Shown here: positions 1-64,000 of the stretch, one piece after another | Layout of the letters: every line of letters starts with the position of its first letter | Numbering within the stretch: the first letter of the stretch is position 1 | Program-made: the position numbers and the translations under genes | Assembly: GCA_031276945.1 (NCBI GenBank) | Contig: JAISMB010000033.1 | Coordinates: 1-64,000, forward strand | DNA from: Spirochaetaceae bacterium | Lineage (GTDB): Bacteria; Spirochaetota; Spirochaetia; Treponematales; Breznakiellaceae | Direction of reading: 5' to 3' | DNA: 64,000 bases | The notes under the pieces: generated by a model | The model's database searches: none | Told to the model about the DNA's origin: nothing | The model's input: the letters and a program-made list of their open reading frames with translations, nothing else

Positions 1-583
1 AATGCGAAACTGACAAGAAAAGCGTCAGGCTCTTATCTGTATATCACCGGTTATACGGAGAAAAAGAAGATGAACAGACTATATGCTCAAGGTAAGAAAC
101 GGACGAAGAACCAAAAGACGGCGGAAGATACTTGATAAAGAATACGAAAAGATAGGCAATAAGAAACGGGATGAAAAGAATAAGTTCGTAACAAAGATAG
201 GAAAAGAGAACGATGTGATAGCGGTACAGGACGAGAATATTGCTGAAGGGAAGTCATCAAAGATGAAGGGGTGGGGGAAACGGATACAGCATTCTATTAT
301 GGGCGGAATAATGAGAGACAGAGGAAAACTGTCTCAAACGGTCATAGTGGAGAGAAGGTTCGCCGCAACTCAAAACTGTCCTGAGTGCGGGAGCAAGAAC
401 AAACTCATGCTGGAGGAGAGGAGGTATACGTGCGGATAGGGGGCGCAGGAATACAAGGCGTGCGGAGACTGAAACCGCACTTATTGGCAGGTCTGCTCTG
501 CCGGTTTAAGTTTGGTCTGTAAAACAAGAAGCCCAACGCTTTTAGCGTTGGGTAGCTCACCTTCCCTTGACACTTCTTCTTAA
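1..583 (+). pseudogene. tnpB: Decayed IS605-family tnpB (RNA-guided nuclease), 3' part
   Basis: This is the C-terminal part of a TnpB protein, the RNA-guided RuvC-like nuclease of IS200/IS605 elements. Bases 1-110 read in frame 1 (a KLTRKASGSYLY-like stretch), then the similarity moves to frame 2 from about base 80. Visible motifs are the RuvC strand IAVQDENI with its acidic Glu, the basic KMKGWGKRIQHS segment, and a zinc-ribbon half CPECGSK. A stop follows RRYTCG at 437-439. A second stop lies in the CGD-stop-NRT stretch near 472, after which the reading continues to 583. The frame change, two stops and the missing N-terminus (outside the window) make it non-functional as read. The C-terminal codons run into the element's right-end hairpins. 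The family call is firm. Whether the decay is recent, or one change is a sequencing error, cannot be told. Confidence 0.8.
486..560 (+). repeat. IS605-type right end with two hairpins (possible omega-RNA scaffold)
   Basis: Two stem-loops close the tnpB remnant: GGCAG/CTGCC at 486-502, and CCCAACGCT-TTT-AGCGTTGGG at 532-552, followed by TAGCTCAC ending at 560. This is the arrangement of IS200/IS605 right ends, where the end overlaps the 3' part of tnpB and encodes the omega-RNA scaffold, with the guide read from DNA just beyond. A close copy lies at 63733-63825. Transcription here is not shown. Confidence 0.65.
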
Positions 584-596
584 TTGGTTATATTAT
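567..596 (+). promoter_or_regulatory. Sigma-70-type promoter for rny-ymdB
   Basis: A perfect TTGACA (567-572) and TATTAT (591-596) are separated by 18 bp, 45 bp before the rny start. The -35 box begins only 7 bp beyond the tnpB right end, so the element inserted right against this promoter or the promoter uses flanking sequence from the insertion. Confidence 0.6.
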
Positions 597-640
597 AAAC
601 TTCGATTTTATTAAACAAATAAATGGTAAGGGGTAAGATA

Positions 641-2167
641 ATGTGGTGGTTAAATATACTGCTTCCTCTTGCCGGGTTAATTGTTGGTTGGATTATTCGA
701 TGGCTATACGCCAGATTTCAATTAAGTACAGCAGAACAGCAGGCTGTACTGGTTAAACAAGATGCGATAAAAGAAGCCGAAGCAAAAAAGAAGGAGATAC
801 TTCTCGAAGCAAAAGAACAAATTCTTCGCGATAAAAACCAGCAAGATAAAGAAACCCGGGAACGTAGAGCTGAGTTACAGCGATATGAGCGTCGTGTTTT
901 ACAAAAAGAAGAGATTTTAGAAAAAAAGACAAATCAAATTGAAAAAACAGAACAAATACTATTAGAAAAAGAACGGAGTTGCAATGAACGAGAAAAAATA
1001 TTAGCCCAAGAGAAAAAACGATGCCATGCTGAATTAGAGCGTATTTCCGGTATGACTTCTGAGGAAGCAAAAGCTTTTATTATTAAAACTTTAGAAAACG
1101 AAGCACGACATGAGGCACAAATACTGATTAATAAAATTGAACAAGAGGCAACCCTTATTGGTGAAAAAAAAGCACGAGATATCCTCCTTACAACAATACA
1201 ACGTATGGCAACAGAGGTAACCGGTGAAATTACCGTTGCAACAGTTACTTTACCCAATGATGAAATGAAAGGACGTATTATTGGACGTGAAGGTCGTAAT
1301 ATCAGAAGTTTAGAGACAGAAACCGGCGTTGACATTATTATTGACGATACACCGGAGGCAGTGGTTATTTCTTGTTTTGACCCTATACGCCGTGAAATTG
1401 CTAAAATTGCCCTTGAGCGACTCATTCTTGACGGACGTATACATCCAGCACGTATCGAAGAGATAGTTGCCAAAGTATCGCGTGATATATCGCAAAAAAT
1501 CTTTGAAGAAGGTGAAAAAGTGCTTTTTGATCTGGGTATTCATAACATGAAACAAGAGACGATCCGTGCCTTAGGCAGGCTCTACTTTCGTACGAGCTAT
1601 GGGCAAAATGTACTATCACATTCCAAAGAGGTTGCCATTATTGCCGGCTCTTTAGCGGCAGAGCTTGGCGCAAATCGTGAATTGGCTAAACGAGCAGCAT
1701 TACTCCATGATATTGGTAAAGGTATTGAGACGGACTCTGATCTTAATCATGCAGAAATTGGCATGGATATGGCGCGGAAAATGGGAGAGGATCCGCGGGT
1801 CATCAATGCTATCGGTAGTCATCATAACGATATTGAACCTTCATGCATTGAATCAGTAATTGTACAAATTGCCGATGCTATTTCAGCAGCTCGTCCTGGA
1901 GCAAGGCGTGAAACCTTGGATAACTATACCAAACGACTTGAGAATTTAGAACATATTGCCGAGAGTTTTACCGGTGTTGACAAAGCTTTTGCCATACAAG
2001 CCGGCAGAGAACTACGGATTGTAGTCAACCAAGGGACTATCAGTGACGAGCAATCGCGAGATATGGTAAAAGAGATCGCACGAAAAATTGAGAATGATCT
2101 ACGTTATCCGGGACGGATCAAAGTAACTATTATCAGAGAAACGAGGATAGTAGAATATGCACGATGA
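641..2167 (+). CDS. rny: Ribonuclease Y
   Basis: Membrane-anchored endoribonuclease that starts mRNA turnover. The protein has an N-terminal membrane helix (LLPLAGLIVGWIIRWLYA), a long charged coiled coil to about residue 200, a KH RNA-binding domain (GRIIGREGRNIRSLE), and an HD phosphohydrolase domain with the metal pair in LLHDIGKG at about residue 355. A second HxxN/D cluster is seen around SHHNDIEP. From this start it is 508 residues, normal for the family. ATG 641 is chosen over the in-frame ATG at 623 because AAGGGG at 628-633 sits 7 bp before it. The 3' end overlaps ymdB by 11 bp, the usual spirochaete and Firmicute pairing. Confidence 0.93.
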   Translation: MWWLNILLPLAGLIVGWIIRWLYARFQLSTAEQQAVLVKQDAIKEAEAKKKEILLEAKEQILRDKNQQDKETRERRAELQRYERRVLQKEEILEKKTNQIEKTEQILLEKERSCNEREKILAQEKKRCHAELERISGMTSEEAKAFIIKTLENEARHEAQILINKIEQEATLIGEKKARDILLTTIQRMATEVTGEITVATVTLPNDEMKGRIIGREGRNIRSLETETGVDIIIDDTPEAVVISCFDPIRREIAKIALERLILDGRIHPARIEEIVAKVSRDISQKIFEEGEKVLFDLGIHNMKQETIRALGRLYFRTSYGQNVLSHSKEVAIIAGSLAAELGANRELAKRAALLHDIGKGIETDSDLNHAEIGMDMARKMGEDPRVINAIGSHHNDIEPSCIESVIVQIADAISAARPGARRETLDNYTKRLENLEHIAESFTGVDKAFAIQAGRELRIVVNQGTISDEQSRDMVKEIARKIENDLRYPGRIKVTIIRETRIVEYAR

Positions 2168-2993
2168 GCAAGAACGCCTTAAGCTTATTATGATAGGCGA
2201 TGTCGTCGGTGAGCCGGGTCTTTCTGTCCTTGAGGCGGAACTCCCGGCGCTCATACAAAAAATGTCAGCGGATTTTGTTGTGGTAAACGGAGAAAATGCC
2301 GCGGAAGGTTTTGGTCTTACCATGACTGCTTTCGAGCGTATACGAGCAGCCGGTGCTGACGTAGTAACATCTGGAAATCATATCTGGGAAAAACGTGAAT
2401 TCTGGTCTGTCCTCGATACAGAACAGACCATTCTGCGTCCGGCGAATTATCCTCCCGGGACGCCGGGGCATGGCTTTATCATACTTGAAAAAAATGGTAT
2501 GAGATGGTTCATCATAAACCTTCAAGGTCGAGAGTTAATGACTCCCATTGATTGTCCTTTCAAATCTTTTGATAGTATTTTTTCCGCATTCGCAGACCGA
2601 GAGCATGAGCCGTCCACTCCCGATGGACAGATAGCGCCGGACTGTATCGTGGCGGTCGATTTTCATGCTGAAACAAGCCGTGAGAAAGAAGCTCTTGGTT
2701 TTTATCTTGATGGTCGGGCTTCGGTGGTTGTAGGAACACACACCCATGTTCAGACTACTGATGAAAAAATTCTGCCCAAGGGAACAGCTTATCTGAGCGA
2801 TTTGGGGATGACTGGTGTTACCGATAGTATTATTGGTATGAATACCGATATTTGTATACAGCGAGAACGAACACAAATTGCCTACCGTATGGAATGTGCG
2901 ACTGGACCTGCAACAATCAATGGGCTTACAGTAGAAATTAACCGGAAGACCAAAAAAATCATGTCATTACAATGTCTGTACAATATTGTATAA
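2157..2993 (+). CDS. ymdB: YmdB-family metallophosphoesterase
   Basis: TIGR00282-type calcineurin-like phosphoesterase of 278 residues, related to the 2',3'-cyclic-nucleotide phosphodiesterase YmdB. Metal ligands of the family are visible: MIGDVVGEPG near the N-terminus, NGENAAEG, SGNHIWEK, VDFHAE and GTHTHVQTTD. The start ATG overlaps the end of rny by 11 bp, with GAGG about 10 bp upstream, so the pair is translationally coupled. In other bacteria YmdB acts in RNA turnover and developmental decisions; the role here is inferred from that pairing. The 3' end overlaps the convergent CPBP gene by 27 bp. Confidence 0.88.
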   Translation: MHDEQERLKLIMIGDVVGEPGLSVLEAELPALIQKMSADFVVVNGENAAEGFGLTMTAFERIRAAGADVVTSGNHIWEKREFWSVLDTEQTILRPANYPPGTPGHGFIILEKNGMRWFIINLQGRELMTPIDCPFKSFDSIFSAFADREHEPSTPDGQIAPDCIVAVDFHAETSREKEALGFYLDGRASVVVGTHTHVQTTDEKILPKGTAYLSDLGMTGVTDSIIGMNTDICIQRERTQIAYRMECATGPATINGLTVEINRKTKKIMSLQCLYNIV

Positions 2994-3599
2994 TCCGTGC
3001 GCTAGGGCTATACCATGCAAGGAGTGGCTTCTCTTAAAGATGACGGACAACAAGAAGCCGGCACAGGCAGCATTGAACATACCGGGTACGCCTTGGGAGC
3101 GATGGCAGAGAGCAAAAAGAACCGTTGAAAAGATGATCAGAGATGGTTTTTTGTTATTGCGTAACAGATAAAACCGGAAATAGCCTTCTTCAAGATAGCC
3201 AGCACAGAGAAATAAAAATACCATGCTGCAATAGTGAATAAAAGTGCCGGAAAATCTTAGTGTCGTTAACGCATCAACCGGAAATAAGCACTGCACAAAC
3301 CACTGTAGACATAAGAGCAGGGTAAATGTGGTTATAAAAACCCCTATATCACGACGGCAGGGATAGACTTCTTCTTTTTTTAGCTTATGAAATCGGTATA
3401 ACAAAAACCATAATACAAACAATGCCGGCAGGTAAAAGAGCAGGATACGGTTTATCAGTGCATGGATAGAGAAAAAGGACAATGCAGGCGTTCCATCGGC
3501 AAAGACACCGGGGAAAAACAAGAACATATATAAAAGAACTGGTTCAAGTTTAGTCAGGGTAATGAAGGGGCGCGATATCTCTTTTGAAGATACATTCAT
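2967..3599 (-). CDS. CPBP-family intramembrane metalloprotease
   Basis: Polytopic membrane protein of 210 residues with the three CPBP/Abi (Rce1-like) motifs: EEGYFR (EExxxR), FALCH (FxxxH) and HGLYN (HxxxN). At least five hydrophobic segments are visible. These residues form the metal site of intramembrane proteases in this family; the substrate is unknown. Its ATG overlaps the TGA of the upstream LamG/FN3 gene (ATGA at 3596-3599), so the two are coupled. One idea is a role in processing or anchoring that secreted partner, but this is only context. The 3' end converges on ymdB with a 27-bp overlap. Confidence 0.8.
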   Translation of the reverse strand: MNVSSKEISRPFITLTKLEPVLLYMFLFFPGVFADGTPALSFFSIHALINRILLFYLPALFVLWFLLYRFHKLKKEEVYPCRRDIGVFITTFTLLLCLQWFVQCLFPVDALTTLRFSGTFIHYCSMVFLFLCAGYLEEGYFRFYLLRNNKKPSLIIFSTVLFALCHRSQGVPGMFNAACAGFLLSVIFKRSHSLHGIALAHGLYNIVQTL

Positions 3600-5128
3600 A
3601 ATGTCTTCAAAGGACGTACTGTAACTTCGCGTGAAAAATCGCCGGCATGAAATGGTTCAGCGGAATCGTAAGCTACGACTGCAAAATAGTAGAGCGTGCC
3701 ATTCTTTAAGCCATCAATATGTACCGAAGTGCAATTTCCTACATCAAGGGGAGATGCGCCAAGGGCTGCGTCTTCTCCAAAATATTCTCCACTGGCAGTA
3801 CCGTAATATACTCTATAGCCGGCTGTATCTTTGCTAGAACTCTGCCGCCATGACAAATCTACACTGCCGTCGCCGGCAACTACCCTGATTTGTGTCGGCG
3901 GTGCCGGCGCTTCATTAGGACGGTACACTATGCGTACTGTGTCTAAATACGGCGTTGCCTCACCATCACCACTCGGATAAAGGACGGCAGCAATTTGTAC
4001 ATAACGTCCCTGAATGCGAGAAAGCTTGACTCCCGGCACAAAACTCTGCCATTCCGGCATACGGTAAGGGTTATTTGACGCCCTGATAAAAAATTCAATG
4101 GCAGAATCGTCAGAAAAATGGAAGCGACCGGTTCCCCGATAAATCTCCTTCTGATTACCGCCTGATACCTCTATATTCAAAACACTACTATCAGGATCGC
4201 CTAAATCAAGGGGAATTGTTTCAGCAATACCGCCTGATTTAGGGTAGCGCTGCAGGGCAATATCGGTAACAAATGACGAATGGAGCCGGAATTCATCCAT
4301 CATTCCCATAAACTGAGCGCCGAGGATCAACTTCCCATTATTGCCAACAACCGGCAAATACACTTCTCCATAGTTATGACCGGTTGCGGTAACAAACAGA
4401 ACATTTTCCAATTGTCCATTGATAAGATATTCGAGCAAACCCGAACGCGAATCAAAGCGAATAAGGTGATGACTCCATGTTTTGGGTACTACGGTCGTAA
4501 TGCTATTAAAAGAAATAAGCGATGAAGCGGCAAAAAAGTTTGAAAAATCCCATTGTATCCGGTTTCTGGAAACCGTACATTGTATCTGTTGCAAAGCATA
4601 GCTCGCTGTTATGGCGTTCCATGAAAGAATCTGTTCGCCATTTTCCATATTTGCCGGATAGAGCCAAAACTCTAAACTAAAATCATGCACTACTGTTCCG
4701 GCGGCAAGCAGAGCGTTAGTTCGCGGTTCTACGACAAGATTACCGGTTGGGTAAGTCTTGCCGGCTCCTGCTTGCAGGATTGTGGGTAATCCTGAAAAAA
4801 GCGCTGCTCCTGTGCCGGCACGAACAAACAGCGCTTGGCTGGCAGCGCTGCCAGGCGTTGCTGTTACAGTATAATGACCAACCCGATCAGTAAAATAGTC
4901 CGAGACAGCTTCATCAAATGATAAAAACATATCCAAAGAATCGCTGTCTTCCCCGGATGAGGACAGGGTCAGTACTGGATATGCACTCATAGTTGCCATT
5001 TCCCCAATCCTTGACCGGTTTTTCATGGCTTGCCAGCCTGCTTCACCACCAATAACGATGGTTTTCTCACCGATTCCATAGACGAGACCGGAAATAAAAA
5101 GGAGAATACCCCACGTTAAATTTTTCAT
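3596..5128 (-). CDS. Secreted protein with LamG-like lectin fold and C-terminal fibronectin type III domain
   Basis: A 510-residue exported protein. ATG at 5128 is chosen because AGGGG lies 5 bp upstream and it opens a signal peptide (MKNLTWGILLFISGLVYG); the longer open frame would run into tRNA-Lys. The middle part (FSLEFWLYPANMENGEQ, then GMMDEFRLHSSFV) matches the strand pattern of LamG/concanavalin-like domains. The last 100 residues form a clear FN3 domain (PPTQIRVVAGDGSVDLSW to GTLYYFAVVAYDS). It is probably periplasmic or surface-exposed and binds carbohydrate or protein; no catalytic residues are recognised. It is the first gene of a two-gene unit with the CPBP protease. Confidence 0.72.
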   Translation of the reverse strand: MKNLTWGILLFISGLVYGIGEKTIVIGGEAGWQAMKNRSRIGEMATMSAYPVLTLSSSGEDSDSLDMFLSFDEAVSDYFTDRVGHYTVTATPGSAASQALFVRAGTGAALFSGLPTILQAGAGKTYPTGNLVVEPRTNALLAAGTVVHDFSLEFWLYPANMENGEQILSWNAITASYALQQIQCTVSRNRIQWDFSNFFAASSLISFNSITTVVPKTWSHHLIRFDSRSGLLEYLINGQLENVLFVTATGHNYGEVYLPVVGNNGKLILGAQFMGMMDEFRLHSSFVTDIALQRYPKSGGIAETIPLDLGDPDSSVLNIEVSGGNQKEIYRGTGRFHFSDDSAIEFFIRASNNPYRMPEWQSFVPGVKLSRIQGRYVQIAAVLYPSGDGEATPYLDTVRIVYRPNEAPAPPTQIRVVAGDGSVDLSWRQSSSKDTAGYRVYYGTASGEYFGEDAALGASPLDVGNCTSVHIDGLKNGTLYYFAVVAYDSAEPFHAGDFSREVTVRPLKTL

Positions 5129-5175
5129 AAAAACCCCTGTTTTTGGTAAAAATCGGCAGCATTGATCCCGCCCAT

Positions 5176-5200
5176 AAAAAAAGCCCTCTCCAAAGAGGGC
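5176..5200 (-). terminator. Intrinsic terminator after tRNA-Lys
   Basis: Stem GCCCTC/GAGGGC with a 6-nt loop, followed on the minus strand by seven T residues. It lies 8 bp beyond the tRNA 3' end. Confidence 0.75.
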
Positions 5201-5207
5201 TGGTTTG

Positions 5208-5280
5208 TGAGCCGCGCTGGATTCGAACCATCGACCCATGCCTTAAAAGGGCATTGCTCTACCTACTGAGCTAGCGGCCC
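5208..5280 (-). tRNA. tRNA-Lys (UUU)
   Basis: A 73-nt cloverleaf. The acceptor GGGCCGC pairs with GCGGCTC, the D arm is GCTAGCTCAGTAGGTAGAGC, the anticodon stem-loop is ATGCC-CTTTTAA-GGCAT with anticodon TTT, and the T arm carries GGTTCGAATCC. The 3' CCA is not encoded. Confidence 0.95.
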
Positions 5281-5303
5281 ATCTATATAATAATAATAAA
5301 AGT

Positions 5304-5331
5304 ATTGTATACTAATAGCGATTTTTGTCAA
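5304..5331 (-). promoter_or_regulatory. Promoter of tRNA-Lys
   Basis: On the minus strand TTGACA (5331-5326) and TACAAT (5309-5304) are 16 bp apart, 24 bp before the tRNA 5' end. Confidence 0.6.
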
Positions 5332-5668
5332 GTGCTTTTCTCAAGTATTGTGCCGTCTTGAGCAGGAAAAGGCAAACGGCAGTATTAAGCAGACGGTAAG
5401 CTGTGCCTTGCGTTGTGCAGCCTTCGCAGTCAACCTGTTTACCCTTCAGAACTGGTTCTTCAAGTCTATCTTAACGAGTATGAGTGTGGGTCTTCACCTG
5501 AGCAGAGTGTGGGTCTTCGGACTAGGGAGTGTCGTCTGAAGGCAGGTAGATAGGACAGACTTCGCCCTCTGAACCATGCCATTTCAGCTAAGGCAGAATA
5601 GGTCAGACCTCGGCTTTGGAGAGGAAACCGATTTACAAAAAATGCGTCCTTGGATACTATACCTCTAC
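5332..5668. repeat. Gene-free gap holding solitary GGTCTG repeats and a GTGTCGTC element
   Basis: I see no gene between tRNA-Lys and pyrG. At 5520-5570 there is CTAGGGAGTGTCGTC followed by a GATAGGACAGACTTCGCC stretch. At 5597-5620 there is ATAGGTCAGACCTCGG. Both recur elsewhere (22.2, 41.8, 48.9 kb). The open frame of pyrG extends upstream through this repeat but is not counted as coding. Confidence 0.6.
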
Positions 5669-7300
5669 ATGAGAAAGTTTATTTTTGTTTCCGGCGGGGT
5701 ATGTTCAAGTCTTGGTAAAGGCGTGGCAGCCTCTGCCATCGGCGCTCTGCTTGAAGGACGAGGCTTGAATGTCTGTATGATCAAATGCGATCCGTATATC
5801 AATGTTGACGCCGGCACCATGAGTCCCCATCAGCACGGCGAGGTCTTTGTAACCGATGACGGGGCAGAGACCGATCTTGATTTAGGAAACTACGAGCGCT
5901 TCACTTCCGGTAAGCTTTCCAAAGCCAATTCAATTACTACAGGACAGGTTTACGAAAGCGTGATACGCAAAGAACGGGAAGGGCGCTACCTCGGACGGTG
6001 CGTGCAGGTCATTCCGCACATCACCGATGAGATAAAGGCGCGTATTCTTTCTGCTGCTCAGGAAAATCTGGATACTGACGTGATCATTGTTGAAATAGGC
6101 GGCACAGTCGGCGATATTGAGTCCATTCCTTTTTTGGAGGCGGCACGGCAGCTCATTAATGAATCAGGGAGAAACAATGCGCTTTCGGTACACCTCACCT
6201 TAATCCCTGAGGTAGCCGGGGGAGAATTAAAAACAAAACCCACCCAGCATTCGGTTAAAGCAATGCAGGAGCAGGGTATTCAGCCGGACCTGCTTATCTG
6301 CCGGGCGCCCTATCTTTTGGATGAGGCGACGCGCCGCAAAATCGCCCTCTTTACGAATATGGAGACCGAAGCGGTCTTTACTTCCTTTGATATCGATACA
6401 ACTATTTATGCCATTCCGCTGATATTTTTTGAGCAGAAGCTCGATCAGGTTCTTTTGAAGAAGCTGGGCGTTGAAAGCCGCCATGCAGATCTTGAACCCT
6501 GGTACGCCATGATGGAGCGGTTCAATAACAGGCAGAAAAAGGTCAAGATAGCCATTGTCGGTAAGTACATGGAACTGCACGATGCGTATAAATCGGTCTA
6601 CGAGGCGCTGTTTCATGCCGGACTTGAAACCGGTGTGGCAGTGGAAATGGTGAAGATCGATTCGACCCGACTTGAGGGCGCTGAACCGGTTGCACAGATT
6701 ATCGGTGAGGTCAACGGAGTCTTGATTCCTGGCGGTTTTGGTCAGCGGGGCATTTGGGGGATGGTGCAGGCAGCGACGTGGGCGCGGTGCAACAAGATAC
6801 CGTACCTCGGTATTTGCCTGGGCATGCAGATTATGATCATAGAGTGGGGGCGGCACGTCCTCGGCTGGAACGATGCTGATTCAACTGAGTTTAACCACGA
6901 TACCCGTCATCCGGTGGTGAGCCTTTTAGAGGAGCAGGAGAACGTTAAAAATTATGGGGGAACTATGCGTCTTGGAAAAAGTGAATCTGTCCTTGAGCCT
7001 GAGACTCTGATTACCCAAGCGTATAAAACCACGCATATCTTTGAACGGCACCGGCACCGTTACGAATTTTCTAATGTATACCGCAAAGAGATGCTCGAAT
7101 CCGGTCTTCGTCTTGCAGCTTTTACGCCTGATCGGAGTCTGGTCGAATGTATTGAATGGACGGATCATCCGTGGGGGCTTGGCATACAATTCCATCCGGA
7201 GTTTAAGTCAAAACCAACTGCCGCATCTCCTTTGTTTCGGGATTTTGTTGCGGCAGCTCGGGATAGCCAAGAGCCGACCGGAGTGGCATTGAATGAATAA
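5669..7300 (+). CDS. pyrG: CTP synthase (glutamine hydrolysing)
   Basis: Converts UTP to CTP with ATP and glutamine in the cytosol. The N-terminal synthase domain begins MRKFIFVSGGVCSSLGKG with the P-loop-like segment and continues through CDPYINVDAGTMSP and GGTVGDIES. The C-terminal class I glutamine amidotransferase domain shows the oxyanion strand GGFGQRG, the nucleophile in YLGICLGMQ and the His-Glu pair in HPEFKSKP. At 543 residues it has the expected length. The start at 5669 is set by the family N-terminus; 31 upstream codons are repeat sequence. It is the first gene of a tight unit with lptC, lptA, lptB and probably larA. Confidence 0.96.
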   Translation: MRKFIFVSGGVCSSLGKGVAASAIGALLEGRGLNVCMIKCDPYINVDAGTMSPHQHGEVFVTDDGAETDLDLGNYERFTSGKLSKANSITTGQVYESVIRKEREGRYLGRCVQVIPHITDEIKARILSAAQENLDTDVIIVEIGGTVGDIESIPFLEAARQLINESGRNNALSVHLTLIPEVAGGELKTKPTQHSVKAMQEQGIQPDLLICRAPYLLDEATRRKIALFTNMETEAVFTSFDIDTTIYAIPLIFFEQKLDQVLLKKLGVESRHADLEPWYAMMERFNNRQKKVKIAIVGKYMELHDAYKSVYEALFHAGLETGVAVEMVKIDSTRLEGAEPVAQIIGEVNGVLIPGGFGQRGIWGMVQAATWARCNKIPYLGICLGMQIMIIEWGRHVLGWNDADSTEFNHDTRHPVVSLLEEQENVKNYGGTMRLGKSESVLEPETLITQAYKTTHIFERHRHRYEFSNVYRKEMLESGLRLAAFTPDRSLVECIEWTDHPWGLGIQFHPEFKSKPTAASPLFRDFVAAARDSQEPTGVALNE

Positions 7301-7310
7301 GGAGGTTATA

Positions 7311-7844
7311 ATGCGCTGGCAAGTTTTTTTTATGGTGCTTTTTTGCAGCGCCTGTTCTTTTGATTACGGGGAACAGGCGCAGGATGACGGTAGCAAGCCG
7401 GATATTGTCATGTACAAGGTAGACTACGTTCGGATGGAGACGGGGGAACCGGTTGTACATATCAATGCCGATGTTTTAGAGCGCTATGAAAAGCGGAACA
7501 CCATGGCATTTGAGCGGCTTTCATTCAAGCATTTTGATAAGCATACCGGAACAATGCGAACAACCGGAAGCGCGGAAACTGCACAAGTTGAGCTTGATTC
7601 AGGCGATATTCATTTAACTGGTGTTTCTCTTGATGTCGTCAGCGAGTCCGCTACCATTGCAGCAGAAAGTCTTGAGTGGCAGGATAATGAGCGTTTCCTG
7701 ACAGCCGGCACTGATAATCTGGTGAATATTCAAAAGAAAGACGGAACGAATATTACGGGAAAGGGCTTTTCAGCTTTTATACGGGATAGAAAATGGGAAT
7801 TTTCTCATGGCATACAAGGGATATACAACGAAGATGATGATTAA
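7311..7844 (+). CDS. lptC: LptC-like lipoprotein of the LPS export bridge
   Basis: A 177-residue protein with a signal sequence ending in a lipobox-like CSAC, followed by an OstA/LptC-type beta-jellyroll region (VMYKVDYVRMETGEPVVHINAD, DSGDIHLTGV). LptC links the inner-membrane LptBFG transporter to LptA. ATG 7311 is preferred over ATG 7293 because AAGGAGG lies 5-9 bp before it. Unlike the single membrane anchor of E. coli LptC, the lipobox suggests a lipoprotein anchor. It overlaps lptA by 11 bp. The substrate in this organism is uncertain, since some treponemes lack classical LPS. Confidence 0.72.
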   Translation: MRWQVFFMVLFCSACSFDYGEQAQDDGSKPDIVMYKVDYVRMETGEPVVHINADVLERYEKRNTMAFERLSFKHFDKHTGTMRTTGSAETAQVELDSGDIHLTGVSLDVVSESATIAAESLEWQDNERFLTAGTDNLVNIQKKDGTNITGKGFSAFIRDRKWEFSHGIQGIYNEDDD

Positions 7845-8433
7845 GGTGCTTCTGTTTTTTGCAGCGCTGCCGGTTTTCGGCGATGTTTTTAATTTTCAGG
7901 CTAACCGGATGGCGACTAACAGCGCAGCCGGTAAGGAACTGACGGTTCTTTCTGGAGATGCCTTTGTGCGTTCTGATACGCTTTTTCTCAAAGCCGACCG
8001 GATAGAGTTATACGGTAACGACAACCAATTTATTGAATGTATGGGACACGTAAGCGGACGTGAAGAGGAAAAAGACATTACCTTTCAAACTGACTGGATC
8101 AGTTATGACCGCATCACAAAGATGATTAGAATGGAAGGGAATGCCCTCTTGGAAGATAAGAAGAACAATATTATTGCGCGCAGCAGATTTATTGAATATG
8201 ATGACGCGAATGAAATTGCTGTTTTTCAGGTAGCGGTGCGGCTTTTTAAGGATACTATGGTCTGCCGTTCTGAATATGCCGTGTATCAGCGTGCCGCAGG
8301 CTTTCTTACGCTGTCTGGATTTCCGGTTGTCTATAAACAAAGCGATGAATTCAGAGCGGATCGCATACAAGTCAATCTTGATACTGACGAAGTAAATATG
8401 GAAGGTTCTGTTTCTGGTGCTATTAAGGACTAG
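7834..8433 (+). CDS. lptA: LptA-like periplasmic OstA-domain protein
   Basis: A 199-residue protein with a signal peptide ([16 protein letters not shown]) and an OstA-type repeat of short strands: [23 protein letters not shown], then [19 protein letters not shown] and [11 protein letters not shown]. LptA forms the periplasmic bridge that carries lipid A-type glycolipids between LptC and LptD. The start at 7834 is chosen because it gives a clean signal peptide; the longer frame from 7807 lies inside lptC. It is followed by lptB after 2 bp. Confidence 0.75.
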
Positions 8434-8435
8434 CG

Positions 8436-9662
8436 ATGGATGGTATTAAACGATCTGATGGGTATCCGCTGACACCAAAAGCAGGCGATGGCATGACGCT
8501 TGACTTGATTGACCCGCTGGATCCTTCTGTGGGGCGTACCGGTTCAGTGGCACAAGACACCGGAACAAGCAGCGAACCGTCAACCGAACCGGACTCGCCT
8601 GCGCAATCTTTAGAGGGAACCGGGGTAGTGAATTTTATTTTGGTTAGTCCTCCTTTAACTGATCCTTTTGACCCATCCGCTCGGATTACGAGGTCTGTCC
8701 CTGCCGACAGTGTGCCGACTGAACCTGAGGCGAGGTCTGTCCCTGTTGACAGTGCGCCTGCTGAACCTGAAGCGAGGTCTGTTCTTGCTGACAGTGTGCC
8801 GACTGAACCGGCGACAGGGTTTATCCTTGTTGACAGTGCGCCGACTGAACCTGAGGCGAGATCTGTTCCTGCTGACAGTGTGCCGACTGAACCTGAGGCG
8901 AGATCTGTCCCTGCTGACAGTGCGCCTGCTGAACCTGAGCATTTCTTAAGAATATCCGGTTTGCGCAAGCGGTTTGGACGGAAAGAAATAGTGAAGGGTG
9001 TTGATTTTTCTATGAACAATGGCGAAATAGCCGGGTTATTAGGTCCTAATGGAGCGGGGAAAACCACCATCTTTTATATGATTGTGGGCTTTCATAAACC
9101 CTCAGCCGGCAGTGTATTCATGGATGATGTTGATATAACGGCTATGCCGATGTTCCGCCGCGCACGGCAAGGCATTGCCTACCTGCCACAAGAAGCATCA
9201 ATTTTCCGTAAGCTGAAGGTAGAACAGAATATCTGGGCAATTCTTGAAAGCCGTAAAGATATAACGCATGCGGAAAAAAAACAGAGACTTGAAAGTCTCA
9301 TTGACGAGTTCGGCATAAACCGCGTCCGCACACAATACGGCTATACCCTCTCGGGTGGTGAAAGGCGGCGCACCGAAATCGCCCGCTCCCTTGCCACTGA
9401 TCCGAAATTCCTGCTCCTTGATGAGCCTTTTGCCGGCATTGATCCCATAGCTGTCTTTGAAATAAAACAAATCATCCGCAAGCTCAGCGAAAAAGGCATA
9501 GGCGTTCTGATAACCGACCATAATGTCCGCGATACTTTGGAAATTACGACCAAAGCTTTTATCATCAATGACGGTACGATAGTTGCACGAGGGGATCGGG
9601 ACTCGATTCTCAACAATGAAATGGTACGGGATATATATCTCGGTTCTGAATTCAAAATGTAA
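8436..9662 (+). CDS. lptB: LptB ATPase with an unusual repeat-built N-terminal extension
   Basis: ABC ATPase that powers LPS-type lipid export with LptF/G, which are not in the window. The ATPase domain spans about residues 168-408: Walker [10 protein letters not shown] near 204, Q-loop YLPQEAS, signature LSGGE near 305, Walker [11 protein letters not shown] and H-loop TDHN. Usual LptB is about 240 residues; this one is 408. The extra N-terminal 167 residues are rich in Pro, Ser, Glu, Ala and Asp. Half of them are six units of the type [14 protein letters not shown], encoded by 42-bp repeats that carry the genome's intergenic core AGGTCTGTCC. The start at 8436 has AAGGA 7 bp upstream. No in-frame ATG lies near the ATPase domain, though GTG codons within the repeats could serve as internal starts. 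Confidence 0.9.
8691..8942 (+). repeat. Six 42-bp tandem units inside lptB
   Basis: Units begin at 8691, 8733, 8775, 8817, 8859 and 8901. Each starts AGGTCTGTCC or a variant (the fourth is GGGTTTATCC) and each encodes 14 residues. The 42-bp period is twice the 21 bp of the intergenic arrays and keeps the frame. Confidence 0.9.
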
Positions 9663-9699
9663 CCAAGGAAATCTCCACAGCCTCAACAAGGAGTGTATA

Positions 9700-10977
9700 A
9701 TGGCTATTACTATAACTGTACCCTACGGTAACGGTTCGTGTTCCTGCTCGGTTTCAGATAAGCGCAGCGTCAGTATTCTGCGCCCGGCGCATCTTGCGGA
9801 TGCTCAGAGTGCTTCTGAAGAGGATATTATCAGAGCAGCTCTTGATACGCCTTTTGACTCGCCGCGGCTCTCTGAGCTTGCGCGCGGTAAAAAGAAAATC
9901 GTGGTTTTAACCAGCGACCACACCCGCCCAGTGCCAAGCCATCTTACCCTACCGCCTCTGCTTGAAGCGCTGCGTTCCGCCTCCCCTGAGGCGCAGATCA
10001 CCATACTGATTGCAACAGGCTGCCATAGGGGAAGCACCCCTGATGAGATAGTCAGGAAATTCGGCGCTGCTTTTGCGGCGCGGGAACGGATCATCAACCA
10101 TGATCCTCATGATGCTGCCGGTCTTGTTTCATTGGGGCGGCTGCCTTCAGGCGGGGAACTGGTTATTAACCGCCTTGCAGCAGAGGCTGATCTGCTGGTG
10201 GCAGACGGATTTATTGAGCCGCATCAATTTGCGGGCTTTAGCGGCGGGCGTAAGAGCGTTTTGCCGGGTATTGCAAGCCTCAAAACCGTGCTTGCCAGTC
10301 ATAATGCTGAGTTTACCGTGCATCCAAAGGCGCGCCCGGGTATACTGGAAGGGAATCCGTTCCATATTGATATGCTCTTCGCCGCGCGGCGGGCAAAGCT
10401 GGCGTTTATTCTCAATGTTGTGCTTTCTCCTGCTAAACGGGTAAGCGCCGCCTTTGCAGGGGATACGGACAGCGCTCATCGTGCAGGATGCGATTTTGTG
10501 CTGCGCCACTGCGGGGTCGAGCGTGTCTGCGCACCGGTCGTCATAACCTCAAACGGCGGCTATCCTTTGGATCAAAATATCTATCAAGCAACGAAATCAA
10601 TCATGGTGGCGGATAGGCTCTGCGAGAGCGGAGGGGTTATCATAGCCGTGAACGAATGTCGGGACGGGCATGGTTCTGAGGCGTTTTATCGGACCTTCAA
10701 AGAGGCTGCCTCATTAAGCGCCCTGCTCCAAGCGATAGAGAAGCGGGGGCGGGAAGAAACGCTTCCGGATCAGTGGGTAATCCAGTTGACTGCCAGTATT
10801 CTGCGCAAACGGCGCATTATTTTTGTCAGCGCTGCGCCTGCACCAATGATAAGCGCGTTTGGTATGGTTCCTGCGCCGAGTTTAGCTGCGGCAGTGCGGA
10901 TGAGCGAAGACTTTATTGATCTGCCTGATGCGCCTATCACGGTACTGCCCGATGCGGTGTCCTTACTGGTACGGTAA
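9700..10977 (+). CDS. larA: LarA-type nickel-dependent 2-hydroxyacid (lactate) racemase
   Basis: A 425-residue protein matching LarA length (about 424). It shows the family blocks SDHTRPVPSH, the catalytic-His segment ATGCHRGSTPDE, NHDPHD, the pincer-cofactor Lys block GGRKSVLPGI and a following HPKARPGILEGNPFH. LarA interconverts D- and L-lactate or related hydroxyacids with a nickel-pincer nucleotide; the maturation genes larB, larC and larE are not in the window. ATG 9700 has AAGGAG 5 bp upstream; an open frame reaching back into lptB is not used. The substrate cannot be told, since DUF2088 proteins vary. The 37-bp gap after lptB suggests co-transcription. Confidence 0.85.
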   Translation: MAITITVPYGNGSCSCSVSDKRSVSILRPAHLADAQSASEEDIIRAALDTPFDSPRLSELARGKKKIVVLTSDHTRPVPSHLTLPPLLEALRSASPEAQITILIATGCHRGSTPDEIVRKFGAAFAARERIINHDPHDAAGLVSLGRLPSGGELVINRLAAEADLLVADGFIEPHQFAGFSGGRKSVLPGIASLKTVLASHNAEFTVHPKARPGILEGNPFHIDMLFAARRAKLAFILNVVLSPAKRVSAAFAGDTDSAHRAGCDFVLRHCGVERVCAPVVITSNGGYPLDQNIYQATKSIMVADRLCESGGVIIAVNECRDGHGSEAFYRTFKEAASLSALLQAIEKRGREETLPDQWVIQLTASILRKRRIIFVSAAPAPMISAFGMVPAPSLAAAVRMSEDFIDLPDAPITVLPDAVSLLVR

Positions 10978-11015
10978 TAAGAGGAGAGGACAGCCCTCCG
11001 CATCTCTGGGTGGCG

Positions 11016-11141
11016 AGGTCTGACCTACAAAGGGTAAGGTCTGACCTACAAAGGGTAAGGTCTGACCTACAAAGGGCGAGGTCTGACCTACAAAGGGCGA
11101 GGTCTGACCTACAAAGGGCGAGGTCTGACTTATCGGCTGAG
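11016..11141 (+). repeat. 21-bp tandem array, GGTCTGACC type, 6 copies
   Basis: The motif AGGTCTGAC starts at 11016 and repeats exactly every 21 bp to 11121. The unit is GGGCGAGGTCTG plus ACCTACAAA, with GGTAAGG in the first copies. It abuts the 22-bp array that follows. Confidence 0.92.
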
Positions 11142-11283
11142 ACTCCCGCATCTCTCGGCGGAGACTCCCGCATCTCTCGGCGGAGACTCCCGCATCTCTC
11201 AGGCGAGACTCCCGCATCTCTCAGTCGGGACTCCCGCATCTCTCAGCGGAGACTCCCGCATCTCTCAGCGGAGACTCCCGCAC
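11141..11283 (+). repeat. 22-bp tandem array, ACTCCCGCATCTCTC type, 7 copies
   Basis: GACTCCCGCATCTCTC recurs at 11141, 11163, 11185, 11207, 11229, 11251 and 11273. It is the reverse complement of the 25741-26092 array. The remainder of the gap to 11360 shows nothing recognisable. Confidence 0.92.
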
Positions 11284-11360
11284 CTTGACTGAGAAGACAC
11301 TGAGAGAAGATAGAGCGCTGACGCAGGGGGAGGCTGACGCACGGGTGAGGGTTGAGCCGT

Positions 11361-14300
11361 TTAAGGTATGGAGAGAACCGTGTGCGGCGGGGCGGGAGGG
11401 GCGGCTTCGATTGGAAGGGGCTGATCAACGGCAGTGTCAATTAAGTCCGCCGTGTCCTTGTGCCGAAACCGCAGCACATTAACTATAAATATATTCAGTT
11501 TGTTGATAATGTTGGGCGGCAGCAGGTTGCCGTCGACTTCTACCGAGATGGTCGGATAAGACTTTTCCCGCGCCCAGGGCGTAAAAACCCCTTCAATGAC
11601 CCGTCCGATAAGGCAGGCAAAGGGCGAAATATTCACAATGCCCGAATACCCGCCCGCCATCGCAGCGGCTGCAACACCGGTTGAGACGGCAATCTCTGAA
11701 TTGAGTTCCAGATTAACAAATTCCCGCTCCGTGTATTCCATAATTTTGTGCATATCGTGCGGTGTCTCTGGAATGAGACCGGTCTTTTTTAAGATAGAGA
11801 GCGCCTTTTTTTCTATAGAATGTTTCCACCATGCTTCAAGTTCAAGTTTCTTGAGGTCCTGCCATGGTTTGGAAAGCAGGCGGCGCGACGGCTCCTGTAA
11901 CGCAAGAAGTTTTTTCAGAGCGTATTCACGGACAAAATCGAGGTAGTGTATCCACTCGGCGATGCCCGACACCTTGACCACAATGCCCCGCTGCGCCATA
12001 AGTTCCGTCAGTTCACTCACGGCAAAATCATCGCGGCGTACATAAATCTCGCCCACTATCAGAACCTTAGGGCAGTCCTCAAGCCGTCTTTTGAGCGGTA
12101 TTTTCTGCACGGCAGCGGCAACTTTTTCCAGCTCCTTCCAGATTTGCGCCGGCTTGAACTCGACCGCATGCATAACGTTGCGCCACGAGCGTTCATATTC
12201 AACAAGAGCTTGTTTGGGATTCTCAGCCGTTGCAAGCAGCGCCGTCTGAATATCCTTTAAGTAGTCCGATAAGACAAGCCCTTTCCACATCTCTTGGGCA
12301 AAGTGCGCCCCAAGCTCCGTGTAAGAATTATCAGCAGAAAGTATGAAAACGCAGACGTTTTCCAGTCTGAGATCGCGGAAAAGATTTTCAAAATACACGT
12401 AGTATTGACCGGTCCGGCACGGACCGGTGGTAATAGGCACAAACAGTAAATAAAGTTCGTCTTTGCGGTACTGTTCCGAGGCAAAATATTGAAGGGCGCT
12501 GCCCAAGACCAGATGGCTCGGAACGCACTCTTTACCGGAAGCGTGGGCGCGGGCAATCTGTATGGTCTTGACCGTTGCAACCGGCAGAGCCTGCGCATTG
12601 ATATCCAAAGCACGTACCGCGGCAGCCATGTATTCTGTGGATATTGCTCCCATATTCGATAAAAGTATTTTTACCCTTTTGTTACCGCGTATCTCCACCT
12701 TCTCGCCTGTTATCTCGTTAATCAGGCGGAAATCTTCGTTCTTCCCCTGTTCATCAGCTTCATAGATAAATTTCCAGCCGTTGTAGTACCGTTCCGATTC
12801 AAGGGCTTCTTTCTTACTCCTATACCCGTCAATAATATCCACAAACGCCTCAACCCGGGTGTCTATACCGGCATCCGCAGAATGGGAATCAAGTTCCAAT
12901 ACCAAAAAAGGCTTAGTTCCCATGATCCACTTGATATAGTGCAGAATAAATGAATCGGGCGCGCACGAAAAGTTTGTAATGTAAGTAATGTAGATGTTCT
13001 CTTCTTGTTTAAGCAGCGCAGCCGACTTTACATCCTGCTGCCCATAGTACCAATACATATTTGAGAAGATAGTTTGGTCGGCAAAGGGGAGAATGTCGAA
13101 GGGGACTATAGAATAGCCGCGGCTGGTGAATTTGCGGGGAATACCCATGTTCGCTTCCGGCGTAAAGGCATTATAAGGGCGTCCGAGAATGGCAATAACC
13201 GGCCGCCCTGCGGCTCTTGACTCAGCTAATGCCTCTTCGCCCAAGGTTTTACACGCCGCAAAATATTCGTGCTGTTTCGCAAGCGCTGCGGTGAACGCAC
13301 GCTTTGTCTCCTCCGCGCTTATGCCCAGCCGGGCAGACATACCGGTAAATAATTCAAGCGTCTTTTCTTCGCCGAACTTAAAGCTGACCACAACTGGCAG
13401 CCACTTCTTTTTATCAACATCGGGGAACGCTTTTTCAATATAATAGGGCAGCGACTGCGTTATAGGACAAAAGTTAGCATGCACTGTCTCTTCGTACGAA
13501 GGCATATCCCTAAAATGCGGAAGAAGCACATAATCAGCCCCCTTATCAAGACAATCCTGTACCGCACCATGGGCAATCTCAGCCGGAAAACAGTACGTTG
13601 ATTCTGCACGGGCAACGCCGGCATGAGCTACTTCGGTAGAGAGGAATGTTCGTATTCCTAGTTCATGGAAAAACCACGAATAAAGCGGATAAAGGGTATG
13701 GACAGAGAAGGACCGGGGAATACCGACGACAAAACGCGAGCGGTTTGTCTGTTCCTGCGGCGCCGCGTAGGTTTCAAAGAGCATTTTCTGCCGGCGCTCA
13801 ACATAGTCAAAAACCGGTATATCCTTTACTGCTTTACGCATATTAGTATATTTATTGCACCGTCCGCCAAACATAACAGTATGGTTATTAACCTTGAGTA
13901 CCTGTATGGGGCAGAGGTTTTCACACGAGTGGCAGGTAAAAACCCGCTCATAGCAAATCTCCCGATTAAGCAGCTCATCAAGTACCACAGGAGTTTCCGT
14001 AAGAAGTCCAGCGGCTGCTTTGCGTTTTGCCAGAATAGCAACACCAAAACAGCCTGACAATTCCGGCGATGGCGGCACAAGGATTTCTTTATCGAGCATC
14101 TGGGCAAAGGCAAGCGGCACTGCCGGGTTTTTTGCAACGCCGCCTTGAAGGAATATCTTACTCCCGATGGTTCTATTGCCGACAACCCGATTGAGGTAGT
14201 TTGCGACTATAGAACAAGCAAGACCAGCCACAATATTTTCACGGCTTGCTCCTTGCTGCACCGCCTTGCGTATGTCTGAATTGATAAAAGCCGAGCAGTG

Positions 14301-15701
14301 TTCACCAAACTTACACGGAGCATCAGCTTTAAGGGCGAGCGGTCCTATATCGGCTGCATTGTGTATGGACAAGTCGCCGGATGCGGACTCCTCAAGAAAG
14401 GAGCCGGTGCCGGCAGAGCAAGCTTCGTTCATAGCATAGTCTATGGGAATGCCATTTTTGAGCAGTACATACTTTGCATCCTGCCCGCCTATTTCAAAAA
14501 TGGTCTCTACATCCGGATCGAAGTACGTAGTCCCCACCGCATGGGCTATGATTTCGTTGTACACACCGGGTGTTTCTAAAAATAAGCCGAGTATTTCCCG
14601 ACTTGAACCGGTTGTTGCTACAAGTTGTATAGCGCAGTCTGGAGAGCCTGTATCAGCTATAATCTTTTTTTGAATAATCTTGAGAACTTCCTTGAGTGCT
14701 TTTACCGGGTCGCCGTGGGTTCGTCCGTAGTAGCTTGCGACAATTTCATCCGTTTCCCTATCAACAAGGCAAGCTTTTGTTGTGGTAGAACCGCCGTCAA
14801 TGCCCAGTATGTACTGTCTTCCGGACTTCACCGTGCCTTCCGGGCGGTCAAAGGTCCGCACCTTATTGCTCGAATCTTTTAGTGATTCAAGACTCGTAAA
14901 GCGCACCGTGCGCTGTTTAAGGAGTTGAGCAGGCTCGGTGAGCTGACTGCCGGAAGACTGCGCCATTACTGCAGCTCCAAGCGCCTCAAAAACTGGCGCG
15001 GTTTCTGGTATAATAAAGGTTATCTGCGGCGCCTTTTCACGAATAAAACGGATAATATGCCGGTTCAAAGTAATGCCGCCGGTCAACACAACCTGCCCAC
15101 TGGTAATCTTTGCCCGTTTCAAAAAATCTATAACTTTAACCGCCATAACATCACAGAGCGAAAGAACAATATCTTCTTTAGTCGCTTCATGTTTGTTAAG
15201 CCTGTGCGTGCAGTCGCTTTTCATAAACACTGAGCAGCGTGTTGAAATAGGATACACGGTTGCGCTATCAGGTACTGTGTTAATATCGTCTAAGGTCATA
15301 TCCATGCGCGCAAGTTGTTGTTTTAAGAACTCGCCGGTTCCTGAAGCGCATTTATTACCAGAAAAATTATTAACGATTGTCCCAGTATCACCGAGTTTGT
15401 AGACAACTAAATCTTCTCCGCCCATACTCACGACCGCATCAGCGTGGATGTTCAGGAAGTGCAAGGCTGCTTCTATACAAAGAGGTTCTAAAGTAGATGC
15501 TGCATTAAACATAAAACGCCCCTCGTTGCCGGTTACCAAAACATTGGCGCCGGCTTCAAGAGGGGCGCTGTCGAGTAAGGTCTGTGCCGCTGCGGTAACG
15601 TTTCCCTCATGCGGAACAACAGCACTAAAGATAGTATGATTGTTATCGAGTAGTACGAGTTTCAAGCTTGTAGAACCTATATTAATTCCTAAAAATTGCA
15701 T
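11361..15701 (-). CDS. Giant 2-hydroxyacyl-CoA dehydratase activase-type protein
   Basis: A 1446-residue cytosolic protein of the fused HgdC/BadF class. Residues 1-270 and about 295-560 are two ASKHA ATPase domains (GINIGSTSLKLVLLD; LGIDGGSTTTKACLVD). Each has a Cys-Gly motif for the shared iron-sulfur cluster (CASGTGEF; CSAGTGSF) and a GGITLN or GGVAKNP block. A DUF2229-type region follows with the cysteines FTCHSCENLCPIQ and GGRCNKYTN, then an HgdB-like dehydratase-fold half to the end. Archetypal activases use ATP to push one electron into a dehydratase. The fused form is common in anaerobes, but its substrate is not known. No dehydratase subunits lie nearby. The upstream ribosome site is weak. 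Confidence 0.85.
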   Translation of the reverse strand: MQFLGINIGSTSLKLVLLDNNHTIFSAVVPHEGNVTAAAQTLLDSAPLEAGANVLVTGNEGRFMFNAASTLEPLCIEAALHFLNIHADAVVSMGGEDLVVYKLGDTGTIVNNFSGNKCASGTGEFLKQQLARMDMTLDDINTVPDSATVYPISTRCSVFMKSDCTHRLNKHEATKEDIVLSLCDVMAVKVIDFLKRAKITSGQVVLTGGITLNRHIIRFIREKAPQITFIIPETAPVFEALGAAVMAQSSGSQLTEPAQLLKQRTVRFTSLESLKDSSNKVRTFDRPEGTVKSGRQYILGIDGGSTTTKACLVDRETDEIVASYYGRTHGDPVKALKEVLKIIQKKIIADTGSPDCAIQLVATTGSSREILGLFLETPGVYNEIIAHAVGTTYFDPDVETIFEIGGQDAKYVLLKNGIPIDYAMNEACSAGTGSFLEESASGDLSIHNAADIGPLALKADAPCKFGEHCSAFINSDIRKAVQQGASRENIVAGLACSIVANYLNRVVGNRTIGSKIFLQGGVAKNPAVPLAFAQMLDKEILVPPSPELSGCFGVAILAKRKAAAGLLTETPVVLDELLNREICYERVFTCHSCENLCPIQVLKVNNHTVMFGGRCNKYTNMRKAVKDIPVFDYVERRQKMLFETYAAPQEQTNRSRFVVGIPRSFSVHTLYPLYSWFFHELGIRTFLSTEVAHAGVARAESTYCFPAEIAHGAVQDCLDKGADYVLLPHFRDMPSYEETVHANFCPITQSLPYYIEKAFPDVDKKKWLPVVVSFKFGEEKTLELFTGMSARLGISAEETKRAFTAALAKQHEYFAACKTLGEEALAESRAAGRPVIAILGRPYNAFTPEANMGIPRKFTSRGYSIVPFDILPFADQTIFSNMYWYYGQQDVKSAALLKQEENIYITYITNFSCAPDSFILHYIKWIMGTKPFLVLELDSHSADAGIDTRVEAFVDIIDGYRSKKEALESERYYNGWKFIYEADEQGKNEDFRLINEITGEKVEIRGNKRVKILLSNMGAISTEYMAAAVRALDINAQALPVATVKTIQIARAHASGKECVPSHLVLGSALQYFASEQYRKDELYLLFVPITTGPCRTGQYYVYFENLFRDLRLENVCVFILSADNSYTELGAHFAQEMWKGLVLSDYLKDIQTALLATAENPKQALVEYERSWRNVMHAVEFKPAQIWKELEKVAAAVQKIPLKRRLEDCPKVLIVGEIYVRRDDFAVSELTELMAQRGIVVKVSGIAEWIHYLDFVREYALKKLLALQEPSRRLLSKPWQDLKKLELEAWWKHSIEKKALSILKKTGLIPETPHDMHKIMEYTEREFVNLELNSEIAVSTGVAAAAMAGGYSGIVNISPFACLIGRVIEGVFTPWAREKSYPTISVEVDGNLLPPNIINKLNIFIVNVLRFRHKDTADLIDTAVDQPLPIEAAPPAPPHTVLSIP

Positions 15702-15860
15702 GCCTAGAATATACTAAAGAAGCTAGAGACATTCAAAATAATTACCAGTCTCTCATCTTCGCCGTGCAAAGGACTGTCTCCTGCCGACAAGGGTAATCTT
15801 GAAAAGATTTTATCCGCAATCAGTGTAACTAGAAAACCTTTTAATGTTTTTAGTTGTGTC

Positions 15861-17165
15861 ATGAAAAAGTTACCCGTAGTATTTGTATCGTTTCTCATTA
15901 CGAGCCCCCTTCTAGCACAAGAGGCGTTAGCTGTACTGACTCTCGATACCGCGATAGAGCGGGTGCTTTCTTATAATATAGATATGCAGAAAACCGCCCT
16001 TGATCTTTCAAGCGCTCTGTATGCAGCCGATCACAGCTGGTCAACCTTTTTCCCTACGATAAATCTCAGGGCAAGCGCAGCTTATCAGTCAAATCTTCTC
16101 AGTAACGGCGGTCTCCAATTCAAAGAAGCGAATGCCCCCTTGGAACTAGCGGCGACGATTAGGCTGCAACTCAATGCCGGTATTCCCTTTGCCATTCAAC
16201 AGCTTAAACTCGCCGCGGAAAAGAAAAGCGCTGAATATGAAAGTGCGCGGCGCAAGTTGGAGCTAAGCGTTACGGGTACGTTTTATGGACTGCTTGCGTT
16301 ACAGCAAAACCTTAAACTGCTGGAAGAAAACCTCGCTTTTGCAGAGCGCTACAAAGATCGTATCTATGCGACATTTCAGGCGGGTATGACCGGTGAGATT
16401 GCCTATCTGCGCAGCCAATTAGAGGTAGAGACGGCAAAAACCGCGTTAAGCACAGCTCGGATAACGTATGAAGATCGGGTGCGGACATTTCTAGCCCTGC
16501 TCGGCATGGATCCGGATCATCCGCTCCCCTTGGAGGGTGCCATACAGGTAAGCCGGCTTGCGGTTGACGCTGAAGAGCTTGTTCGTGAGTATCTTGCGGT
16601 GCATCCTGATATTCTGGCAAAGCAGCAAGAGATTGAACGGCTCTCATTAACAAAAAAGTACAGCGATTTTACGACCTATGGACCGACTATAGATTTTAGC
16701 TGGGGGCTCAACCTCACCACGACCCGCGGCTTTACCGACCCCTTGAGCGTGGGCATTGCGATCAATATTCCTATCAATCCGTGGATTCCGGGCACCAAGG
16801 AGAATCAGGAGAACCGGAACACACAATCAACCCTCGAAAAAGCACAGTTAGACCTCAAATATACCGAGCAGCAGACCATGCTCACTATTCGCTTAAAAGC
16901 TGCTACCTTGAATAATTCGTGGCAGAGCGTGGAAAACCTGCGGACCCGTTTGAACATTGCACAAAAGAGCTATGATCTGCAAGAGCGCGATTTCCGCGCC
17001 GGCGCTGTCGGCTACTCAGCCTTAGAAAACAGCCAAAAAGATCTCTACCAAGCCCAGTATGATCTTCTCCAAGGCGAAGTATCGTACTGGAATGCCATTC
17101 TTGATTTAGCACTTGCTCTCAATGTAGATTGGAAAGCATTGGTAAAGACCACTCTGATACCGTAA
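15861..17165 (+). CDS. TolC-family outer-membrane efflux protein
   Basis: A 434-residue protein with a signal peptide (to about LLAQEALA), then the duplicated TolC pattern: LTLDTAIERVLSYNIDMQ near the N-terminus, the long helical hairpins, and LTIRLKAATLNNSWQSVENL with RAGAVGYSALENSQKDLYQAQYDLL near the C-terminus. It forms the outer-membrane duct of a tripartite pump. It is the first gene of the unit with the membrane-fusion and RND genes; 106 bp separate it from the next. Confidence 0.87.
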   Translation: MKKLPVVFVSFLITSPLLAQEALAVLTLDTAIERVLSYNIDMQKTALDLSSALYAADHSWSTFFPTINLRASAAYQSNLLSNGGLQFKEANAPLELAATIRLQLNAGIPFAIQQLKLAAEKKSAEYESARRKLELSVTGTFYGLLALQQNLKLLEENLAFAERYKDRIYATFQAGMTGEIAYLRSQLEVETAKTALSTARITYEDRVRTFLALLGMDPDHPLPLEGAIQVSRLAVDAEELVREYLAVHPDILAKQQEIERLSLTKKYSDFTTYGPTIDFSWGLNLTTTRGFTDPLSVGIAINIPINPWIPGTKENQENRNTQSTLEKAQLDLKYTEQQTMLTIRLKAATLNNSWQSVENLRTRLNIAQKSYDLQERDFRAGAVGYSALENSQKDLYQAQYDLLQGEVSYWNAILDLALALNVDWKALVKTTLIP

Positions 17166-17271
17166 GCCTGCGGCTGCGGTCGGTAAGTACGCATATAAAC
17201 ACCCGATGGCTGTCCGTGTTTTTGATAGAAGCTGACAGAAACTGTAAATTTTTAATTGTAAGGATTGTACC

Positions 17272-18333
17272 ATGAGGAAAAAACGATACTCATCAGTCGT
17301 AAATATTATCATTATTGCGCTTGTTATACTCTTTTCTGTTTTTATTGCTCTTACCATAAGTAACCGGCGTTCTAGTGCGGTGCGGACAGCGAATCCGCAG
17401 CAAGGCGCGGGTGCGCCTGCCGGTCAAAGAACGGCAGGACCGGCAGCGGCGGGACAGGGCGCCGCCGGTCAAAGAACGACAGGACCGGCAGCGGCGGGAC
17501 AAGGAGGCGCGCTGCCAAGCGGCTCTGGGCAGTCATCACGCAACAGCGCAACCGCAGTGCGGGTAACACCGGTCATACTTGATACGATTGAAAATACCCT
17601 GATTATCAACGGCGATGTGGTCAGCAGCACGCAGCTTTCAGTCATGCCCCCGTTAGGCACATCCGGCATAATCACTGAAGTCAAGGTGCGTGTCGGCGAT
17701 ACGGTCAGACGCGGACAAACCATAGCGATTGTTGATCCCTCCCGTCCCGGCGATCTTTATAACCCTATCTCCATACCCTCAACCGCCTCCGGTACCGTGC
17801 TGCAGGTTCTGATAAACCCCGGCGACTTGGTTGGTAATGGCGCGCTGATTGCAGTGGGCGACACTGCTGATGTCTTTGTCGAAACATTTGTGCCTGAGCG
17901 TTTTTCCGTGCTGACGAAAACGGCTCTGCCTGCATTGGTCTGGTTTGAAGCTATGCCCGGTGAAACCTTTGCAGCAGCCATCACTGAGGTCAGTCCGGTT
18001 TTGGATCCGGCGACGCGGACCTTGCGTATACGGCTGCGCTTTGCCGCAGGCGATTCCCGTATACGCCCGGGAATGTTTGCGACCGTCAGTCTGGTAATCG
18101 GCAGCCATGAAAATGTGCCGGTTGTGCCGCGCTCATCGATTATTAACACCTACGGCAACTGGATTGCCTACGTGGTAACCAGCAGCACTACAGCCGAGCG
18201 GCGGATAGTAAAAACCGGTTTTGAAACTGAAGATTATATTGAAATTATCAGCGGGCTTGTCCCCGGCGAACGTGTGGTAACGGCTGGACAAACATTCCTC
18301 AGCGACGGCGACCCTGTGCGCGTGGTGGAATAG
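17272..18333 (+). CDS. RND efflux periplasmic adaptor (membrane-fusion protein)
   Basis: A 353-residue adaptor that joins the RND pump to the TolC duct. It has an N-terminal membrane helix (SVVNIIIIALVILFSVFIAL), a flexible Gly/Ala/Gln-rich linker with two 15-residue repeats (about residues 51-80), and a biotinyl-lipoyl-like domain (GIITEVKVRVGDTVRRGQ; SGTVLQVLINPGDLV). A beta-barrel (FVPERFSVLTKTALPA, LDPATRTLRIRLRF, IRPGMFATV) and a membrane-proximal domain follow. The lipoyl halves are joined without a long alpha-hairpin, as in short adaptors. AAGGA precedes the ATG. The 669 bp to the pump gene are mostly tandem repeats. Confidence 0.87.
   Translation: MRKKRYSSVVNIIIIALVILFSVFIALTISNRRSSAVRTANPQQGAGAPAGQRTAGPAAAGQGAAGQRTTGPAAAGQGGALPSGSGQSSRNSATAVRVTPVILDTIENTLIINGDVVSSTQLSVMPPLGTSGIITEVKVRVGDTVRRGQTIAIVDPSRPGDLYNPISIPSTASGTVLQVLINPGDLVGNGALIAVGDTADVFVETFVPERFSVLTKTALPALVWFEAMPGETFAAAITEVSPVLDPATRTLRIRLRFAAGDSRIRPGMFATVSLVIGSHENVPVVPRSSIINTYGNWIAYVVTSSTTAERRIVKTGFETEDYIEIISGLVPGERVVTAGQTFLSDGDPVRVVE
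17422..17511 (+). repeat. Two 45-bp units in the adaptor linker
   Basis: GGTCAAAGAACGGCAGGACC and its near copy begin at 17422 and 17467 and encode GQRTAGPAAAGQGAA-type repeats, a disordered linker after the membrane helix. Confidence 0.8.
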
Positions 18334-18388
18334 GGGGTTCACGTTCCCTCATTACTCTCAGCAGCACCGCCGGCTCTCAGAAAGTAAT

Positions 18389-18608
18389 GATTTCTGATTA
18401 GAAATAAACGATTTCTGATTAGAAATAAACGATTTCTGATCAGAAATAAATGATTTCTGATCAGAAATAAACGATTTCTGATTAGAAATAAACGATTTCT
18501 GATCAGAAAGAAACGATTTCTGATTAGAAAGAAACGATTTCTGATCAGAAATAAACGATTTCTGATTAGAAATAAACGATTTCTGATTAGAAATAAATGA
18601 TTTCTGTT
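18389..18608 (+). repeat. 21-bp tandem array, TTTCTGATTAGAAA type, 10 copies plus a partial
   Basis: GATTTCTGATTAG recurs every 21 bp from 18389 to 18599. Several units read TTTCTGATCAGAAA, a perfect 14-bp palindrome; the others have one mismatch. It lies between two genes of the efflux unit and abuts the next array. Confidence 0.92.
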
Positions 18609-18632
18609 CTGAGCGTGAAGGGGTGTGAAGGG

Positions 18633-18947
18633 GCGAGGTCTGTCCGTGAGGGGGCGAGGTCTGTCCGTGGGTGGGCGAGGTCTGTCCGTGAGAGGGCGAG
18701 GTCTGTCCGTGAGGGGGCGAGGTCTGTCCGTGAAGGGGCGAGGTCTGTCCGTGAGAGGGCGAGGTCTGTCCGTGAGAGGGCGAGGTCTGTCCGTGGGTGG
18801 GCGAGGTCTGTCCGTGAGGGGGCGAGGTCTGTCCGTGAGAGGGCGAGGTCTGTCCGTGAGAGGGCGAGGTCTGTCCGTGAGAGGGTGAAGTCTGTCCGTG
18901 AGGGGGCGAGGTCTGTCCGTGAAGGGGCGAGGTCTGTCCGTGAAACT
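18633..18947 (+). repeat. 21-bp tandem array, GCGAGGTCTGTCC type, 15 copies
   Basis: GCGAGGTCTGTCCGTG recurs every 21 bp from 18633 to 18927. The last 5-6 bases vary (AGAGG, GGTGG, AGGGG, AAGGG). The array ends 56 bp before the RND gene. Confidence 0.93.
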
Positions 18948-19002
18948 CAGGCGTTCCGAGAGAACAATAATTCATGTGTAAGGGAGATTCTGATAGCGTA
19001 GT

Positions 19003-22000
19003 ATGACTATATCTCATTATTCTGTTAAACGACCGGTTACGATCACCGTACTGTATATTCTTGCCATGGGTATCGCGGCAACTATGGTGCCGGGCATTGC
19101 CGTTGACCTCTATCCTTCAACGGTTATGCCGGTCCTCTCGGTGTCTACCAGTTATTCAGGCGCCGGTCCTGAGGATGTTGAGCGTAATATAACGAATGTA
19201 CTTGAACGCTCTCTTGCCAGTTCCCGCGGGCTGACCTCTATGACTTCGAATTCTTCCTTTGGTTCGAGTAATATCAACCTGAGCTTTGCTTACGGCACTG
19301 ACATGGATAAAGCTGTGACCGATGTTCAGACTCTGGTGAGCCGACTTGCGAACTCGCTGCCTGACGGCGCCGGCACGCCGACGGTACGGCGCTTTGATAT
19401 GTCGGCATCCGCTATGATGCAGTTAGTCGTAAAAGGAAATTATGCGCCTGACCAGCTGCGCCTCTATGCTGAAGATGAGATTCAAGCGCAGCTTGAGCGT
19501 ATTGACGGCGTTGCCTCAGCAGCGGTAACCGGCGGCACAAGCCAAATGGTTACTGTTGCAGTCTCGCTCAACCGGCTTGCCGCCTTCAATCTGACCATGA
19601 GCGATGTCGCTAATGCGCTTAGGAATCAGGATATACTTGCATCAGGCGGCACGCTCAAGCGCGGTGAACAGCGCTACCAGCTTATGACCCGCCAAGAGCT
19701 GCAAACAGTCGATCAGATCAAGAATCTGACGGTCAAAACAGTCGGCATTGGACAGGATGGGCGCTCGCATAAGGTGCGGCTTTCTGATATTGCCGAGGTC
19801 AGCGTTGAGTACAACGACAATGCCGCACGGGTCTATTTTGATGGGCAAAGCGCTGTTTTTATTCAAATAACCAGTGAAAGCGACAGCAACCAAGTCATTG
19901 TTGCGCGGGCGGTGCGGGCTGCGCTTGATGGTATCAACGCGACCCTGCCTTCAGGCGTCAGCTTGGAGGTGAGCTACGATAATACCTCCCTCATCAATGC
20001 GACCCTCTCTCAAGTCTATAACAATGCCATACAGGGCATAATCCTCGCCATGATCATCATCTTTATCTTTTTACGCAATATAAAAGGCACGTTGATCATT
20101 GGCTTTTCCATACCCATTTCTATCTTCCTGACCATAATGTTCATGGCAATTTTCGGCTTTACTCTTAATCTGCTGACCATGACCGGTCTCATTATGGCGC
20201 TGGGTATGACCGTTGATGCCTCCATTGTTATTCTTGAAAATGTGCATGGCTATAGGTTTCGGGGGGCAAAATCCGATAGTGCGGCTATTCTGGGCAGTCA
20301 GGAGATGTTCCGCGCTATTGTTACCTCAACGACCACAACCCTCTGCGTTTTTATACCGCTCATTATTTTCAAAAACGATCTTGAGATGATAGGGCAGATG
20401 GCGAACGATCTTATCTTTACCGTGATCATTGCATTGGTCTGCTCGCTTGTGGTTGCGCTCACCTTAGTGCCGGCGTTCTGCGGTTCTATTTTGAAGCTCG
20501 ATACCCGTAAGCAAAAGCCTTTGAAAAACCCGCTCCTGCGTTTTCTTGACGATAGTATCGAAGCGGTTTTAACGCGGGTGGATAACGGCTACCGCACGGC
20601 AGTTGAGTACTGCTTGAATCATCGCCTCATTGTGCTGCTCTTGGTTCTTATCATTCTCGTTTTTTCATTCATGCAGTTCTCCGGTATTGGCATGAATCTT
20701 TTTATCCGCAGCAGAACTGACGACACGGTTACGCTTGCGTTTACCTTGCCTGATGGCTCGAGTATTGAAGCATCGGAAGAAATTTTATGGGAGATGATGG
20801 ATATTATTGAACGAGAAATTAAAAATTATAAAAGTATTATTGGGACTGTACGGCAGGGCGGTTGCTATATACAGATTATACTGCCGCCGCCGGCTGAGCA
20901 GACAGACACGCCGACTTCTATCAATGCTCAATTAGCGCCCTATCTTTCAGGCTTTCCGGGGATCAGCTCAGGTTTTCGAGGAGGGGGACGGTCAATGAGC
21001 AGCAGTTCGAGCGTTGAGATGACTGTTACCTCAAGGGATGCTGATGCTATTAGCGAAGTTGCCAATGAAATAAAGGATATTATGATCCGCTACCTGCCTG
21101 AGATTGAAGAGCCGACTGTTAATATCAATGAAGGAGCGCCGCAGTTATACCTTGACATCGACCGGGAACGGGCAACGGCGCTTGGTGTATCAGCCCAGAG
21201 CATTACCCAAGAGATACGGGCGGCATTAGACGGCACAACAGCGACCAGTATTGTCATAAATGACAGGACCGTCAACGTGCAGGTGCAGTTGCGGGAAGAG
21301 GATCGTGCCGGGATAAAAAACCTTGATGCCCTTTTTGTCCGTTCGGGGCAGAACCGCATACCGCTTTCCAATATTGTAACGATTACTGAAGGCAGGGCGC
21401 CGAATTCAATCCGGCATGAGAATCAGGAACGGGTTGTGCGTATCAGCGGCTCTTTACCACCGGGCGTCGCCTCAACCGCTGTACAGTTGCGCCTTGAGGA
21501 GACGGTCAAGCAGCACTTGATACCGCGTGATTCGGTAACCGTGCGCTATGTCGGTGAAGCGCAGGAGATTGAACGGTACAACACCCGGTTTATTTTCATT
21601 ACCGGCGTTGCTATTTTCTTGGTCTTTGGTCTTATGGCAAGCCAGTTTGAATCCTTTGTTGATCCGCTTATCATTATGTTTTCTATTCCGCTCTTATTTA
21701 TTGGGGTTGTGTGGATTTACAAGATCGGCAATGAGGCAATGTCGGTGTTCTCACTGCTGGGGGTTGTTGCGCTTGTCGGTATTGTGGTCAACAATGGTAT
21801 TGTTATGGTTGATTATACCAACATGCTGCGCGCCCGCGGTCTGAGTGTTCATGCCGCCTGTTTGGAAGCAAGCCGTAACCGTCTCCGTCCGATTTTAATG
21901 ACGAGCCTGACGACTATTCTTGGTATGGTTCCTATTGCTTTTTTCCCCGGTGCCGGTGCAGAAACCATACAGCCTATAGGCAAAACCTTTGTCGGTGGAC

Positions 22001-22101
22001 TCACCGTTTCTTCGATAATGACCTTGTTTGTTACGCCGATTATGTACTCAATTTTCAATAGCTGGAAGGATAAGCGGCTAAAAAAATCAGGCAAGTCCTA
22101 A
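19003..22101 (+). CDS. RND-superfamily efflux transporter (HAE1/AcrB type)
   Basis: A 1032-residue proton-driven inner-membrane pump with the AcrB layout: TM1 after VKRPVTITVLYILAMG, a large periplasmic porter loop, TM2-6, a second porter loop and TM7-12. The TM4 stretch ALGMTVDASIVILENVHG keeps the first of the two coupling aspartates; the second is Ala-Ser here, a common variant. The TM10 region reads VGIVVNNGIVMVDY. It closes the TolC-adaptor-pump unit, though two repeat arrays separate it from the adaptor. The substrate range cannot be told from sequence. Confidence 0.92.
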   Translation: MTISHYSVKRPVTITVLYILAMGIAATMVPGIAVDLYPSTVMPVLSVSTSYSGAGPEDVERNITNVLERSLASSRGLTSMTSNSSFGSSNINLSFAYGTDMDKAVTDVQTLVSRLANSLPDGAGTPTVRRFDMSASAMMQLVVKGNYAPDQLRLYAEDEIQAQLERIDGVASAAVTGGTSQMVTVAVSLNRLAAFNLTMSDVANALRNQDILASGGTLKRGEQRYQLMTRQELQTVDQIKNLTVKTVGIGQDGRSHKVRLSDIAEVSVEYNDNAARVYFDGQSAVFIQITSESDSNQVIVARAVRAALDGINATLPSGVSLEVSYDNTSLINATLSQVYNNAIQGIILAMIIIFIFLRNIKGTLIIGFSIPISIFLTIMFMAIFGFTLNLLTMTGLIMALGMTVDASIVILENVHGYRFRGAKSDSAAILGSQEMFRAIVTSTTTTLCVFIPLIIFKNDLEMIGQMANDLIFTVIIALVCSLVVALTLVPAFCGSILKLDTRKQKPLKNPLLRFLDDSIEAVLTRVDNGYRTAVEYCLNHRLIVLLLVLIILVFSFMQFSGIGMNLFIRSRTDDTVTLAFTLPDGSSIEASEEILWEMMDIIEREIKNYKSIIGTVRQGGCYIQIILPPPAEQTDTPTSINAQLAPYLSGFPGISSGFRGGGRSMSSSSSVEMTVTSRDADAISEVANEIKDIMIRYLPEIEEPTVNINEGAPQLYLDIDRERATALGVSAQSITQEIRAALDGTTATSIVINDRTVNVQVQLREEDRAGIKNLDALFVRSGQNRIPLSNIVTITEGRAPNSIRHENQERVVRISGSLPPGVASTAVQLRLEETVKQHLIPRDSVTVRYVGEAQEIERYNTRFIFITGVAIFLVFGLMASQFESFVDPLIIMFSIPLLFIGVVWIYKIGNEAMSVFSLLGVVALVGIVVNNGIVMVDYTNMLRARGLSVHAACLEASRNRLRPILMTSLTTILGMVPIAFFPGAGAETIQPIGKTFVGGLTVSSIMTLFVTPIMYSIFNSWKDKRLKKSGKS

Positions 22102-22253
22102 GCTGCGCGATACGATACCCAGGCGGTGCGGTTTCTGACTCATCCGCTAAAGCAGGATAGGTCAGGCGAAAGGCGAAGTCTGTCCTATCTTGTTTGACGA
22201 CACCCCCTGAAGGAGGCGAGGTCTGACCGAGAAAAGGCTTGTCCCGCTGCGCA
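22102..22253. repeat. Convergent gap with solitary GGTCTG units and a GACGACACCCCCT element
   Basis: Contains GGCGAAGTCTGTCCTATCTT, then TTTGACGACACCCCCTGA, then GGAGGCGAGGTCTGACC. The same three blocks occur at 5.5 and 41.7 kb. No terminator hairpin is clear. Confidence 0.6.
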
Positions 22254-23345
22254 TCATGGAGAGTGCAAGCGCCCTTCGGTTACGGTATACACCAGCGTCT
22301 CGTTCCTTTTGTACTGTTCATACGGCTCGCTGGGGAGAAAGGTGTAAAAAGCCTGATCATAGTCAGGCAGCGCCGCAAGGAAACGCCGGCGCTTCTCGCT
22401 GTCCAATTCCAATAAGACGTCATCCAATAAAAGCAGGGGCTTCTTGCCTGTCATCTCGGAAAAGCAGCGCGCCTGCGCAACCCGTAAGAGGAGGGTTAAG
22501 AGCCGCCGCTGTCCCGTGCTTGCTTTTGCGGCAAACTCGTTTCTGCCGTGGAAAAAACCGTAGCGGTCGCGGTGCGGACCGGAAAGTGTCGTGCCGCACG
22601 TGCTGTCTTGCAGTCGCCGTTCGTGCAGGAGAGCGCAGATACTCTCAGGACTTGCGCCTTTCCATGAGGGTGTATAGCGTATGTTCAGCCCCGCGATGCC
22701 CGCAACGCTTTCGTAGAGCAGTCCAAAGAGGGGCGAGAAACGGGCAACCGCCTCTAAGCGCTTCTCCATGAGGGCAAGCCCGTAGCGCGCTAATTGCGGG
22801 TCAAGCGCATCAAGCAGGGCAGAGGCGGCGCTGAAAGATGCCCCGCCCTTTTCACGCAACACCGCATTGCGCATGCGCAACAGTTTCCGATAGCGCCGCA
22901 AATCATCAAGATAGACCGGATCGTAGAGGCTCTGCGTTTGATCAAAAAACCAGCGGCGCATCTCAGGGCTGCCTGACACAAACGCCATATCTTCAGGGCA
23001 GAAGACAATGCACGGCACGGTTGCCAATAATTCCTTGCGATCCTCAAGCTTTTTCCCGTTGAGCGTGATGGTTTTGCGTCCCTCTGCGAGCTTGATGAGA
23101 ACATCGGTTGAGAGCGCGCCGGAAAAGACCGCTGCCGCCGCACACGCATGCTCACCGGTTTTTATCAGCTCCGTCTCCTTCCCCCGCCTGAAAGAGGAAG
23201 CGTACGCACAAAAATACACAGCTTCCAGAAAATTGCTTTTGCCCTGACCATTGACGCCCACTAAAAAAAGGTCTTGAGCGCTGGTATTGATCTGATCGTC
23301 CGCAAGATTGCGGAAGGCAACGGTTCTCAGCGACTGAAAAAACAT
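22254..23345 (-). CDS. recF: DNA replication and repair protein RecF
   Basis: A 363-residue SMC-like ATPase that loads or protects RecA at single-strand gaps. It has the Walker A GVNGQGKSN at about residues 29-37, the family block FCPEDMAFVSGSPEMRRWF, the signature-like STGQRRLLTLLLR and the Walker B LLLLDDVLLELD. It is not next to dnaA, dnaN or gyrB here, unlike in many bacteria. It is the last of a minus-strand run after plsC and the helicase; 83 bp separate it from the helicase. Confidence 0.93.
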   Translation of the reverse strand: MFFQSLRTVAFRNLADDQINTSAQDLFLVGVNGQGKSNFLEAVYFCAYASSFRRGKETELIKTGEHACAAAAVFSGALSTDVLIKLAEGRKTITLNGKKLEDRKELLATVPCIVFCPEDMAFVSGSPEMRRWFFDQTQSLYDPVYLDDLRRYRKLLRMRNAVLREKGGASFSAASALLDALDPQLARYGLALMEKRLEAVARFSPLFGLLYESVAGIAGLNIRYTPSWKGASPESICALLHERRLQDSTCGTTLSGPHRDRYGFFHGRNEFAAKASTGQRRLLTLLLRVAQARCFSEMTGKKPLLLLDDVLLELDSEKRRRFLAALPDYDQAFYTFLPSEPYEQYKRNETLVYTVTEGRLHSP

Positions 23346-23428
23346 AATCTTCCTTATAAAGAGTGTGCAGCGCTGCCGGTTTTACCCTTAGAAAGCGCCG
23401 CGTGCGCTGGAGGTTCCCGTGCTTGCCC

Positions 23429-24583
23429 TTAGTCTTGCGCCGGTGCGACAATCTTTCCCCGGTAAAGTATGCGAGGATAGACCACAATACCCAAGTCTTT
23501 TTCGATGACGGCAAGGCGGCGCATTTCAGGCGCAGTGCCTATACTGACCATGGTGCCGCAGGCGCCGGCGCGGGCTGTGCGACCGGCGCGGTGTAGGTAG
23601 GCTTCGGCGCTTTCCGGCACATCAAGGGCTATAACGTGGCTGATAGCCGGTATATCCAAACCACGGGCAGCTAAATCGCTTGCGATAAGCACGTTGACCG
23701 CTCCGGAGCGGAAATCACCGAGCGCACGGGTGCGCACCCTTTTGTCCGCTGTGCCTGAAATGCCGGCTGCCGCTCTCTTGTGGTACTGAAGCGCCGCTGT
23801 GATAACGCCTATCTGCCCGCTGTCCGCGGTGAATACCAGCGCTTTCTTTATACGCGCCGCGGTCAAAAAGGAGCAGAGTGTCTTGATCTTCCGGCGGTTT
23901 TCCGCATAAAAAGCGAGATGGGTGATACGATCGCGGAGTATCTCCTGCTCATCAGTCTCGATTATACTCACCGCCTCCGCGCCCAAAAGCGGGAGGAGGC
24001 GTTCGCGGCTCTGGGGGGAAAGGGTCGCGGAGCAACTGACTGACTGCCTGAATGCGTTCAGCAGCGAGCAGAGCTGCGCTGTTTGTGCGTACTGTTCGGC
24101 ACAAACGAGCTTATCCCCTTCGTCTAAAACGAGGCACTGCACCCGATCCAGCTTGACTTTGCCCATTTTAACCAGCAGCAGAAGCCGCGCGGGATTGCCC
24201 ACCAGCACGACCGGCTTCTCTTTTTTTATGCTCTCAATCTGCCGACTCAGTGAAGCCGAGCCTATGATAAGCGCGGCTTTCACCGGCGTATCGGCAAGCA
24301 GGAAGTCAACCTCACGCTTAATCTGGGAACAGAGTTCTAAAGTCGGTGCAAGAATAAGCAAGCGGACGCCGGTTTTCGCCTCTCCGACGGCGCTGAGCAG
24401 GGGCAGTAAATAGGCGAAGGTCTTGCCGGTGCCGGTGGCGGAACGGAATAAAATACTCTCGCCGGCAGCGATTCGGGGAATAACGAGGCGCTGAATGGTT
24501 GTGGGCGTTGTGATGTGCAGCCGGCGCACCTTCTCCTGAAAGTCGGATCGTATGTTCAAATCGGCAAATGTGCCGCTACTCAT
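23429..24583 (-). CDS. DEAD-box-type RNA helicase with DEGD motif II
   Basis: A 384-residue SF2 helicase core. Motifs in order: Q-like TPTTIQ, motif I SATGTGKT, motif Ia LAPTLELCSQ, motif II LDEGDK (DEGD instead of DEAD), motif III SAT, and in domain 2 VFTADSG, ASDLAARGLD and HRAGRTAR. It has little C-terminal extension, so specificity is unknown; it may act in RNA decay or ribosome assembly. Its start overlaps the stop of plsC by 4 bp (24580-24583), so the two are coupled. The DEGD change keeps both acidic residues needed for ATP hydrolysis. Confidence 0.88.
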   Translation of the reverse strand: MSSGTFADLNIRSDFQEKVRRLHITTPTTIQRLVIPRIAAGESILFRSATGTGKTFAYLLPLLSAVGEAKTGVRLLILAPTLELCSQIKREVDFLLADTPVKAALIIGSASLSRQIESIKKEKPVVLVGNPARLLLLVKMGKVKLDRVQCLVLDEGDKLVCAEQYAQTAQLCSLLNAFRQSVSCSATLSPQSRERLLPLLGAEAVSIIETDEQEILRDRITHLAFYAENRRKIKTLCSFLTAARIKKALVFTADSGQIGVITAALQYHKRAAAGISGTADKRVRTRALGDFRSGAVNVLIASDLAARGLDIPAISHVIALDVPESAEAYLHRAGRTARAGACGTMVSIGTAPEMRRLAVIEKDLGIVVYPRILYRGKIVAPAQD

Positions 24584-25356
24584 GCTTCTATTCCTTGGGA
24601 GGCGGAGCGGGGAGACAGAGGGTTCTCAGCTGCGGTGCGTAAGAGAGCGGCGATTATGCCCTGTAGTTGGTCTGCTAAGACCTGCCGGCGTTCTGTAGGC
24701 GGCAGGGATGCAGTCGCAATGACGCTGCCGAACTGCACGCTTACGGGTCGTGCCTGCACAAACCCCGTCTTCTCAAAGACCTCATAACTGCCGCTGATAG
24801 CAACCGGCACAATGAGCGCCTGCGATTGCGTTGCTAAGCGCAGGGAACCGGGGCGGAACGGCAGCAGCCCTCTGCCCCGACTTCTTGTGCCTTCGGGGAA
24901 AATAATCATGGCAGAGCCTTCCGTAATGCGCTTCACGCCCCGCGCAATGGTTTTGAGCGCCTTGCGGCTATTGGTCCGGTCAATAAATAAGCCGCCTAAG
25001 AGGAGAATCCAAAGGTCGATGAACGGGATAAGCATGAGTTCCTTCTTAGCAATAAAACCGACCGGACGACCGGCGTAGGCAAGCAACAGCACACTATCAA
25101 AAATACTGTCGTGGTTGCTGATAAAACAGACCGGTTCTGTCCGCGGGATATGCTCAGCGCCTTTTATGGTGATGGGGCAGCCGGTACATTTAATGATGAG
25201 GTGCGCCCATATTTGAGCGATTTTGTAGATTAAGAGAGCAGTCTGTTTCTTCAAGCCGCACAAACTGATAAGGTAGACCGCCGCTCCCAGGGGAATAAAA
25301 ACAATCATAACAAAGCCGGTCAGTGCGAAGACCGCTATTGTTTTTAAGACAACCAT
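24580..25356 (-). CDS. plsC: 1-acyl-sn-glycerol-3-phosphate acyltransferase
   Basis: Makes phosphatidic acid from lysophosphatidic acid at the inner membrane. A hydrophobic N-terminus is followed by the catalytic NHDSIFD (HxxxxD) near residue 93, GGLFIDR, and the substrate block FPEGTRS. ATG 25356 is used; an in-frame TTG at 25392 adds 12 residues without a better ribosome site. At 258 residues it fits the family. It is the first gene of the plsC-helicase-recF run. Confidence 0.88.
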   Translation of the reverse strand: MVVLKTIAVFALTGFVMIVFIPLGAAVYLISLCGLKKQTALLIYKIAQIWAHLIIKCTGCPITIKGAEHIPRTEPVCFISNHDSIFDSVLLLAYAGRPVGFIAKKELMLIPFIDLWILLLGGLFIDRTNSRKALKTIARGVKRITEGSAMIIFPEGTRSRGRGLLPFRPGSLRLATQSQALIVPVAISGSYEVFEKTGFVQARPVSVQFGSVIATASLPPTERRQVLADQLQGIIAALLRTAAENPLSPRSASQGIEA

Positions 25357-25431
25357 GGGGATAAGTGTAGATGATTTATACCGGCTTTGCAAGCGTCAGT
25401 TTAAGCGCAACAGTTCAGGCATCTACGCGGA

Positions 25432-25740
25432 CAGACCTCGCCCCTTATAAGTCAGACCTTGCCCCTTATAGGACAAACCTCGCCCCCTTTAAGTCAGACC
25501 TCGCCCCTTATAAGTCAGACCTCGCCCTCTTTAAGTCAGACCTCGCTCTCTTTAAGTCAGACCTCGCCCCCTTTAAGTCAGACCTCGCCCCCTTTAAGTC
25601 AGACCTCGCCCCCTTTAAGTCAGACCTCGCCTCCTTTAAGTCAGACCTCGCCCTCTTTAAGTCAGACCTCGCTCTCTTTAAGTCAGACCTCGCCTCCTTT
25701 AAGTCAGACCTCGCCTCCTTTAAGTCAGACCTCGCCCTCC
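25432..25740 (+). repeat. 21-bp tandem array, GTCAGACCTCGCC type, 15 copies
   Basis: CAGACCTCG or a variant recurs at 25432 and every 21 bp to 25726. On the minus strand the unit reads GGGCGAGGTCTG plus ACTTAAAGG. It shares its core with the arrays at 11016 and 18633. It abuts the 22-bp array. Confidence 0.93.
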
Positions 25741-26092
25741 AGAGATGCGGGAGTCCCGACTGAGAGATACGGGAGTCTTGACTGAGAGATGCGGGAGTCT
25801 CGACTGAGAGATGCGGGAGTCTCGACCGAGAGATGCGGCAGTCTTGGCTGAGAGATGCAGGAGTCTCGACCGAGAGATGCGGCAGTCTCGGCTGAGAGAT
25901 GCGGGAGTCTTGGCTGAGAGATGCGGGAGTCTTGGCTGAGAGATGCGGGAGTCCCGACTGAGAGATGCGGGAGTCTCGACCGAGAGATGCGGGAGTCTCG
26001 ACCGAGAGATGCGGCAGTCTCGACCGAGAGATGCGGCAGTCTCGACCGAGAGATGCGGCAGTCTTGACTGAGAGATGCGGGAGTTTTGTCCG
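25741..26092 (+). repeat. 22-bp tandem array, GAGATGCGGGAGTCTCGAC type, 16 copies
   Basis: AGAGATGCGG starts at 25741 and recurs every 22 bp to 26071. It is the reverse complement of the 11141-11283 array. With the 21-bp array before it, it forms an inverted copy of the composite at 11016-11283. Confidence 0.93.
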
Positions 26093-26136
26093 CACCGCTT
26101 GGCTTATACGGGTGCAGGTGCGGACAGAGGAGAGTT

Positions 26137-29100
26137 TTATACCGTTACCATGAGCGTTTTGATCTCAAAGCCGCGGAAATCTAAAGCAATATCTTTCCCT
26201 GAGAAGCCTAAAGTCCGCTTGCCGCCCTCAAGCATGTCAGTCTCATAAGCAGCGGATATTTCCCGACAGAAGTGCAGTACCGTTTGTGTCCAGCCGCCCA
26301 GACTTTCATACAGACGGATAACTATCGTCGCAGACCGCCCCGCTTGATCCGTTTGCGGCAGTTTAATACTTTCTGCAATGACGGCGTTCCCTTCCACAGT
26401 GAAGAGCGGCGCCGGCGCTGCCGCTGCCGAAGACTGCCCCTCGCCGGCAATGACCGCCGCCTGAATGTTCAATTCGTAGCCCGTGCGGACAACCGGACTT
26501 TCGGAGAAAGACCCTGCAAACGGCATAAGCGCATAGGTAAAGCGCTGTTCACCGTAATCAGCATCCGGATCAGGGGCAGTCGGAGCGCGCAGGAGCGTGA
26601 GGCGCAGCGAGCCGCCGCAGACATCATGCCCATACTTGCAGTCATTCAGGAGCGCAAGTCCGCCGCCGGCATCTTCGAGGCAAATCCATTTGTGCGCACA
26701 AATCTCGAACTTTGCCCTGTCATGCGGCAGATTGCGGGTGGTCGTGCGCATAATATGCCCGTACTGCACCTCGCAGCGAACCTCTGTCGCATCAAATGCC
26801 GTATCAAAGCCGACTTTGAGCAGGGTGCGCCGCTCATGCCACGAAACCTTCGTCTCAAAATCAATACGCGGCTGGTCCGCATAGAATACTGAATCCTGTA
26901 TCAGCTCGGAAGCCGTGCCGATGCGGTACGTGCGCCGCAGCCTGAAACACAGCGCGCCTGCCGAAACCGCCGTATCAACAAGCCGCGTCTCCTCGGTTAT
27001 GAACCGTGTCCAGTCAGCATCAATATCCCATGCTTCCCACAAAACAGGCAGGTCCTGAGCGCTGATAAGCCGATTAAAGCACCCGCCGGCACTGACGAGT
27101 TCCCGGTTTTGTGCAAGAACAATCAAACTTACTATACGACCGGCGCTATCAAAGCAAAGCCGGTAAAAAGGCGTGGTCAGAGTATTGTCTTTATAGACAA
27201 AAGGCGCCGGCTTTTGTGCGCCAGCACTTTGACTGCTCGTGCTGAAATGCGTACAACTCAAGGCTGGCAGCCGCGGAGCACAGAGCGCCACTTCATTATC
27301 ATCCAAATCCCGGTAGCGCTGAACCGGATACAGCTCGCCTGCGCCAGTACTGAGAGCTGTCGCCTCGCCCAAGGCTGAGCCGGGCAGCAGAAGCGGATCG
27401 GTTCTCTCCCATGAAAGGTCATTAAACACGGTAATCTGGGCATCTCCTGCAAGCTTTGCAAGCAGAGTAGCTGTCGACTGCTCCAAGCTCACGGTAAGCT
27501 TGCGGTAAGCTTCTTCAGCTTCAACATAGACTCGGTGAATGGAAGAGCCGGGGATAATGTCATGGAATTGATGGGTCAGTAGCACCTTCCATGCCGCGAG
27601 TAAATCAGGGGGGCAGTCCAAACGTCCCTCAAGCGCAGCGACCACGCAGAGCATTTCGAGTCGGCGCAGGGCAAACTCCAATTTTCTGTTGTAGCGTTTG
27701 GTCCGAGCCTGACTTGTATAGGTGCCGCGGTGCAATTCAAGGTACAGTTCGCCGCGCCATTCGGGTAATTCCTCCGCATTACTGAAGATACAATCCAGAG
27801 CTTCAGAAACTTTCTTCCAGCCGGAACGCGGGATGCCTTCCGCATTGCGAAGCCGGCGCGCCATTTCTAAACACCCCCGCGTTGTTCCGCCGCCGCCGTC
27901 TCCTTCGCCTATTGATTTCACCGCGCCTGATTGCAGTTCTTTATGCTGAACCTCATGCCAGATTTCCGTGAGACTTGCGGGACTCACCGCGCCGTTATAG
28001 CCTTGCGTGCGGGAGGAGATGAAGTGCGTTTTTATCGGCGTACCGTCAATACCCCGCCACAGAAACGTATCGTACGGGAAGCGTGTCGTATCATTCCAGT
28101 TGATCTTACTGGTAACAAAGTAGCGTATACGGCAGCCGGCAAGGATTTGCGGCAGAGCCGCCGCATACCCGAACACATCAGGCAGCCAAAGGGTATCGGC
28201 TTCATAGTCGAAGATCTCGCGGGTAGCTCCCTTGCCGACTAAGAATTGGCGGATGAGCGCCTCGCCTGAGGGGATATTACAATCAGCTTCAACCCACATA
28301 CCGCCGTTCGGTTCCCAATTTCCTTTTTGGTAAGCCTCTTTTATGGCGCTGAAAATAGCCGGATATTCCTGTTTGATGATCTCAAGCTGCGCCGGCTGGG
28401 TTTGAATAAATATGAACTCAGGATATTCTGAAATAAGACGCGTCATATTTATAAAAGTCCGCGCAATCTTACGCTCTGTTTCTCCAATATGCCAGAGCCA
28501 GGCATGGTCAATGTGCGCATGCCCTATAAGGTATATGTCCGGTGCGGTAGAACCGTTTGTTGCTGCAAGCAGGGGAGCGATTTTCAGTGCGGCGGCGGCG
28601 GCTTCCGCTTCCAGAGTTTCACCAGTTGATTCAAAATGAATACCGGTCAGCGCCTCGTAAAGCCCTTTGAGTACTTTTGCTCTGCGCAGCGACTGCGGCT
28701 CTACTGTTTGAGAGAGCTCAAAGAGCGCGCGCGCATCATAATAAAGGGAATAGATTGGCTCAACCCGCAGTACCAGAGCGCCTCCTTCAAAGGTATTAGG
28801 ATAGTCCGGAACCTGTCTGCTTAAGGTAAATATAATAGATTCCCGTTCTAACGGGTTGCAGCCGGGAAAAGGATGACCGGCGTATGACTCAATATGCAGG
28901 ATATGTTCCCTGCCGTCAGCTTGAATTTTTATCTTCTTGTGAAAAGGATTAAATGCGCCAGCCGGCTCCCCGTCAATGAATACCAATGAATCGGTGTTAG
29001 GGACTACCCGCAGAAAGAGCGGCATAGTGCTTTCAGTCGGGCTGCGGAAGACAGAGCGAAACCACGAGCAGTGCCACGCCTTACCGTAGTGGCAGGGTGT

Positions 29101-29256
29101 GGTTATTTTTTCCCATGCTTTATGCTCAGGCGGCGCACGCATGGTCTCCTCTGTTTCAAACATTTCAAACTCAAGCGGCATGAGTACTCGGTAGCGCAGC
29201 GGCTTTAAGAAGCGTAGGTACTGACTAATCCTCTGTTCAATTTTTGGTGTAAGCAT
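26137..29256 (-). CDS. GH38 alpha-mannosidase
   Basis: A 1039-residue cytosolic glycoside hydrolase of family 38. The zinc-site block GHAHIDHAWLWHIGETERK, the nucleophile Asp in WLPDVFGY and an MWVEADCNIPSGEALIRQ block are all present. N-terminal ancillary and C-terminal beta domains (IDFETKVSWHERRTLLKVGF) complete the usual length. ATG 29256 is chosen because GGGAG lies 5-9 bp upstream; the open frame runs 58 codons further without support. No signal peptide is seen. It probably trims alpha-mannosides taken up by the cell; no sugar transporter is adjacent. Confidence 0.92.
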   Translation of the reverse strand: MLTPKIEQRISQYLRFLKPLRYRVLMPLEFEMFETEETMRAPPEHKAWEKITTPCHYGKAWHCSWFRSVFRSPTESTMPLFLRVVPNTDSLVFIDGEPAGAFNPFHKKIKIQADGREHILHIESYAGHPFPGCNPLERESIIFTLSRQVPDYPNTFEGGALVLRVEPIYSLYYDARALFELSQTVEPQSLRRAKVLKGLYEALTGIHFESTGETLEAEAAAAALKIAPLLAATNGSTAPDIYLIGHAHIDHAWLWHIGETERKIARTFINMTRLISEYPEFIFIQTQPAQLEIIKQEYPAIFSAIKEAYQKGNWEPNGGMWVEADCNIPSGEALIRQFLVGKGATREIFDYEADTLWLPDVFGYAAALPQILAGCRIRYFVTSKINWNDTTRFPYDTFLWRGIDGTPIKTHFISSRTQGYNGAVSPASLTEIWHEVQHKELQSGAVKSIGEGDGGGGTTRGCLEMARRLRNAEGIPRSGWKKVSEALDCIFSNAEELPEWRGELYLELHRGTYTSQARTKRYNRKLEFALRRLEMLCVVAALEGRLDCPPDLLAAWKVLLTHQFHDIIPGSSIHRVYVEAEEAYRKLTVSLEQSTATLLAKLAGDAQITVFNDLSWERTDPLLLPGSALGEATALSTGAGELYPVQRYRDLDDNEVALCAPRLPALSCTHFSTSSQSAGAQKPAPFVYKDNTLTTPFYRLCFDSAGRIVSLIVLAQNRELVSAGGCFNRLISAQDLPVLWEAWDIDADWTRFITEETRLVDTAVSAGALCFRLRRTYRIGTASELIQDSVFYADQPRIDFETKVSWHERRTLLKVGFDTAFDATEVRCEVQYGHIMRTTTRNLPHDRAKFEICAHKWICLEDAGGGLALLNDCKYGHDVCGGSLRLTLLRAPTAPDPDADYGEQRFTYALMPFAGSFSESPVVRTGYELNIQAAVIAGEGQSSAAAAPAPLFTVEGNAVIAESIKLPQTDQAGRSATIVIRLYESLGGWTQTVLHFCREISAAYETDMLEGGKRTLGFSGKDIALDFRGFEIKTLMVTV

Positions 29257-29429
29257 ATAAACTCCCTTAAAACAAAGTCCAACCTTCCCTGTACGGTTTG
29301 GACGTTGTTTTCTTGCGAACCTTGAGATAACAAGGTATCTTTGCGCTTTGTTTCGTGCCGCCCTCTTAAAGGCAGCCGGTATAATCCACAAAGCTTCCCG
29401 CCAACGGCGGTTTCTCTCTAAAATCCTCA

Positions 29430-29520
29430 ATCTTTATCGGATCAGACCTGCAATCCTTATCGGAGCAGAACCCTGATCCCAGTCGGATCAGTCCTGCAAT
29501 CCTTTCGGATCGGAGTATTT
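29430..29520 (+). repeat. Short degenerate array, CGGATCAGACCTGCAATCC type
   Basis: About four imperfect units of 21-25 bp carrying CGGATCAGACCTGCAATC, CGGAGCAGAACCCTGATC, CGGATCAGTCCTGCAATC and CGGATCGGAG. The rest of the 29257-29604 gap holds TTCTTGTCAAGTCTTATTTCA plus ACGACTACCT near 29545-29590, a pair repeated at 34402-34455. Confidence 0.6.
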
Positions 29521-29604
29521 ATCTATCTTTCTATTATCTATCTTTCTTGTCAAGTCTTATTTCAAAAAGCTTGGGCTTTACGACTACCTGCTGAGGGGCG
29601 CTTA

Positions 29605-30513
29605 TTGACAAATACCGTTTTCTCCGGTACTTTCTCCCGTATGCGCTTGTCTAGTTTACATACCCATTCAGATTTCTGTGATGGACAAGATAGTCTTGAA
29701 CAGTTATGCTCTGCCGCCTCTACCCAAGGGTTGAGCGCTATCGGTTTCAGTTCTCATGCCCCCCTGCTCCGTAAAACCGGACTACAGTCTGATTGGCATA
29801 TTCCAGAGGATAAGCTCGACGATTACCTTCAGACCATAGACCGGCTCCGATCGCAGTGGGCAGGAAAATTGCAGGTCTTTGCCGGTCTTGAAATAGATTA
29901 TATTAAAGGACTCATGGGACCGGCTGATTTTTGCGGCGCTGCTCTTGATTACCGCATAGGGTCTGTGCATTACCTTGTGCCGCCACAGGGAAATCCTTTT
30001 GCGGTTGATGGTTCGCCTTCCGACTTTGAACGAGGGCTTTATGAAGGGTTTTCCGGTGATTGCAAGGCTTTGGTCAATGCGTACTGGGATTCGCTTGAGG
30101 ATATGATCCATGCCGGCGGCTTTGATATTGTAGGGCATGTAGACCTTATCAAGAAAAACAACCGCCGCCACCAGTATTTTTCACCGGACTCCGCTTGGTA
30201 TGGTGAGCGGATGGAACGATTTGCGGCGCTGCTTGCCGGCTCCTCTTTTATTGTGGAAGTCAACACAGGCGGGTTAAGCCGCGGCAGGACCGATGAACTG
30301 TATCCGTCAGTACCTTTACTGCGCCTCTTGCAGCACGCAGGCGTGCCGGTTATGGTTACGGCGGATGCTCACTGTGCCGGACAGCTCACCAGCTTTTATG
30401 ATGAGGCATACCGTACGCTTCTTGCGCTTGGGTGGACATCAACGGTTTTTTTTGAAGGACGTAAAAATGGAAAGGCATTGTGGGGGAAGGAAGACATCTC
30501 CTGGGGGAATTGA
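29605..30513 (+). CDS. PHP-family histidinol-phosphatase-like protein
   Basis: A PHP-domain phosphoesterase of up to 302 residues, closest in pattern to HisK-type histidinol-phosphatases. Metal ligands appear in the expected order: SLHTHSDFCDG, SSHAPL, GLEIDYI, GSVHYL, GHVDLIKK and VTADAHCAGQ. TTG 29605 has GAGGGG 7 bp upstream; ATG 29641 starts closer to the conserved HTH block, so the true start is open. No other his genes are here, so the substrate is uncertain. The last codons overlap the convergent tRNA-Glu by 19 bp. Confidence 0.82.
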   Translation: MTNTVFSGTFSRMRLSSLHTHSDFCDGQDSLEQLCSAASTQGLSAIGFSSHAPLLRKTGLQSDWHIPEDKLDDYLQTIDRLRSQWAGKLQVFAGLEIDYIKGLMGPADFCGAALDYRIGSVHYLVPPQGNPFAVDGSPSDFERGLYEGFSGDCKALVNAYWDSLEDMIHAGGFDIVGHVDLIKKNNRRHQYFSPDSAWYGERMERFAALLAGSSFIVEVNTGGLSRGRTDELYPSVPLLRLLQHAGVPVMVTADAHCAGQLTSFYDEAYRTLLALGWTSTVFFEGRKNGKALWGKEDISWGN

Positions 30514-30566
30514 ACCCCCGTTGCGAGGATGAAAACCTCGTGTCCTAACCACTAGACGAAGGAGAC
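30495..30566 (-). tRNA. tRNA-Glu (UUC)
   Basis: A 72-nt cloverleaf. The acceptor GTCTCCT pairs with AGGAGAT (the first pair is G-U), the anticodon stem-loop is CGAGG-TTTTCAT-CCTCG with anticodon TTC, and the T arm is GGGGGTTCAATTCCCCC. Its 3' end lies inside the end of the PHP gene. Confidence 0.93.
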
Positions 30567-30578
30567 ATAACAGGGATC

Positions 30579-30607
30579 ACTGTACTGTATACCATTATTT
30601 TTGTCAA
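30579..30607 (-). promoter_or_regulatory. Promoter of tRNA-Glu
   Basis: On the minus strand TTGACA (30607-30602) and TACAGT (30584-30579) are 17 bp apart, 12 bp before the tRNA. Confidence 0.5.
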
Positions 30608-30659
30608 GAGTGAAAGCGCAGTTTTTATCAACACCGTCCCCTTAACAGAGTCAGCGTTT

Positions 30660-33347
30660 TTATATCAGCTTATGTTTACGGGCGGCTTCGTTTAAGGGGG
30701 CGTTCCAGTACTGTAGTGTAAGAAAGGACTGTCTGATTTTGGGATCATCAATATAAGAAGCCCGGCTTTGTAACTTTCTAAAGGCAATACTGATGGCGGT
30801 GTTCAATTCACGTTCCTTAGCGCCGGTTTGCTGCAGGATAAGGTAATAGGCAAAATAATAAAACGCGGTATACGGATCGCCCTTTAAGACCGTGGAGTTT
30901 ATGAGGTGCTGCATGTCAGTAAGCGCCTGTCCGTGCGCCTCTTTTGAAGAGAGACGGCATACCGCAAGAGACCGGTAAATCTTTGCAAAATGGGAAAAAA
31001 GGTAGGGCGGGTCTAATAATAAAAATTCGCATTGCGTAAAGCCGCTCCACCAATCAGGTTTTTCCGTATACATAAACCGTTGTTCCGGTAGGTTGGCGAG
31101 CAGCTTATCGGCATAGCCCAGAACCCTTTGATAATCACCGCGGATATAATAATCTTCAAGCTCAAAAAGCCGGATATCGTAGATGCCTTGTGCGCTCTTA
31201 TGGACCGGTGTTATACCACAGGCTAAGACAGATGAGCGGTAGAACCAAGCGGTGAGGCTCTCTTTACCAATATCTGCATGGGGATTGCTGCGGATATTTT
31301 CAAAAATAGCGCTTGCCTTGTCATAGAAGCCTATCTCAAAACAGACCCGCCCGTGCAGGAACTTTGCGCGATCAACCCATTCGTACTGTCCATTTGACAA
31401 AGCCCATTCACTACTCTGTATGGCAAGGCGTTCGGCTTTGGATAAATTACCCTGTAAAAAGTAGATGACCGCCGCATAGTACAAGGATATGGTCAACTCG
31501 TACGTTTGGGCATTGTTTTTGGCGCTCTCAATGGCAAAGTTGATGTAGTCAACCGCCTCTTCTATTCTTTGTTTTGCCGTATAGACCAGAGCGAAAAGCC
31601 GGTAGGATTGGGCTATGTATTCTTCTTTTTGAAAATTAACGATCGCCGCTTTGAGCAAGCGAAGCGCGCTCTTCGTATCCCGTATGCCGAGATAAAAGCT
31701 TGCCCAGTTATTAAACAGGGGGAGACTGTAGCCTACCGAGCCGAGAGTATTCGGTTCAGGCTGATCAAAAGCCTTTTGAATACTGGTTTCGTTGCCATGG
31801 ATCAGCTCTTTGAAGGTTTTATAAATTGAATGCACTACTAAGCTCATATCAGCGCCAAGAATACTCTCAATGCTGTTATCGGCAAATGCTTGATCCAGTT
31901 CCGTATAGTTATTATTGATCACTTCATGGTAAAGCACATTCAGGACAAGCTGGCTTGAGATAGCGCCGTTAAAGGTTCTCAAGAGTTTAAGGAGCATGAA
32001 ACTAGGGGATAGTTTTTTTTGCGCCACCTGTGCGAGCAGCTGCTTACACAGCAGCGTATGGATGCGGGTTATACGAGCGCCGAGGGTAGCTTCGGCACGT
32101 GCGACAAAATTATGAATCCGCGGGATAGGATCATCAATAAAATCAATAATCCGCTGTTCACACAGCAGGGTAAAGGCGGTTGAAATCATAATACTGCTCG
32201 TTCCTTCCGCGGCAAGAAGAGTCGGAATGGCTGAACCGGGGAAATAACAGTTAAAGAGAAAGAAAGTATACGCTATTTCCCATAGATCAGCCGTGATTTC
32301 AGGTTCAGTCTGAACCGTGCGCTCTTCAGAAAAGAAGTTTATTATTTTAGAAAAGAGCGGTTCCCATGACTTGAGCTGTTTATCCACAAGCGGCGGTTCA
32401 GGCGCTTCAGATGAATAGGTCGCATAGACTTGGAGTATAGCTTTACTGCGCAGGGTTGACAGTATGGTAGTTACTAAATGCTGCGATGCCTTATCCGCCC
32501 ATTGAATATTTTCGAGGATAAATACCGGAGTAGCGTTACGGCGGCGGACCTCGGCGATGTAGGTTTCAAGTAAGAGGGTAAAGAAGACAGAAATTCTGTG
32601 GATCAGCGCCTCGGAAAAGACGGTATGGAGACGCTGGCGTGAAAGTAACTGTGCAAGCTGGTCTAGCTTTTCAAGGTTGCTACTGAGCAATGCCCGTACC
32701 GGAGCGGTAAAGGCATCAATAAAACAGCACAGCCCATTTTTTTGCGGACCGAAGCGCAGCATAAGAGGCGGTATCTGTTTGCGTATACTGTAGTGGTATA
32801 CGCCGTCAATTTTGCCGATAAAAGCCGGTCCGGCAAGGATTATGTTCCTACGGGACTCACGGATAAGCAGCCGCCGTATTTTTTCACGGAAGTCAGGGGT
32901 TTTTACGGTTTCAGTATGGAGTACGATTTTTTCGATTTGACTATAATCACCATCAGTGTTTTCAAATACCACATAGCACTTGAGGGCTTCCCGAACAAAA
33001 CTGCTACACCAGATATGGCTCCTGCCTTCGTATACCGCCAATGACCGGCACAGCTTCTCTCCCTTATAGAGCGGAATATCGCTACCGACAACCAAAGAGT
33101 AACCGTAGAGCTGCGCCGATGCCGCCGCTAAGTAACCGGCAATAGCGTCAAGGACGGTAACGATAGTCAGCCACAACCCTATGTTCTTTTCGTCAAAGGT
33201 GGCAATAAGCACCTGCTGTTTAGTGGTAACAGTTCCACCGGATAATTTTATAGTATTGATAATAGACTGTTCCAAAGAATCAATAAATTCTTCTCTGGTG
33301 CGGTGTAGTTGTGTTCTAAAACGCAGAAAAAACAGCAGTTGTATCAT
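30660..33347 (-). CDS. Large protein with degenerate ATPase-like region and C-terminal TPR-type repeats
   Basis: An 895-residue protein that I cannot assign to a named family. Residues 1-165 resemble a cyclase-like or sensory head without clear catalytic residues. Near residue 170 AGPAFIGKID looks like a Walker A loop in which the final Ser/Thr is Ile. VFILENIQWADKASQHLV matches the Walker B region of STAND/AAA_16 ATPases (consensus hhhEDLHWAD). After about residue 540 there are helical pairs with TPR spacing (YIAQSYRLFALVYTAKQ, ISLYYAAVIYFLQGNLSKAE). The layout recalls signalling STAND proteins, but the weak Walker A suggests loss of ATP hydrolysis. AAAGG precedes the ATG. It stands alone between tRNA-Glu and a repeat-filled gap. 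Confidence 0.6.
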   Translation of the reverse strand: MIQLLFFLRFRTQLHRTREEFIDSLEQSIINTIKLSGGTVTTKQQVLIATFDEKNIGLWLTIVTVLDAIAGYLAAASAQLYGYSLVVGSDIPLYKGEKLCRSLAVYEGRSHIWCSSFVREALKCYVVFENTDGDYSQIEKIVLHTETVKTPDFREKIRRLLIRESRRNIILAGPAFIGKIDGVYHYSIRKQIPPLMLRFGPQKNGLCCFIDAFTAPVRALLSSNLEKLDQLAQLLSRQRLHTVFSEALIHRISVFFTLLLETYIAEVRRRNATPVFILENIQWADKASQHLVTTILSTLRSKAILQVYATYSSEAPEPPLVDKQLKSWEPLFSKIINFFSEERTVQTEPEITADLWEIAYTFFLFNCYFPGSAIPTLLAAEGTSSIMISTAFTLLCEQRIIDFIDDPIPRIHNFVARAEATLGARITRIHTLLCKQLLAQVAQKKLSPSFMLLKLLRTFNGAISSQLVLNVLYHEVINNNYTELDQAFADNSIESILGADMSLVVHSIYKTFKELIHGNETSIQKAFDQPEPNTLGSVGYSLPLFNNWASFYLGIRDTKSALRLLKAAIVNFQKEEYIAQSYRLFALVYTAKQRIEEAVDYINFAIESAKNNAQTYELTISLYYAAVIYFLQGNLSKAERLAIQSSEWALSNGQYEWVDRAKFLHGRVCFEIGFYDKASAIFENIRSNPHADIGKESLTAWFYRSSVLACGITPVHKSAQGIYDIRLFELEDYYIRGDYQRVLGYADKLLANLPEQRFMYTEKPDWWSGFTQCEFLLLDPPYLFSHFAKIYRSLAVCRLSSKEAHGQALTDMQHLINSTVLKGDPYTAFYYFAYYLILQQTGAKERELNTAISIAFRKLQSRASYIDDPKIRQSFLTLQYWNAPLNEAARKHKLI

Positions 33348-33602
33348 TATGGACCTTTGTATATCAATGTCTTATAGCACTGTCGTATCTCGACACCGAA
33401 GCGCTCTCGGTTTTAATCAATAAATATTTTTTATAGTACAAATATTGTATAGTAATTTTATAGTACACACTGCCATGCTAGAAATGAGAGGTCTGACCCT
33501 TCACTCAGAGCCGGTGATTCAGTTTTGCCTTAACAACACACAAGGACTAGCCACTCAGAAGCAGGGTAGGTCAGACCTCGCCGTCAAAATAGCAGACCTC
33601 AG

Positions 33603-34170
33603 AACCGAGCCATTTCAGTCTGTTGAACCGAGCCATTTCAGTCTGTTGAACCGAGCCATTTCAGCCTGTTGAACCGAGCCATTTCAGTCTGTTGAACCGA
33701 GCCATTTCAGCCTGTTGAACCGAGCCGTTTCAGTCTGCTGAACCGAGCCATTTCAGCCTGTTGAACCGAGCCGTTTCAGCCTGCTGAACCGAGCCGTTTC
33801 AGCCTGCTGAACCGAGCCATTTCAGCCTGTTGAACCGAGCCGTTTCAGCCTGCTGAACCGAGCCGTCTCAGCCTGCTGAACCGAGCCGTTTCAGCCTGTT
33901 GAACCGAGCCATTTCAGTCTGCTGAACCGAGCCGTCTCAGCCTGCTGAACCGAGCCGTTTCAGCCTGTTGAACCGAGCCATTTCAGCCTGTTGAACCGAG
34001 CCGTTTCAGCCTGCTGAACCGAGCCGTCTCAGCCTGCTGAACCGAGCCATTTCAGCCTGTTGAACCGAGCCGTTTCAGCCTGCTGAACCGAGCCATTTCA
34101 GCCTGCTGAACCGAGCCATTTCAGCCTGCTGAACCGAGCCGTTTCAGCCTGTTGAACCGACCTATGTCAG
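33603..34170 (+). repeat. 23-bp tandem array, AACCGAGCCATTTCAGCC type, 25 copies
   Basis: AACCGAGCC starts at 33603 and recurs every 23 bp to 34155 (the last copy is AACCGACC). Variants alternate between CCATTTC, CCGTTTC and CCGTCTC, and between CTGTTG and CTGCTG. Upstream, 33565-33602 holds solitary GGTCAGACCTCGCC units. The same CCATTTCAG motif appears once at 5578-5588. Confidence 0.94.
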
Positions 34171-34622
34171 CCCTTTACTTCTTAGGTGAATACCCACACC
34201 CAGCTTGGGTGAACATCTACACCCTGTCTTGGTGAACATCCACTTCTTCTTGTTTTGAGATAATAGCTCTTTCAGCCGTGTTTGAACCGCCTCCGTGAGG
34301 GCTGACGCCATATCGCCTGATAGCGGCAACTCTATACCAGCGTTGCGGTTATTTTATAGTTCTTGCGCGGGTCTTTTATGTTCATATTCTAACTGCTCTA
34401 TCGTTCTTGTCAAGTCTTATTTCACTCTGTTGTTACCTATACGACTACCTTTGGTAAAGCTTCCTTCCTTACAAACCTTATAAAGCGCCGCTTTGCCTCT
34501 CAACAGCCAGCAAACGATTTGAGACCGGCGAGCGCATACTCCCTAAGAAAATATGCTGGATTTTATAGAAAATTTCAATTACTACTAGCATGATCTCATA
34601 AAATCATATATACTCACTCTCT
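34171..34622. other. Gene-free gap before the GGDEF-like gene
   Basis: Contains two short GGTGAA(C/T)A-type repeats near 34185-34245 and the dispersed TTCTTGTCAAGTCTTATTTCA plus ACGACTACCT pair also seen at 29545-29590. I see no gene or clear terminator. Confidence 0.5.
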
Positions 34623-36029
34623 ATGAGAAGGAATTCTTTCAGACTTTCCTCACTAATAGCGGGCATTTGTGTTGGGATTTATCTTGCGGCTGTTATTTTT
34701 ACTGTTGTTAAAATTACCACTGTTATTTCAGAACGGCGCATCAAAGCGGCGCGTGAATTTAAAGAGATAAGCACTTTGGTTGCGGCTGGCGACAAAGGGT
34801 TCATGGATGAACTAAGTAAAAATCGAGTGCAAGAGGCGCTTGCCCAATCAGAAACCTTACAGGGTCTTATCGTGAACGGATCGGGTAATACCTATCCTTT
34901 TGAGCGAGAACCGGGCATTATTATTCCGGTACATAATGATAGCGGCTTTCAATTTGTCGGGCGGCTGGGCTTTTCAAAAAACCCTTTGAGCGCCCAAGTT
35001 CCTAACGCTACCATTGCTGCGCTCTATAGCATTTTCGATTACCAGCTCTTTATTAGTATTTTTAAGCAGAGTCTTATTGCCATACTCGCTGCATTCTGCA
35101 TAGCATTTACCGGCTTGCTCATACAGTTTTTTTCCGGAAAATCCACGGCGCTTGAAGCCAAAGATGAATTGTTCTCTGATATGGATACGGGAGACTTTGA
35201 TGATCTTGATCTGCCGGCGCTGGATTCTAACACGCATGCGGATAAACTCGACTTTAGTTTACCGGAGATCGATTTTAACGATCAATCGGATGATCTTGAC
35301 TTTAGCTTACCTGAGATCGATTCTGAGACGAACTCGGATGACCTCGACTTTAGTTTACCTGAGATCGATTCTGAGACGAACTCGGATGACCTTGACTTCA
35401 CTCTACCGGAGGCAGATTTTAACGATCAATCGGATGATCTCGACTTTAGTTTACCGGAAGCAGATTCTGATACCTTAGACTTTAACCTGCCTGAGGCAGA
35501 TTCTGACACTCAGTCGGAAGGGGACTTAGGCGCTCAATCATCTCATCAGGTCATGGCAGCTCAGAGCGGCACAGCCTCGCATCTGAGGGCGGTATTACAA
35601 GAATGTACCGCGACAGACAAGGAGCTCGCCTGTCTTATACTAGAAGCAAAGGAAGTAGGCGGGTCAGAGGCGCTCTATCAGACTATCGCCGGTGAGGCGC
35701 TTAAATTTTTTGGCGTAACTGACGGTGTTTTCCAAAAGGATGCACGAGGAATAACGCTTATCCTGCCGGGAGAAACGCTGGAAGGGTGCCGTGCAAAGGT
35801 TGAAACATTGCATCAACAGATTCTCGAAAAGCATGGTGATATTTTCTGGGAAGCCTCTGATATCTGTATCGGTCTGAGCGCCCGGCAAGGGCGGGACCTT
35901 GATGCAGAGAGGCTTTTGCTAGAAGCATCAACCGCACTCAAAAAAGCGCTGGCTGACCCACAGAATCCTATCATAGCCTTCAAAGTTGACCCTGAACGTT
36001 ATAAGGCTTTTCTTAATCAAAAGAAATAA
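34623..36029 (+). CDS. Membrane protein with acidic repeats and degenerate GGDEF-like C-terminus
   Basis: A 468-residue inner-membrane protein. A membrane helix (about residues 11-33), a periplasmic segment of about 110 residues and a second helix (about 150-172) are followed by an acidic region of six to seven 16-residue units such as DDLDFSLPEIDSETNS. A globular C-terminus runs from about residue 310. Its last part (ISIG-like ICIGLSARQGRDLDAERLLLEASTALKKAL) has the strand-helix pattern of a GGDEF domain end, but no GG(D/E)EF motif is present, so diguanylate cyclase activity is unlikely. It may be a scaffold or c-di-GMP-pathway relic. It converges on the DUF4340 gene with a 13-bp overlap. 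Confidence 0.6.
   Translation: MRRNSFRLSSLIAGICVGIYLAAVIFTVVKITTVISERRIKAAREFKEISTLVAAGDKGFMDELSKNRVQEALAQSETLQGLIVNGSGNTYPFEREPGIIIPVHNDSGFQFVGRLGFSKNPLSAQVPNATIAALYSIFDYQLFISIFKQSLIAILAAFCIAFTGLLIQFFSGKSTALEAKDELFSDMDTGDFDDLDLPALDSNTHADKLDFSLPEIDFNDQSDDLDFSLPEIDSETNSDDLDFSLPEIDSETNSDDLDFTLPEADFNDQSDDLDFSLPEADSDTLDFNLPEADSDTQSEGDLGAQSSHQVMAAQSGTASHLRAVLQECTATDKELACLILEAKEVGGSEALYQTIAGEALKFFGVTDGVFQKDARGITLILPGETLEGCRAKVETLHQQILEKHGDIFWEASDICIGLSARQGRDLDAERLLLEASTALKKALADPQNPIIAFKVDPERYKAFLNQKK
35203..35500 (+). repeat. 48-bp coding repeats encoding acidic 16-residue units
   Basis: About six units encode D(D/K)LDFSLPE followed by IDSETNS, IDFNDQS or ADFNDQS. Two central units are nearly identical at DNA level, pointing to recent duplication. 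Confidence 0.8.
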
Positions 36030-36931
36030 TCGGCATCAGCAGGCAGGATACGATTGAGAGTCCATGCGGCAAGCGTATAGGTGAACTGCGATCCGTCAAG
36101 AGCTGCCGTGCGTTGAGTGGTATCAGTGCCTGCTCCCAGCCGGATTGTATACAGAGCGCCGTTTCCCGTCTCTAGGTCAATACGGCTTTCGCTTGTGTTA
36201 AGCGGTTCAGAAGAGAAATCCTCAGCTTCCGCATCAAGAACAGCACGGATATAAGCCTCTACTTTTTGCGTCTGAGCCGTTCTCTCCCCGATAAGCCAGT
36301 CATTTGAGGAGCGGCTTATCACCACAGTCTGCGTATCAGGCTGTGCGATACTAATACGCTGCACATCCGCAACAGTGATTGATGCCTCTGGAAAAAGGCG
36401 CAGATTACACCATGCAGTCAACGCTGAGGAAAGGTAGCCTGAGACTGCCTTAAGACCTGAGCGCACGTCATCACTGCCGTTTCTCCGTATATAACGCTCA
36501 GTTGTAGCAGCATTAGTATCACCGATAAAGAGATCAAGAAGGACTTCATTGCCCGCACGGGCAATGATACGGGATGCCGTATCCTCTGTTAATCCCAGAC
36601 GGGCATGAGAGCCTGCCGTGCTTGAATACACAGGATAGGTATCGGTATGCGATAGAATTTGAAGCACGTCCGCCACACGCGCCTGTTTTGCCGGATACAA
36701 AGTACCGTTACGGTCCACTGACCATGCGCCATCTTTTACTAGATACACGGTACCGGTCGCGCCGGTAATTTCAAGATGATCAACCCGTTCACGCTGTCGG
36801 GCGGGAAGCCATGCGAAGTTCGCATTCTGCGTCCTCAGCCGCTCTGGGTCCAGTACAAAGCTCACACTTAAAAGCAGCGTTAAAACCGTAATAACAAGCA
36901 ATAAAAGCCTTAGTTTAGTACGATAGTGCAT
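36017..36931 (-). CDS. DUF4340-type membrane-anchored protein
   Basis: A 304-residue protein with one N-terminal helix (LRLLLLVITVLTLLLSVSFVL) and a periplasmic region with the DUF4340 pattern: LEITGATGTVYLVKDGAWSV, YPAKQARVADVLQIL, TASRIIARAGNEVLLDLFIGD and later NDWLI. Members of this family often sit beside ABC-type gliding or exopolysaccharide export genes; no such genes are seen here. The upstream 595-residue gene ends 24 bp away, so they likely form one unit. Confidence 0.65.
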   Translation of the reverse strand: MHYRTKLRLLLLVITVLTLLLSVSFVLDPERLRTQNANFAWLPARQRERVDHLEITGATGTVYLVKDGAWSVDRNGTLYPAKQARVADVLQILSHTDTYPVYSSTAGSHARLGLTEDTASRIIARAGNEVLLDLFIGDTNAATTERYIRRNGSDDVRSGLKAVSGYLSSALTAWCNLRLFPEASITVADVQRISIAQPDTQTVVISRSSNDWLIGERTAQTQKVEAYIRAVLDAEAEDFSSEPLNTSESRIDLETGNGALYTIRLGAGTDTTQRTAALDGSQFTYTLAAWTLNRILPADADYFF

Positions 36932-36955
36932 AGGATTTTTACGAATCCCCCTTTT

Positions 36956-38743
36956 CTAAAAATATATTTGTATATGTTCCGTTTCAGCTCGGTGTTTCAT
37001 TTTGATAAGCAGAGTCTCTTCTGAAGCAGAATAAATCCAGCCTGAGGAATCGTAACGCTCATACTGCGGGTCAGAGGGCCAGTTACGCTCGTGCAGTTGT
37101 ATGCGGCTTGGACGCGCAATGCCGCGGATGAACATATAGTGCGTTTCTCCTACCGGAAAATTGACCTGTATATCCATAAATCCTGTTTCCCGCGTTCCCC
37201 GCACCAGAGGCGACACGGTCCATGTCCATATACTCCCCTCAGGCGGATCGAGCTTAACCGCATGGGGATAATTGTCATCCGGGGTAAGTAAGCGGTAGAG
37301 CCGGCTTGAAACGATACGCGTCTCGTCCAGTGCTGCGCCTGTTCTATCAAGTCTTGCCGGAACAGTAGCTGTCGTATCCTCCAGAGCCAGTACGGACAGT
37401 ATCAATGACCGTCCCATAGCAGACCAGAATCGCGCGCTGGTCATATCCCCATAAACCATAAGCGCCTTACCCAGACGCAGATTGTATTCGATGTCCGCGG
37501 CTTCGTTGTTGAATACTAATACACCGGTATCTTGTGCTATTTTGCCCACATTCTCAGTAATGAGCGTTAAAGCCGGATCGATCAAGGCGACAAAAGGATT
37601 TTCTTCATGGGCTTTGTGCTGGGCGAAATCAACATAGCCTTCAAAGATGCCCGGAATTATATCCCATGCTATAGCTTGCGGGTCTATTGCCCGGACTATG
37701 CCGACTATTCCCGTGATAAGATCCGCATGCGCTCGGGTGATAAGCCAGAGCACACTATGCGACTCTTTGAGAATATCCTGTGATTGGTTTTGGATCAGCG
37801 TAGAAAACCGGTTTAATGTTGTGCGTTCAGTCGTGGTTAAGGAGCGCAGTCCAAGGTCAAGACGACCGAGGTAGCCGGTTGACTCAAAGGTGCGGCGTGT
37901 CCCGTTCTTAAAAATCGCCGGCACCGCACTAACCGCCGCTTGATAGCTGCCCTGCCGCAGCGCTTCGCCTATAAAGGCTATGACAAGCTCTTCATCATTA
38001 CTCGTGTTTATAGATTGTCTCCAGAGAGAAAAATTGCGATCACGCCAATGGTTGAGGCTTTCTGTGTATGCAGCTTGCGTCTGCGCCGAACTTAATACAA
38101 AATCTTCAAGGCTTGGGTTCGAACCTGCATTTTCAGGTAGTGCGTGGTAGACCACCACGGTATTTTCCGGTCTCAGGCTCAGCACGGTACGGGCAGCCAT
38201 TTGCGGCTGATCAAAGCAGTAATCGACATTATCAAAGCCGATGATGAGCTGTCCGCTTTCACTGTTTTTTATCTCAGCCGTCCGTGCAATATGATACGGT
38301 AATTCCACGAGCGTATTGTCTGAGGAAAAAGCCGCTTGTATCATCAGTTCAGGCATGGTAAGGTGCGCAGCTACATCAGGTTCCTGCGTTTCATTAAAGG
38401 TAAGAGCTGTCCCGTCAGGCAGTGTAAACATTACCCCTCCTTCGGGCGTAACGGTCAGGCGTTCTGGATTGACATCTTGCTGAGTATCAGCGCTCTTGCT
38501 GCCGAAACGAAATTCTATACCGTTAAAAGCAATACTAGTCGTGCCGGTGAGCAGATAGCTAACGCCTGAATCCGTTTGTTCCATCTTACTATAACGACTG
38601 CTCAGAATAACGTTCCCCTGTTTGAGCGTGAGGAGGTTGATCCGCTGCGTTGATTGTACCGCCACAAAAATGATAATAACCGCTGTATACCCTATAAGGA
38701 GAGCAACTAAACGTATCAGTATATATTTTCTTTTTAATTTCAT
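36956..38743 (-). CDS. Membrane-anchored exported protein of unknown function
   Basis: I do not recognise this 595-residue protein. It has an N-terminal signal anchor (IRLVALLIGYTAVIIIFVAV) and then a mostly beta-rich periplasmic region to about residue 220 (LTVTPEGGVMFTLPDGTALTF). A helical middle and a beta C-terminus (WTWTVSPLVRG, GETHYMFIRGIARPSRIQL) follow. No catalytic motif is evident. It precedes the DUF4340 gene by 24 bp, and the two probably act together in the envelope. Confidence 0.6.
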   Translation of the reverse strand: MKLKRKYILIRLVALLIGYTAVIIIFVAVQSTQRINLLTLKQGNVILSSRYSKMEQTDSGVSYLLTGTTSIAFNGIEFRFGSKSADTQQDVNPERLTVTPEGGVMFTLPDGTALTFNETQEPDVAAHLTMPELMIQAAFSSDNTLVELPYHIARTAEIKNSESGQLIIGFDNVDYCFDQPQMAARTVLSLRPENTVVVYHALPENAGSNPSLEDFVLSSAQTQAAYTESLNHWRDRNFSLWRQSINTSNDEELVIAFIGEALRQGSYQAAVSAVPAIFKNGTRRTFESTGYLGRLDLGLRSLTTTERTTLNRFSTLIQNQSQDILKESHSVLWLITRAHADLITGIVGIVRAIDPQAIAWDIIPGIFEGYVDFAQHKAHEENPFVALIDPALTLITENVGKIAQDTGVLVFNNEAADIEYNLRLGKALMVYGDMTSARFWSAMGRSLILSVLALEDTTATVPARLDRTGAALDETRIVSSRLYRLLTPDDNYPHAVKLDPPEGSIWTWTVSPLVRGTRETGFMDIQVNFPVGETHYMFIRGIARPSRIQLHERNWPSDPQYERYDSSGWIYSASEETLLIKMKHRAETEHIQIYF

Positions 38744-38963
38744 TGGTGTCTATAATAAAACAAGCGCTTAAAACTATGCAAGGGATCCTCTGACCTCAAG
38801 GAGGACAGTAAACAGGATTGTATAAAACAAAAGGGCGTAGACATGATTTTGATTATAAGAAAGGCAAGCCTTTTGATGATCTCTTGACTTGCCTTAAGCT
38901 GTATGCCGAGCGGAAACTGTGCCGCGCCTGCACCGGATGCAGGGGAGCAATCCCGCCTCTCTC

Positions 38964-40097
<1,134 letters not shown>

Positions 40098-40444
40098 TCA
40101 GGGCATGCTCTATCTGCTTTTCTGATAGGGAATAAGCGCAGACAAAGCCGTCTGTTAAGCGCCTCAAGCTCTGCTCGTTCGTTCAAACGGCGGCAGAATA
40201 GGACAGACCTCGCCCGCTGTTTTCCGGGCTGGACGGGCATTGATTTTTACCAAAACGGGAAAAAGGACCTGCATAATTTTTTGCAGAGGGGCATAGCCTT
40301 TCTATGCTTCAGATAACGGCTCACGGCTCACCTTTTATTATAATAAAAAACACGGCGTATCAAGCCCTTGACCGCCTAACCCCCTCTTTTTTTCCTCAAT
40401 CTTATCAAAAAAATGCCTTGCTGTCTTTAGACAATGGCTCATCC

Positions 40445-40797
40445 GTTGGCAAGTCTGAGCCATTCGTTGGCAATCCTGAGTCATCCGTTGGCAAGTCTAA
40501 GTCATTCGTTGGCAAGTCTAAGTCATTCGTTGGCAAGTCTGAGTCATCCGTTGGCAAGTCTGAGTCATCCGTTGGCAAGTCTAAGTCATTCGTTGGCAAG
40601 TCTGAGTCATCCGTTGGCAAGTCTGAGCCATTCGTTGGCAAGTCTAAGTCATTCGTTGGCAAGTCTGAGTCATCCGTTGGCAAGTCTGAGCCATTCGTTG
40701 GCAATCCTGAGTCATTCGTTGGCAAGTCTAAGCCATTCGTTGGCAAGTCTGGCTCATTCGTTGGCAAGTCTAAGCCATTCGTTGGCAAGTCTCATAA
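40445..40797 (+). repeat. 21-bp tandem array, GTTGGCAAGTCTGAGTC type, 17 copies
   Basis: GTTGGCAA starts at 40445 and recurs every 21 bp to 40781. Units alternate CTGAGTCATCC, CTAAGTCATTC and CTGAGCCATTC; two read GGCAATCCTGAG. The unit has no stop codon in at least two plus-strand frames and one minus-strand frame. Confidence 0.94.
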
Positions 40798-41193
40798 TAC
40801 CGTTGCTCCGTCTGACAAGGACTGACTCTGAAAGCAAGGTCTGATTCTATTTTGACGGCGAGGTCTGACCTACCCTGTCTTAGAGGTCTGACCGTCCACC
40901 CGAAATCATGTACATCACGTACGCGGTAAGGGAGCTGGTAACTACATGGGCAGGGAGCCACCAGCTTCTTGGCACAGCGCCGAGGTCTGACTTACCCTGC
41001 CTTCGAGGTCTGTCCTATCCCGCTATCGAGGTCAGCAGGCTAACCATCGAGGTCTGTCCTATCCTGAGCTATGCATGAAACCAACTCATTCTCATGTGAA
41101 ACCATGCTGACCTTAAGCTATCCAATAAGGACGGACTCTGAAGGCGAGGTCTGACTTATCCTGAGGACTGACTTTTGATTCCATTAGGCTTTG
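40798..41193. repeat. Cluster of solitary GGTCTGACC units
   Basis: No gene is seen. At least seven separate units occur, including GGCGAGGTCTGACCTACCCT near 40857, GAGGTCTGACTTACCCTG near 40984, GAGGTCTGTCCTATCC near 41005 and 41060, and GGCGAGGTCTGACTTATCCT near 41144. A phrase GACTGACTCTGAAAGCAAGG near 40819 recurs with changes near 41128. Confidence 0.7.
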
Positions 41194-41487
41194 TTTCCAT
41201 GGCGGCAGACTTTGTTTCCATGGCGGTAAAGGCTGTTTCCATGGCGGCAAGGTCTGTTTCCATGGCGGCAAGGTCTGTTTCCTTGGCGGTAAGGTCTGTT
41301 TCCATGGCGGCAAAGTCTGTTTCCTTGGCGATAAAGGCTGTTTCCTTGGCGGCAAGGTCTGTTTCCTTGGCGGCAAAGTCTGTTTCCTTGGCGGTAAAGG
41401 CTGTTTCCTTGGCGGCAAGGTCTGTTTCCTTGGCGGTAAGGTCTGTTTCCTTGGCGGTAAGGTCTGTTTCCTTGGCGGTAAGGTCTG
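41194..41487 (+). repeat. 21-bp tandem array, TTTCCTTGGCGGCAAGGTCTG type, 14 copies
   Basis: TTTCC(A/T)TGGCGG starts at 41194 and recurs every 21 bp to 41467. The first five or so units carry CATGG and later ones CTTGG, so the array appears to be homogenising in blocks. The unit contains the AAGGTCTG core. Confidence 0.94.
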
Positions 41488-41666
41488 TCCTATGAGGTGA
41501 GCGAGGTCTGACCTCCAGCTAATCCAACAATGACGAGGTTTTGATTCCAACGAGGTATTAAGGTAGTTATCCCGTCCGAGTGCAGTCGGACGGAAGCACG
41601 GACTTATGACACAGAGCTGTATTAAGAAGCGTCATCTTATTGAGAATGTATTTCGGTTGCTTAAGC

Positions 41667-41790
41667 AGTACAGAGGTATTGCTACTCGCTCTGCTCAATG
41701 TTCTGATTCCTTTCTCGCCGTTCTCTATCTCAGATCTATCTTCCTTGTCTTTTGACGACACCCCCTAGGGTGAGGGCGCGAGGTCTGACC
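41667..41790 (-). repeat. Copy of the approx. 90-bp dispersed element (GTGTCGTC...GATAGATCTGAGATAGAGA)
   Basis: Read on the minus strand: GGTCAGACCTCGCG, CCTAGGGGGTGTCGTCA, then GAAGATAGATCTGAGATAGA, AACGGCGAGAAAGGAATCAG and AGAGCGAGTAGCAATACCTC. The same series occurs on the plus strand at 48857-48960 beside the transposase. The short open frames crossing both copies look alike only because of this repeat. Confidence 0.75.
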
Positions 41791-41849
41791 TCCCCCTTTG
41801 ACGATACTCCCTAGTATTTTTAACTGTGCTGTATTATACTATTTTAAGT

Positions 41850-42812
41850 ATGGTTACTATCAATTTTCATGGTGTGCGCGGATCGCATCCGGTTTCTGAT
41901 AGACTTATGGTCGGTTATGGAGGCAATACATCATGTGTTGAAATAGTCAAGACTAATAAGAAAGGCATAAAAATCCCGCTTATTATTGACGCCGGAAGCG
42001 GGTTAATTAAATTGGGATATGCTATGGCTGAAAAATTATATGCCGGCACTTATTCAAAAACATTTACCGTACTTTTTACTCACCTGCACCCAGATCATAC
42101 AGAAGGCTTTAATTTCTTTGCGCCTAATTTTTTCCCGTTCTGCACGATTTACATTCTCGGCATGGAAACACTAAGAAAAAGTGTTGGCGCTATCCTCAAA
42201 GGAAAGATGTTCCCGCCGACTTTCCCCATAGAATACAAAGACCTTAAATCCACACGTAAGCACGGTGTGCTGCACGATGGGCAAAAGTTTTATATTACAC
42301 AGAACGGCTCGCCGTCTAACCAGAGTATAAACCCAGTTTTTGAAATACAAGTTATGCAGGCTTATTCGCCTTCACATCCGCAGCAAGGAGCATTGTACTA
42401 TACGATCCGAGACCCTGATGACGGCACAAGCATTGCTTGTATTTGGGATATTGAAAGCCACATTGGAGGTGATGTCAGGGTCATTAAGTTTACCGAAGGC
42501 GCAGCAGTGATGATTCATGATACCCAGTACACCTCTCAAGAGTATGCGAGTATAACAAATCCTGTACAAGGGTTTGGACATTCAACCTATGAAATGGCAA
42601 TAGAAAATGCTAAACGTGCCGGTGTACATTACCTTATTCCTTTTCATTACAATCCGCGGCATAATGATGCGCTCCTTGATAGTATCAAAGAACAGTACAC
42701 CGGCAATCTTGATCCGATTCTATTTCTCATGTCTTATGAAGGCTTGTCGGTTACACTTAAATCGGGTATTATTACTGCAATTGAAACTAATCTTTTAGGA
42801 TTTTCAAAATAA
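41850..42812 (+). CDS. Metallo-beta-lactamase-fold hydrolase
   Basis: A 320-residue cytosolic hydrolase with the zinc motif THLHPDHTEGF (HxHxDH) and further ligands in MIHDTQY and the IPFHYNPRH block. The N-terminus MVTINFHGVRGSHP and YGGNTSCVEI match the RNase Z-like/PDE-type subgroup often found beside cyclic-nucleotide proteins. ATG 41850 is preferred over an in-frame GTG at 41826. It lies 11 bp before a cyclic-nucleotide-binding protein and upstream of an adenylate cyclase, so a cyclic nucleotide phosphodiesterase role is an attractive inference. Confidence 0.75.
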   Translation: MVTINFHGVRGSHPVSDRLMVGYGGNTSCVEIVKTNKKGIKIPLIIDAGSGLIKLGYAMAEKLYAGTYSKTFTVLFTHLHPDHTEGFNFFAPNFFPFCTIYILGMETLRKSVGAILKGKMFPPTFPIEYKDLKSTRKHGVLHDGQKFYITQNGSPSNQSINPVFEIQVMQAYSPSHPQQGALYYTIRDPDDGTSIACIWDIESHIGGDVRVIKFTEGAAVMIHDTQYTSQEYASITNPVQGFGHSTYEMAIENAKRAGVHYLIPFHYNPRHNDALLDSIKEQYTGNLDPILFLMSYEGLSVTLKSGIITAIETNLLGFSK

Positions 42813-42823
42813 GGTAGAGAAAT

Positions 42824-44089
42824 ATGGCAGAAAAACCACAACTAGCTTTTGTTGCTTTTAAGCAAGGTGCCTTTATTATTATGGAGGGCAAACAAGAAGC
42901 TGACCGGTTCTTTATTATTCGTGCGGGGAAAGTAAAAATTTATAAAGAAGCTGAAGTCGTAAAAGAAACAGAAGGCGATATACTTGGGGTCGGTGATTTT
43001 TTTGGCGTTGTGTCCGCTATGTCTAACCATGGTCATATTGAAACTGCTCAGGCAATAACTGATGTCGCTCTTATCTCTGTTCATAAGAATCAATTTGAGG
43101 GTTTGATCCAATACAATACACCTATAGCGATGAAAATTATTCTCCAATTCTCCCGGCGGATGCGCTATTTAGACCACGCTCTTACACAAATCACCTTAAA
43201 AGGCAAGAGCGAAGAAGAGGGAAGTTCCCTTTTATGGACTATTGGAACGTTTTATGACAGACAAATGAAAAAGCCTCAGGCATTTTATTGCTATCACCGG
43301 TATATAAAGCACTGTCCTAACGGTGCTAACATTGCTCATGCACAGGAGCGTCTAAAAAAACTTGCTCCTTACAGCTCAAAGGTAAAACTTGAGTATAATA
43401 CTGAGGAGCTAAACCGATCTTACCAAAAAGATGATATTATTTTTTCTGAAGGAGAGATGGGCGATGAACTGTTCATTATTAAATCCGGCTCCATTAAAAT
43501 AACGAAGTACATGAATAATAACGAAGTGCTACTTGCTATGCTTAAAGCTGGTGATATTTTTGGAGAGATGGCATTGCTTGAATCAAAGCCGCGATCCGCA
43601 AGCGCCATAGCCTTTGAAGATTGTCAGCTTATGCTCGTAACGCGTCTTAATTTCCAGAGAATGTCGGAAACACAACCGCAAATTGTAGCCCGACTTACCC
43701 AGTTGCTGGCAGAGCGGCTCTGGTTTATCTACAAACAGCTTAGTAATGCTTTAATTGAAGATCCCATTCAACGAATTTACGATGCTCTCCTCATGCAGCT
43801 TGAAAAAAACCGAATACCCATTACTTATCAGCAATCCTATGAGTGCAATTTTAGTCCGCGTGAATTTGCAACAATGGTTGGTATTCCACCGAATGATATT
43901 AAAGCTCTACTGGACCAATTAATACAAGAAAGCGCTACTAAAAGCATTCAGATTGATAGTATCAGTAATAACATAAAAATCATTAACGCAGATTATATAT
44001 TCAAACAATGTATGGTCTATCGAAATATTAGAAAACGCGCGATGGCTCGGAAAGCGGCGTTAGAAAACAGCGCAATTTCTAGTAATTAG
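42824..44089 (+). CDS. Cyclic-nucleotide-binding protein with two CNB domains (CRP-related)
   Basis: A 421-residue protein. The first CNB domain (about residues 10-115) has a weak phosphate cassette (FFGVVSAMSNHGH) without the binding Arg. A TPR-like linker (YDRQMKKPQAFYCYHRYIKH) follows. The second CNB domain (about 200-315) has a good cassette FGEMALLESKPRSAS with Glu and Arg. The C-terminus (about 330-400: CNFSPREFATMVGIPPNDIKALLDQL) resembles the CRP helix-turn-helix domain. It is most likely a cAMP-responsive regulator in which only the second site binds ligand. A ribosome site (GGTAGAGA) precedes the ATG 11 bp after the MBL gene. Confidence 0.78.
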   Translation: MAEKPQLAFVAFKQGAFIIMEGKQEADRFFIIRAGKVKIYKEAEVVKETEGDILGVGDFFGVVSAMSNHGHIETAQAITDVALISVHKNQFEGLIQYNTPIAMKIILQFSRRMRYLDHALTQITLKGKSEEEGSSLLWTIGTFYDRQMKKPQAFYCYHRYIKHCPNGANIAHAQERLKKLAPYSSKVKLEYNTEELNRSYQKDDIIFSEGEMGDELFIIKSGSIKITKYMNNNEVLLAMLKAGDIFGEMALLESKPRSASAIAFEDCQLMLVTRLNFQRMSETQPQIVARLTQLLAERLWFIYKQLSNALIEDPIQRIYDALLMQLEKNRIPITYQQSYECNFSPREFATMVGIPPNDIKALLDQLIQESATKSIQIDSISNNIKIINADYIFKQCMVYRNIRKRAMARKAALENSAISSN

Positions 44090-44207
44090 TCGACACCCTC
44101 GTAGGCTCTGTTTAAGCGTGAAGGTCAAACAGACGAAAGTCCTTCTGAGGGCTTATTGATAGAAAAAAGGGGGTCAGGATCGAATCCTGAAGGCTGTTTC
44201 ATCCCAG

Positions 44208-45899
44208 ATGAAAAAAGAACTGGTCTTTACAGCCTTTTTTGCAATGAGAATTCGAATAAAAATGTTGATCATAATCTTGCCTCTCCTCACAGCTTCTGTA
44301 GTACTGGTGGGAATCTGTTCGTATCTGTTAGCTTCATCATCGGTTACCCGTCTTGCAGTAGATTTTTTAGATTTCAAAGCCGATGAACTTGAGAACTATG
44401 CAATCGGGCAGTGGAACTTGCTTATTGATAATAACGTAAGCGAAAATACACTCATGCAAAATGCCGCTAAATCGGCTATTGAGATTTTTGCTCTGGGCAT
44501 ACTCAGGAGCCATACAGAGAGCATCTTTATGCTTTCAAACGATGGTGTAATAGATGTATATGTCGGTACGGTACTGCCAACCAATGAAGAACGGCAGGCA
44601 CTGGCAAGCTATAAAACAACGCGTGGATTTATACCCTCAGTATATATAGAAGGTTCTCTTCGTGTTGCCTATACCTTCCCTTTTTCACCATTCTCATGGC
44701 AGATTTTCATCACCGAGGATCGCAGAGTTTTCTACGGTGCTGTTGAAGATATAGCCCAAACATCAGCATATATTCTTTGCGGCGCCTTAGCGGCAGGAAT
44801 AATTTTTCTTATTCTTACCTCAGGCTACCTTACCAAACCCATGGAAGCTATGCTGCGGACCATGCGCGCTATCATTAAATCAAATAGCCTTAACGAGAGA
44901 GTACCGGTGTTTTACCAAGATGAAATTGGGCAGCTATCTCATACCTTCAATAATATGCTCACTGAACTTGCAAATGCGTATGATCAGATTAAAAAGTACG
45001 CCTTTGATGCGGCTATTGCGCAAAAGCGGGAGATGAAAATACGCAATGTCTTTCAGCTATACGTTCCCAAAGATGTTATTGAAGAAGTCTTTGCCAGTCC
45101 GGAAAAGATGCTTGTCGGTAGTAACCGGAATACTGCTGTTCTCTTTTCAGATATACGTTCATTTACCACTATTTCTGAGCGTATGGCGCCTGATGATCTG
45201 GTCAATTCACTAAACCGCTACTTTAGCACGATGGTTAATATTATTATGGACCGGAATGGCATAGTGGATAAGTACATAGGCGATGCTATTATGGCGATTT
45301 TTGGAGCGCCGACATCTCACGACAATGATGCTCTTTCTTCAGTGCTGTCTGGGCTTGAGATGATGGCTGCTCTTGATGACTTTAACCAGATTCAGCTCTC
45401 TTTAGGGGCGCCGGAATTTAAAATAGGGATAGGGATTAACTACGGTATTGTTACCGTTGGAAACATAGGCTGTCCTAAAAAGATGAACTATACCGTTATC
45501 GGCGATGCAGTAAACTTAGCCTCTCGTCTTGAAGGCTTAACAAAAAAGTACCGGCAGCCGCTTTTGTTTTCAGATAACGTATGGGAAAAGGTTCATAATG
45601 ATATTTCTTGTAGGACCATTGATAAAGTTGCCGTAAAAGGCAAAACCTTAGGCGTTCCTATTTTTACTGCTAGACTTTCAATTACTAATACCGAAAAAGA
45701 AGCATGGAAATACCATGAGGATGCTATCGTTTGTTACTATTCCCGCGATTTTCAGAGGGCGCTTGATGGTTTCCTCAAGGTTATTTCCCTGCTTCCAGAT
45801 GATTTTATCGCGGATTTCTTTATAAAACGATGCTATGTTTATAAAAACGATCCTCCTCCTCTAAGTTGGGATGGAGTTGAAATTATGCACGAGAAATAG
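44208..45899 (+). CDS. Class III adenylate cyclase with extracytoplasmic sensor and HAMP
   Basis: A 563-residue membrane cyclase. TM1 (about residues 18-42), a periplasmic sensor of about 140 residues, TM2 (about 185-207), a HAMP domain (TKPMEAMLRTMRAI, DEIGQLSHTFNNML) and a coiled linker lead to a CHD cyclase domain (about 305-480). Both metal aspartates (LFSDIRSFTTIS and YIGDAIMAIFG) and the substrate and transition residues (VDKYIGD; YTVIGDAVNLASRLEG) are visible, which fits ATP as substrate. A short C-terminal helical tail follows. ATG 44244 is an alternative start giving MRIRIKMLIIIL. It lies 118 bp after the CNB receptor, so source and sensor of cAMP are neighbours. Confidence 0.85.
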   Translation: MKKELVFTAFFAMRIRIKMLIIILPLLTASVVLVGICSYLLASSSVTRLAVDFLDFKADELENYAIGQWNLLIDNNVSENTLMQNAAKSAIEIFALGILRSHTESIFMLSNDGVIDVYVGTVLPTNEERQALASYKTTRGFIPSVYIEGSLRVAYTFPFSPFSWQIFITEDRRVFYGAVEDIAQTSAYILCGALAAGIIFLILTSGYLTKPMEAMLRTMRAIIKSNSLNERVPVFYQDEIGQLSHTFNNMLTELANAYDQIKKYAFDAAIAQKREMKIRNVFQLYVPKDVIEEVFASPEKMLVGSNRNTAVLFSDIRSFTTISERMAPDDLVNSLNRYFSTMVNIIMDRNGIVDKYIGDAIMAIFGAPTSHDNDALSSVLSGLEMMAALDDFNQIQLSLGAPEFKIGIGINYGIVTVGNIGCPKKMNYTVIGDAVNLASRLEGLTKKYRQPLLFSDNVWEKVHNDISCRTIDKVAVKGKTLGVPIFTARLSITNTEKEAWKYHEDAIVCYYSRDFQRALDGFLKVISLLPDDFIADFFIKRCYVYKNDPPPLSWDGVEIMHEK

Positions 45900-45912
45900 T
45901 TGGTAATCAGGC

Positions 45913-47115
45913 ATGAAACATACCCTGCTTTTCCTTTTTTTTATTGCTTCTGTAGTATCCGCTCAAGAAAGTTTGCCTGTTCTTTCAGATATTCCTGTTT
46001 TTTTAGATGAAAAAAGAGCTATTTTGCTGTTTCGTCATCGCGGAGAAACACCGGAAGACTCTTATATACTCAACAAGATTACCTATGCAGAAGAGGCGCT
46101 GAGTAAAGCTTTTTTAGACCATGGTCTTAGCTTGGCAGGGCGCTCCGAAGCCGACGATTTTAGACCGGAAGCAGTACAACTGCACTGTGAAACCGCCCAA
46201 GTCCGCTGGGCATTGCTTGTTGATACCGACTTTCGCGATCAAAACCTTGTGTGGTACTTCAGCGTATACGATGCTGTAGCACTGATAGTCCGTGCGCAGG
46301 AGCTGTTCTCGCTCTTCCTCTATTTAGGAGTCTATACTGAAGATGCTCTGGACCTGTCTGCACAAAGGCTTATTGAAAAATGGCAGCAATCATTTCAGGA
46401 ACCGAAACGTTTTGTTGATTATCAGGCGGTACAACAGAGGCAGCGCTTTACTTCACCGCAGGATGGCGTTACTGTCTTTTGGGGCAGGGACAATAGACAG
46501 GAAATCGGCACTATAGAGCAGAATTACCTTATTGCCCCGCTCATTCTCTTCCCAACCGGCGTGCCGGTACAGGGAATGATCGCAAAAGACGGCTACTGGT
46601 CCCAAGATTTTGTCATACCGGAGGGCATTACCCAAGAGCCGCTCAAGCTTAAAGTATTGCAAAAAATAACCCGACACAGCTTTGGTTTTATGCTGGCACT
46701 GCGAAGCCTTGAGCGTTCCTCTTTTGATTTTGAATACCGGTTCCACCTTCTGCCTGACCGCCTCTTTCTTTCAGGCGGCTGGTCTATATGGAGCGATATA
46801 ACAGAACTATCAGGCGGTCTTGAAATGGTACACCATGAGTGGCGTCTCAGAGCCGGACTGTATTTATTACCGTGGAATGACTTTGTATTCCGTCTTTTTG
46901 TTAGTACCGGTCTTTCTTTTATACTTACCGATAATTTTCAATCACGTTTTCTTGCGGATCCTTTCATCCTTGGTGCAGAATACCATTTTTCTAAATGGGC
47001 TCTTGTTGCTGAGTACCGGTTCCCCAGCGTTTTAGGCTATTCGCGCAGCTCTTTTGGAAGCACTGCTTTGAATATGGATTCCTTTCTTTCTCTGGGAGTA
47101 CAGCTCAAATGGTAA
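45913..47115 (+). CDS. Exported protein, probable outer-membrane beta-structure, unknown function
   Basis: I do not recognise this 400-residue protein. It has a signal peptide (MKHTLLFLFFIASVVSAQE), an N-terminal alpha/beta part (ILLFRHRGETPEDSYILNKITYAEEALSKA), a PEGA-like stretch (about residues 185-255) and a C-terminus of about 140 residues with alternating strands ending in FLSLGVQLKW. The final aromatic/hydrophobic residue fits a small outer-membrane barrel. It follows the cyclase by 13 bp and precedes a protein of similar layout. Confidence 0.6.
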   Translation: MKHTLLFLFFIASVVSAQESLPVLSDIPVFLDEKRAILLFRHRGETPEDSYILNKITYAEEALSKAFLDHGLSLAGRSEADDFRPEAVQLHCETAQVRWALLVDTDFRDQNLVWYFSVYDAVALIVRAQELFSLFLYLGVYTEDALDLSAQRLIEKWQQSFQEPKRFVDYQAVQQRQRFTSPQDGVTVFWGRDNRQEIGTIEQNYLIAPLILFPTGVPVQGMIAKDGYWSQDFVIPEGITQEPLKLKVLQKITRHSFGFMLALRSLERSSFDFEYRFHLLPDRLFLSGGWSIWSDITELSGGLEMVHHEWRLRAGLYLLPWNDFVFRLFVSTGLSFILTDNFQSRFLADPFILGAEYHFSKWALVAEYRFPSVLGYSRSSFGSTALNMDSFLSLGVQLKW

Positions 47116-47173
47116 ACGGCAAAACCCGCGCTTTGCATACAAGCGACTTTTCCCGCTTTGGAGTAACGCCTCA

Positions 47174-48523
47174 ATGATCTTAAGCAGAGCTTTGTTCCGG
47201 TTTTATCGTGCGCTTGTGATCTGCTGCCTGTTCATCTGTTCCCCGACGCTCACTGGCGCACAAGAAAAGCCTGAGTCGCTGATCGATATACTGTGCCGGC
47301 TTTCCCTTGATCAGGAATTTTATCAGGCAGCGCAGCTCATAGGTGTTTCAAGCTGGGATAAGCGTTTACTGCCCTTTCCTCTTGAGGATATGTGGCTCTA
47401 TTCCGTACAGTACCACTTATCAAACATTGCGGCAGTCTCACAAGTTTTTATAAACACCTCCACACACGATCCTTTTGCCTTTGCAGATGAAAAAGGCATA
47501 CCGGTTTTTGTTGACATAGAGATCAGCGGCGACATAGGTATTCCTGATATTGAGGTAAGCTACACCATTCGAGAAGTTTTTGCCCAATCGCACAGAGTAC
47601 GCAAGAGCTACCGTACTGATTTCCCGTCTGAGTACGATCTTCTGTCCTTCTTTTGGGCGCAACTGGTCATTGATCTTGAGAATTTCATTCTTGACCGGCT
47701 CAGTCCGCCCCTTACCATACGGGGTCCGGCGCAAAGTCTGATCTACGGCTTTACCGAAAATCCTCTTGTGATGCCGGATGAAGGGGTTTTGAGCATACCG
47801 GTCTATCTTCCGCGCACCTTTCAGTGGAAAATGGTCAAACCCGGCTTTTATACCCGTACAGGCACGTTCTTTGCCGATAAAGAACATACGGTCCTGAATC
47901 TGCCGCAGGATATGTATCGCCTCTTTTCCTTTGATCTTAGTTTATTTATGGGGCGTTTCCCTGAGTTATGGTTCTCATGGTACGAGCCTTCCTGCCATTG
48001 GATAGTGAGTATTGGTATGCAGCAGCAGGTTTTTGGACTATTCCTCTCAGAGCCGGGGATGGACAGTAGTTTTGCGGCTCATCCTCTGATCATGCCCGGC
48101 GTGAGCGCTCTGTACCGGTTTTACCAAAGCGAAAAACCCTATGCGCCGACCTTTTTTCTCAGCGCCGCTCTGTTTATGCGTATAAACTACGCTGATTTTC
48201 ACTTTGAAGACCTGACAATTAACGGAACGGATTTTGGCGGACTGCATACCGATGATCTTATCTGGAACATTATTCCTGCTGGGCTGCGCTTTGACGATTT
48301 TAGTCCGATGAACCTTGGGTTAAGCGCCGGCTACAACTGGGAGACGCGTTTTAATTTTTCCTTTTTCTTTGAAGTAGGGGCAGCTTTCTACCTTCTCGGC
48401 AGCGACTACCGCAACGCCGATACTAAAGGCAGCTCTGATCCGGGCATATTGCAATACTTTCTCGGTGATATTTTGTACCTTGAAGCGCCGACTTTCCGTT
48501 TTGGTCTGCGTTATCGGTTTTAG
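47174..48523 (+). CDS. Exported protein, layout like its upstream neighbour, unknown function
   Basis: A 449-residue protein with a signal peptide (ALVICCLFICSPTLTGAQ), a middle part with a PEGA-like segment (GVLSIPVYLPRTFQWKMVKPGFYTRTG), and a beta-rich end (LSAGYNWETRFNFSFFFEVGAAF) closing with FRFGLRYRF, typical of a barrel C-terminus. The same order of domains as the preceding gene suggests an ancient duplication, although the sequences have drifted far. The two are 58 bp apart and likely share a transcript with the cyclase. Confidence 0.6.
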   Translation: MILSRALFRFYRALVICCLFICSPTLTGAQEKPESLIDILCRLSLDQEFYQAAQLIGVSSWDKRLLPFPLEDMWLYSVQYHLSNIAAVSQVFINTSTHDPFAFADEKGIPVFVDIEISGDIGIPDIEVSYTIREVFAQSHRVRKSYRTDFPSEYDLLSFFWAQLVIDLENFILDRLSPPLTIRGPAQSLIYGFTENPLVMPDEGVLSIPVYLPRTFQWKMVKPGFYTRTGTFFADKEHTVLNLPQDMYRLFSFDLSLFMGRFPELWFSWYEPSCHWIVSIGMQQQVFGLFLSEPGMDSSFAAHPLIMPGVSALYRFYQSEKPYAPTFFLSAALFMRINYADFHFEDLTINGTDFGGLHTDDLIWNIIPAGLRFDDFSPMNLGLSAGYNWETRFNFSFFFEVGAAFYLLGSDYRNADTKGSSDPGILQYFLGDILYLEAPTFRFGLRYRF

Positions 48524-48641
48524 GCGTGCTGTTTGTGTCAGCGGCTTGAGGTTACAACAACTGGTATTATATTTGAGCCTGCGGCGGTATGCACCGGTGG
48601 GACAATTCAGAACAATTCGGAAGAGCGTTTGTTTTTAATAC

Positions 48642-48723
48642 TGCCCAGAGGGGGACTTGAACCCCCAAGCCTCGCGGCACTAGTACCTGAAACTAGCGTG
48701 TCTGCCAATTCCACCATCTGGGC
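48642..48723 (-). tRNA. tRNA-Leu (CAG)
   Basis: An 82-nt class II tRNA. The acceptor GCCCAGA pairs with TCTGGGC, the D arm is TGGTGGAATTGGCAGACACG, the anticodon stem-loop is CTAGT-TTCAGGT-ACTAG with anticodon CAG, a long variable arm TGCCGCGAGGCT follows, and the T arm is GGGGGTTCAAGTCCCCC. Confidence 0.94.
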
Positions 48724-48732
48724 TTTGATAAA

Positions 48733-48761
48733 AGCATAGCAAATAATATTAATTTATGCAA
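48733..48761 (-). promoter_or_regulatory. Promoter of tRNA-Leu
   Basis: On the minus strand TTGCAT (48761-48756) and TATGCT (48738-48733) are 17 bp apart, 9 bp before the tRNA. Confidence 0.5.
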
Positions 48762-48825
48762 GCTCTTTTCACCAAGCAGCCTCTCTTTTTCAGAAGGCTG
48801 ACATGGCTCAGTTCAGAGGAGGCAA

Positions 48826-48960
48826 GTCAGACCTTGCCGTCAAAATCGTCAAAATAGGTCAGACCTAGGGGTGTCATCAGAAGGCGAGGGAGATAGATCT
48901 GAGATAGAGAGCGGCAAGAAAGGAAGCAGAACGTTGAGCATAGCGAGTAGTACTACCTCT
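48826..48960 (+). repeat. Left flank of the RAYT: inverted GGTCTG units plus the approx. 90-bp dispersed element
   Basis: GTCAGACCTTGCCGTCAAAA (48826-48845) and GGTCAGACC (48857-48865) are followed by CTAGGGGTGTCATCAG and GAGATAGATCTGAGATAGAG. The first block recurs inverted on the other side of the transposase (49552-49575); the last part is shared with 41667-41790. Confidence 0.75.
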
Positions 48961-48966
48961 CCACTT

Positions 48967-49491
48967 TCACAAAAGCAGTTTGAGGTCTGTCCTCCAAGCT
49001 GTATCAGTTACCAGAGAGACAACCGTCATGATCCCCTGTTCACGGTGGTATGCACCGCTGTACTGCCATTGTTCAGGCTTCTGCACCAATCCCGCTGCGA
49101 CAGGATTTTGGTCTATGTACTTAAACACAGTCCAAAAATCTTTCTCGTTCTTGATTTCTCGTGAATAAAACCGATCTCCCCAGAAATGACCAGTCTTATG
49201 GTGTTTTTTGTTCCACCGAATGGCAAAAACCATCTTAATCCACTTCAATATATCAGAGAGACTCTGCCCTTTTTCAGGCGTAATGAAAAAGTGGAAATGA
49301 TTACCCATGATGCAGAAGTTCCACAGTTTGAACTTGAAGCCCTTCTTGATTTTTGCTTCTCCAATCACGGTGAGAAAGAGTTTTTTCATCTCATCCGGCT
49401 CTAATTCAAAAGCGTCTCTGTTTACTTTTGAAGTAACATGATAAGTCAGACCTTGGTCTGTTAGTCCACGAGGCAAATTATGACTAGACAT
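48967..49491 (-). CDS. REP-associated tyrosine transposase (RAYT, Y1/HUH)
   Basis: A 174-residue Y1-family single-strand transposase of the TnpA_REP group. It has the conserved entry GLTYHVTSKVNR, the HUH motif in NFCIMGNHFHFFI (HxH with Phe), and a catalytic-Tyr region around FWGDRFYSREI, with YIDQNPVAAGLV and WQYSGAY after it. RAYTs act on short REP palindromes and are often single-copy rather than selfish IS elements. Codons for LTDQGLTYH carry AAGGTCTGACTTAT (plus-strand 49442-49455), and codons for WRTDLKLLL at the C-terminus carry AGGACAGACCTC, so the dispersed repeat core lies inside both gene ends. Inverted repeat units flank the gene. This is the REPtron layout. Confidence 0.85.
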   Translation of the reverse strand: MSSHNLPRGLTDQGLTYHVTSKVNRDAFELEPDEMKKLFLTVIGEAKIKKGFKFKLWNFCIMGNHFHFFITPEKGQSLSDILKWIKMVFAIRWNKKHHKTGHFWGDRFYSREIKNEKDFWTVFKYIDQNPVAAGLVQKPEQWQYSGAYHREQGIMTVVSLVTDTAWRTDLKLLL

Positions 49492-49551
49492 AATACCTAT
49501 AATAGAGCTGACTGTGCTTTTTGATTCAATCAGAGCGAAATATTTTTATTT

Positions 49552-49640
49552 ATTTTTGACAGCGAGGTCTGTCCTATCTGTCCTATCTTATCTATCTTAT
49601 CTGATCTGTCCTATCTTATCTATCTTATCTGCCGCCGATA
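49552..49640 (+). repeat. Right flank of the RAYT: GACAGCGAGGTCTGTCC plus TATCTGTCC/TATCTTATC repeats
   Basis: ATTTTTGACAGCGAGGTC (from 49552) is the inverted partner of the left-flank block. It is followed by short repeats TATCTGTCCTATCTTATC to about 49632. Confidence 0.7.
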
Positions 49641-49698
49641 CAAGTCTAGCTCTGCTAGTCAAAAAGCATCTATCAGCATTTCCTTTATTATTTATCTA

Positions 49699-49763
49699 TT
49701 GACAAGTAAAAAGATTTGATAGGATACTAGATAAGGTATCTGATACCAGATTTTTTTAGGAGG
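49699..49763 (+). promoter_or_regulatory. Promoter, palindromic operator candidate and RBS of the solute-binding gene
   Basis: TTGACA (49699-49704) is followed after 17-18 bp by GGATAC/GATACT. GGTATCTGATACC (49735-49747) is a perfect 6-bp inverted repeat around one base, just downstream of the -10, where a repressor would block transcription. AGGAGG lies at 49758-49763. Confidence 0.55.
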
Positions 49764-49772
49764 TATTTTTCT

Positions 49773-51119
49773 ATGAAAAAGATTTTTTCTTTTGCAGCAG
49801 TTCTTCTGGCAATGACCGGTCTTGTGTTTGCCGAAGGGGAACAGGAGGGCAAAAGTGGAGGGCAGGTTGAGTTACGAGTGTTGAATTACCGTGATTTAAC
49901 TTCGGCGAACGCTTCCACAGAGATAGGCGCGGTATGGGATGCTTTCACAAAAAAGCACCCTGAAATCAAAATCACCCGTGAAGATCTGTTTAATGAACCG
50001 TTCCATAACAAAACCGAAGCCTATGCAGCGGCGAACCGGCTCCCTGATGTCGTATATGCTTGGCCCTCTGGACGCTCAACAACGCTTCACCAGCAGAAAC
50101 TGCTCAAAGACCTTACTCCGCTTATTCAAAAGGACGGTCTTAAATCGCAGTATACCGCTGCCGCGCTTGATCCGACAGGTCAAGCCAGCGGTTATCTTGC
50201 GATACTGCCCTTTGCCATTACTTCAAGCCACGCTTTCTTTGTTAATACTGCCGTACTTGAAGCGTGTGGACTACAGCCGGCTAAGACCTATGATGAGCTT
50301 AAAGCGCAGGTTCCGGTGCTTAAAGCAAAAGGGTACGAAACCGTCCTGATGGCAAATCAGGAAATGTGGGTTATGCAGTCTTGTCTTTTCTCTCTGGTAG
50401 CCGGCCGTTTTGGCGGTGTCGGCTGGGAGAAGAAGATATTCTCAGGACAGGCAAAGTTTACTGACAAAGACTTTGTTGATGCGCTGACCTTTATTCAGAC
50501 TCTGTATAAAGATAACGTGCTTTCGCAGAATACCCTCGCAACCGGTTATGGAGATGTCGTCGGTCAATTTGCAACCAAGAAAGGCGCCTATCTGATTGAC
50601 GGAGATTGGCGTATTGGAACATTTATTACCGATCCATCGACCGGAAAGGCGCTTATTCCCATTGCTGAACAGCCGAAGATTAAGATCACGGTCTTCCCCG
50701 ATATTCCCGGCGCAAAGCTGAATAAATCAAGTTCCACGACGCTTGGTACAGGCTGGGGTATTAGTGCCAGTATTCCGTCTGGTTCACCAAAAGAAGCGGC
50801 TGCATGGGAACTGGTCAAGTGGCTTTCCGGCAAAGATGTTCAGACATACAGGCTGCAAAGCGGCGGTATTTCGACACCGACTGCTGTGGGTATTGATGCT
50901 AGTAAATTGCAGTTAGAGCCGCTACAGATTGCCGGCGCTCAATTAGCATCTGAGTATACCAGCGGTACAGCCGTTATTGATGCGGTATTCCACAGTGATA
51001 TAGCCAATGCGATTAACGATGGACTTGCAGAACTGGGCAGAGCAGGCGGCAAAACTCCCCAACAAGTGGCTCAGGCAGCGCAAGCAGCCTTTGATACTTG
51101 GAAAAAGAATCAGCGCTAA
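49773..51119 (+). CDS. ABC transporter extracellular solute-binding protein (family 1, sugar type)
   Basis: A 448-residue periplasmic binding protein. It has a signal peptide MKKIFSFAAVLLAMTGLVFA followed by an acidic GEQEG stretch, then the family 1 pattern: EIGAVWDAFTKKHPEIKIT, NRLPDVVYAW, KDLTPLI, a mid hinge AFFVNTAVLEACGLQPAKTYDEL, and AAAWELVKWLSGKDVQ near the C-terminus. No Cys lipobox is evident. It would deliver a sugar or oligosaccharide to an ABC permease, but no permease or ATPase genes are adjacent, so it is an orphan. It has its own promoter, a palindromic operator candidate and a strong terminator. Confidence 0.88.
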   Translation: MKKIFSFAAVLLAMTGLVFAEGEQEGKSGGQVELRVLNYRDLTSANASTEIGAVWDAFTKKHPEIKITREDLFNEPFHNKTEAYAAANRLPDVVYAWPSGRSTTLHQQKLLKDLTPLIQKDGLKSQYTAAALDPTGQASGYLAILPFAITSSHAFFVNTAVLEACGLQPAKTYDELKAQVPVLKAKGYETVLMANQEMWVMQSCLFSLVAGRFGGVGWEKKIFSGQAKFTDKDFVDALTFIQTLYKDNVLSQNTLATGYGDVVGQFATKKGAYLIDGDWRIGTFITDPSTGKALIPIAEQPKIKITVFPDIPGAKLNKSSSTTLGTGWGISASIPSGSPKEAAAWELVKWLSGKDVQTYRLQSGGISTPTAVGIDASKLQLEPLQIAGAQLASEYTSGTAVIDAVFHSDIANAINDGLAELGRAGGKTPQQVAQAAQAAFDTWKKNQR

Positions 51120-51152
51120 GAACGATAAGCCTGTTGTATAACGGCTTTTTAC

Positions 51153-51184
51153 AAAAAGGGACGGTTTTTACCGTCCCTTTTTTT
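51153..51184 (+). terminator. Intrinsic terminator after the solute-binding gene
   Basis: Stem AAAGGGACGG/CCGTCCCTTT with loop TTTTTA and a following T run. The stem is perfect and the A/T flanks would also serve the minus strand. Confidence 0.85.
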
Positions 51185-51227
51185 GTCCCCTTGTCTTATC
51201 CACTATTCCAGCTTAAACTACTGCATT

Positions 51228-54200
51228 GTGTACAAAATCTTCAATACTGCGCTCTTAGCTATGTTTTTCCTGTGGTGTATGCCCCTTAGTGCTGATGAAG
51301 AGAGAGCTATAGACTATTCCATCCTTGAACTTGATATAAAAACATCGTCTCTTACAGAATTGGCAGTATGGTGTCGTAGCCTTGGGTTGAGCGAAGCTGG
51401 GACAAAACAAGAACTTGCCAACCGCTTGCGCACGCACTACGAATTACCGGCTCCTGATGAACAAGTACTACAGGCACAGCAGCGTACCATTACCATTGAG
51501 TCGGCACGCAGTTCTGAATATTTTACTATAGAGGTGGTACAGGAAGATTATGCACGGTTCGTCGGTACGGTCGTTGTCAGTTTGAACGATAACAATACAA
51601 CTCACCGTATCAGTGCGGATGAAATACTGTACAACAGGACTCGCAACCTTATGACTGCCAAGGGGAATGTAGAATACCTTAGTCAAAGCGGCGAGAGCGT
51701 GAGAACCTTCCGGGGGCAGTCCGTTAGTATCAATATGGATACATGGGAAACCGTTCTCTTAGACGGTGTGTCTGATATGTCGCTCTCCGGTGATATAACG
51801 ACCTATCGCTTTTCCGGTACTGTTATGTCGCACCCCAGTTCCTCTGTAACGATCTTGACCGATGCAGACATAGCAAAAGCTGACAAGCCGGAAGCACTGT
51901 GGTCAATTCATGCTTCAAAAATCTGGCTCTTACCGGGCTCTGACTTCGCTATCTTTAATGCGGTACTTAAAGTCGGTGAAATCCCTGTTTTTTACCTGCC
52001 GTTCTTACACTGGCCCGCGGATGAACTTATCTTTCATCCGGTCCTCGGGTTTCGGAGCCGTGAAGGTAGTTTTGTACAAACCACAACGTATATCTGGGGA
52101 CGTCCCAAGGCAACCAATACGGCGGAAAGCTCCTTAACAACAATCATGCAAGGCTCCTCCGATCTGGAAAGACGGCGCGAAGGCATTTTTCTGCGGAGTA
52201 CCGGTAAAAAAGCCACCGATCCTAATGATACAAGACTTTCGGTTCTGTTTGATTTTTATTCTAACCTTGGTGCGTATGCCGGAGTAGAATTTGCGCTTCC
52301 TAAAAAAGACAGTCGGGGTGCTATAGATATATCTGCCGGATTAGGGTTTACCCGTGATATTTATTCTTATAATTCAGGCTATAGTCCTTATGACAGTACC
52401 GGTAAGGATAAATGGAATACCACCTATCTTTCCTTTGGAGAAATTCCTTTCCGCTACCGGTTCAACGCAACCGGTTCATATTCATGGAAATATAGCAATC
52501 TGAACTGGGCTATTCCTTTTTACTCTGATCCTTTTGTGAATCAGGATTTTATCCAGAATCGCTCAGAAACCATGGATTGGTTTGAAAGCTTGAAGAACGG
52601 CGCTGCCGGCTCGGAACCGACAAGCAGCTCTACGACGACTATTAGTTCTTATCAGACGCAGGTTAAGGCTACCATCTCTCCGGTCGTAACCCGCTTCAAT
52701 CCGTATATCACCACTTTGTCGGTTTCCAATATCAGCACTCTTATTACATTTAAGAGCCGGAATGCAAATCTTCCCTATTACAGCTCGGCTGTTCCTAGTT
52801 TTTTTTATCCAGATAAATATACCATCTATAACATTTCTGCAACAATCGGTGGAACTCCCTTTACCTATCCTGTGCCGGAGACAAAAAATCCACTCCCCAA
52901 GCAGGAAGAGACTCTCCAAGAGGATCCGCTCAAAGACATAGGCATTCCCATTGCTCCCTGGCAATCGGTTCAGACTCATGATGCTAAAAACAGCTCCCAA
53001 AAAGATATGCAGCTTGTGCCTCCAGTCTTAGCAGCGCGTTTTGATTTACCGAAGATAAACGGCTTTCCCCGTCTGACTCTTAATTACCGGTTTAACCCTT
53101 CATTATCATCGGAAATGCAGTTCTCTAATCAAAACTGGAGGGAAGCTACTGATATTGACTGGAGCACCATGTCCTCTTTGCTTTCTACGTTTAAGAGTGA
53201 TGGGAATATCAGCCTTACCTTGGCTCAAACTGAAGGAATAAACTATTCAACATTTTTTCAGCTTGCTCAAAATAGCACTGTGCAAGAGTACAACTATCTT
53301 AATGAAAATGATTATACCCCTAGTCAGAGCGAAACTATCCTCCAGCGCGCCTATAATAACAGCTTTTTTTCCAGCACATGGGAATTCGGCGCCGGCATTA
53401 AACCATTTTATCGCAGTACCGTATGGTCAAATTCCAGTTTTCAATACAGCGTTAAAGGCGTACTAGCAAAAACTGTTTTTTCGGGGACAGGCGCAGAACC
53501 GAAGTGGGATATTGAAGGCTCACAGTGGCATAAAGACTATTATGACAGCCACCGATTTTCTATCAATCTTTCCGCTTCAGTTATGGATTTATCACAGACC
53601 TTGAGCATTGTGACTGACCTGCCGCCTGAAGATACGGCTTTGACGGCTAATGCTACCATCCGTATCTGGCGCAGTGAAACGACCATGAAGGGTAAGATAA
53701 ACAACCTCGGTCCGGAGCGAGTTCTTGATCTCTTTTCGCTTACGGAAACACTCAATTTTGATACTGAACGCGCCGGCTCATTGCAACTATCGTTTACCTA
53801 CGATCCTGAAAAAAAAGAATTCAGAAGCACTTCTTCAAGCATTGCGTGGAATGGTATTTCAGCATCTTTTGTAGAAAGCTATGTAAAGCCGTATGAACTA
53901 GGTGAAAGCGGCTGGTTTATTCCTGCGGATGCTGAAGAAAAGATGCAGCCAAGCAGGTTTTCTTTGGAATATAATAAAACATTTAAGCATGATTCGCTTG
54001 AACAGAATAATCTTTCTTTTTTATTGAACCTTCATCCTTCACTTGTCTTTGATTTGCAGCGGTATACCTATTCAAAATTTTCTTTTGTTTTTGGGTTTAC
54101 CGTGAAAATACGTGATTTTTTAGATATTACTTTTTCCAGCACTTCGGAAAATACCGTCATTTTCCGGTATTTTCAGGATCTACCGTTTTTCAAACTGCCC

Positions 54201-54488
54201 ATAGAACTACCGGGTGAAAAGAATTTTTTTATCGATCTTTTGAATTCATTCCGGTTTGATAATGAAATGATTAGACGCAACTCTGGTTTTAAGCTTAAAG
54301 CGTTTAATTTGAATCTCGTACACCATCTAGGAGATTGGGATGCAACGCTCGGCATTAAATTAACACCGTATTTAGATGGAAAGGTATACCGGTTTAACAA
54401 TCAAATCTCTTTTATGGTCCAGTGGTCGCCGCTTGATGTGATAAAGACTGAAATACACCATGATAAAGATACGTGGACATTTAAGTAG
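51228..54488 (+). CDS. lptD: LptD-like outer-membrane assembly protein with N-terminal SAP-like motif
   Basis: A roughly 1086-residue outer-membrane protein. After a signal peptide (ALLAMFFLWCMPLSADE), residues about 28-65 match a SAP-type helix-extended-helix motif (SLTELAVWCRSLGLSEAGTK). An OstA-type periplasmic domain follows (ISADEILYNRTRNLMTAKGNVEY, FRGQSVSINMDTWETVLLDG). The long remainder is a beta-barrel with the LptD block VGEIPVFYLPFLHWP. GTG 51228 is chosen because it opens the signal peptide and the frame upstream enters the terminator. TTG 51183 and ATG 51261 are alternatives. Its partners lptC, lptA and lptB lie 42 kb away. Confidence 0.82.
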   Translation: MYKIFNTALLAMFFLWCMPLSADEERAIDYSILELDIKTSSLTELAVWCRSLGLSEAGTKQELANRLRTHYELPAPDEQVLQAQQRTITIESARSSEYFTIEVVQEDYARFVGTVVVSLNDNNTTHRISADEILYNRTRNLMTAKGNVEYLSQSGESVRTFRGQSVSINMDTWETVLLDGVSDMSLSGDITTYRFSGTVMSHPSSSVTILTDADIAKADKPEALWSIHASKIWLLPGSDFAIFNAVLKVGEIPVFYLPFLHWPADELIFHPVLGFRSREGSFVQTTTYIWGRPKATNTAESSLTTIMQGSSDLERRREGIFLRSTGKKATDPNDTRLSVLFDFYSNLGAYAGVEFALPKKDSRGAIDISAGLGFTRDIYSYNSGYSPYDSTGKDKWNTTYLSFGEIPFRYRFNATGSYSWKYSNLNWAIPFYSDPFVNQDFIQNRSETMDWFESLKNGAAGSEPTSSSTTTISSYQTQVKATISPVVTRFNPYITTLSVSNISTLITFKSRNANLPYYSSAVPSFFYPDKYTIYNISATIGGTPFTYPVPETKNPLPKQEETLQEDPLKDIGIPIAPWQSVQTHDAKNSSQKDMQLVPPVLAARFDLPKINGFPRLTLNYRFNPSLSSEMQFSNQNWREATDIDWSTMSSLLSTFKSDGNISLTLAQTEGINYSTFFQLAQNSTVQEYNYLNENDYTPSQSETILQRAYNNSFFSSTWEFGAGIKPFYRSTVWSNSSFQYSVKGVLAKTVFSGTGAEPKWDIEGSQWHKDYYDSHRFSINLSASVMDLSQTLSIVTDLPPEDTALTANATIRIWRSETTMKGKINNLGPERVLDLFSLTETLNFDTERAGSLQLSFTYDPEKKEFRSTSSSIAWNGISASFVESYVKPYELGESGWFIPADAEEKMQPSRFSLEYNKTFKHDSLEQNNLSFLLNLHPSLVFDLQRYTYSKFSFVFGFTVKIRDFLDITFSSTSENTVIFRYFQDLPFFKLPIELPGEKNFFIDLLNSFRFDNEMIRRNSGFKLKAFNLNLVHHLGDWDATLGIKLTPYLDGKVYRFNNQISFMVQWSPLDVIKTEIHHDKDTWTFK

Positions 54489-54502
54489 GACAGGTAACAA
54501 AA

Positions 54503-54575
54503 TCGGGCAACCCGGATTTGAACCGGGGACCTCTTGGTCCCGAACCAAGCGCGCTACCAACTGCGCTACTGCCCG
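54503..54575 (-). tRNA. tRNA-Pro (CGG)
   Basis: A 73-nt cloverleaf. The acceptor CGGGCAG pairs with TTGCCCG (the last pair is G-U), the anticodon stem-loop is CTTGG-TTCGGGA-CCAAG with anticodon CGG, and the T arm carries CCGGTTCAAATCCGG. Confidence 0.93.
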
Positions 54576-54582
54576 ATAGGAT

Positions 54583-54608
54583 AAAAAAACCCGTCCATAA
54601 AAGACGGG
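54583..54608 (-). terminator. Terminator between tRNA-Asp and tRNA-Pro
   Basis: Stem CCCGTC/GACGGG, followed on the minus strand by seven T residues. It lies 4 bp after tRNA-Asp, so read-through would be needed to reach tRNA-Pro from the same promoter. Confidence 0.65.
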
Positions 54609-54611
54609 CAA

Positions 54612-54686
54612 CGGGAGCGACGGGGCTTGAACCCGCGATCTCCGGCTTGACAGGCCAGCGCGATAAACCAACTTCGCTACGCCCCC
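54612..54686 (-). tRNA. tRNA-Asp (GUC)
   Basis: A 75-nt cloverleaf. The acceptor GGGGGCG pairs with CGCTCCC (one G-U pair), the anticodon stem-loop is CTGGC-CTGTCAA-GCCGG with anticodon GTC, and the T arm is GCGGGTTCAAGCCCCGT. Confidence 0.92.
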
Positions 54687-54696
54687 TATGTTCAGT

Positions 54697-54726
54697 ATTC
54701 TAAGATAAGAAGATAAAAAAAGTCAA
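54697..54726 (-). promoter_or_regulatory. Promoter of tRNA-Asp
   Basis: On the minus strand TTGACT (54726-54721) and TAGAAT (54702-54697) are 18 bp apart, 10 bp before the tRNA. Confidence 0.5.
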
Positions 54727-54883
54727 GAGGCGATCCCCAATTTTAGTGCTTTCTCTTTATTCTTTTTCAAAAAGAAGCGGTGCGTATCAAGTAACAGGCT
54801 TTTTCACTCATACAGTCTCTGATTAAAGGCGCAGATGAGCTGTACGTTTGCCCAAGACTGTGCCGAAAGACGGTCTCTTATCA

Positions 54884-54912
54884 TTGACAGACTCGTACTC
54901 TCTTCATAATAT
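54884..54912 (+). promoter_or_regulatory. Sigma-70-type promoter of the chemoreceptor gene
   Basis: A perfect TTGACA (54884-54889), 17 bp, then TAATAT (54907-54912), 65 bp before the ATG. Many bacterial chemoreceptor genes use a flagellar sigma factor instead. Confidence 0.6.
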
Positions 54913-54977
54913 TATACTATTGAAGAGAATGAAGAGAATAATGGCTAGACATTATATCAAGAAGGAATGGTACTATT

Positions 54978-57134
54978 ATGGCAGAAAGAAAAGGTAAGAG
55001 CTTTGTAAAGCCAACAAGAAAGACTTTTGTAACCTATTTCAAGCATATTTCTCTGAAATCTATTTCATTGAAGCGCTTACTAATTACCGTACCGTTAATA
55101 ACCGTTGCCGTAATTATGGTATTGTTTTCATCATTCTCTTTCTTGAGTGAGCGTTCATCGCTGCGCAAGCAAGAGCAGCTTAATACTCATGCGCTCTTAT
55201 TCCTGTTTCAGACACAGATTAACGAGCTCCTTAAACAGTACGCAACGCTTATACGCTGGAGCGTATCCGGTATTACAGCATTGAACGAACAAAATAGCAG
55301 CATTGATGCCCTGCAAAACTATCTCAGACAAACCAGTGCGTTCGCATCTGATATCGATGCACTGTACTATGCAAATAATGTTTCTTATAAAGACGGCGGG
55401 ACACTCATCTTTTCAAAGCTCCGCTACTTACCAGATGACTTTGACAGCACTCAAACAGAGTGGTTTACTCGGGCAAAAAATGAGGGACAAGGTATTGCCT
55501 ACTCTGCTCCGTATGTTGATACGGAAACTAAAAAGCTCTCCATCACGCTTTCAAGCACAGTTTTTGATAGGAACCAGCAGGATATTGGCGTGGTCGGAGC
55601 TGACTTTTCGCTCGAACCCATTAGACTGCTCTTTGAGAATGTCTTATCAAATACCGCTTTGCAGCAGCAGTTCTATGTGCTTGATGAAAAGGGGATTATT
55701 ATCATAAGCACGCCGGTAACGGTACAGAGAGATTTCTTTACTTCAAGAGGACTGGAACAGTACCGCTCTTCTTTTCTTGCCTCATCTTCATTTTCTGTTA
55801 CAGCAAAAAAGCAGCTCGTTTCTTCGATCAAAATACCGGTAGTAGACTGGGTTGTTGTCTCAACAATACCGACCAGCATTATGTTTGCTGATGCAAATAC
55901 CCTCTTATCCGATCTATTCTTCATGTTTGTTATTACCATGGCGTTTGTGGCGCTGCTTTTTGTAGTCGGGGTGCTGTTCTTATTGGTTAAGCCGCTTAAA
56001 AATACGATAGGCGCTGCGCAGACCTTACTAACAGATTTGCAGTCTAAGGCGATCACTCTGCAAGATATAAACCTGAAAAAGAGGCGCGATGATGAAATCG
56101 GTGCGCTACAGGTACTGCTTATCCATATCCATGATCAGGTACAAAAGATAATACAGGGTATGAACACTGAGATACAGGGCAAACAGCTCAATATCAGCAA
56201 GAATTTAGCCATGGTTATTACGCAGTCTTTTGAGGGATTACGAGTCATAAGCAAGGATAATGAACTTTTATACAGGAAAACCGAGTTACGGTCTGATTTT
56301 TTCAATCAAACTACAATACCGATTGGTGAAGTAAACAGAAACCTCAGTATCCTGAATGACGGTACTGAGGCACAAGCTGTCAACACTAAAGAAGCTATGC
56401 AGTCAATGGAAGAACTCACCGCCAATTCGGGTCAGATCAGTACTCAGCTTCATGAAGCCCACCGCATAACCGTAAAATTACATAAAACATCGCAGATCAG
56501 TAAAAAAATGCTGGAGAATTTGAACGATGAACTGACCCAGATCGCTTTGCAGTCAGAAAGCCTTGAGCAAGCCAATAGCATCATTACCACTATTGCAGTA
56601 AAGACCAATATACTAGCGATGAATGCCGCCATAGAAGCGGCTCATGCCGGTGAAGCAGGCAGAGGTTTTGCAGTCGTTGCCGGCGAAATACGAAAATTAG
56701 CGGAATCTTCAAAAAAAGAAACAGATTCCATATCGGAAGAAATTGCAAAAATGGCTTATGCTATTGTAAAAATAAAGCAGGAGTCTGTTGATACCGTTGC
56801 CACCATGGAAACTATGTGTACGGTTATTATTGGTATGGGAGAGATTATAACCCAAGCGAACGAAAAGATGCAGCAACAGACCGCCATACGAAGAAATATT
56901 CTTGAAGTGCTTACGCTTATCCAACAAATGACCGATAAAATGCACACCGGTTCAGTCGAGATTCAGAGTAATTTTAACCTCATTCCGGTTATAGTTGAAA
57001 AGCTGAAAGAGACATTAGACGAGATGGATCTGAACATTCGGGACATTAGAGAAACCATCAACACGGTTAATCAAGCGCTCGTCGTTGCTCAAAAGATAGC
57101 TCAGGGACGGTATCTGATCCCTCCTGAGCGGTAA
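54978..57134 (+). CDS. Methyl-accepting chemotaxis protein (Cache sensor)
   Basis: A 718-residue chemoreceptor. TM1 is at about residues 33-57. A periplasmic double-Cache-type sensor follows ([37 protein letters not shown]), then TM2 (about 309-337) with HAMP after VKPLKNTIG, and a coiled-coil signalling domain. The hairpin tip [20 protein letters not shown] (about 537-556) continues through [18 protein letters not shown]. The ligand is unknown; Cache sensors often bind small organic acids or amino acids. AGAAGGA lies about 12 bp before the ATG. It is monocistronic with its own promoter. Confidence 0.92.
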
Positions 57135-57509
57135 TTTTTTCTAGCGGCTCTGAGAACAAACGGCACGTTGCTTGGGGCGCTCAGGGCGCATATGTCTACG
57201 CCTGTCCCGCTTTGCGTAGCGCGTATGCGCTGATTTATAGCTTGCAGGCTTTTAGTTAGTAAGAGGACGCCTCAGTGTTCGTTTTTTACTAACGCTAATC
57301 CTCGATCTCTTCCCCGTATTCTCCCTAGTCTAGGTATGCTCACAAGAATAAAAACCAATCCTTTCTTTACCTCATCCTTGAGCCTTTTCATCAGAGGAGT
57401 TTTAAGGTTGTCGACTTGATTATAAGCATCAGTATTTTCTGGTACATTATTCATAATTTCAGAGCTCACAGATCTCTGCAATTCCCCTCCGAATCGAATA
57501 AATTAGAGA

Positions 57510-57698
57510 GCTTATGCAAATACATAAAGGGCTTATGCAAATACATAAAGGGCTTATGCAAATACATAAGGGGCTTATCTAAATACATAAGGGGCTTATC
57601 TAAATACATAAGGGGCTTATGCAAATACATAGAGAGCTTATGTAAATACATAGAGAGCTTATGTAAATACATAAAGGGCTTATGCAAATACATAAGAG
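57510..57698 (+). repeat. 21-bp tandem array, GCTTATGCAAATACATAAGG type, 9 copies
   Basis: GCTTATGCAAATACATA or a variant starts at 57510 and recurs every 21 bp to 57678. Variants are GCTTATCTAAATAC and GCTTATGTAAATAC. The core differs from GGTCTG, but solitary GGTCAGACCTCGCC units follow at 57705-57745. The rest of the 57135-57814 gap shows no gene. Confidence 0.92.
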
Positions 57699-57814
57699 GC
57701 TCAGGGTAGGTCAGACCTCGCCTTCAAAATAAGTCAGACCTCGATGGCAGGAGGGGAATGGGTAAAGTGGGACCTGAAAACCGCTAAGAAACGGAAAAAC
57801 AGATCGTAACGGTC

Positions 57815-59164
57815 TTATTCGTAGCGTAAGACATCAGCAGGCTTTGTCTTTAATACCCGTCCTGATGCAAACCATGCGGCAGCAAGAGCAGATACAAATC
57901 CAAACATAAAAATAAGCGCCACTTCAGAGACAATAATGCGGGAAGGAATCTCTTTAAGATAAAACGTAGCCGGTGAAAAAATAGCAAATTCGGATGCGCC
58001 AACCGAAGAGAAGCCATTTGCAATATAGTTGATACCATCAATAAGCGCATTAACAATGATTTCAAGGAGCGAAAAAAACGCGGGAATATGGGTGGCAATG
58101 AGCAATCCTCCGACTAACCCTATACCGGCGCCGGTTAAGCCTATAAGACCGCCGTCAAAAACAAAAATCAGCCGCACCGCCCATACATCGCCACCGACTG
58201 CCCTCAACAGTCCTATGTCTTCACGCTTCTCAAGTACCGCCCGCCGCTGTGCTTGAAAGATGTTCACTCCGACCACAATGAAAATCAGTCCTACCAGTAC
58301 GAACATAAGCAGTTTTTCGGTACGTAAAGCGCCAAAAAATGCCTTGTTATAATCACGCCATGCGCTTAACTGAAACACCTCTTCATACGGTTCTTGTGCC
58401 AAGAACGAGCGGATACGTTCTTCAATACGCGCATCGTGCCAGCGGTTATGCAGTTTTATCCCCAAAGATACGGTTGTATCGTCAAGGTTTGCGGCAAGGT
58501 CTAAAGCAATATAGCCCCAACTGTTGTCATATTCATAAAAGCCTGATCGAAAAATACCGGTTACGGTAAAAGCCGTATCCTCCGTTTCTATCTCTTCGCT
58601 TAAAATACCGGAAACTGAAACAAGTGTTACCCTATCGCCCACCTGAACATCAAGCTGACGCGCCAGTACTGCGCCTAAGAGGAGCGCATGATCTGCCTTG
58701 AGGTTAAAAGAACCGGCTTCAAATACCAGTTTTTCACGCATACCCGTATCTTGTTCCTGCGCATCCTGCGGCACTCCACGCAAAACCACAACCTGCTGCG
58801 TGCTGCGCTTTCCGCGCATAAGTCCCTGAAATTCCTTGAACGGTACGACAGACCTTACCTCAGGCACAGCGCGTATCTTTTCTGCAAGCGCCTGAACCGC
58901 TGCCTCTGCTTGTCCTGCACGTTCTTCATCGTGAAGATATGAGGGATTAAGTCCAAGTCTAATATGGTATGAAGAGAGTTCTATGATGCTTTCAATAAAG
59001 CCCAGTTGAAACCCATTCATCACGGCAATAATAACGATTAAAGCCAATACGCCTGTAGCTATTCCGAGAACTGCGAGGACCGGCGCAGGAGAATTATGTC
59101 CGCTTCGAGACATATACCGCCGGGCAATGTAGACTATCCATGCTTGATGTGCCATAGTGAGCAT
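57815..59164 (-). CDS. LolC/LolE-family lipoprotein-release permease
   Basis: A 449-residue inner-membrane permease of the LolCDE-type exporter, which passes lipoproteins toward the outer membrane. It has TM1 near the N-terminus (VLAVLGIATGVLALIVIIAVMNGF), a MacB-like periplasmic domain (residues about 50-260: VRSVVPFKEFQGLM, GSFNLKADHALLLGAVLARQLDVQVGD), and an FtsX domain with three more helices (LMFVLVGLIFIVVGVNIF; RREDIGLLRA-like KREDIGLLRAVGG). The ATPase partner LolD is not in the window. An in-frame ATG at 59155 is an alternative start. No tight operon partner is seen. Confidence 0.88.
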   Translation of the reverse strand: MLTMAHQAWIVYIARRYMSRSGHNSPAPVLAVLGIATGVLALIVIIAVMNGFQLGFIESIIELSSYHIRLGLNPSYLHDEERAGQAEAAVQALAEKIRAVPEVRSVVPFKEFQGLMRGKRSTQQVVVLRGVPQDAQEQDTGMREKLVFEAGSFNLKADHALLLGAVLARQLDVQVGDRVTLVSVSGILSEEIETEDTAFTVTGIFRSGFYEYDNSWGYIALDLAANLDDTTVSLGIKLHNRWHDARIEERIRSFLAQEPYEEVFQLSAWRDYNKAFFGALRTEKLLMFVLVGLIFIVVGVNIFQAQRRAVLEKREDIGLLRAVGGDVWAVRLIFVFDGGLIGLTGAGIGLVGGLLIATHIPAFFSLLEIIVNALIDGINYIANGFSSVGASEFAIFSPATFYLKEIPSRIIVSEVALIFMFGFVSALAAAWFASGRVLKTKPADVLRYE

Positions 59165-59293
59165 TATATAAGACAGACAGGCTTGAGAGCAACAGAGCCG
59201 AGGGGGTGTTTTTTACGTTTCACTCTTGCCAGCAGCGGCGAGAGTGGGCAGACCTCGGTTGCTTGCTCGCTCTGTCTCGCATAAGCGAGAGAG

Positions 59294-59728
59294 CTATTGT
59301 CTGCTTGCTATACGGTTATTTGCCGCAACTTGCAGGCAATCAGGCGGCAGCTCCATGAACTCTATGCTATTACCGTCCGGATCATGAGTCCAAAATTGTA
59401 TGCATTTTGAAGCCCCCCTCTTTAGTTCGCTATCCAGAGGGGCGCCTCTGCTGCACACTAAGGCACAGTAAGCAGCAGCATCATCAACTTCATAGCAGAT
59501 ATGAGAATGACCAATGCTGTCTTTCTTAAGGGGGCATTCTTGACTGCCATGCGGAAAAATCTCGATGAATTGGCTGGGTGCGACATAAATATGTATGCTT
59601 GCCACAGTACCATCTACCGGATCGAACATCCTGAAAGCTTCCTGCATTCCCAATACTGCTGTGTAAAAGTGAGCAGTCTTTTCAATATCACGCGCCCGTA
59701 TGGCGCAATGTCCTATTCGTGTAATCAT
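59294..59728 (-). CDS. VOC-family (glyoxalase-like) metalloprotein
   Basis: A 144-residue vicinal-oxygen-chelate protein, close in layout to lactoylglutathione lyase and related dioxygenases. It has RIGHCAIRARDIEKTAHFYTAVLGM at the start, IGHSHICYEVDD in the middle and FWTHDPDGNSIEFMEL at the end, giving His and Glu metal ligands. ATG 59728 is used in preference to a TTG six bases upstream. Substrate unknown. It stands 93 bp from the PASTA gene, perhaps on the same transcript. Confidence 0.8.
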   Translation of the reverse strand: MITRIGHCAIRARDIEKTAHFYTAVLGMQEAFRMFDPVDGTVASIHIYVAPSQFIEIFPHGSQECPLKKDSIGHSHICYEVDDAAAYCALVCSRGAPLDSELKRGASKCIQFWTHDPDGNSIEFMELPPDCLQVAANNRIASRQ

Positions 59729-59821
59729 AGACAAAATATACGATTAGAGACAGCAAGAAAAAAGGCAAATATACTGCTCTGTATGTCTTTGCCGCTGCAA
59801 AGATTTAAGAGAGTGCAGAGG

Positions 59822-60856
59822 CTATAATTGGTCTAAAAACAGCCGGTCTACCGGGACTTCGACCGGTTCACGGTATATTTCACGCCCAAGCATTGAAAGT
59901 ATCAGTATGGAGCCTAAGGGAAGACGGTAAGGGAAGGTAAATGCGCCGCCCGGATACTGTACTTGAACGAGCTGCCGGCGTTCACCGGAGGGCAGTATCG
60001 CATCAAGCTGTAGCTGGAGCGGATAAGAGTTCTGCGGTAAGGTATAACTAAACAATGAAAAAACTTCATTAACAGAGGGGTCTTGCGCTGTTGCCATAAC
60101 TGCCGATACCGGACTAAGCGCCGGTATTATTGTACCTGCCGCCGGCTTTTGAGACACCACTGTTTCAGGCACTTGTTCAGCATTCGCCTTGTCTAGGGAA
60201 AACGTTACCAACAAATTATTGGCGCTTATAGATGCTGCCACTTCTTCTAAGGTCATTCCCACCAGATTCGGCACTTTGAGCGTAGCCTGCGTTTCTCCGC
60301 GGCTAACCACAACTTCCAGTACCGAAGGACCTAAAAGACTAGCGCCTGCTTCTGGCTTCTGCTCAATAATAGTGCCTTCTGGCTGGGAAGAAGACGTATA
60401 CATCACAGGTTCTTTAAGGCTCAGAAGCGGCTGTTCCATTCCCTGTGAACCGAATAGACTTTGCAGCTCAATACGCACTTCATCAACATTGCGACCTATA
60501 TAGTTTTCAATGGCATTTATAGGTGTGCCCTGGCTTACGACAAGACGTATCCGCCTCCCTGCTTTAACAATGGTTCCTCCTACAGGCTCCTGTTCTAAGA
60601 TTAAACCTTTATCATCAACAGAAGCAGAGTAACGCACCTGTATGCGGGGGTACAGCTCTTTGTTCTGTAGTTCCAACAGTGCAGCTATTAAATCCTTGCC
60701 TTTCAGATTAGGCACCATGGTCTGTTCTCCTCCTTGGACAGAGATAAAGAAAATGCCCATGGCAATAATGACGGTAAAAAGCAGTACGCCGAGTATGACG
60801 GAGAGTACGGATAAAGGGTGTTTAGACTGTATTTCATGAATAAAAACTTGCTTCAT
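59822..60856 (-). CDS. Membrane-anchored PASTA-domain protein
   Basis: A 344-residue protein with a short cytosolic N-terminus, one membrane helix (LSVILGVLLFTVIIAMGIFFI) and three PASTA domains. These carry VPNLKGKDLIAALLELQNK, then ENYIGRNVDEVRIELQ, then VPNLVGMTLEEVAASISANN, each closed by a QxPxxG(T/A) turn and a VVSxG or similar strand. PASTA domains bind peptidoglycan fragments or beta-lactams in kinases and PBPs, but no kinase or PBP domain is fused here. It is likely a cell-wall-sensing or anchoring protein. The start at 60856 is set by the helix; upstream codons are intergenic. Confidence 0.82.
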   Translation of the reverse strand: MKQVFIHEIQSKHPLSVLSVILGVLLFTVIIAMGIFFISVQGGEQTMVPNLKGKDLIAALLELQNKELYPRIQVRYSASVDDKGLILEQEPVGGTIVKAGRRIRLVVSQGTPINAIENYIGRNVDEVRIELQSLFGSQGMEQPLLSLKEPVMYTSSSQPEGTIIEQKPEAGASLLGPSVLEVVVSRGETQATLKVPNLVGMTLEEVAASISANNLLVTFSLDKANAEQVPETVVSQKPAAGTIIPALSPVSAVMATAQDPSVNEVFSLFSYTLPQNSYPLQLQLDAILPSGERRQLVQVQYPGGAFTFPYRLPLGSILILSMLGREIYREPVEVPVDRLFLDQL

Positions 60857-61333
60857 AAAAAAGAAGTATACCAATCCGGTACAGTCCATGCAAGCATAGA
60901 AAAGTAGAGTGTTGCAGCATCCGGAAGAGAAGGGGGATAGTTCGAGGAAGGAGGAAGGGGCAGATCTCAAAAGTTCGGTTCAGTAGGGTGACATGGGTCG
61001 GGTCAGAGAGTGAGGTCTGACCTATCCTGCTTTCGATGGCGGATTGTTTGACAAGGAAACTAAACAAAATTGATAAATGTATAAAAAACATACGCAAATA
61101 AAGCCTTCTGTCTGCCTTGTCCCAATCTTAATTTTCGTGTACCATACTTAACTTAAAGACTCAATTTTGGTTCTCATAACGAGAAAATCCACTTTTCAAA
61201 CCTTGATGTGATGCTTCGAGAGGGAAGAGAGAGTCTGTAAGCAAGTAACTTCCACCTAAAAGACTTTGCATTAGCTTTCGGACTGGGTAAATCCTCTCTT
61301 TAAGAGAGGAAACCGGCTCTTTGAGAGCCAAAA
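60857..61333. other. Divergent gap with solitary GGTCTG unit; rest unassigned
   Basis: A GAGGTCTGACCTATCCTG unit is at about 61012-61030. No gene, tRNA or terminator is seen. Base composition becomes AT-richer toward the methyltransferase. Confidence 0.5.
61293..61329 (+). promoter_or_regulatory. Two hairpins just upstream of the methyltransferase
   Basis: CCTCTCTT/AAGAGAGG (61293-61309) and GGCTCT-TTG-AGAGCC (61315-61329) lie in tandem, ending 4 bp before the ATG at 61334. They could be operator or leader hairpins controlling the restriction-modification unit. No controller protein gene is seen. Confidence 0.45.
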
Positions 61334-62390
61334 ATGCATAAAATGGATATAAGGACTATTAGCAAGATTATGGATATCAATAAAATATATTGCGAAGACA
61401 GCAAAAAAATTCTTAAAACGCTCCCTGCTGAATCGGTTGATTTGGTAATAACAAGTCCGCCGTATTTTCAGCAGCGCGACTATGGCGGCGGAGGAATCGG
61501 CAACGAAAAAACCATTGACGAATATATAGAAAATATTATGATTGTTTTTCGTGAATGTGTCCGTGCGGTTAAAAAAACAGGCGCGGTTGTTTTTAATGTC
61601 GGCGATAAATATATTGACGGTAATTTATTACTTGCGCCGTATCGTTTCGCGCTACAGGCGCAAAAAGAAAATCTGGCGCGGCTTGTCAATGAAACTTACC
61701 TGGGTAAAAATAAATCCAGCGCCGAAACAAGATCCTAGAAAACTCATTCCCGCAACCGAGCCGTTTTTTATTTTCGTAAAATCAAATGATTACTACTTTA
61801 ATAAAGACGCATTTCTTGAATACCGCGACGTATGTTTTAACGGCAGGAAAAAAAATAACGGCAACGACATTGGCAAAAAATATTTTGATTCAATTGAATC
61901 GTCCAATCTTTCAAAAGACCAAAAAGAACTCGCCCGACAAGAATTACAGGATGTGATTCTTGAGGTAAAGCAAGGGAAAATTGACAGTTTTAGGATGAAA
62001 ATAAACGGGATTCACGCGCTTCCCTACGGTGGGCAAGGCGGCGGACGTTTAACACAGTTATTGACCAAAGGTTTTACTATAATAAAAATCTATGGGCATT
62101 CTATGCGTAAAGACGTTATTGAATCAACGGTGGAAACAATAAAAGGAAATATACACCCCGCCGTGTATCCTGAATTCATTGTGCGAGAATTGATTAAACT
62201 TCTGACAAAAGAAGGCGCTCTTGTGCTTGACCCGTTTTTAGGATCGGGCACGACCGCGCTTGCCGCGAAACATCTTAACAGGAATTATATCGGTATTGAA
62301 ATACATTCTGAATATGCGGAATACGCGGAGAAACGTTTGCGCGAGCAAGAAAAAAACATACAAAATGGAGAGTTTGAATTTATAGTATGA
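61334..62390 (+). pseudogene. DNA methyltransferase (N4/N6, beta type), frameshifted
   Basis: Adenine or cytosine-N4 DNA methyltransferase in two frames. Frame A (61334-61738) holds motif IV in ITSPPYFQQRDYG and later FNVGDKYIDG. Frame B carries on from about 61695 with WVKINPAPKQDPR, ATEPFFIFVKS and, near the C-terminus, motif I in DPFLGSGTTALAA and IGIEIHSEYAEYA. The order catalytic-then-SAM places it in the beta class. Removing the single C at 61695 restores NEITWVKINP, a typical phrase of this family. The frameshift is therefore one inserted base, real or a sequencing error. It overlaps the nuclease gene by 4 bp. The codons are AT-rich compared with neighbours, which suggests transfer. 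Confidence 0.83.
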
Positions 62391-63496
62391 ATGAAAGCGG
62401 GACATTAGAACAATTATATACGCGGGCGGTTCAAATATATGAAACGCAAAACGAAATTTCATTTCCAGAAATTATCTCTGAAAATGTTAATGCTCTTATT
62501 GAAGCGATAGATAAAAACAAATCAATCGTTTCGGCGCTCGTAACCTCGCTTTTGACTAAAATTTGTACGCCAAATCAAGATATTCGACTACATCGCGTTG
62601 ATTTTGAAGGCGGCTATTCGGCTCGGAGTCTCGATACCAATATTACAACGCCGTTTTTCAAAAAGTATTTTCCCAGATACGCGAACAAAGAATCCGGTTT
62701 TTTAACGCTTGCGACCAGAGAAAGAATCGCATGGACACAAACTGAAGGGCAGGCGCTTAAAATACGCAGACAAAATGTAAAGGATAGTTTTTTGAATATT
62801 CTTGACGCTGTTCAGAATAATACCGCCGATGCTTCGCAGGTTTTGATATATTTATTTTACAAACTTCACATTCTTTCATTGCGATACAAACAAATATTTG
62901 ATGACGCGCTAAATACTTCAAATTATACAAGCATTCTTAACATCAATACCATACTTGCAATGCTGGAAAAACATTTTTTGTTTCCTGTTAGTTCACGCCT
63001 TCCTGTAATTGCCATGTATTCCATTTATGAATTATTACTTCCCGTATTTGAGCAATATAGAGGTAAAAAGTTACGACCCCTCAATGTTCATACTTCCTCC
63101 GATAAACACGGCTACGGCGACATTGAAATTTGGAATGCCGATAATACGCCTTTTGAAATGCTTGAAATAAAACATAATATTCCCATTGATAGAAATCTGG
63201 TTTTTGATGTGGTTAAAAAATCACGCGACACGACAATCAAGCGATATTATATTTTGACCACCTCAAAAGATAATTTTATCTCGAAAGAAGAAGAAACATA
63301 TATCAACAATTTTATTTTATCAATTAAAAATGATACTGGTATTGATATTATTCCCAATGGTATTTTTAACAGCATGAAGTATTATCTGCGTTTTGTATCT
63401 GATTATAAACAATTTATTCATGTTTATACAAAGAATCTAATTATTGATGCGGATAATTCGGCAGAAGTACGTGATTTTCATATTTCCGAATGGTAA
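62387..63496 (+). CDS. Type II restriction endonuclease (PD-(D/E)XK type)
   Basis: A 369-residue protein that I assign to restriction by context and motif. It lies 4 bp inside the end of the methyltransferase (ATGA overlap). Near residue 242 GYGDIEIWN is followed by FEMLEIKHNI, giving the acidic D, then E-x-K of a PD-(D/E)XK site. The N-terminal 200 residues are helical and may carry DNA recognition. The recognition sequence is unknown. It is intact while its methyltransferase is broken as read, which would be lethal if the nuclease is active and the frameshift is real. AT-rich base use fits horizontal transfer. Confidence 0.72.
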   Translation: MNESGTLEQLYTRAVQIYETQNEISFPEIISENVNALIEAIDKNKSIVSALVTSLLTKICTPNQDIRLHRVDFEGGYSARSLDTNITTPFFKKYFPRYANKESGFLTLATRERIAWTQTEGQALKIRRQNVKDSFLNILDAVQNNTADASQVLIYLFYKLHILSLRYKQIFDDALNTSNYTSILNINTILAMLEKHFLFPVSSRLPVIAMYSIYELLLPVFEQYRGKKLRPLNVHTSSDKHGYGDIEIWNADNTPFEMLEIKHNIPIDRNLVFDVVKKSRDTTIKRYYILTTSKDNFISKEEETYINNFILSIKNDTGIDIIPNGIFNSMKYYLRFVSDYKQFIHVYTKNLIIDADNSAEVRDFHISEW

Positions 63497-63732
63497 AATA
63501 TATTAAAAGAACATTCCATTGAATAAATACGAATAAATAGCACCCGCCCGCCGTCCTTGGCGGGCGGCTTCGTAGCAGGTTTTTTATTGCTAGGCGCAAC
63601 AAAGAAATCTGTGTGTAGTTCAGGGCATTCCAAACATCGCATAACAGGACTGTTTACGCTTCGCCGCCAATGGTGGCTTGGTGTTCCATTCGCCTAGGTC
63701 ATTCCGCTTCGCTTCATTCTCACGTGCAGAGG
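63497..63732. other. Gap after the restriction gene with GC-rich hairpin
   Basis: GCCCGCC-GTCCTT-GGCGGGC lies at about 63545-63566. A weak T-rich stretch follows, so it may terminate the restriction-modification transcript. No gene is recognised to the tnpB right end. Confidence 0.5.
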
Positions 63733-63825
63733 CTGAAATCGCACTTATTGACAGAGCTTGCTCTGTCGGTCTAAATTTGGTCTATAAAACAGAAAGCCCA
63801 ACGCTAAAAGCGTTGGTTAGCTCAC
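63733..63825 (+). repeat. Second IS605-type right end without tnpB
   Basis: Hairpins GACAGAGC-TT-GCTCTGTC (63750-63767) and CCAACGCT-AAA-AGCGTTGG (63798-63816), with TAGCTCAC ending at 63825, match the end at 486-560 base for base in many positions. Upstream similarity begins only near GTGC at 63723-63728, so the rest of tnpB is missing. Confidence 0.7.
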
Positions 63826-63881
63826 TCCATTCTGATTATATTTCTATGAAAATCTACTATGGTTAAGAGCTTAAAATCAGT

Positions 63882-64000
63882 ATGTATCAAATGTTTTGGG
63901 CTAAAAAGCCGCTTGTTGTACAGGTTGTTAAATACAGTATTATGGTTCTTGCCGGTCTGTGTACCATCTTTTTTATGCTTTATTGGCTTAGTTCCGCGCA
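63882..64000 (+). CDS. N-terminus of a membrane protein, cut by the window end
   Basis: The first 39 codons give MYQMFWAKKPLVVQVVKYSI and then MVLAGLCTIFFMLYWLSSA, a signal anchor or first membrane helix. Codon use resembles the neighbours. A second frame from ATG 63859 is also open and hydrophobic, so the frame choice is not certain. Family unknown. Confidence 0.45.
   Translation, partial: MYQMFWAKKPLVVQVVKYSIMVLAGLCTIFFMLYWLSSA

Follow-up and report, generated by a model that had tools for sequence, protein, structure and literature searches.

An amplified, apparently self-mobile RAYT and its lineage-specific cognate repeats in a spirochete genome

RAYTs are textbook host-adopted transposases: one vertically inherited copy, whose own gene is no longer copied. 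In a 64,000-nucleotide stretch of a spirochete draft genome (the window), a gene of this family lies among copies of a short repeat that is dispersed through the genome. The initial annotation interpreted this locus as REPtron-like and suggested that its RAYT spreads repeat units, with inverted units flanking the gene and further units inside both ends of its coding sequence. We asked whether the locus is such a system or whether the gene itself has moved.

The transposase and its repeat

The protein encoded by the gene (Table 1) is 174 aa long and matches Y1_Tnp as its sole Pfam domain. It scores 91.6 bits against the REP_Tyr_transpos profile of NCBIfam (NF047646, cut-off 80) and 23.7 bits against the TnpA_IS200 profile (NF033573), far under the cut-off of 55. 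It has the HUH motif (NHFH) and the single catalytic tyrosine in a Y...NP motif (YIDQNP) that define RAYT/TnpAREP proteins; the Y...Q motif of IS200/IS605 transposases was not found in it, nor were the greater length and C-terminal HTH typical of TIRYTs. Among 28 sequences H65, H67, N129 and P130 are invariant and Y125 is near-invariant. A fold search with an AF2 model of the protein (pLDDT 88.8) put 4er8, the E. coli TnpAREP-REP complex, at the top (E 6e-11, TM 0.69/0.72), with ISDra2 and IS608 TnpA behind it. Profile and fold both bear out the family assignment of the initial annotation. A single close sequence match carries an organism name, and it comes from a Treponema metagenome assembly (91% identity). 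The guide-contact residues of E. coli TnpAREP, Q95, E100, H101 and R104 (PMC6006769), align with G, S, R and K in the window protein.

Table 1. Positions of the RAYT locus features and of tandem arrays in the window
Feature	Position	Strand	Details
Array of the repeat unit itself	11012-11129	+	TRF; 21 bp period, 5.6 copies
Array of GGTCTGTCC units	18625-18943	+	TRF; 21 bp period, 15.2 copies
Array of AGTCAGACC units	25432-25737	+	21 bp period; abuts unrelated 22 bp array 25741-26084
Two neighbouring solo units	48825-48865	+	AGTCAGACC and GGTCAGACC; past IS5-derived tail
IS5-derived tail, ~100 bp	48864-48966	-	From 3' end of IS5-family element; closes with its terminal repeat (..GACACCCCTAG)
RAYT (Y1/HUH transposase), 174 aa	48967-49491	-	PF01797 E 3e-14; NHFH at residues 64-67; catalytic Y125 in YIDQNP
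Right-end core GGACAGACC	48984-48992	-	Codons 167-170 (RTDL); boundary of 29 non-tailed copies
N-terminal in-gene match GGTCTGACT	49444-49452	-	Codons G-L-T; orientation opposite to element ends
Element left end, GATA followed by GGACAGACCTCGCTGTCAAAA	49557-49578	-	Core 49566-49574; 42-copy alignment

The repeat core is far more frequent than expected. The window contains 16 copies of GGTCTGACC where 0.26 would be expected and 40 of GGTCTG[AT]CC where 0.42 would be, with units in roughly a dozen window gaps. The whole assembly, a 2.18 Mb draft that is 82% complete, contains 1,024 copies of GGTCTGACC and 6 of a reversed control pattern. When RAYT copies and arrays are left out, solo units have the consensus [AG]TA[GA]G[TA]CAGACCTCG, about 16 bp long. 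Although ORFs of at least 120 aa make up 80% of the sequence, 79% of units lie outside them. Adjacent units have the same orientation, and spacings of 18-24, 42 and 44 bp recur in at least three cases; in the spacing count of this genome no inverted spacing was seen three times. Because neighbours share their orientation and no inverted spacing recurs, the units are not REPINs. As single-stranded DNA the core folds weakly (-1.6 kcal/mol), no better than shuffles, and its foot is [AG]TA[GA]; the published RAYT foot is GT[AG]G with a stable hairpin.

We then compared repeat load in 59 genomes, counting GGTCTGACC and GGGGACAGA together and relating the sum to that of reversed control patterns. 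Median log2 enrichment was 1.28 in the 28 genomes with a RAYT versus -0.22 in the 31 without (p = 2e-6; Spearman 0.67 for repeat load versus RAYT), a contrast favoured by the choice of the two patterns after RAYT-bearing genomes had been seen. Without the source genome's own genus the association had p = 2e-5, and all 12 genomes with more than 2.8-fold enrichment have a RAYT. Repeat load tracks RAYT presence, in agreement with the proposed link between the two; a repeat abundance unrelated to RAYT presence, named beforehand as the outcome that counts against this link, was not found in the 59 genomes.

The core sequence shifts with the RAYT lineage. G001 (40 RAYTs) contains 1,405 copies of GGGGACAGA and one of GGTCTGACC, its core reading GGGGACAGACCTC; G003 has 743 copies of GGTCTGACC; and GTGTCAGACAC occurs 222 times in G026 (29 RAYTs) and 67 times in G006. 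Both GGGGACAGA and GGTCTGACC core types are present in G002, whose 49 RAYT copies belong to at least two lineages. In the copies inspected each genome's core also adjoins its RAYT genes, with the exception of G026, where the core clearly flanking an inspected copy was of the GGTCAGACC type. The sequence GGGGACAG, present in G001, G010, G039 and others, fits the TIRYT terminal inverted repeat (TIR) consensus GGGG[AT][CG]A[CG] (PMC3733652, PMC6006769), the equivalent in the source genome being TAGG[AT]CAG.

Ends, copies and movement of the element

The sequences quoted in the initial annotation were all found, AGTCAGACCTTGCCGTCAAAA from 48825, ATTTTTGACAGCGAGGTC to 49570 and both cores inside the gene (Table 1). 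When 42 copies were anchored on the upstream core, information was 0.01 bit/position outside, rose at GATA and reached 1.07 inside. This left boundary, between GATA and GGACAGACC, is sharp and common to the copies. At the other end, 29 of the 48 near-full-length copies within 680 kb of own-genome sequence lack the IS5-derived tail, and in these, past the C-terminal core (GGTCAGACC and GAGGTCTGACC among the variants), similarity extends no further than the stop codon. The C-terminal unit inside the gene is therefore the element's right end. Since the upstream and C-terminal units both read GGACAGACC on the gene strand, the element's own ends are direct. The inverted unit taken for a flanking copy does exist, but it is a separate neighbour beyond the tail. 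Beside the left end, at 49576-49631, a 28 bp stretch (ATCTGTCCTATCTTATCTATCTTATCTG) is repeated directly without a mismatch.

Coding overlap had been claimed at both gene ends and considered unusual. The C-terminal overlap stands as the element's right end; flanking repeats that overlap genes of this kind have already been described (PMC3733652, 5'ov/3'ov). At the N-terminal position every own-genome copy listed has GGTCTGA[CT] at codons G-L-T. We found no exceptional synonymous constraint there, 29% of 3-codon windows being at least as conserved, and rejected selection on this unit on that ground. The N-terminal core is absent from the G003 and G001 copies compared, G003 having GGCCTCACC-like codons instead. 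Because it is absent in G003, a sister species with the same repeat, the N-terminal core is probably incidental, or at most lineage-specific.

The assembly contains 97 Y1_Tnp places, of which at least 60 (those scored with the window RAYT protein) share 84-94% identity with it, counts in which copies split by contig ends of the draft may figure twice. The flanks of the copies are unrelated and their boundaries common. Since the gene itself is amplified, the single-copy logic of a REPtron with one RAYT does not apply. In a draw of 296 genomes from the phylum, first-look candidates numbered 129 in the source genome and 31 in the next highest of those listed; within the genus, G001 to G003 carry from 40 to at least 60 RAYT copies. 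Our literature search, with most subscription papers outside its coverage, returned no earlier description of a RAYT expansion or of the arrays described below. In another family member, G016, the first look gave 154 candidates; they belong to a distant Y1 type (L123-L125; E 3e-14), and the palindrome that recurs in this genome, GGGGGAAGTCTCCCCC, is a different one. This is perhaps an independent expansion.

The RAYT copies are under purifying selection. Median dN/dS was 0.12 at dS 0.56 (39 ungapped copies, 741 pairs), indicating an old family whose function has been maintained, in contrast to IS copies that arise in a burst and are identical. In a tree, the G003 copies and the G001 copies each fall in their own supported clades, with own-genome copies apart in a poorly resolved star. 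These species-specific clades thus point to repeated expansion within species. At 5 of 5 comparable gene neighbourhoods the RAYT beside a conserved block is missing in G003; gene order differs too, so none of the five is an exact empty site. Around the window locus, G003 shares the upstream gene and tRNA-Leu as far as a contig end; the gene downstream of the window RAYT has another neighbour in G003 and no RAYT. Alignment of 680 kb of own sequence with about 370 kb from G003 gave no exact empty sites between species; the units lie outside alignable sequence, within which core matches are chance coding matches alone. Pairs of flanks within the genome, taken as paralogous empty sites, yielded essentially the IS5 tail only.

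We consider the feature real and biologically meaningful, and interpret the window locus as one copy of a self-mobile, IS200-like RAYT element of about 0.6-0.7 kb, plus its solo ends (probability about 0.78). The TnpA of IS200/IS605 elements binds, cleaves and moves via the element's own ends. The left end here, about 75 bp upstream of the start codon, would consist of a guide (GATA/GTA[GA]) and a core (GG[AT]CAGACCTCG), and the right end of another core, oriented alike, within the last codons. In the most likely mechanism, the HUH enzyme would bind the single-stranded form of the short core, cleave beside it and move the whole element. Solo ends may also have been moved or re-copied by the enzyme, giving rise to more than 1,000 units of about 16 bp. 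The predicted single-strand target is GATAGG[AT]CAGACCTCGCC, and GATAGGACAGACCTCGCC and the 3' coding end are candidate cleavage and joining substrates. Copy number, common ends, selection, species-specific clades, the five absences in G003, repeat enrichment, core switching and the 4er8 fold argue for self-mobility. Weighing against it are the lack of exact empty sites, the weak folding, the differing guide-contact residues, the draft state of the genome and the absence of any observed movement.

An improbable alternative is that an IS5-family transposase spread the RAYT gene as a passenger; in tailed copies the right end is made up of the IS5 3' end and terminal repeat. The IS5 terminal repeat closes 19 of the 48 copies, including the window copy, the tail sequence matches the 3' ends of IS5-type transposase remnants, and CGTCAAAA occurs both in the RAYT left end and in the IS5 terminal repeat. 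However, the 29 tail-less copies have a left end identical in type, only 2 tailed copies have an upstream IS5 repeat, and the aligned G003 and G001 copies have no tail yet are equally expanded. Decayed two-frame IS5-family elements with the terminal repeat CTAGGGAGTGTCGTCAAAA (window 41672-41782; L071 7993-8194) are the source of the tail on these 19 copies and of the dispersed motif GACGACACCCCC. This motif was considered as a second RAYT unit and rejected, as it is the IS5-family terminal repeat. An ordinary REPtron, with a fixed host-adopted RAYT that copies units while its own gene is immobile, accords with the family membership and the cognate repeats but is very improbable, since it already conflicts with the copy number and the boundaries: dozens of intact copies with common ends at unshared positions. 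Some array-plus-unit blocks with common flanks (L082 and window 41192) could stem from homologous recombination or segmental duplication between repeat-rich gaps. As the source of copies and units this route is just as improbable, given 0.01 bit/position, and no shared flank information, beyond the element ends.

Tandem arrays near repeat units

TRF detected 14 tandem arrays of 21, 22 or 23 bp units in the window between 8689 and 57695, and such arrays often abut repeat units. In 680 kb of the source genome there are 81 arrays with periods of 20-24 bp, nearly all of 21, 22 or 23 bp, and the same narrow range was seen in G001 and G003. A 48 bp tandem repeat in the window (35239-35458, 4.6 copies) is of another kind. 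The array units form dozens of unrelated sequence families, most arrays are without the core, and the units have more internal stems than shuffles (3.97 vs 3.12 +/- 0.15). In the source genome 37 of 62 arrays without the core have one no more than 40 bp away, compared with 13.9 +/- 3.3 for random intergenic positions. The corresponding counts were 29 of 56 arrays in G001, which has a different core (vs 9.8 +/- 2.6), and 7 of 30 in G003 (vs 2.8 +/- 1.6). Array density is 0.9 per 100 kb in RAYT-free relatives versus 9-18 in the source genome, G001 and G003.

The link between arrays and units is real, but RAYT presence is not its simple cause, because 80 kb of G002, with its 49 RAYTs, contained no 21-23 bp arrays. 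The orientation of units towards arrays showed no consistency in the source genome (28 to 29) and a weak bias in G001 (27 to 15, p 0.09). Conceivably, though we think it unlikely, the RAYT/repeat machinery makes or carries these arrays of unrelated sequence, either by amplifying DNA beside the cut site, each step spanning about two helical turns, or with the array as cargo between units. The plain alternative is that arrays and units share a tolerance of repeat-rich gaps. The linked 21-23 bp arrays may reveal the birth of new repeat families.

Relation to known systems

The locus shares the Y1 HUH fold (4er8), the Y...NP motif and a gene bounded by the genome's dispersed repeat with the RAYT/TnpAREP REPtrons of E. 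coli, Stenotrophomonas and Pseudomonas. It differs from them in having at least 60 close copies at unshared positions where a low-copy, immobile gene is the rule: REP-associated RAYT subclasses average 1.0-1.8 copies per genome in a published classification (PMC6006769), Nunvar et al. saw neither multiple copies nor location changes (PMC2817692), and RAYTs have been described as single-copy, vertical and not self-copying (PMC8049555). Its core is also shorter and folds weakly, and neighbouring units have the same orientation instead of forming REPIN pairs. This spirochete RAYT offers a natural test of short-repeat spread, and its amplified lineage allows a direct test of the open question whether REPs are really spread by RAYTs.

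TIRYTs (PMC3733652) resemble the system in their TIR consensus, matched by GGGGACAG in the relatives, and in the overlap of flank and gene end known there. They differ in that the window protein is short, with Y1_Tnp only, and its element has direct rather than inverted ends. Like IS200/IS605 TnpA elements, the element is multi-copy, with direct-oriented ends and the same fold; unlike them, its protein has YIDQNP in place of Y...Q and falls below the NF033573 cut-off, and its copies are diverged (dS about 0.56) rather than near-identical. An amplified RAYT gene with a species-varying cognate core would link IS200-type elements and REPtrons.
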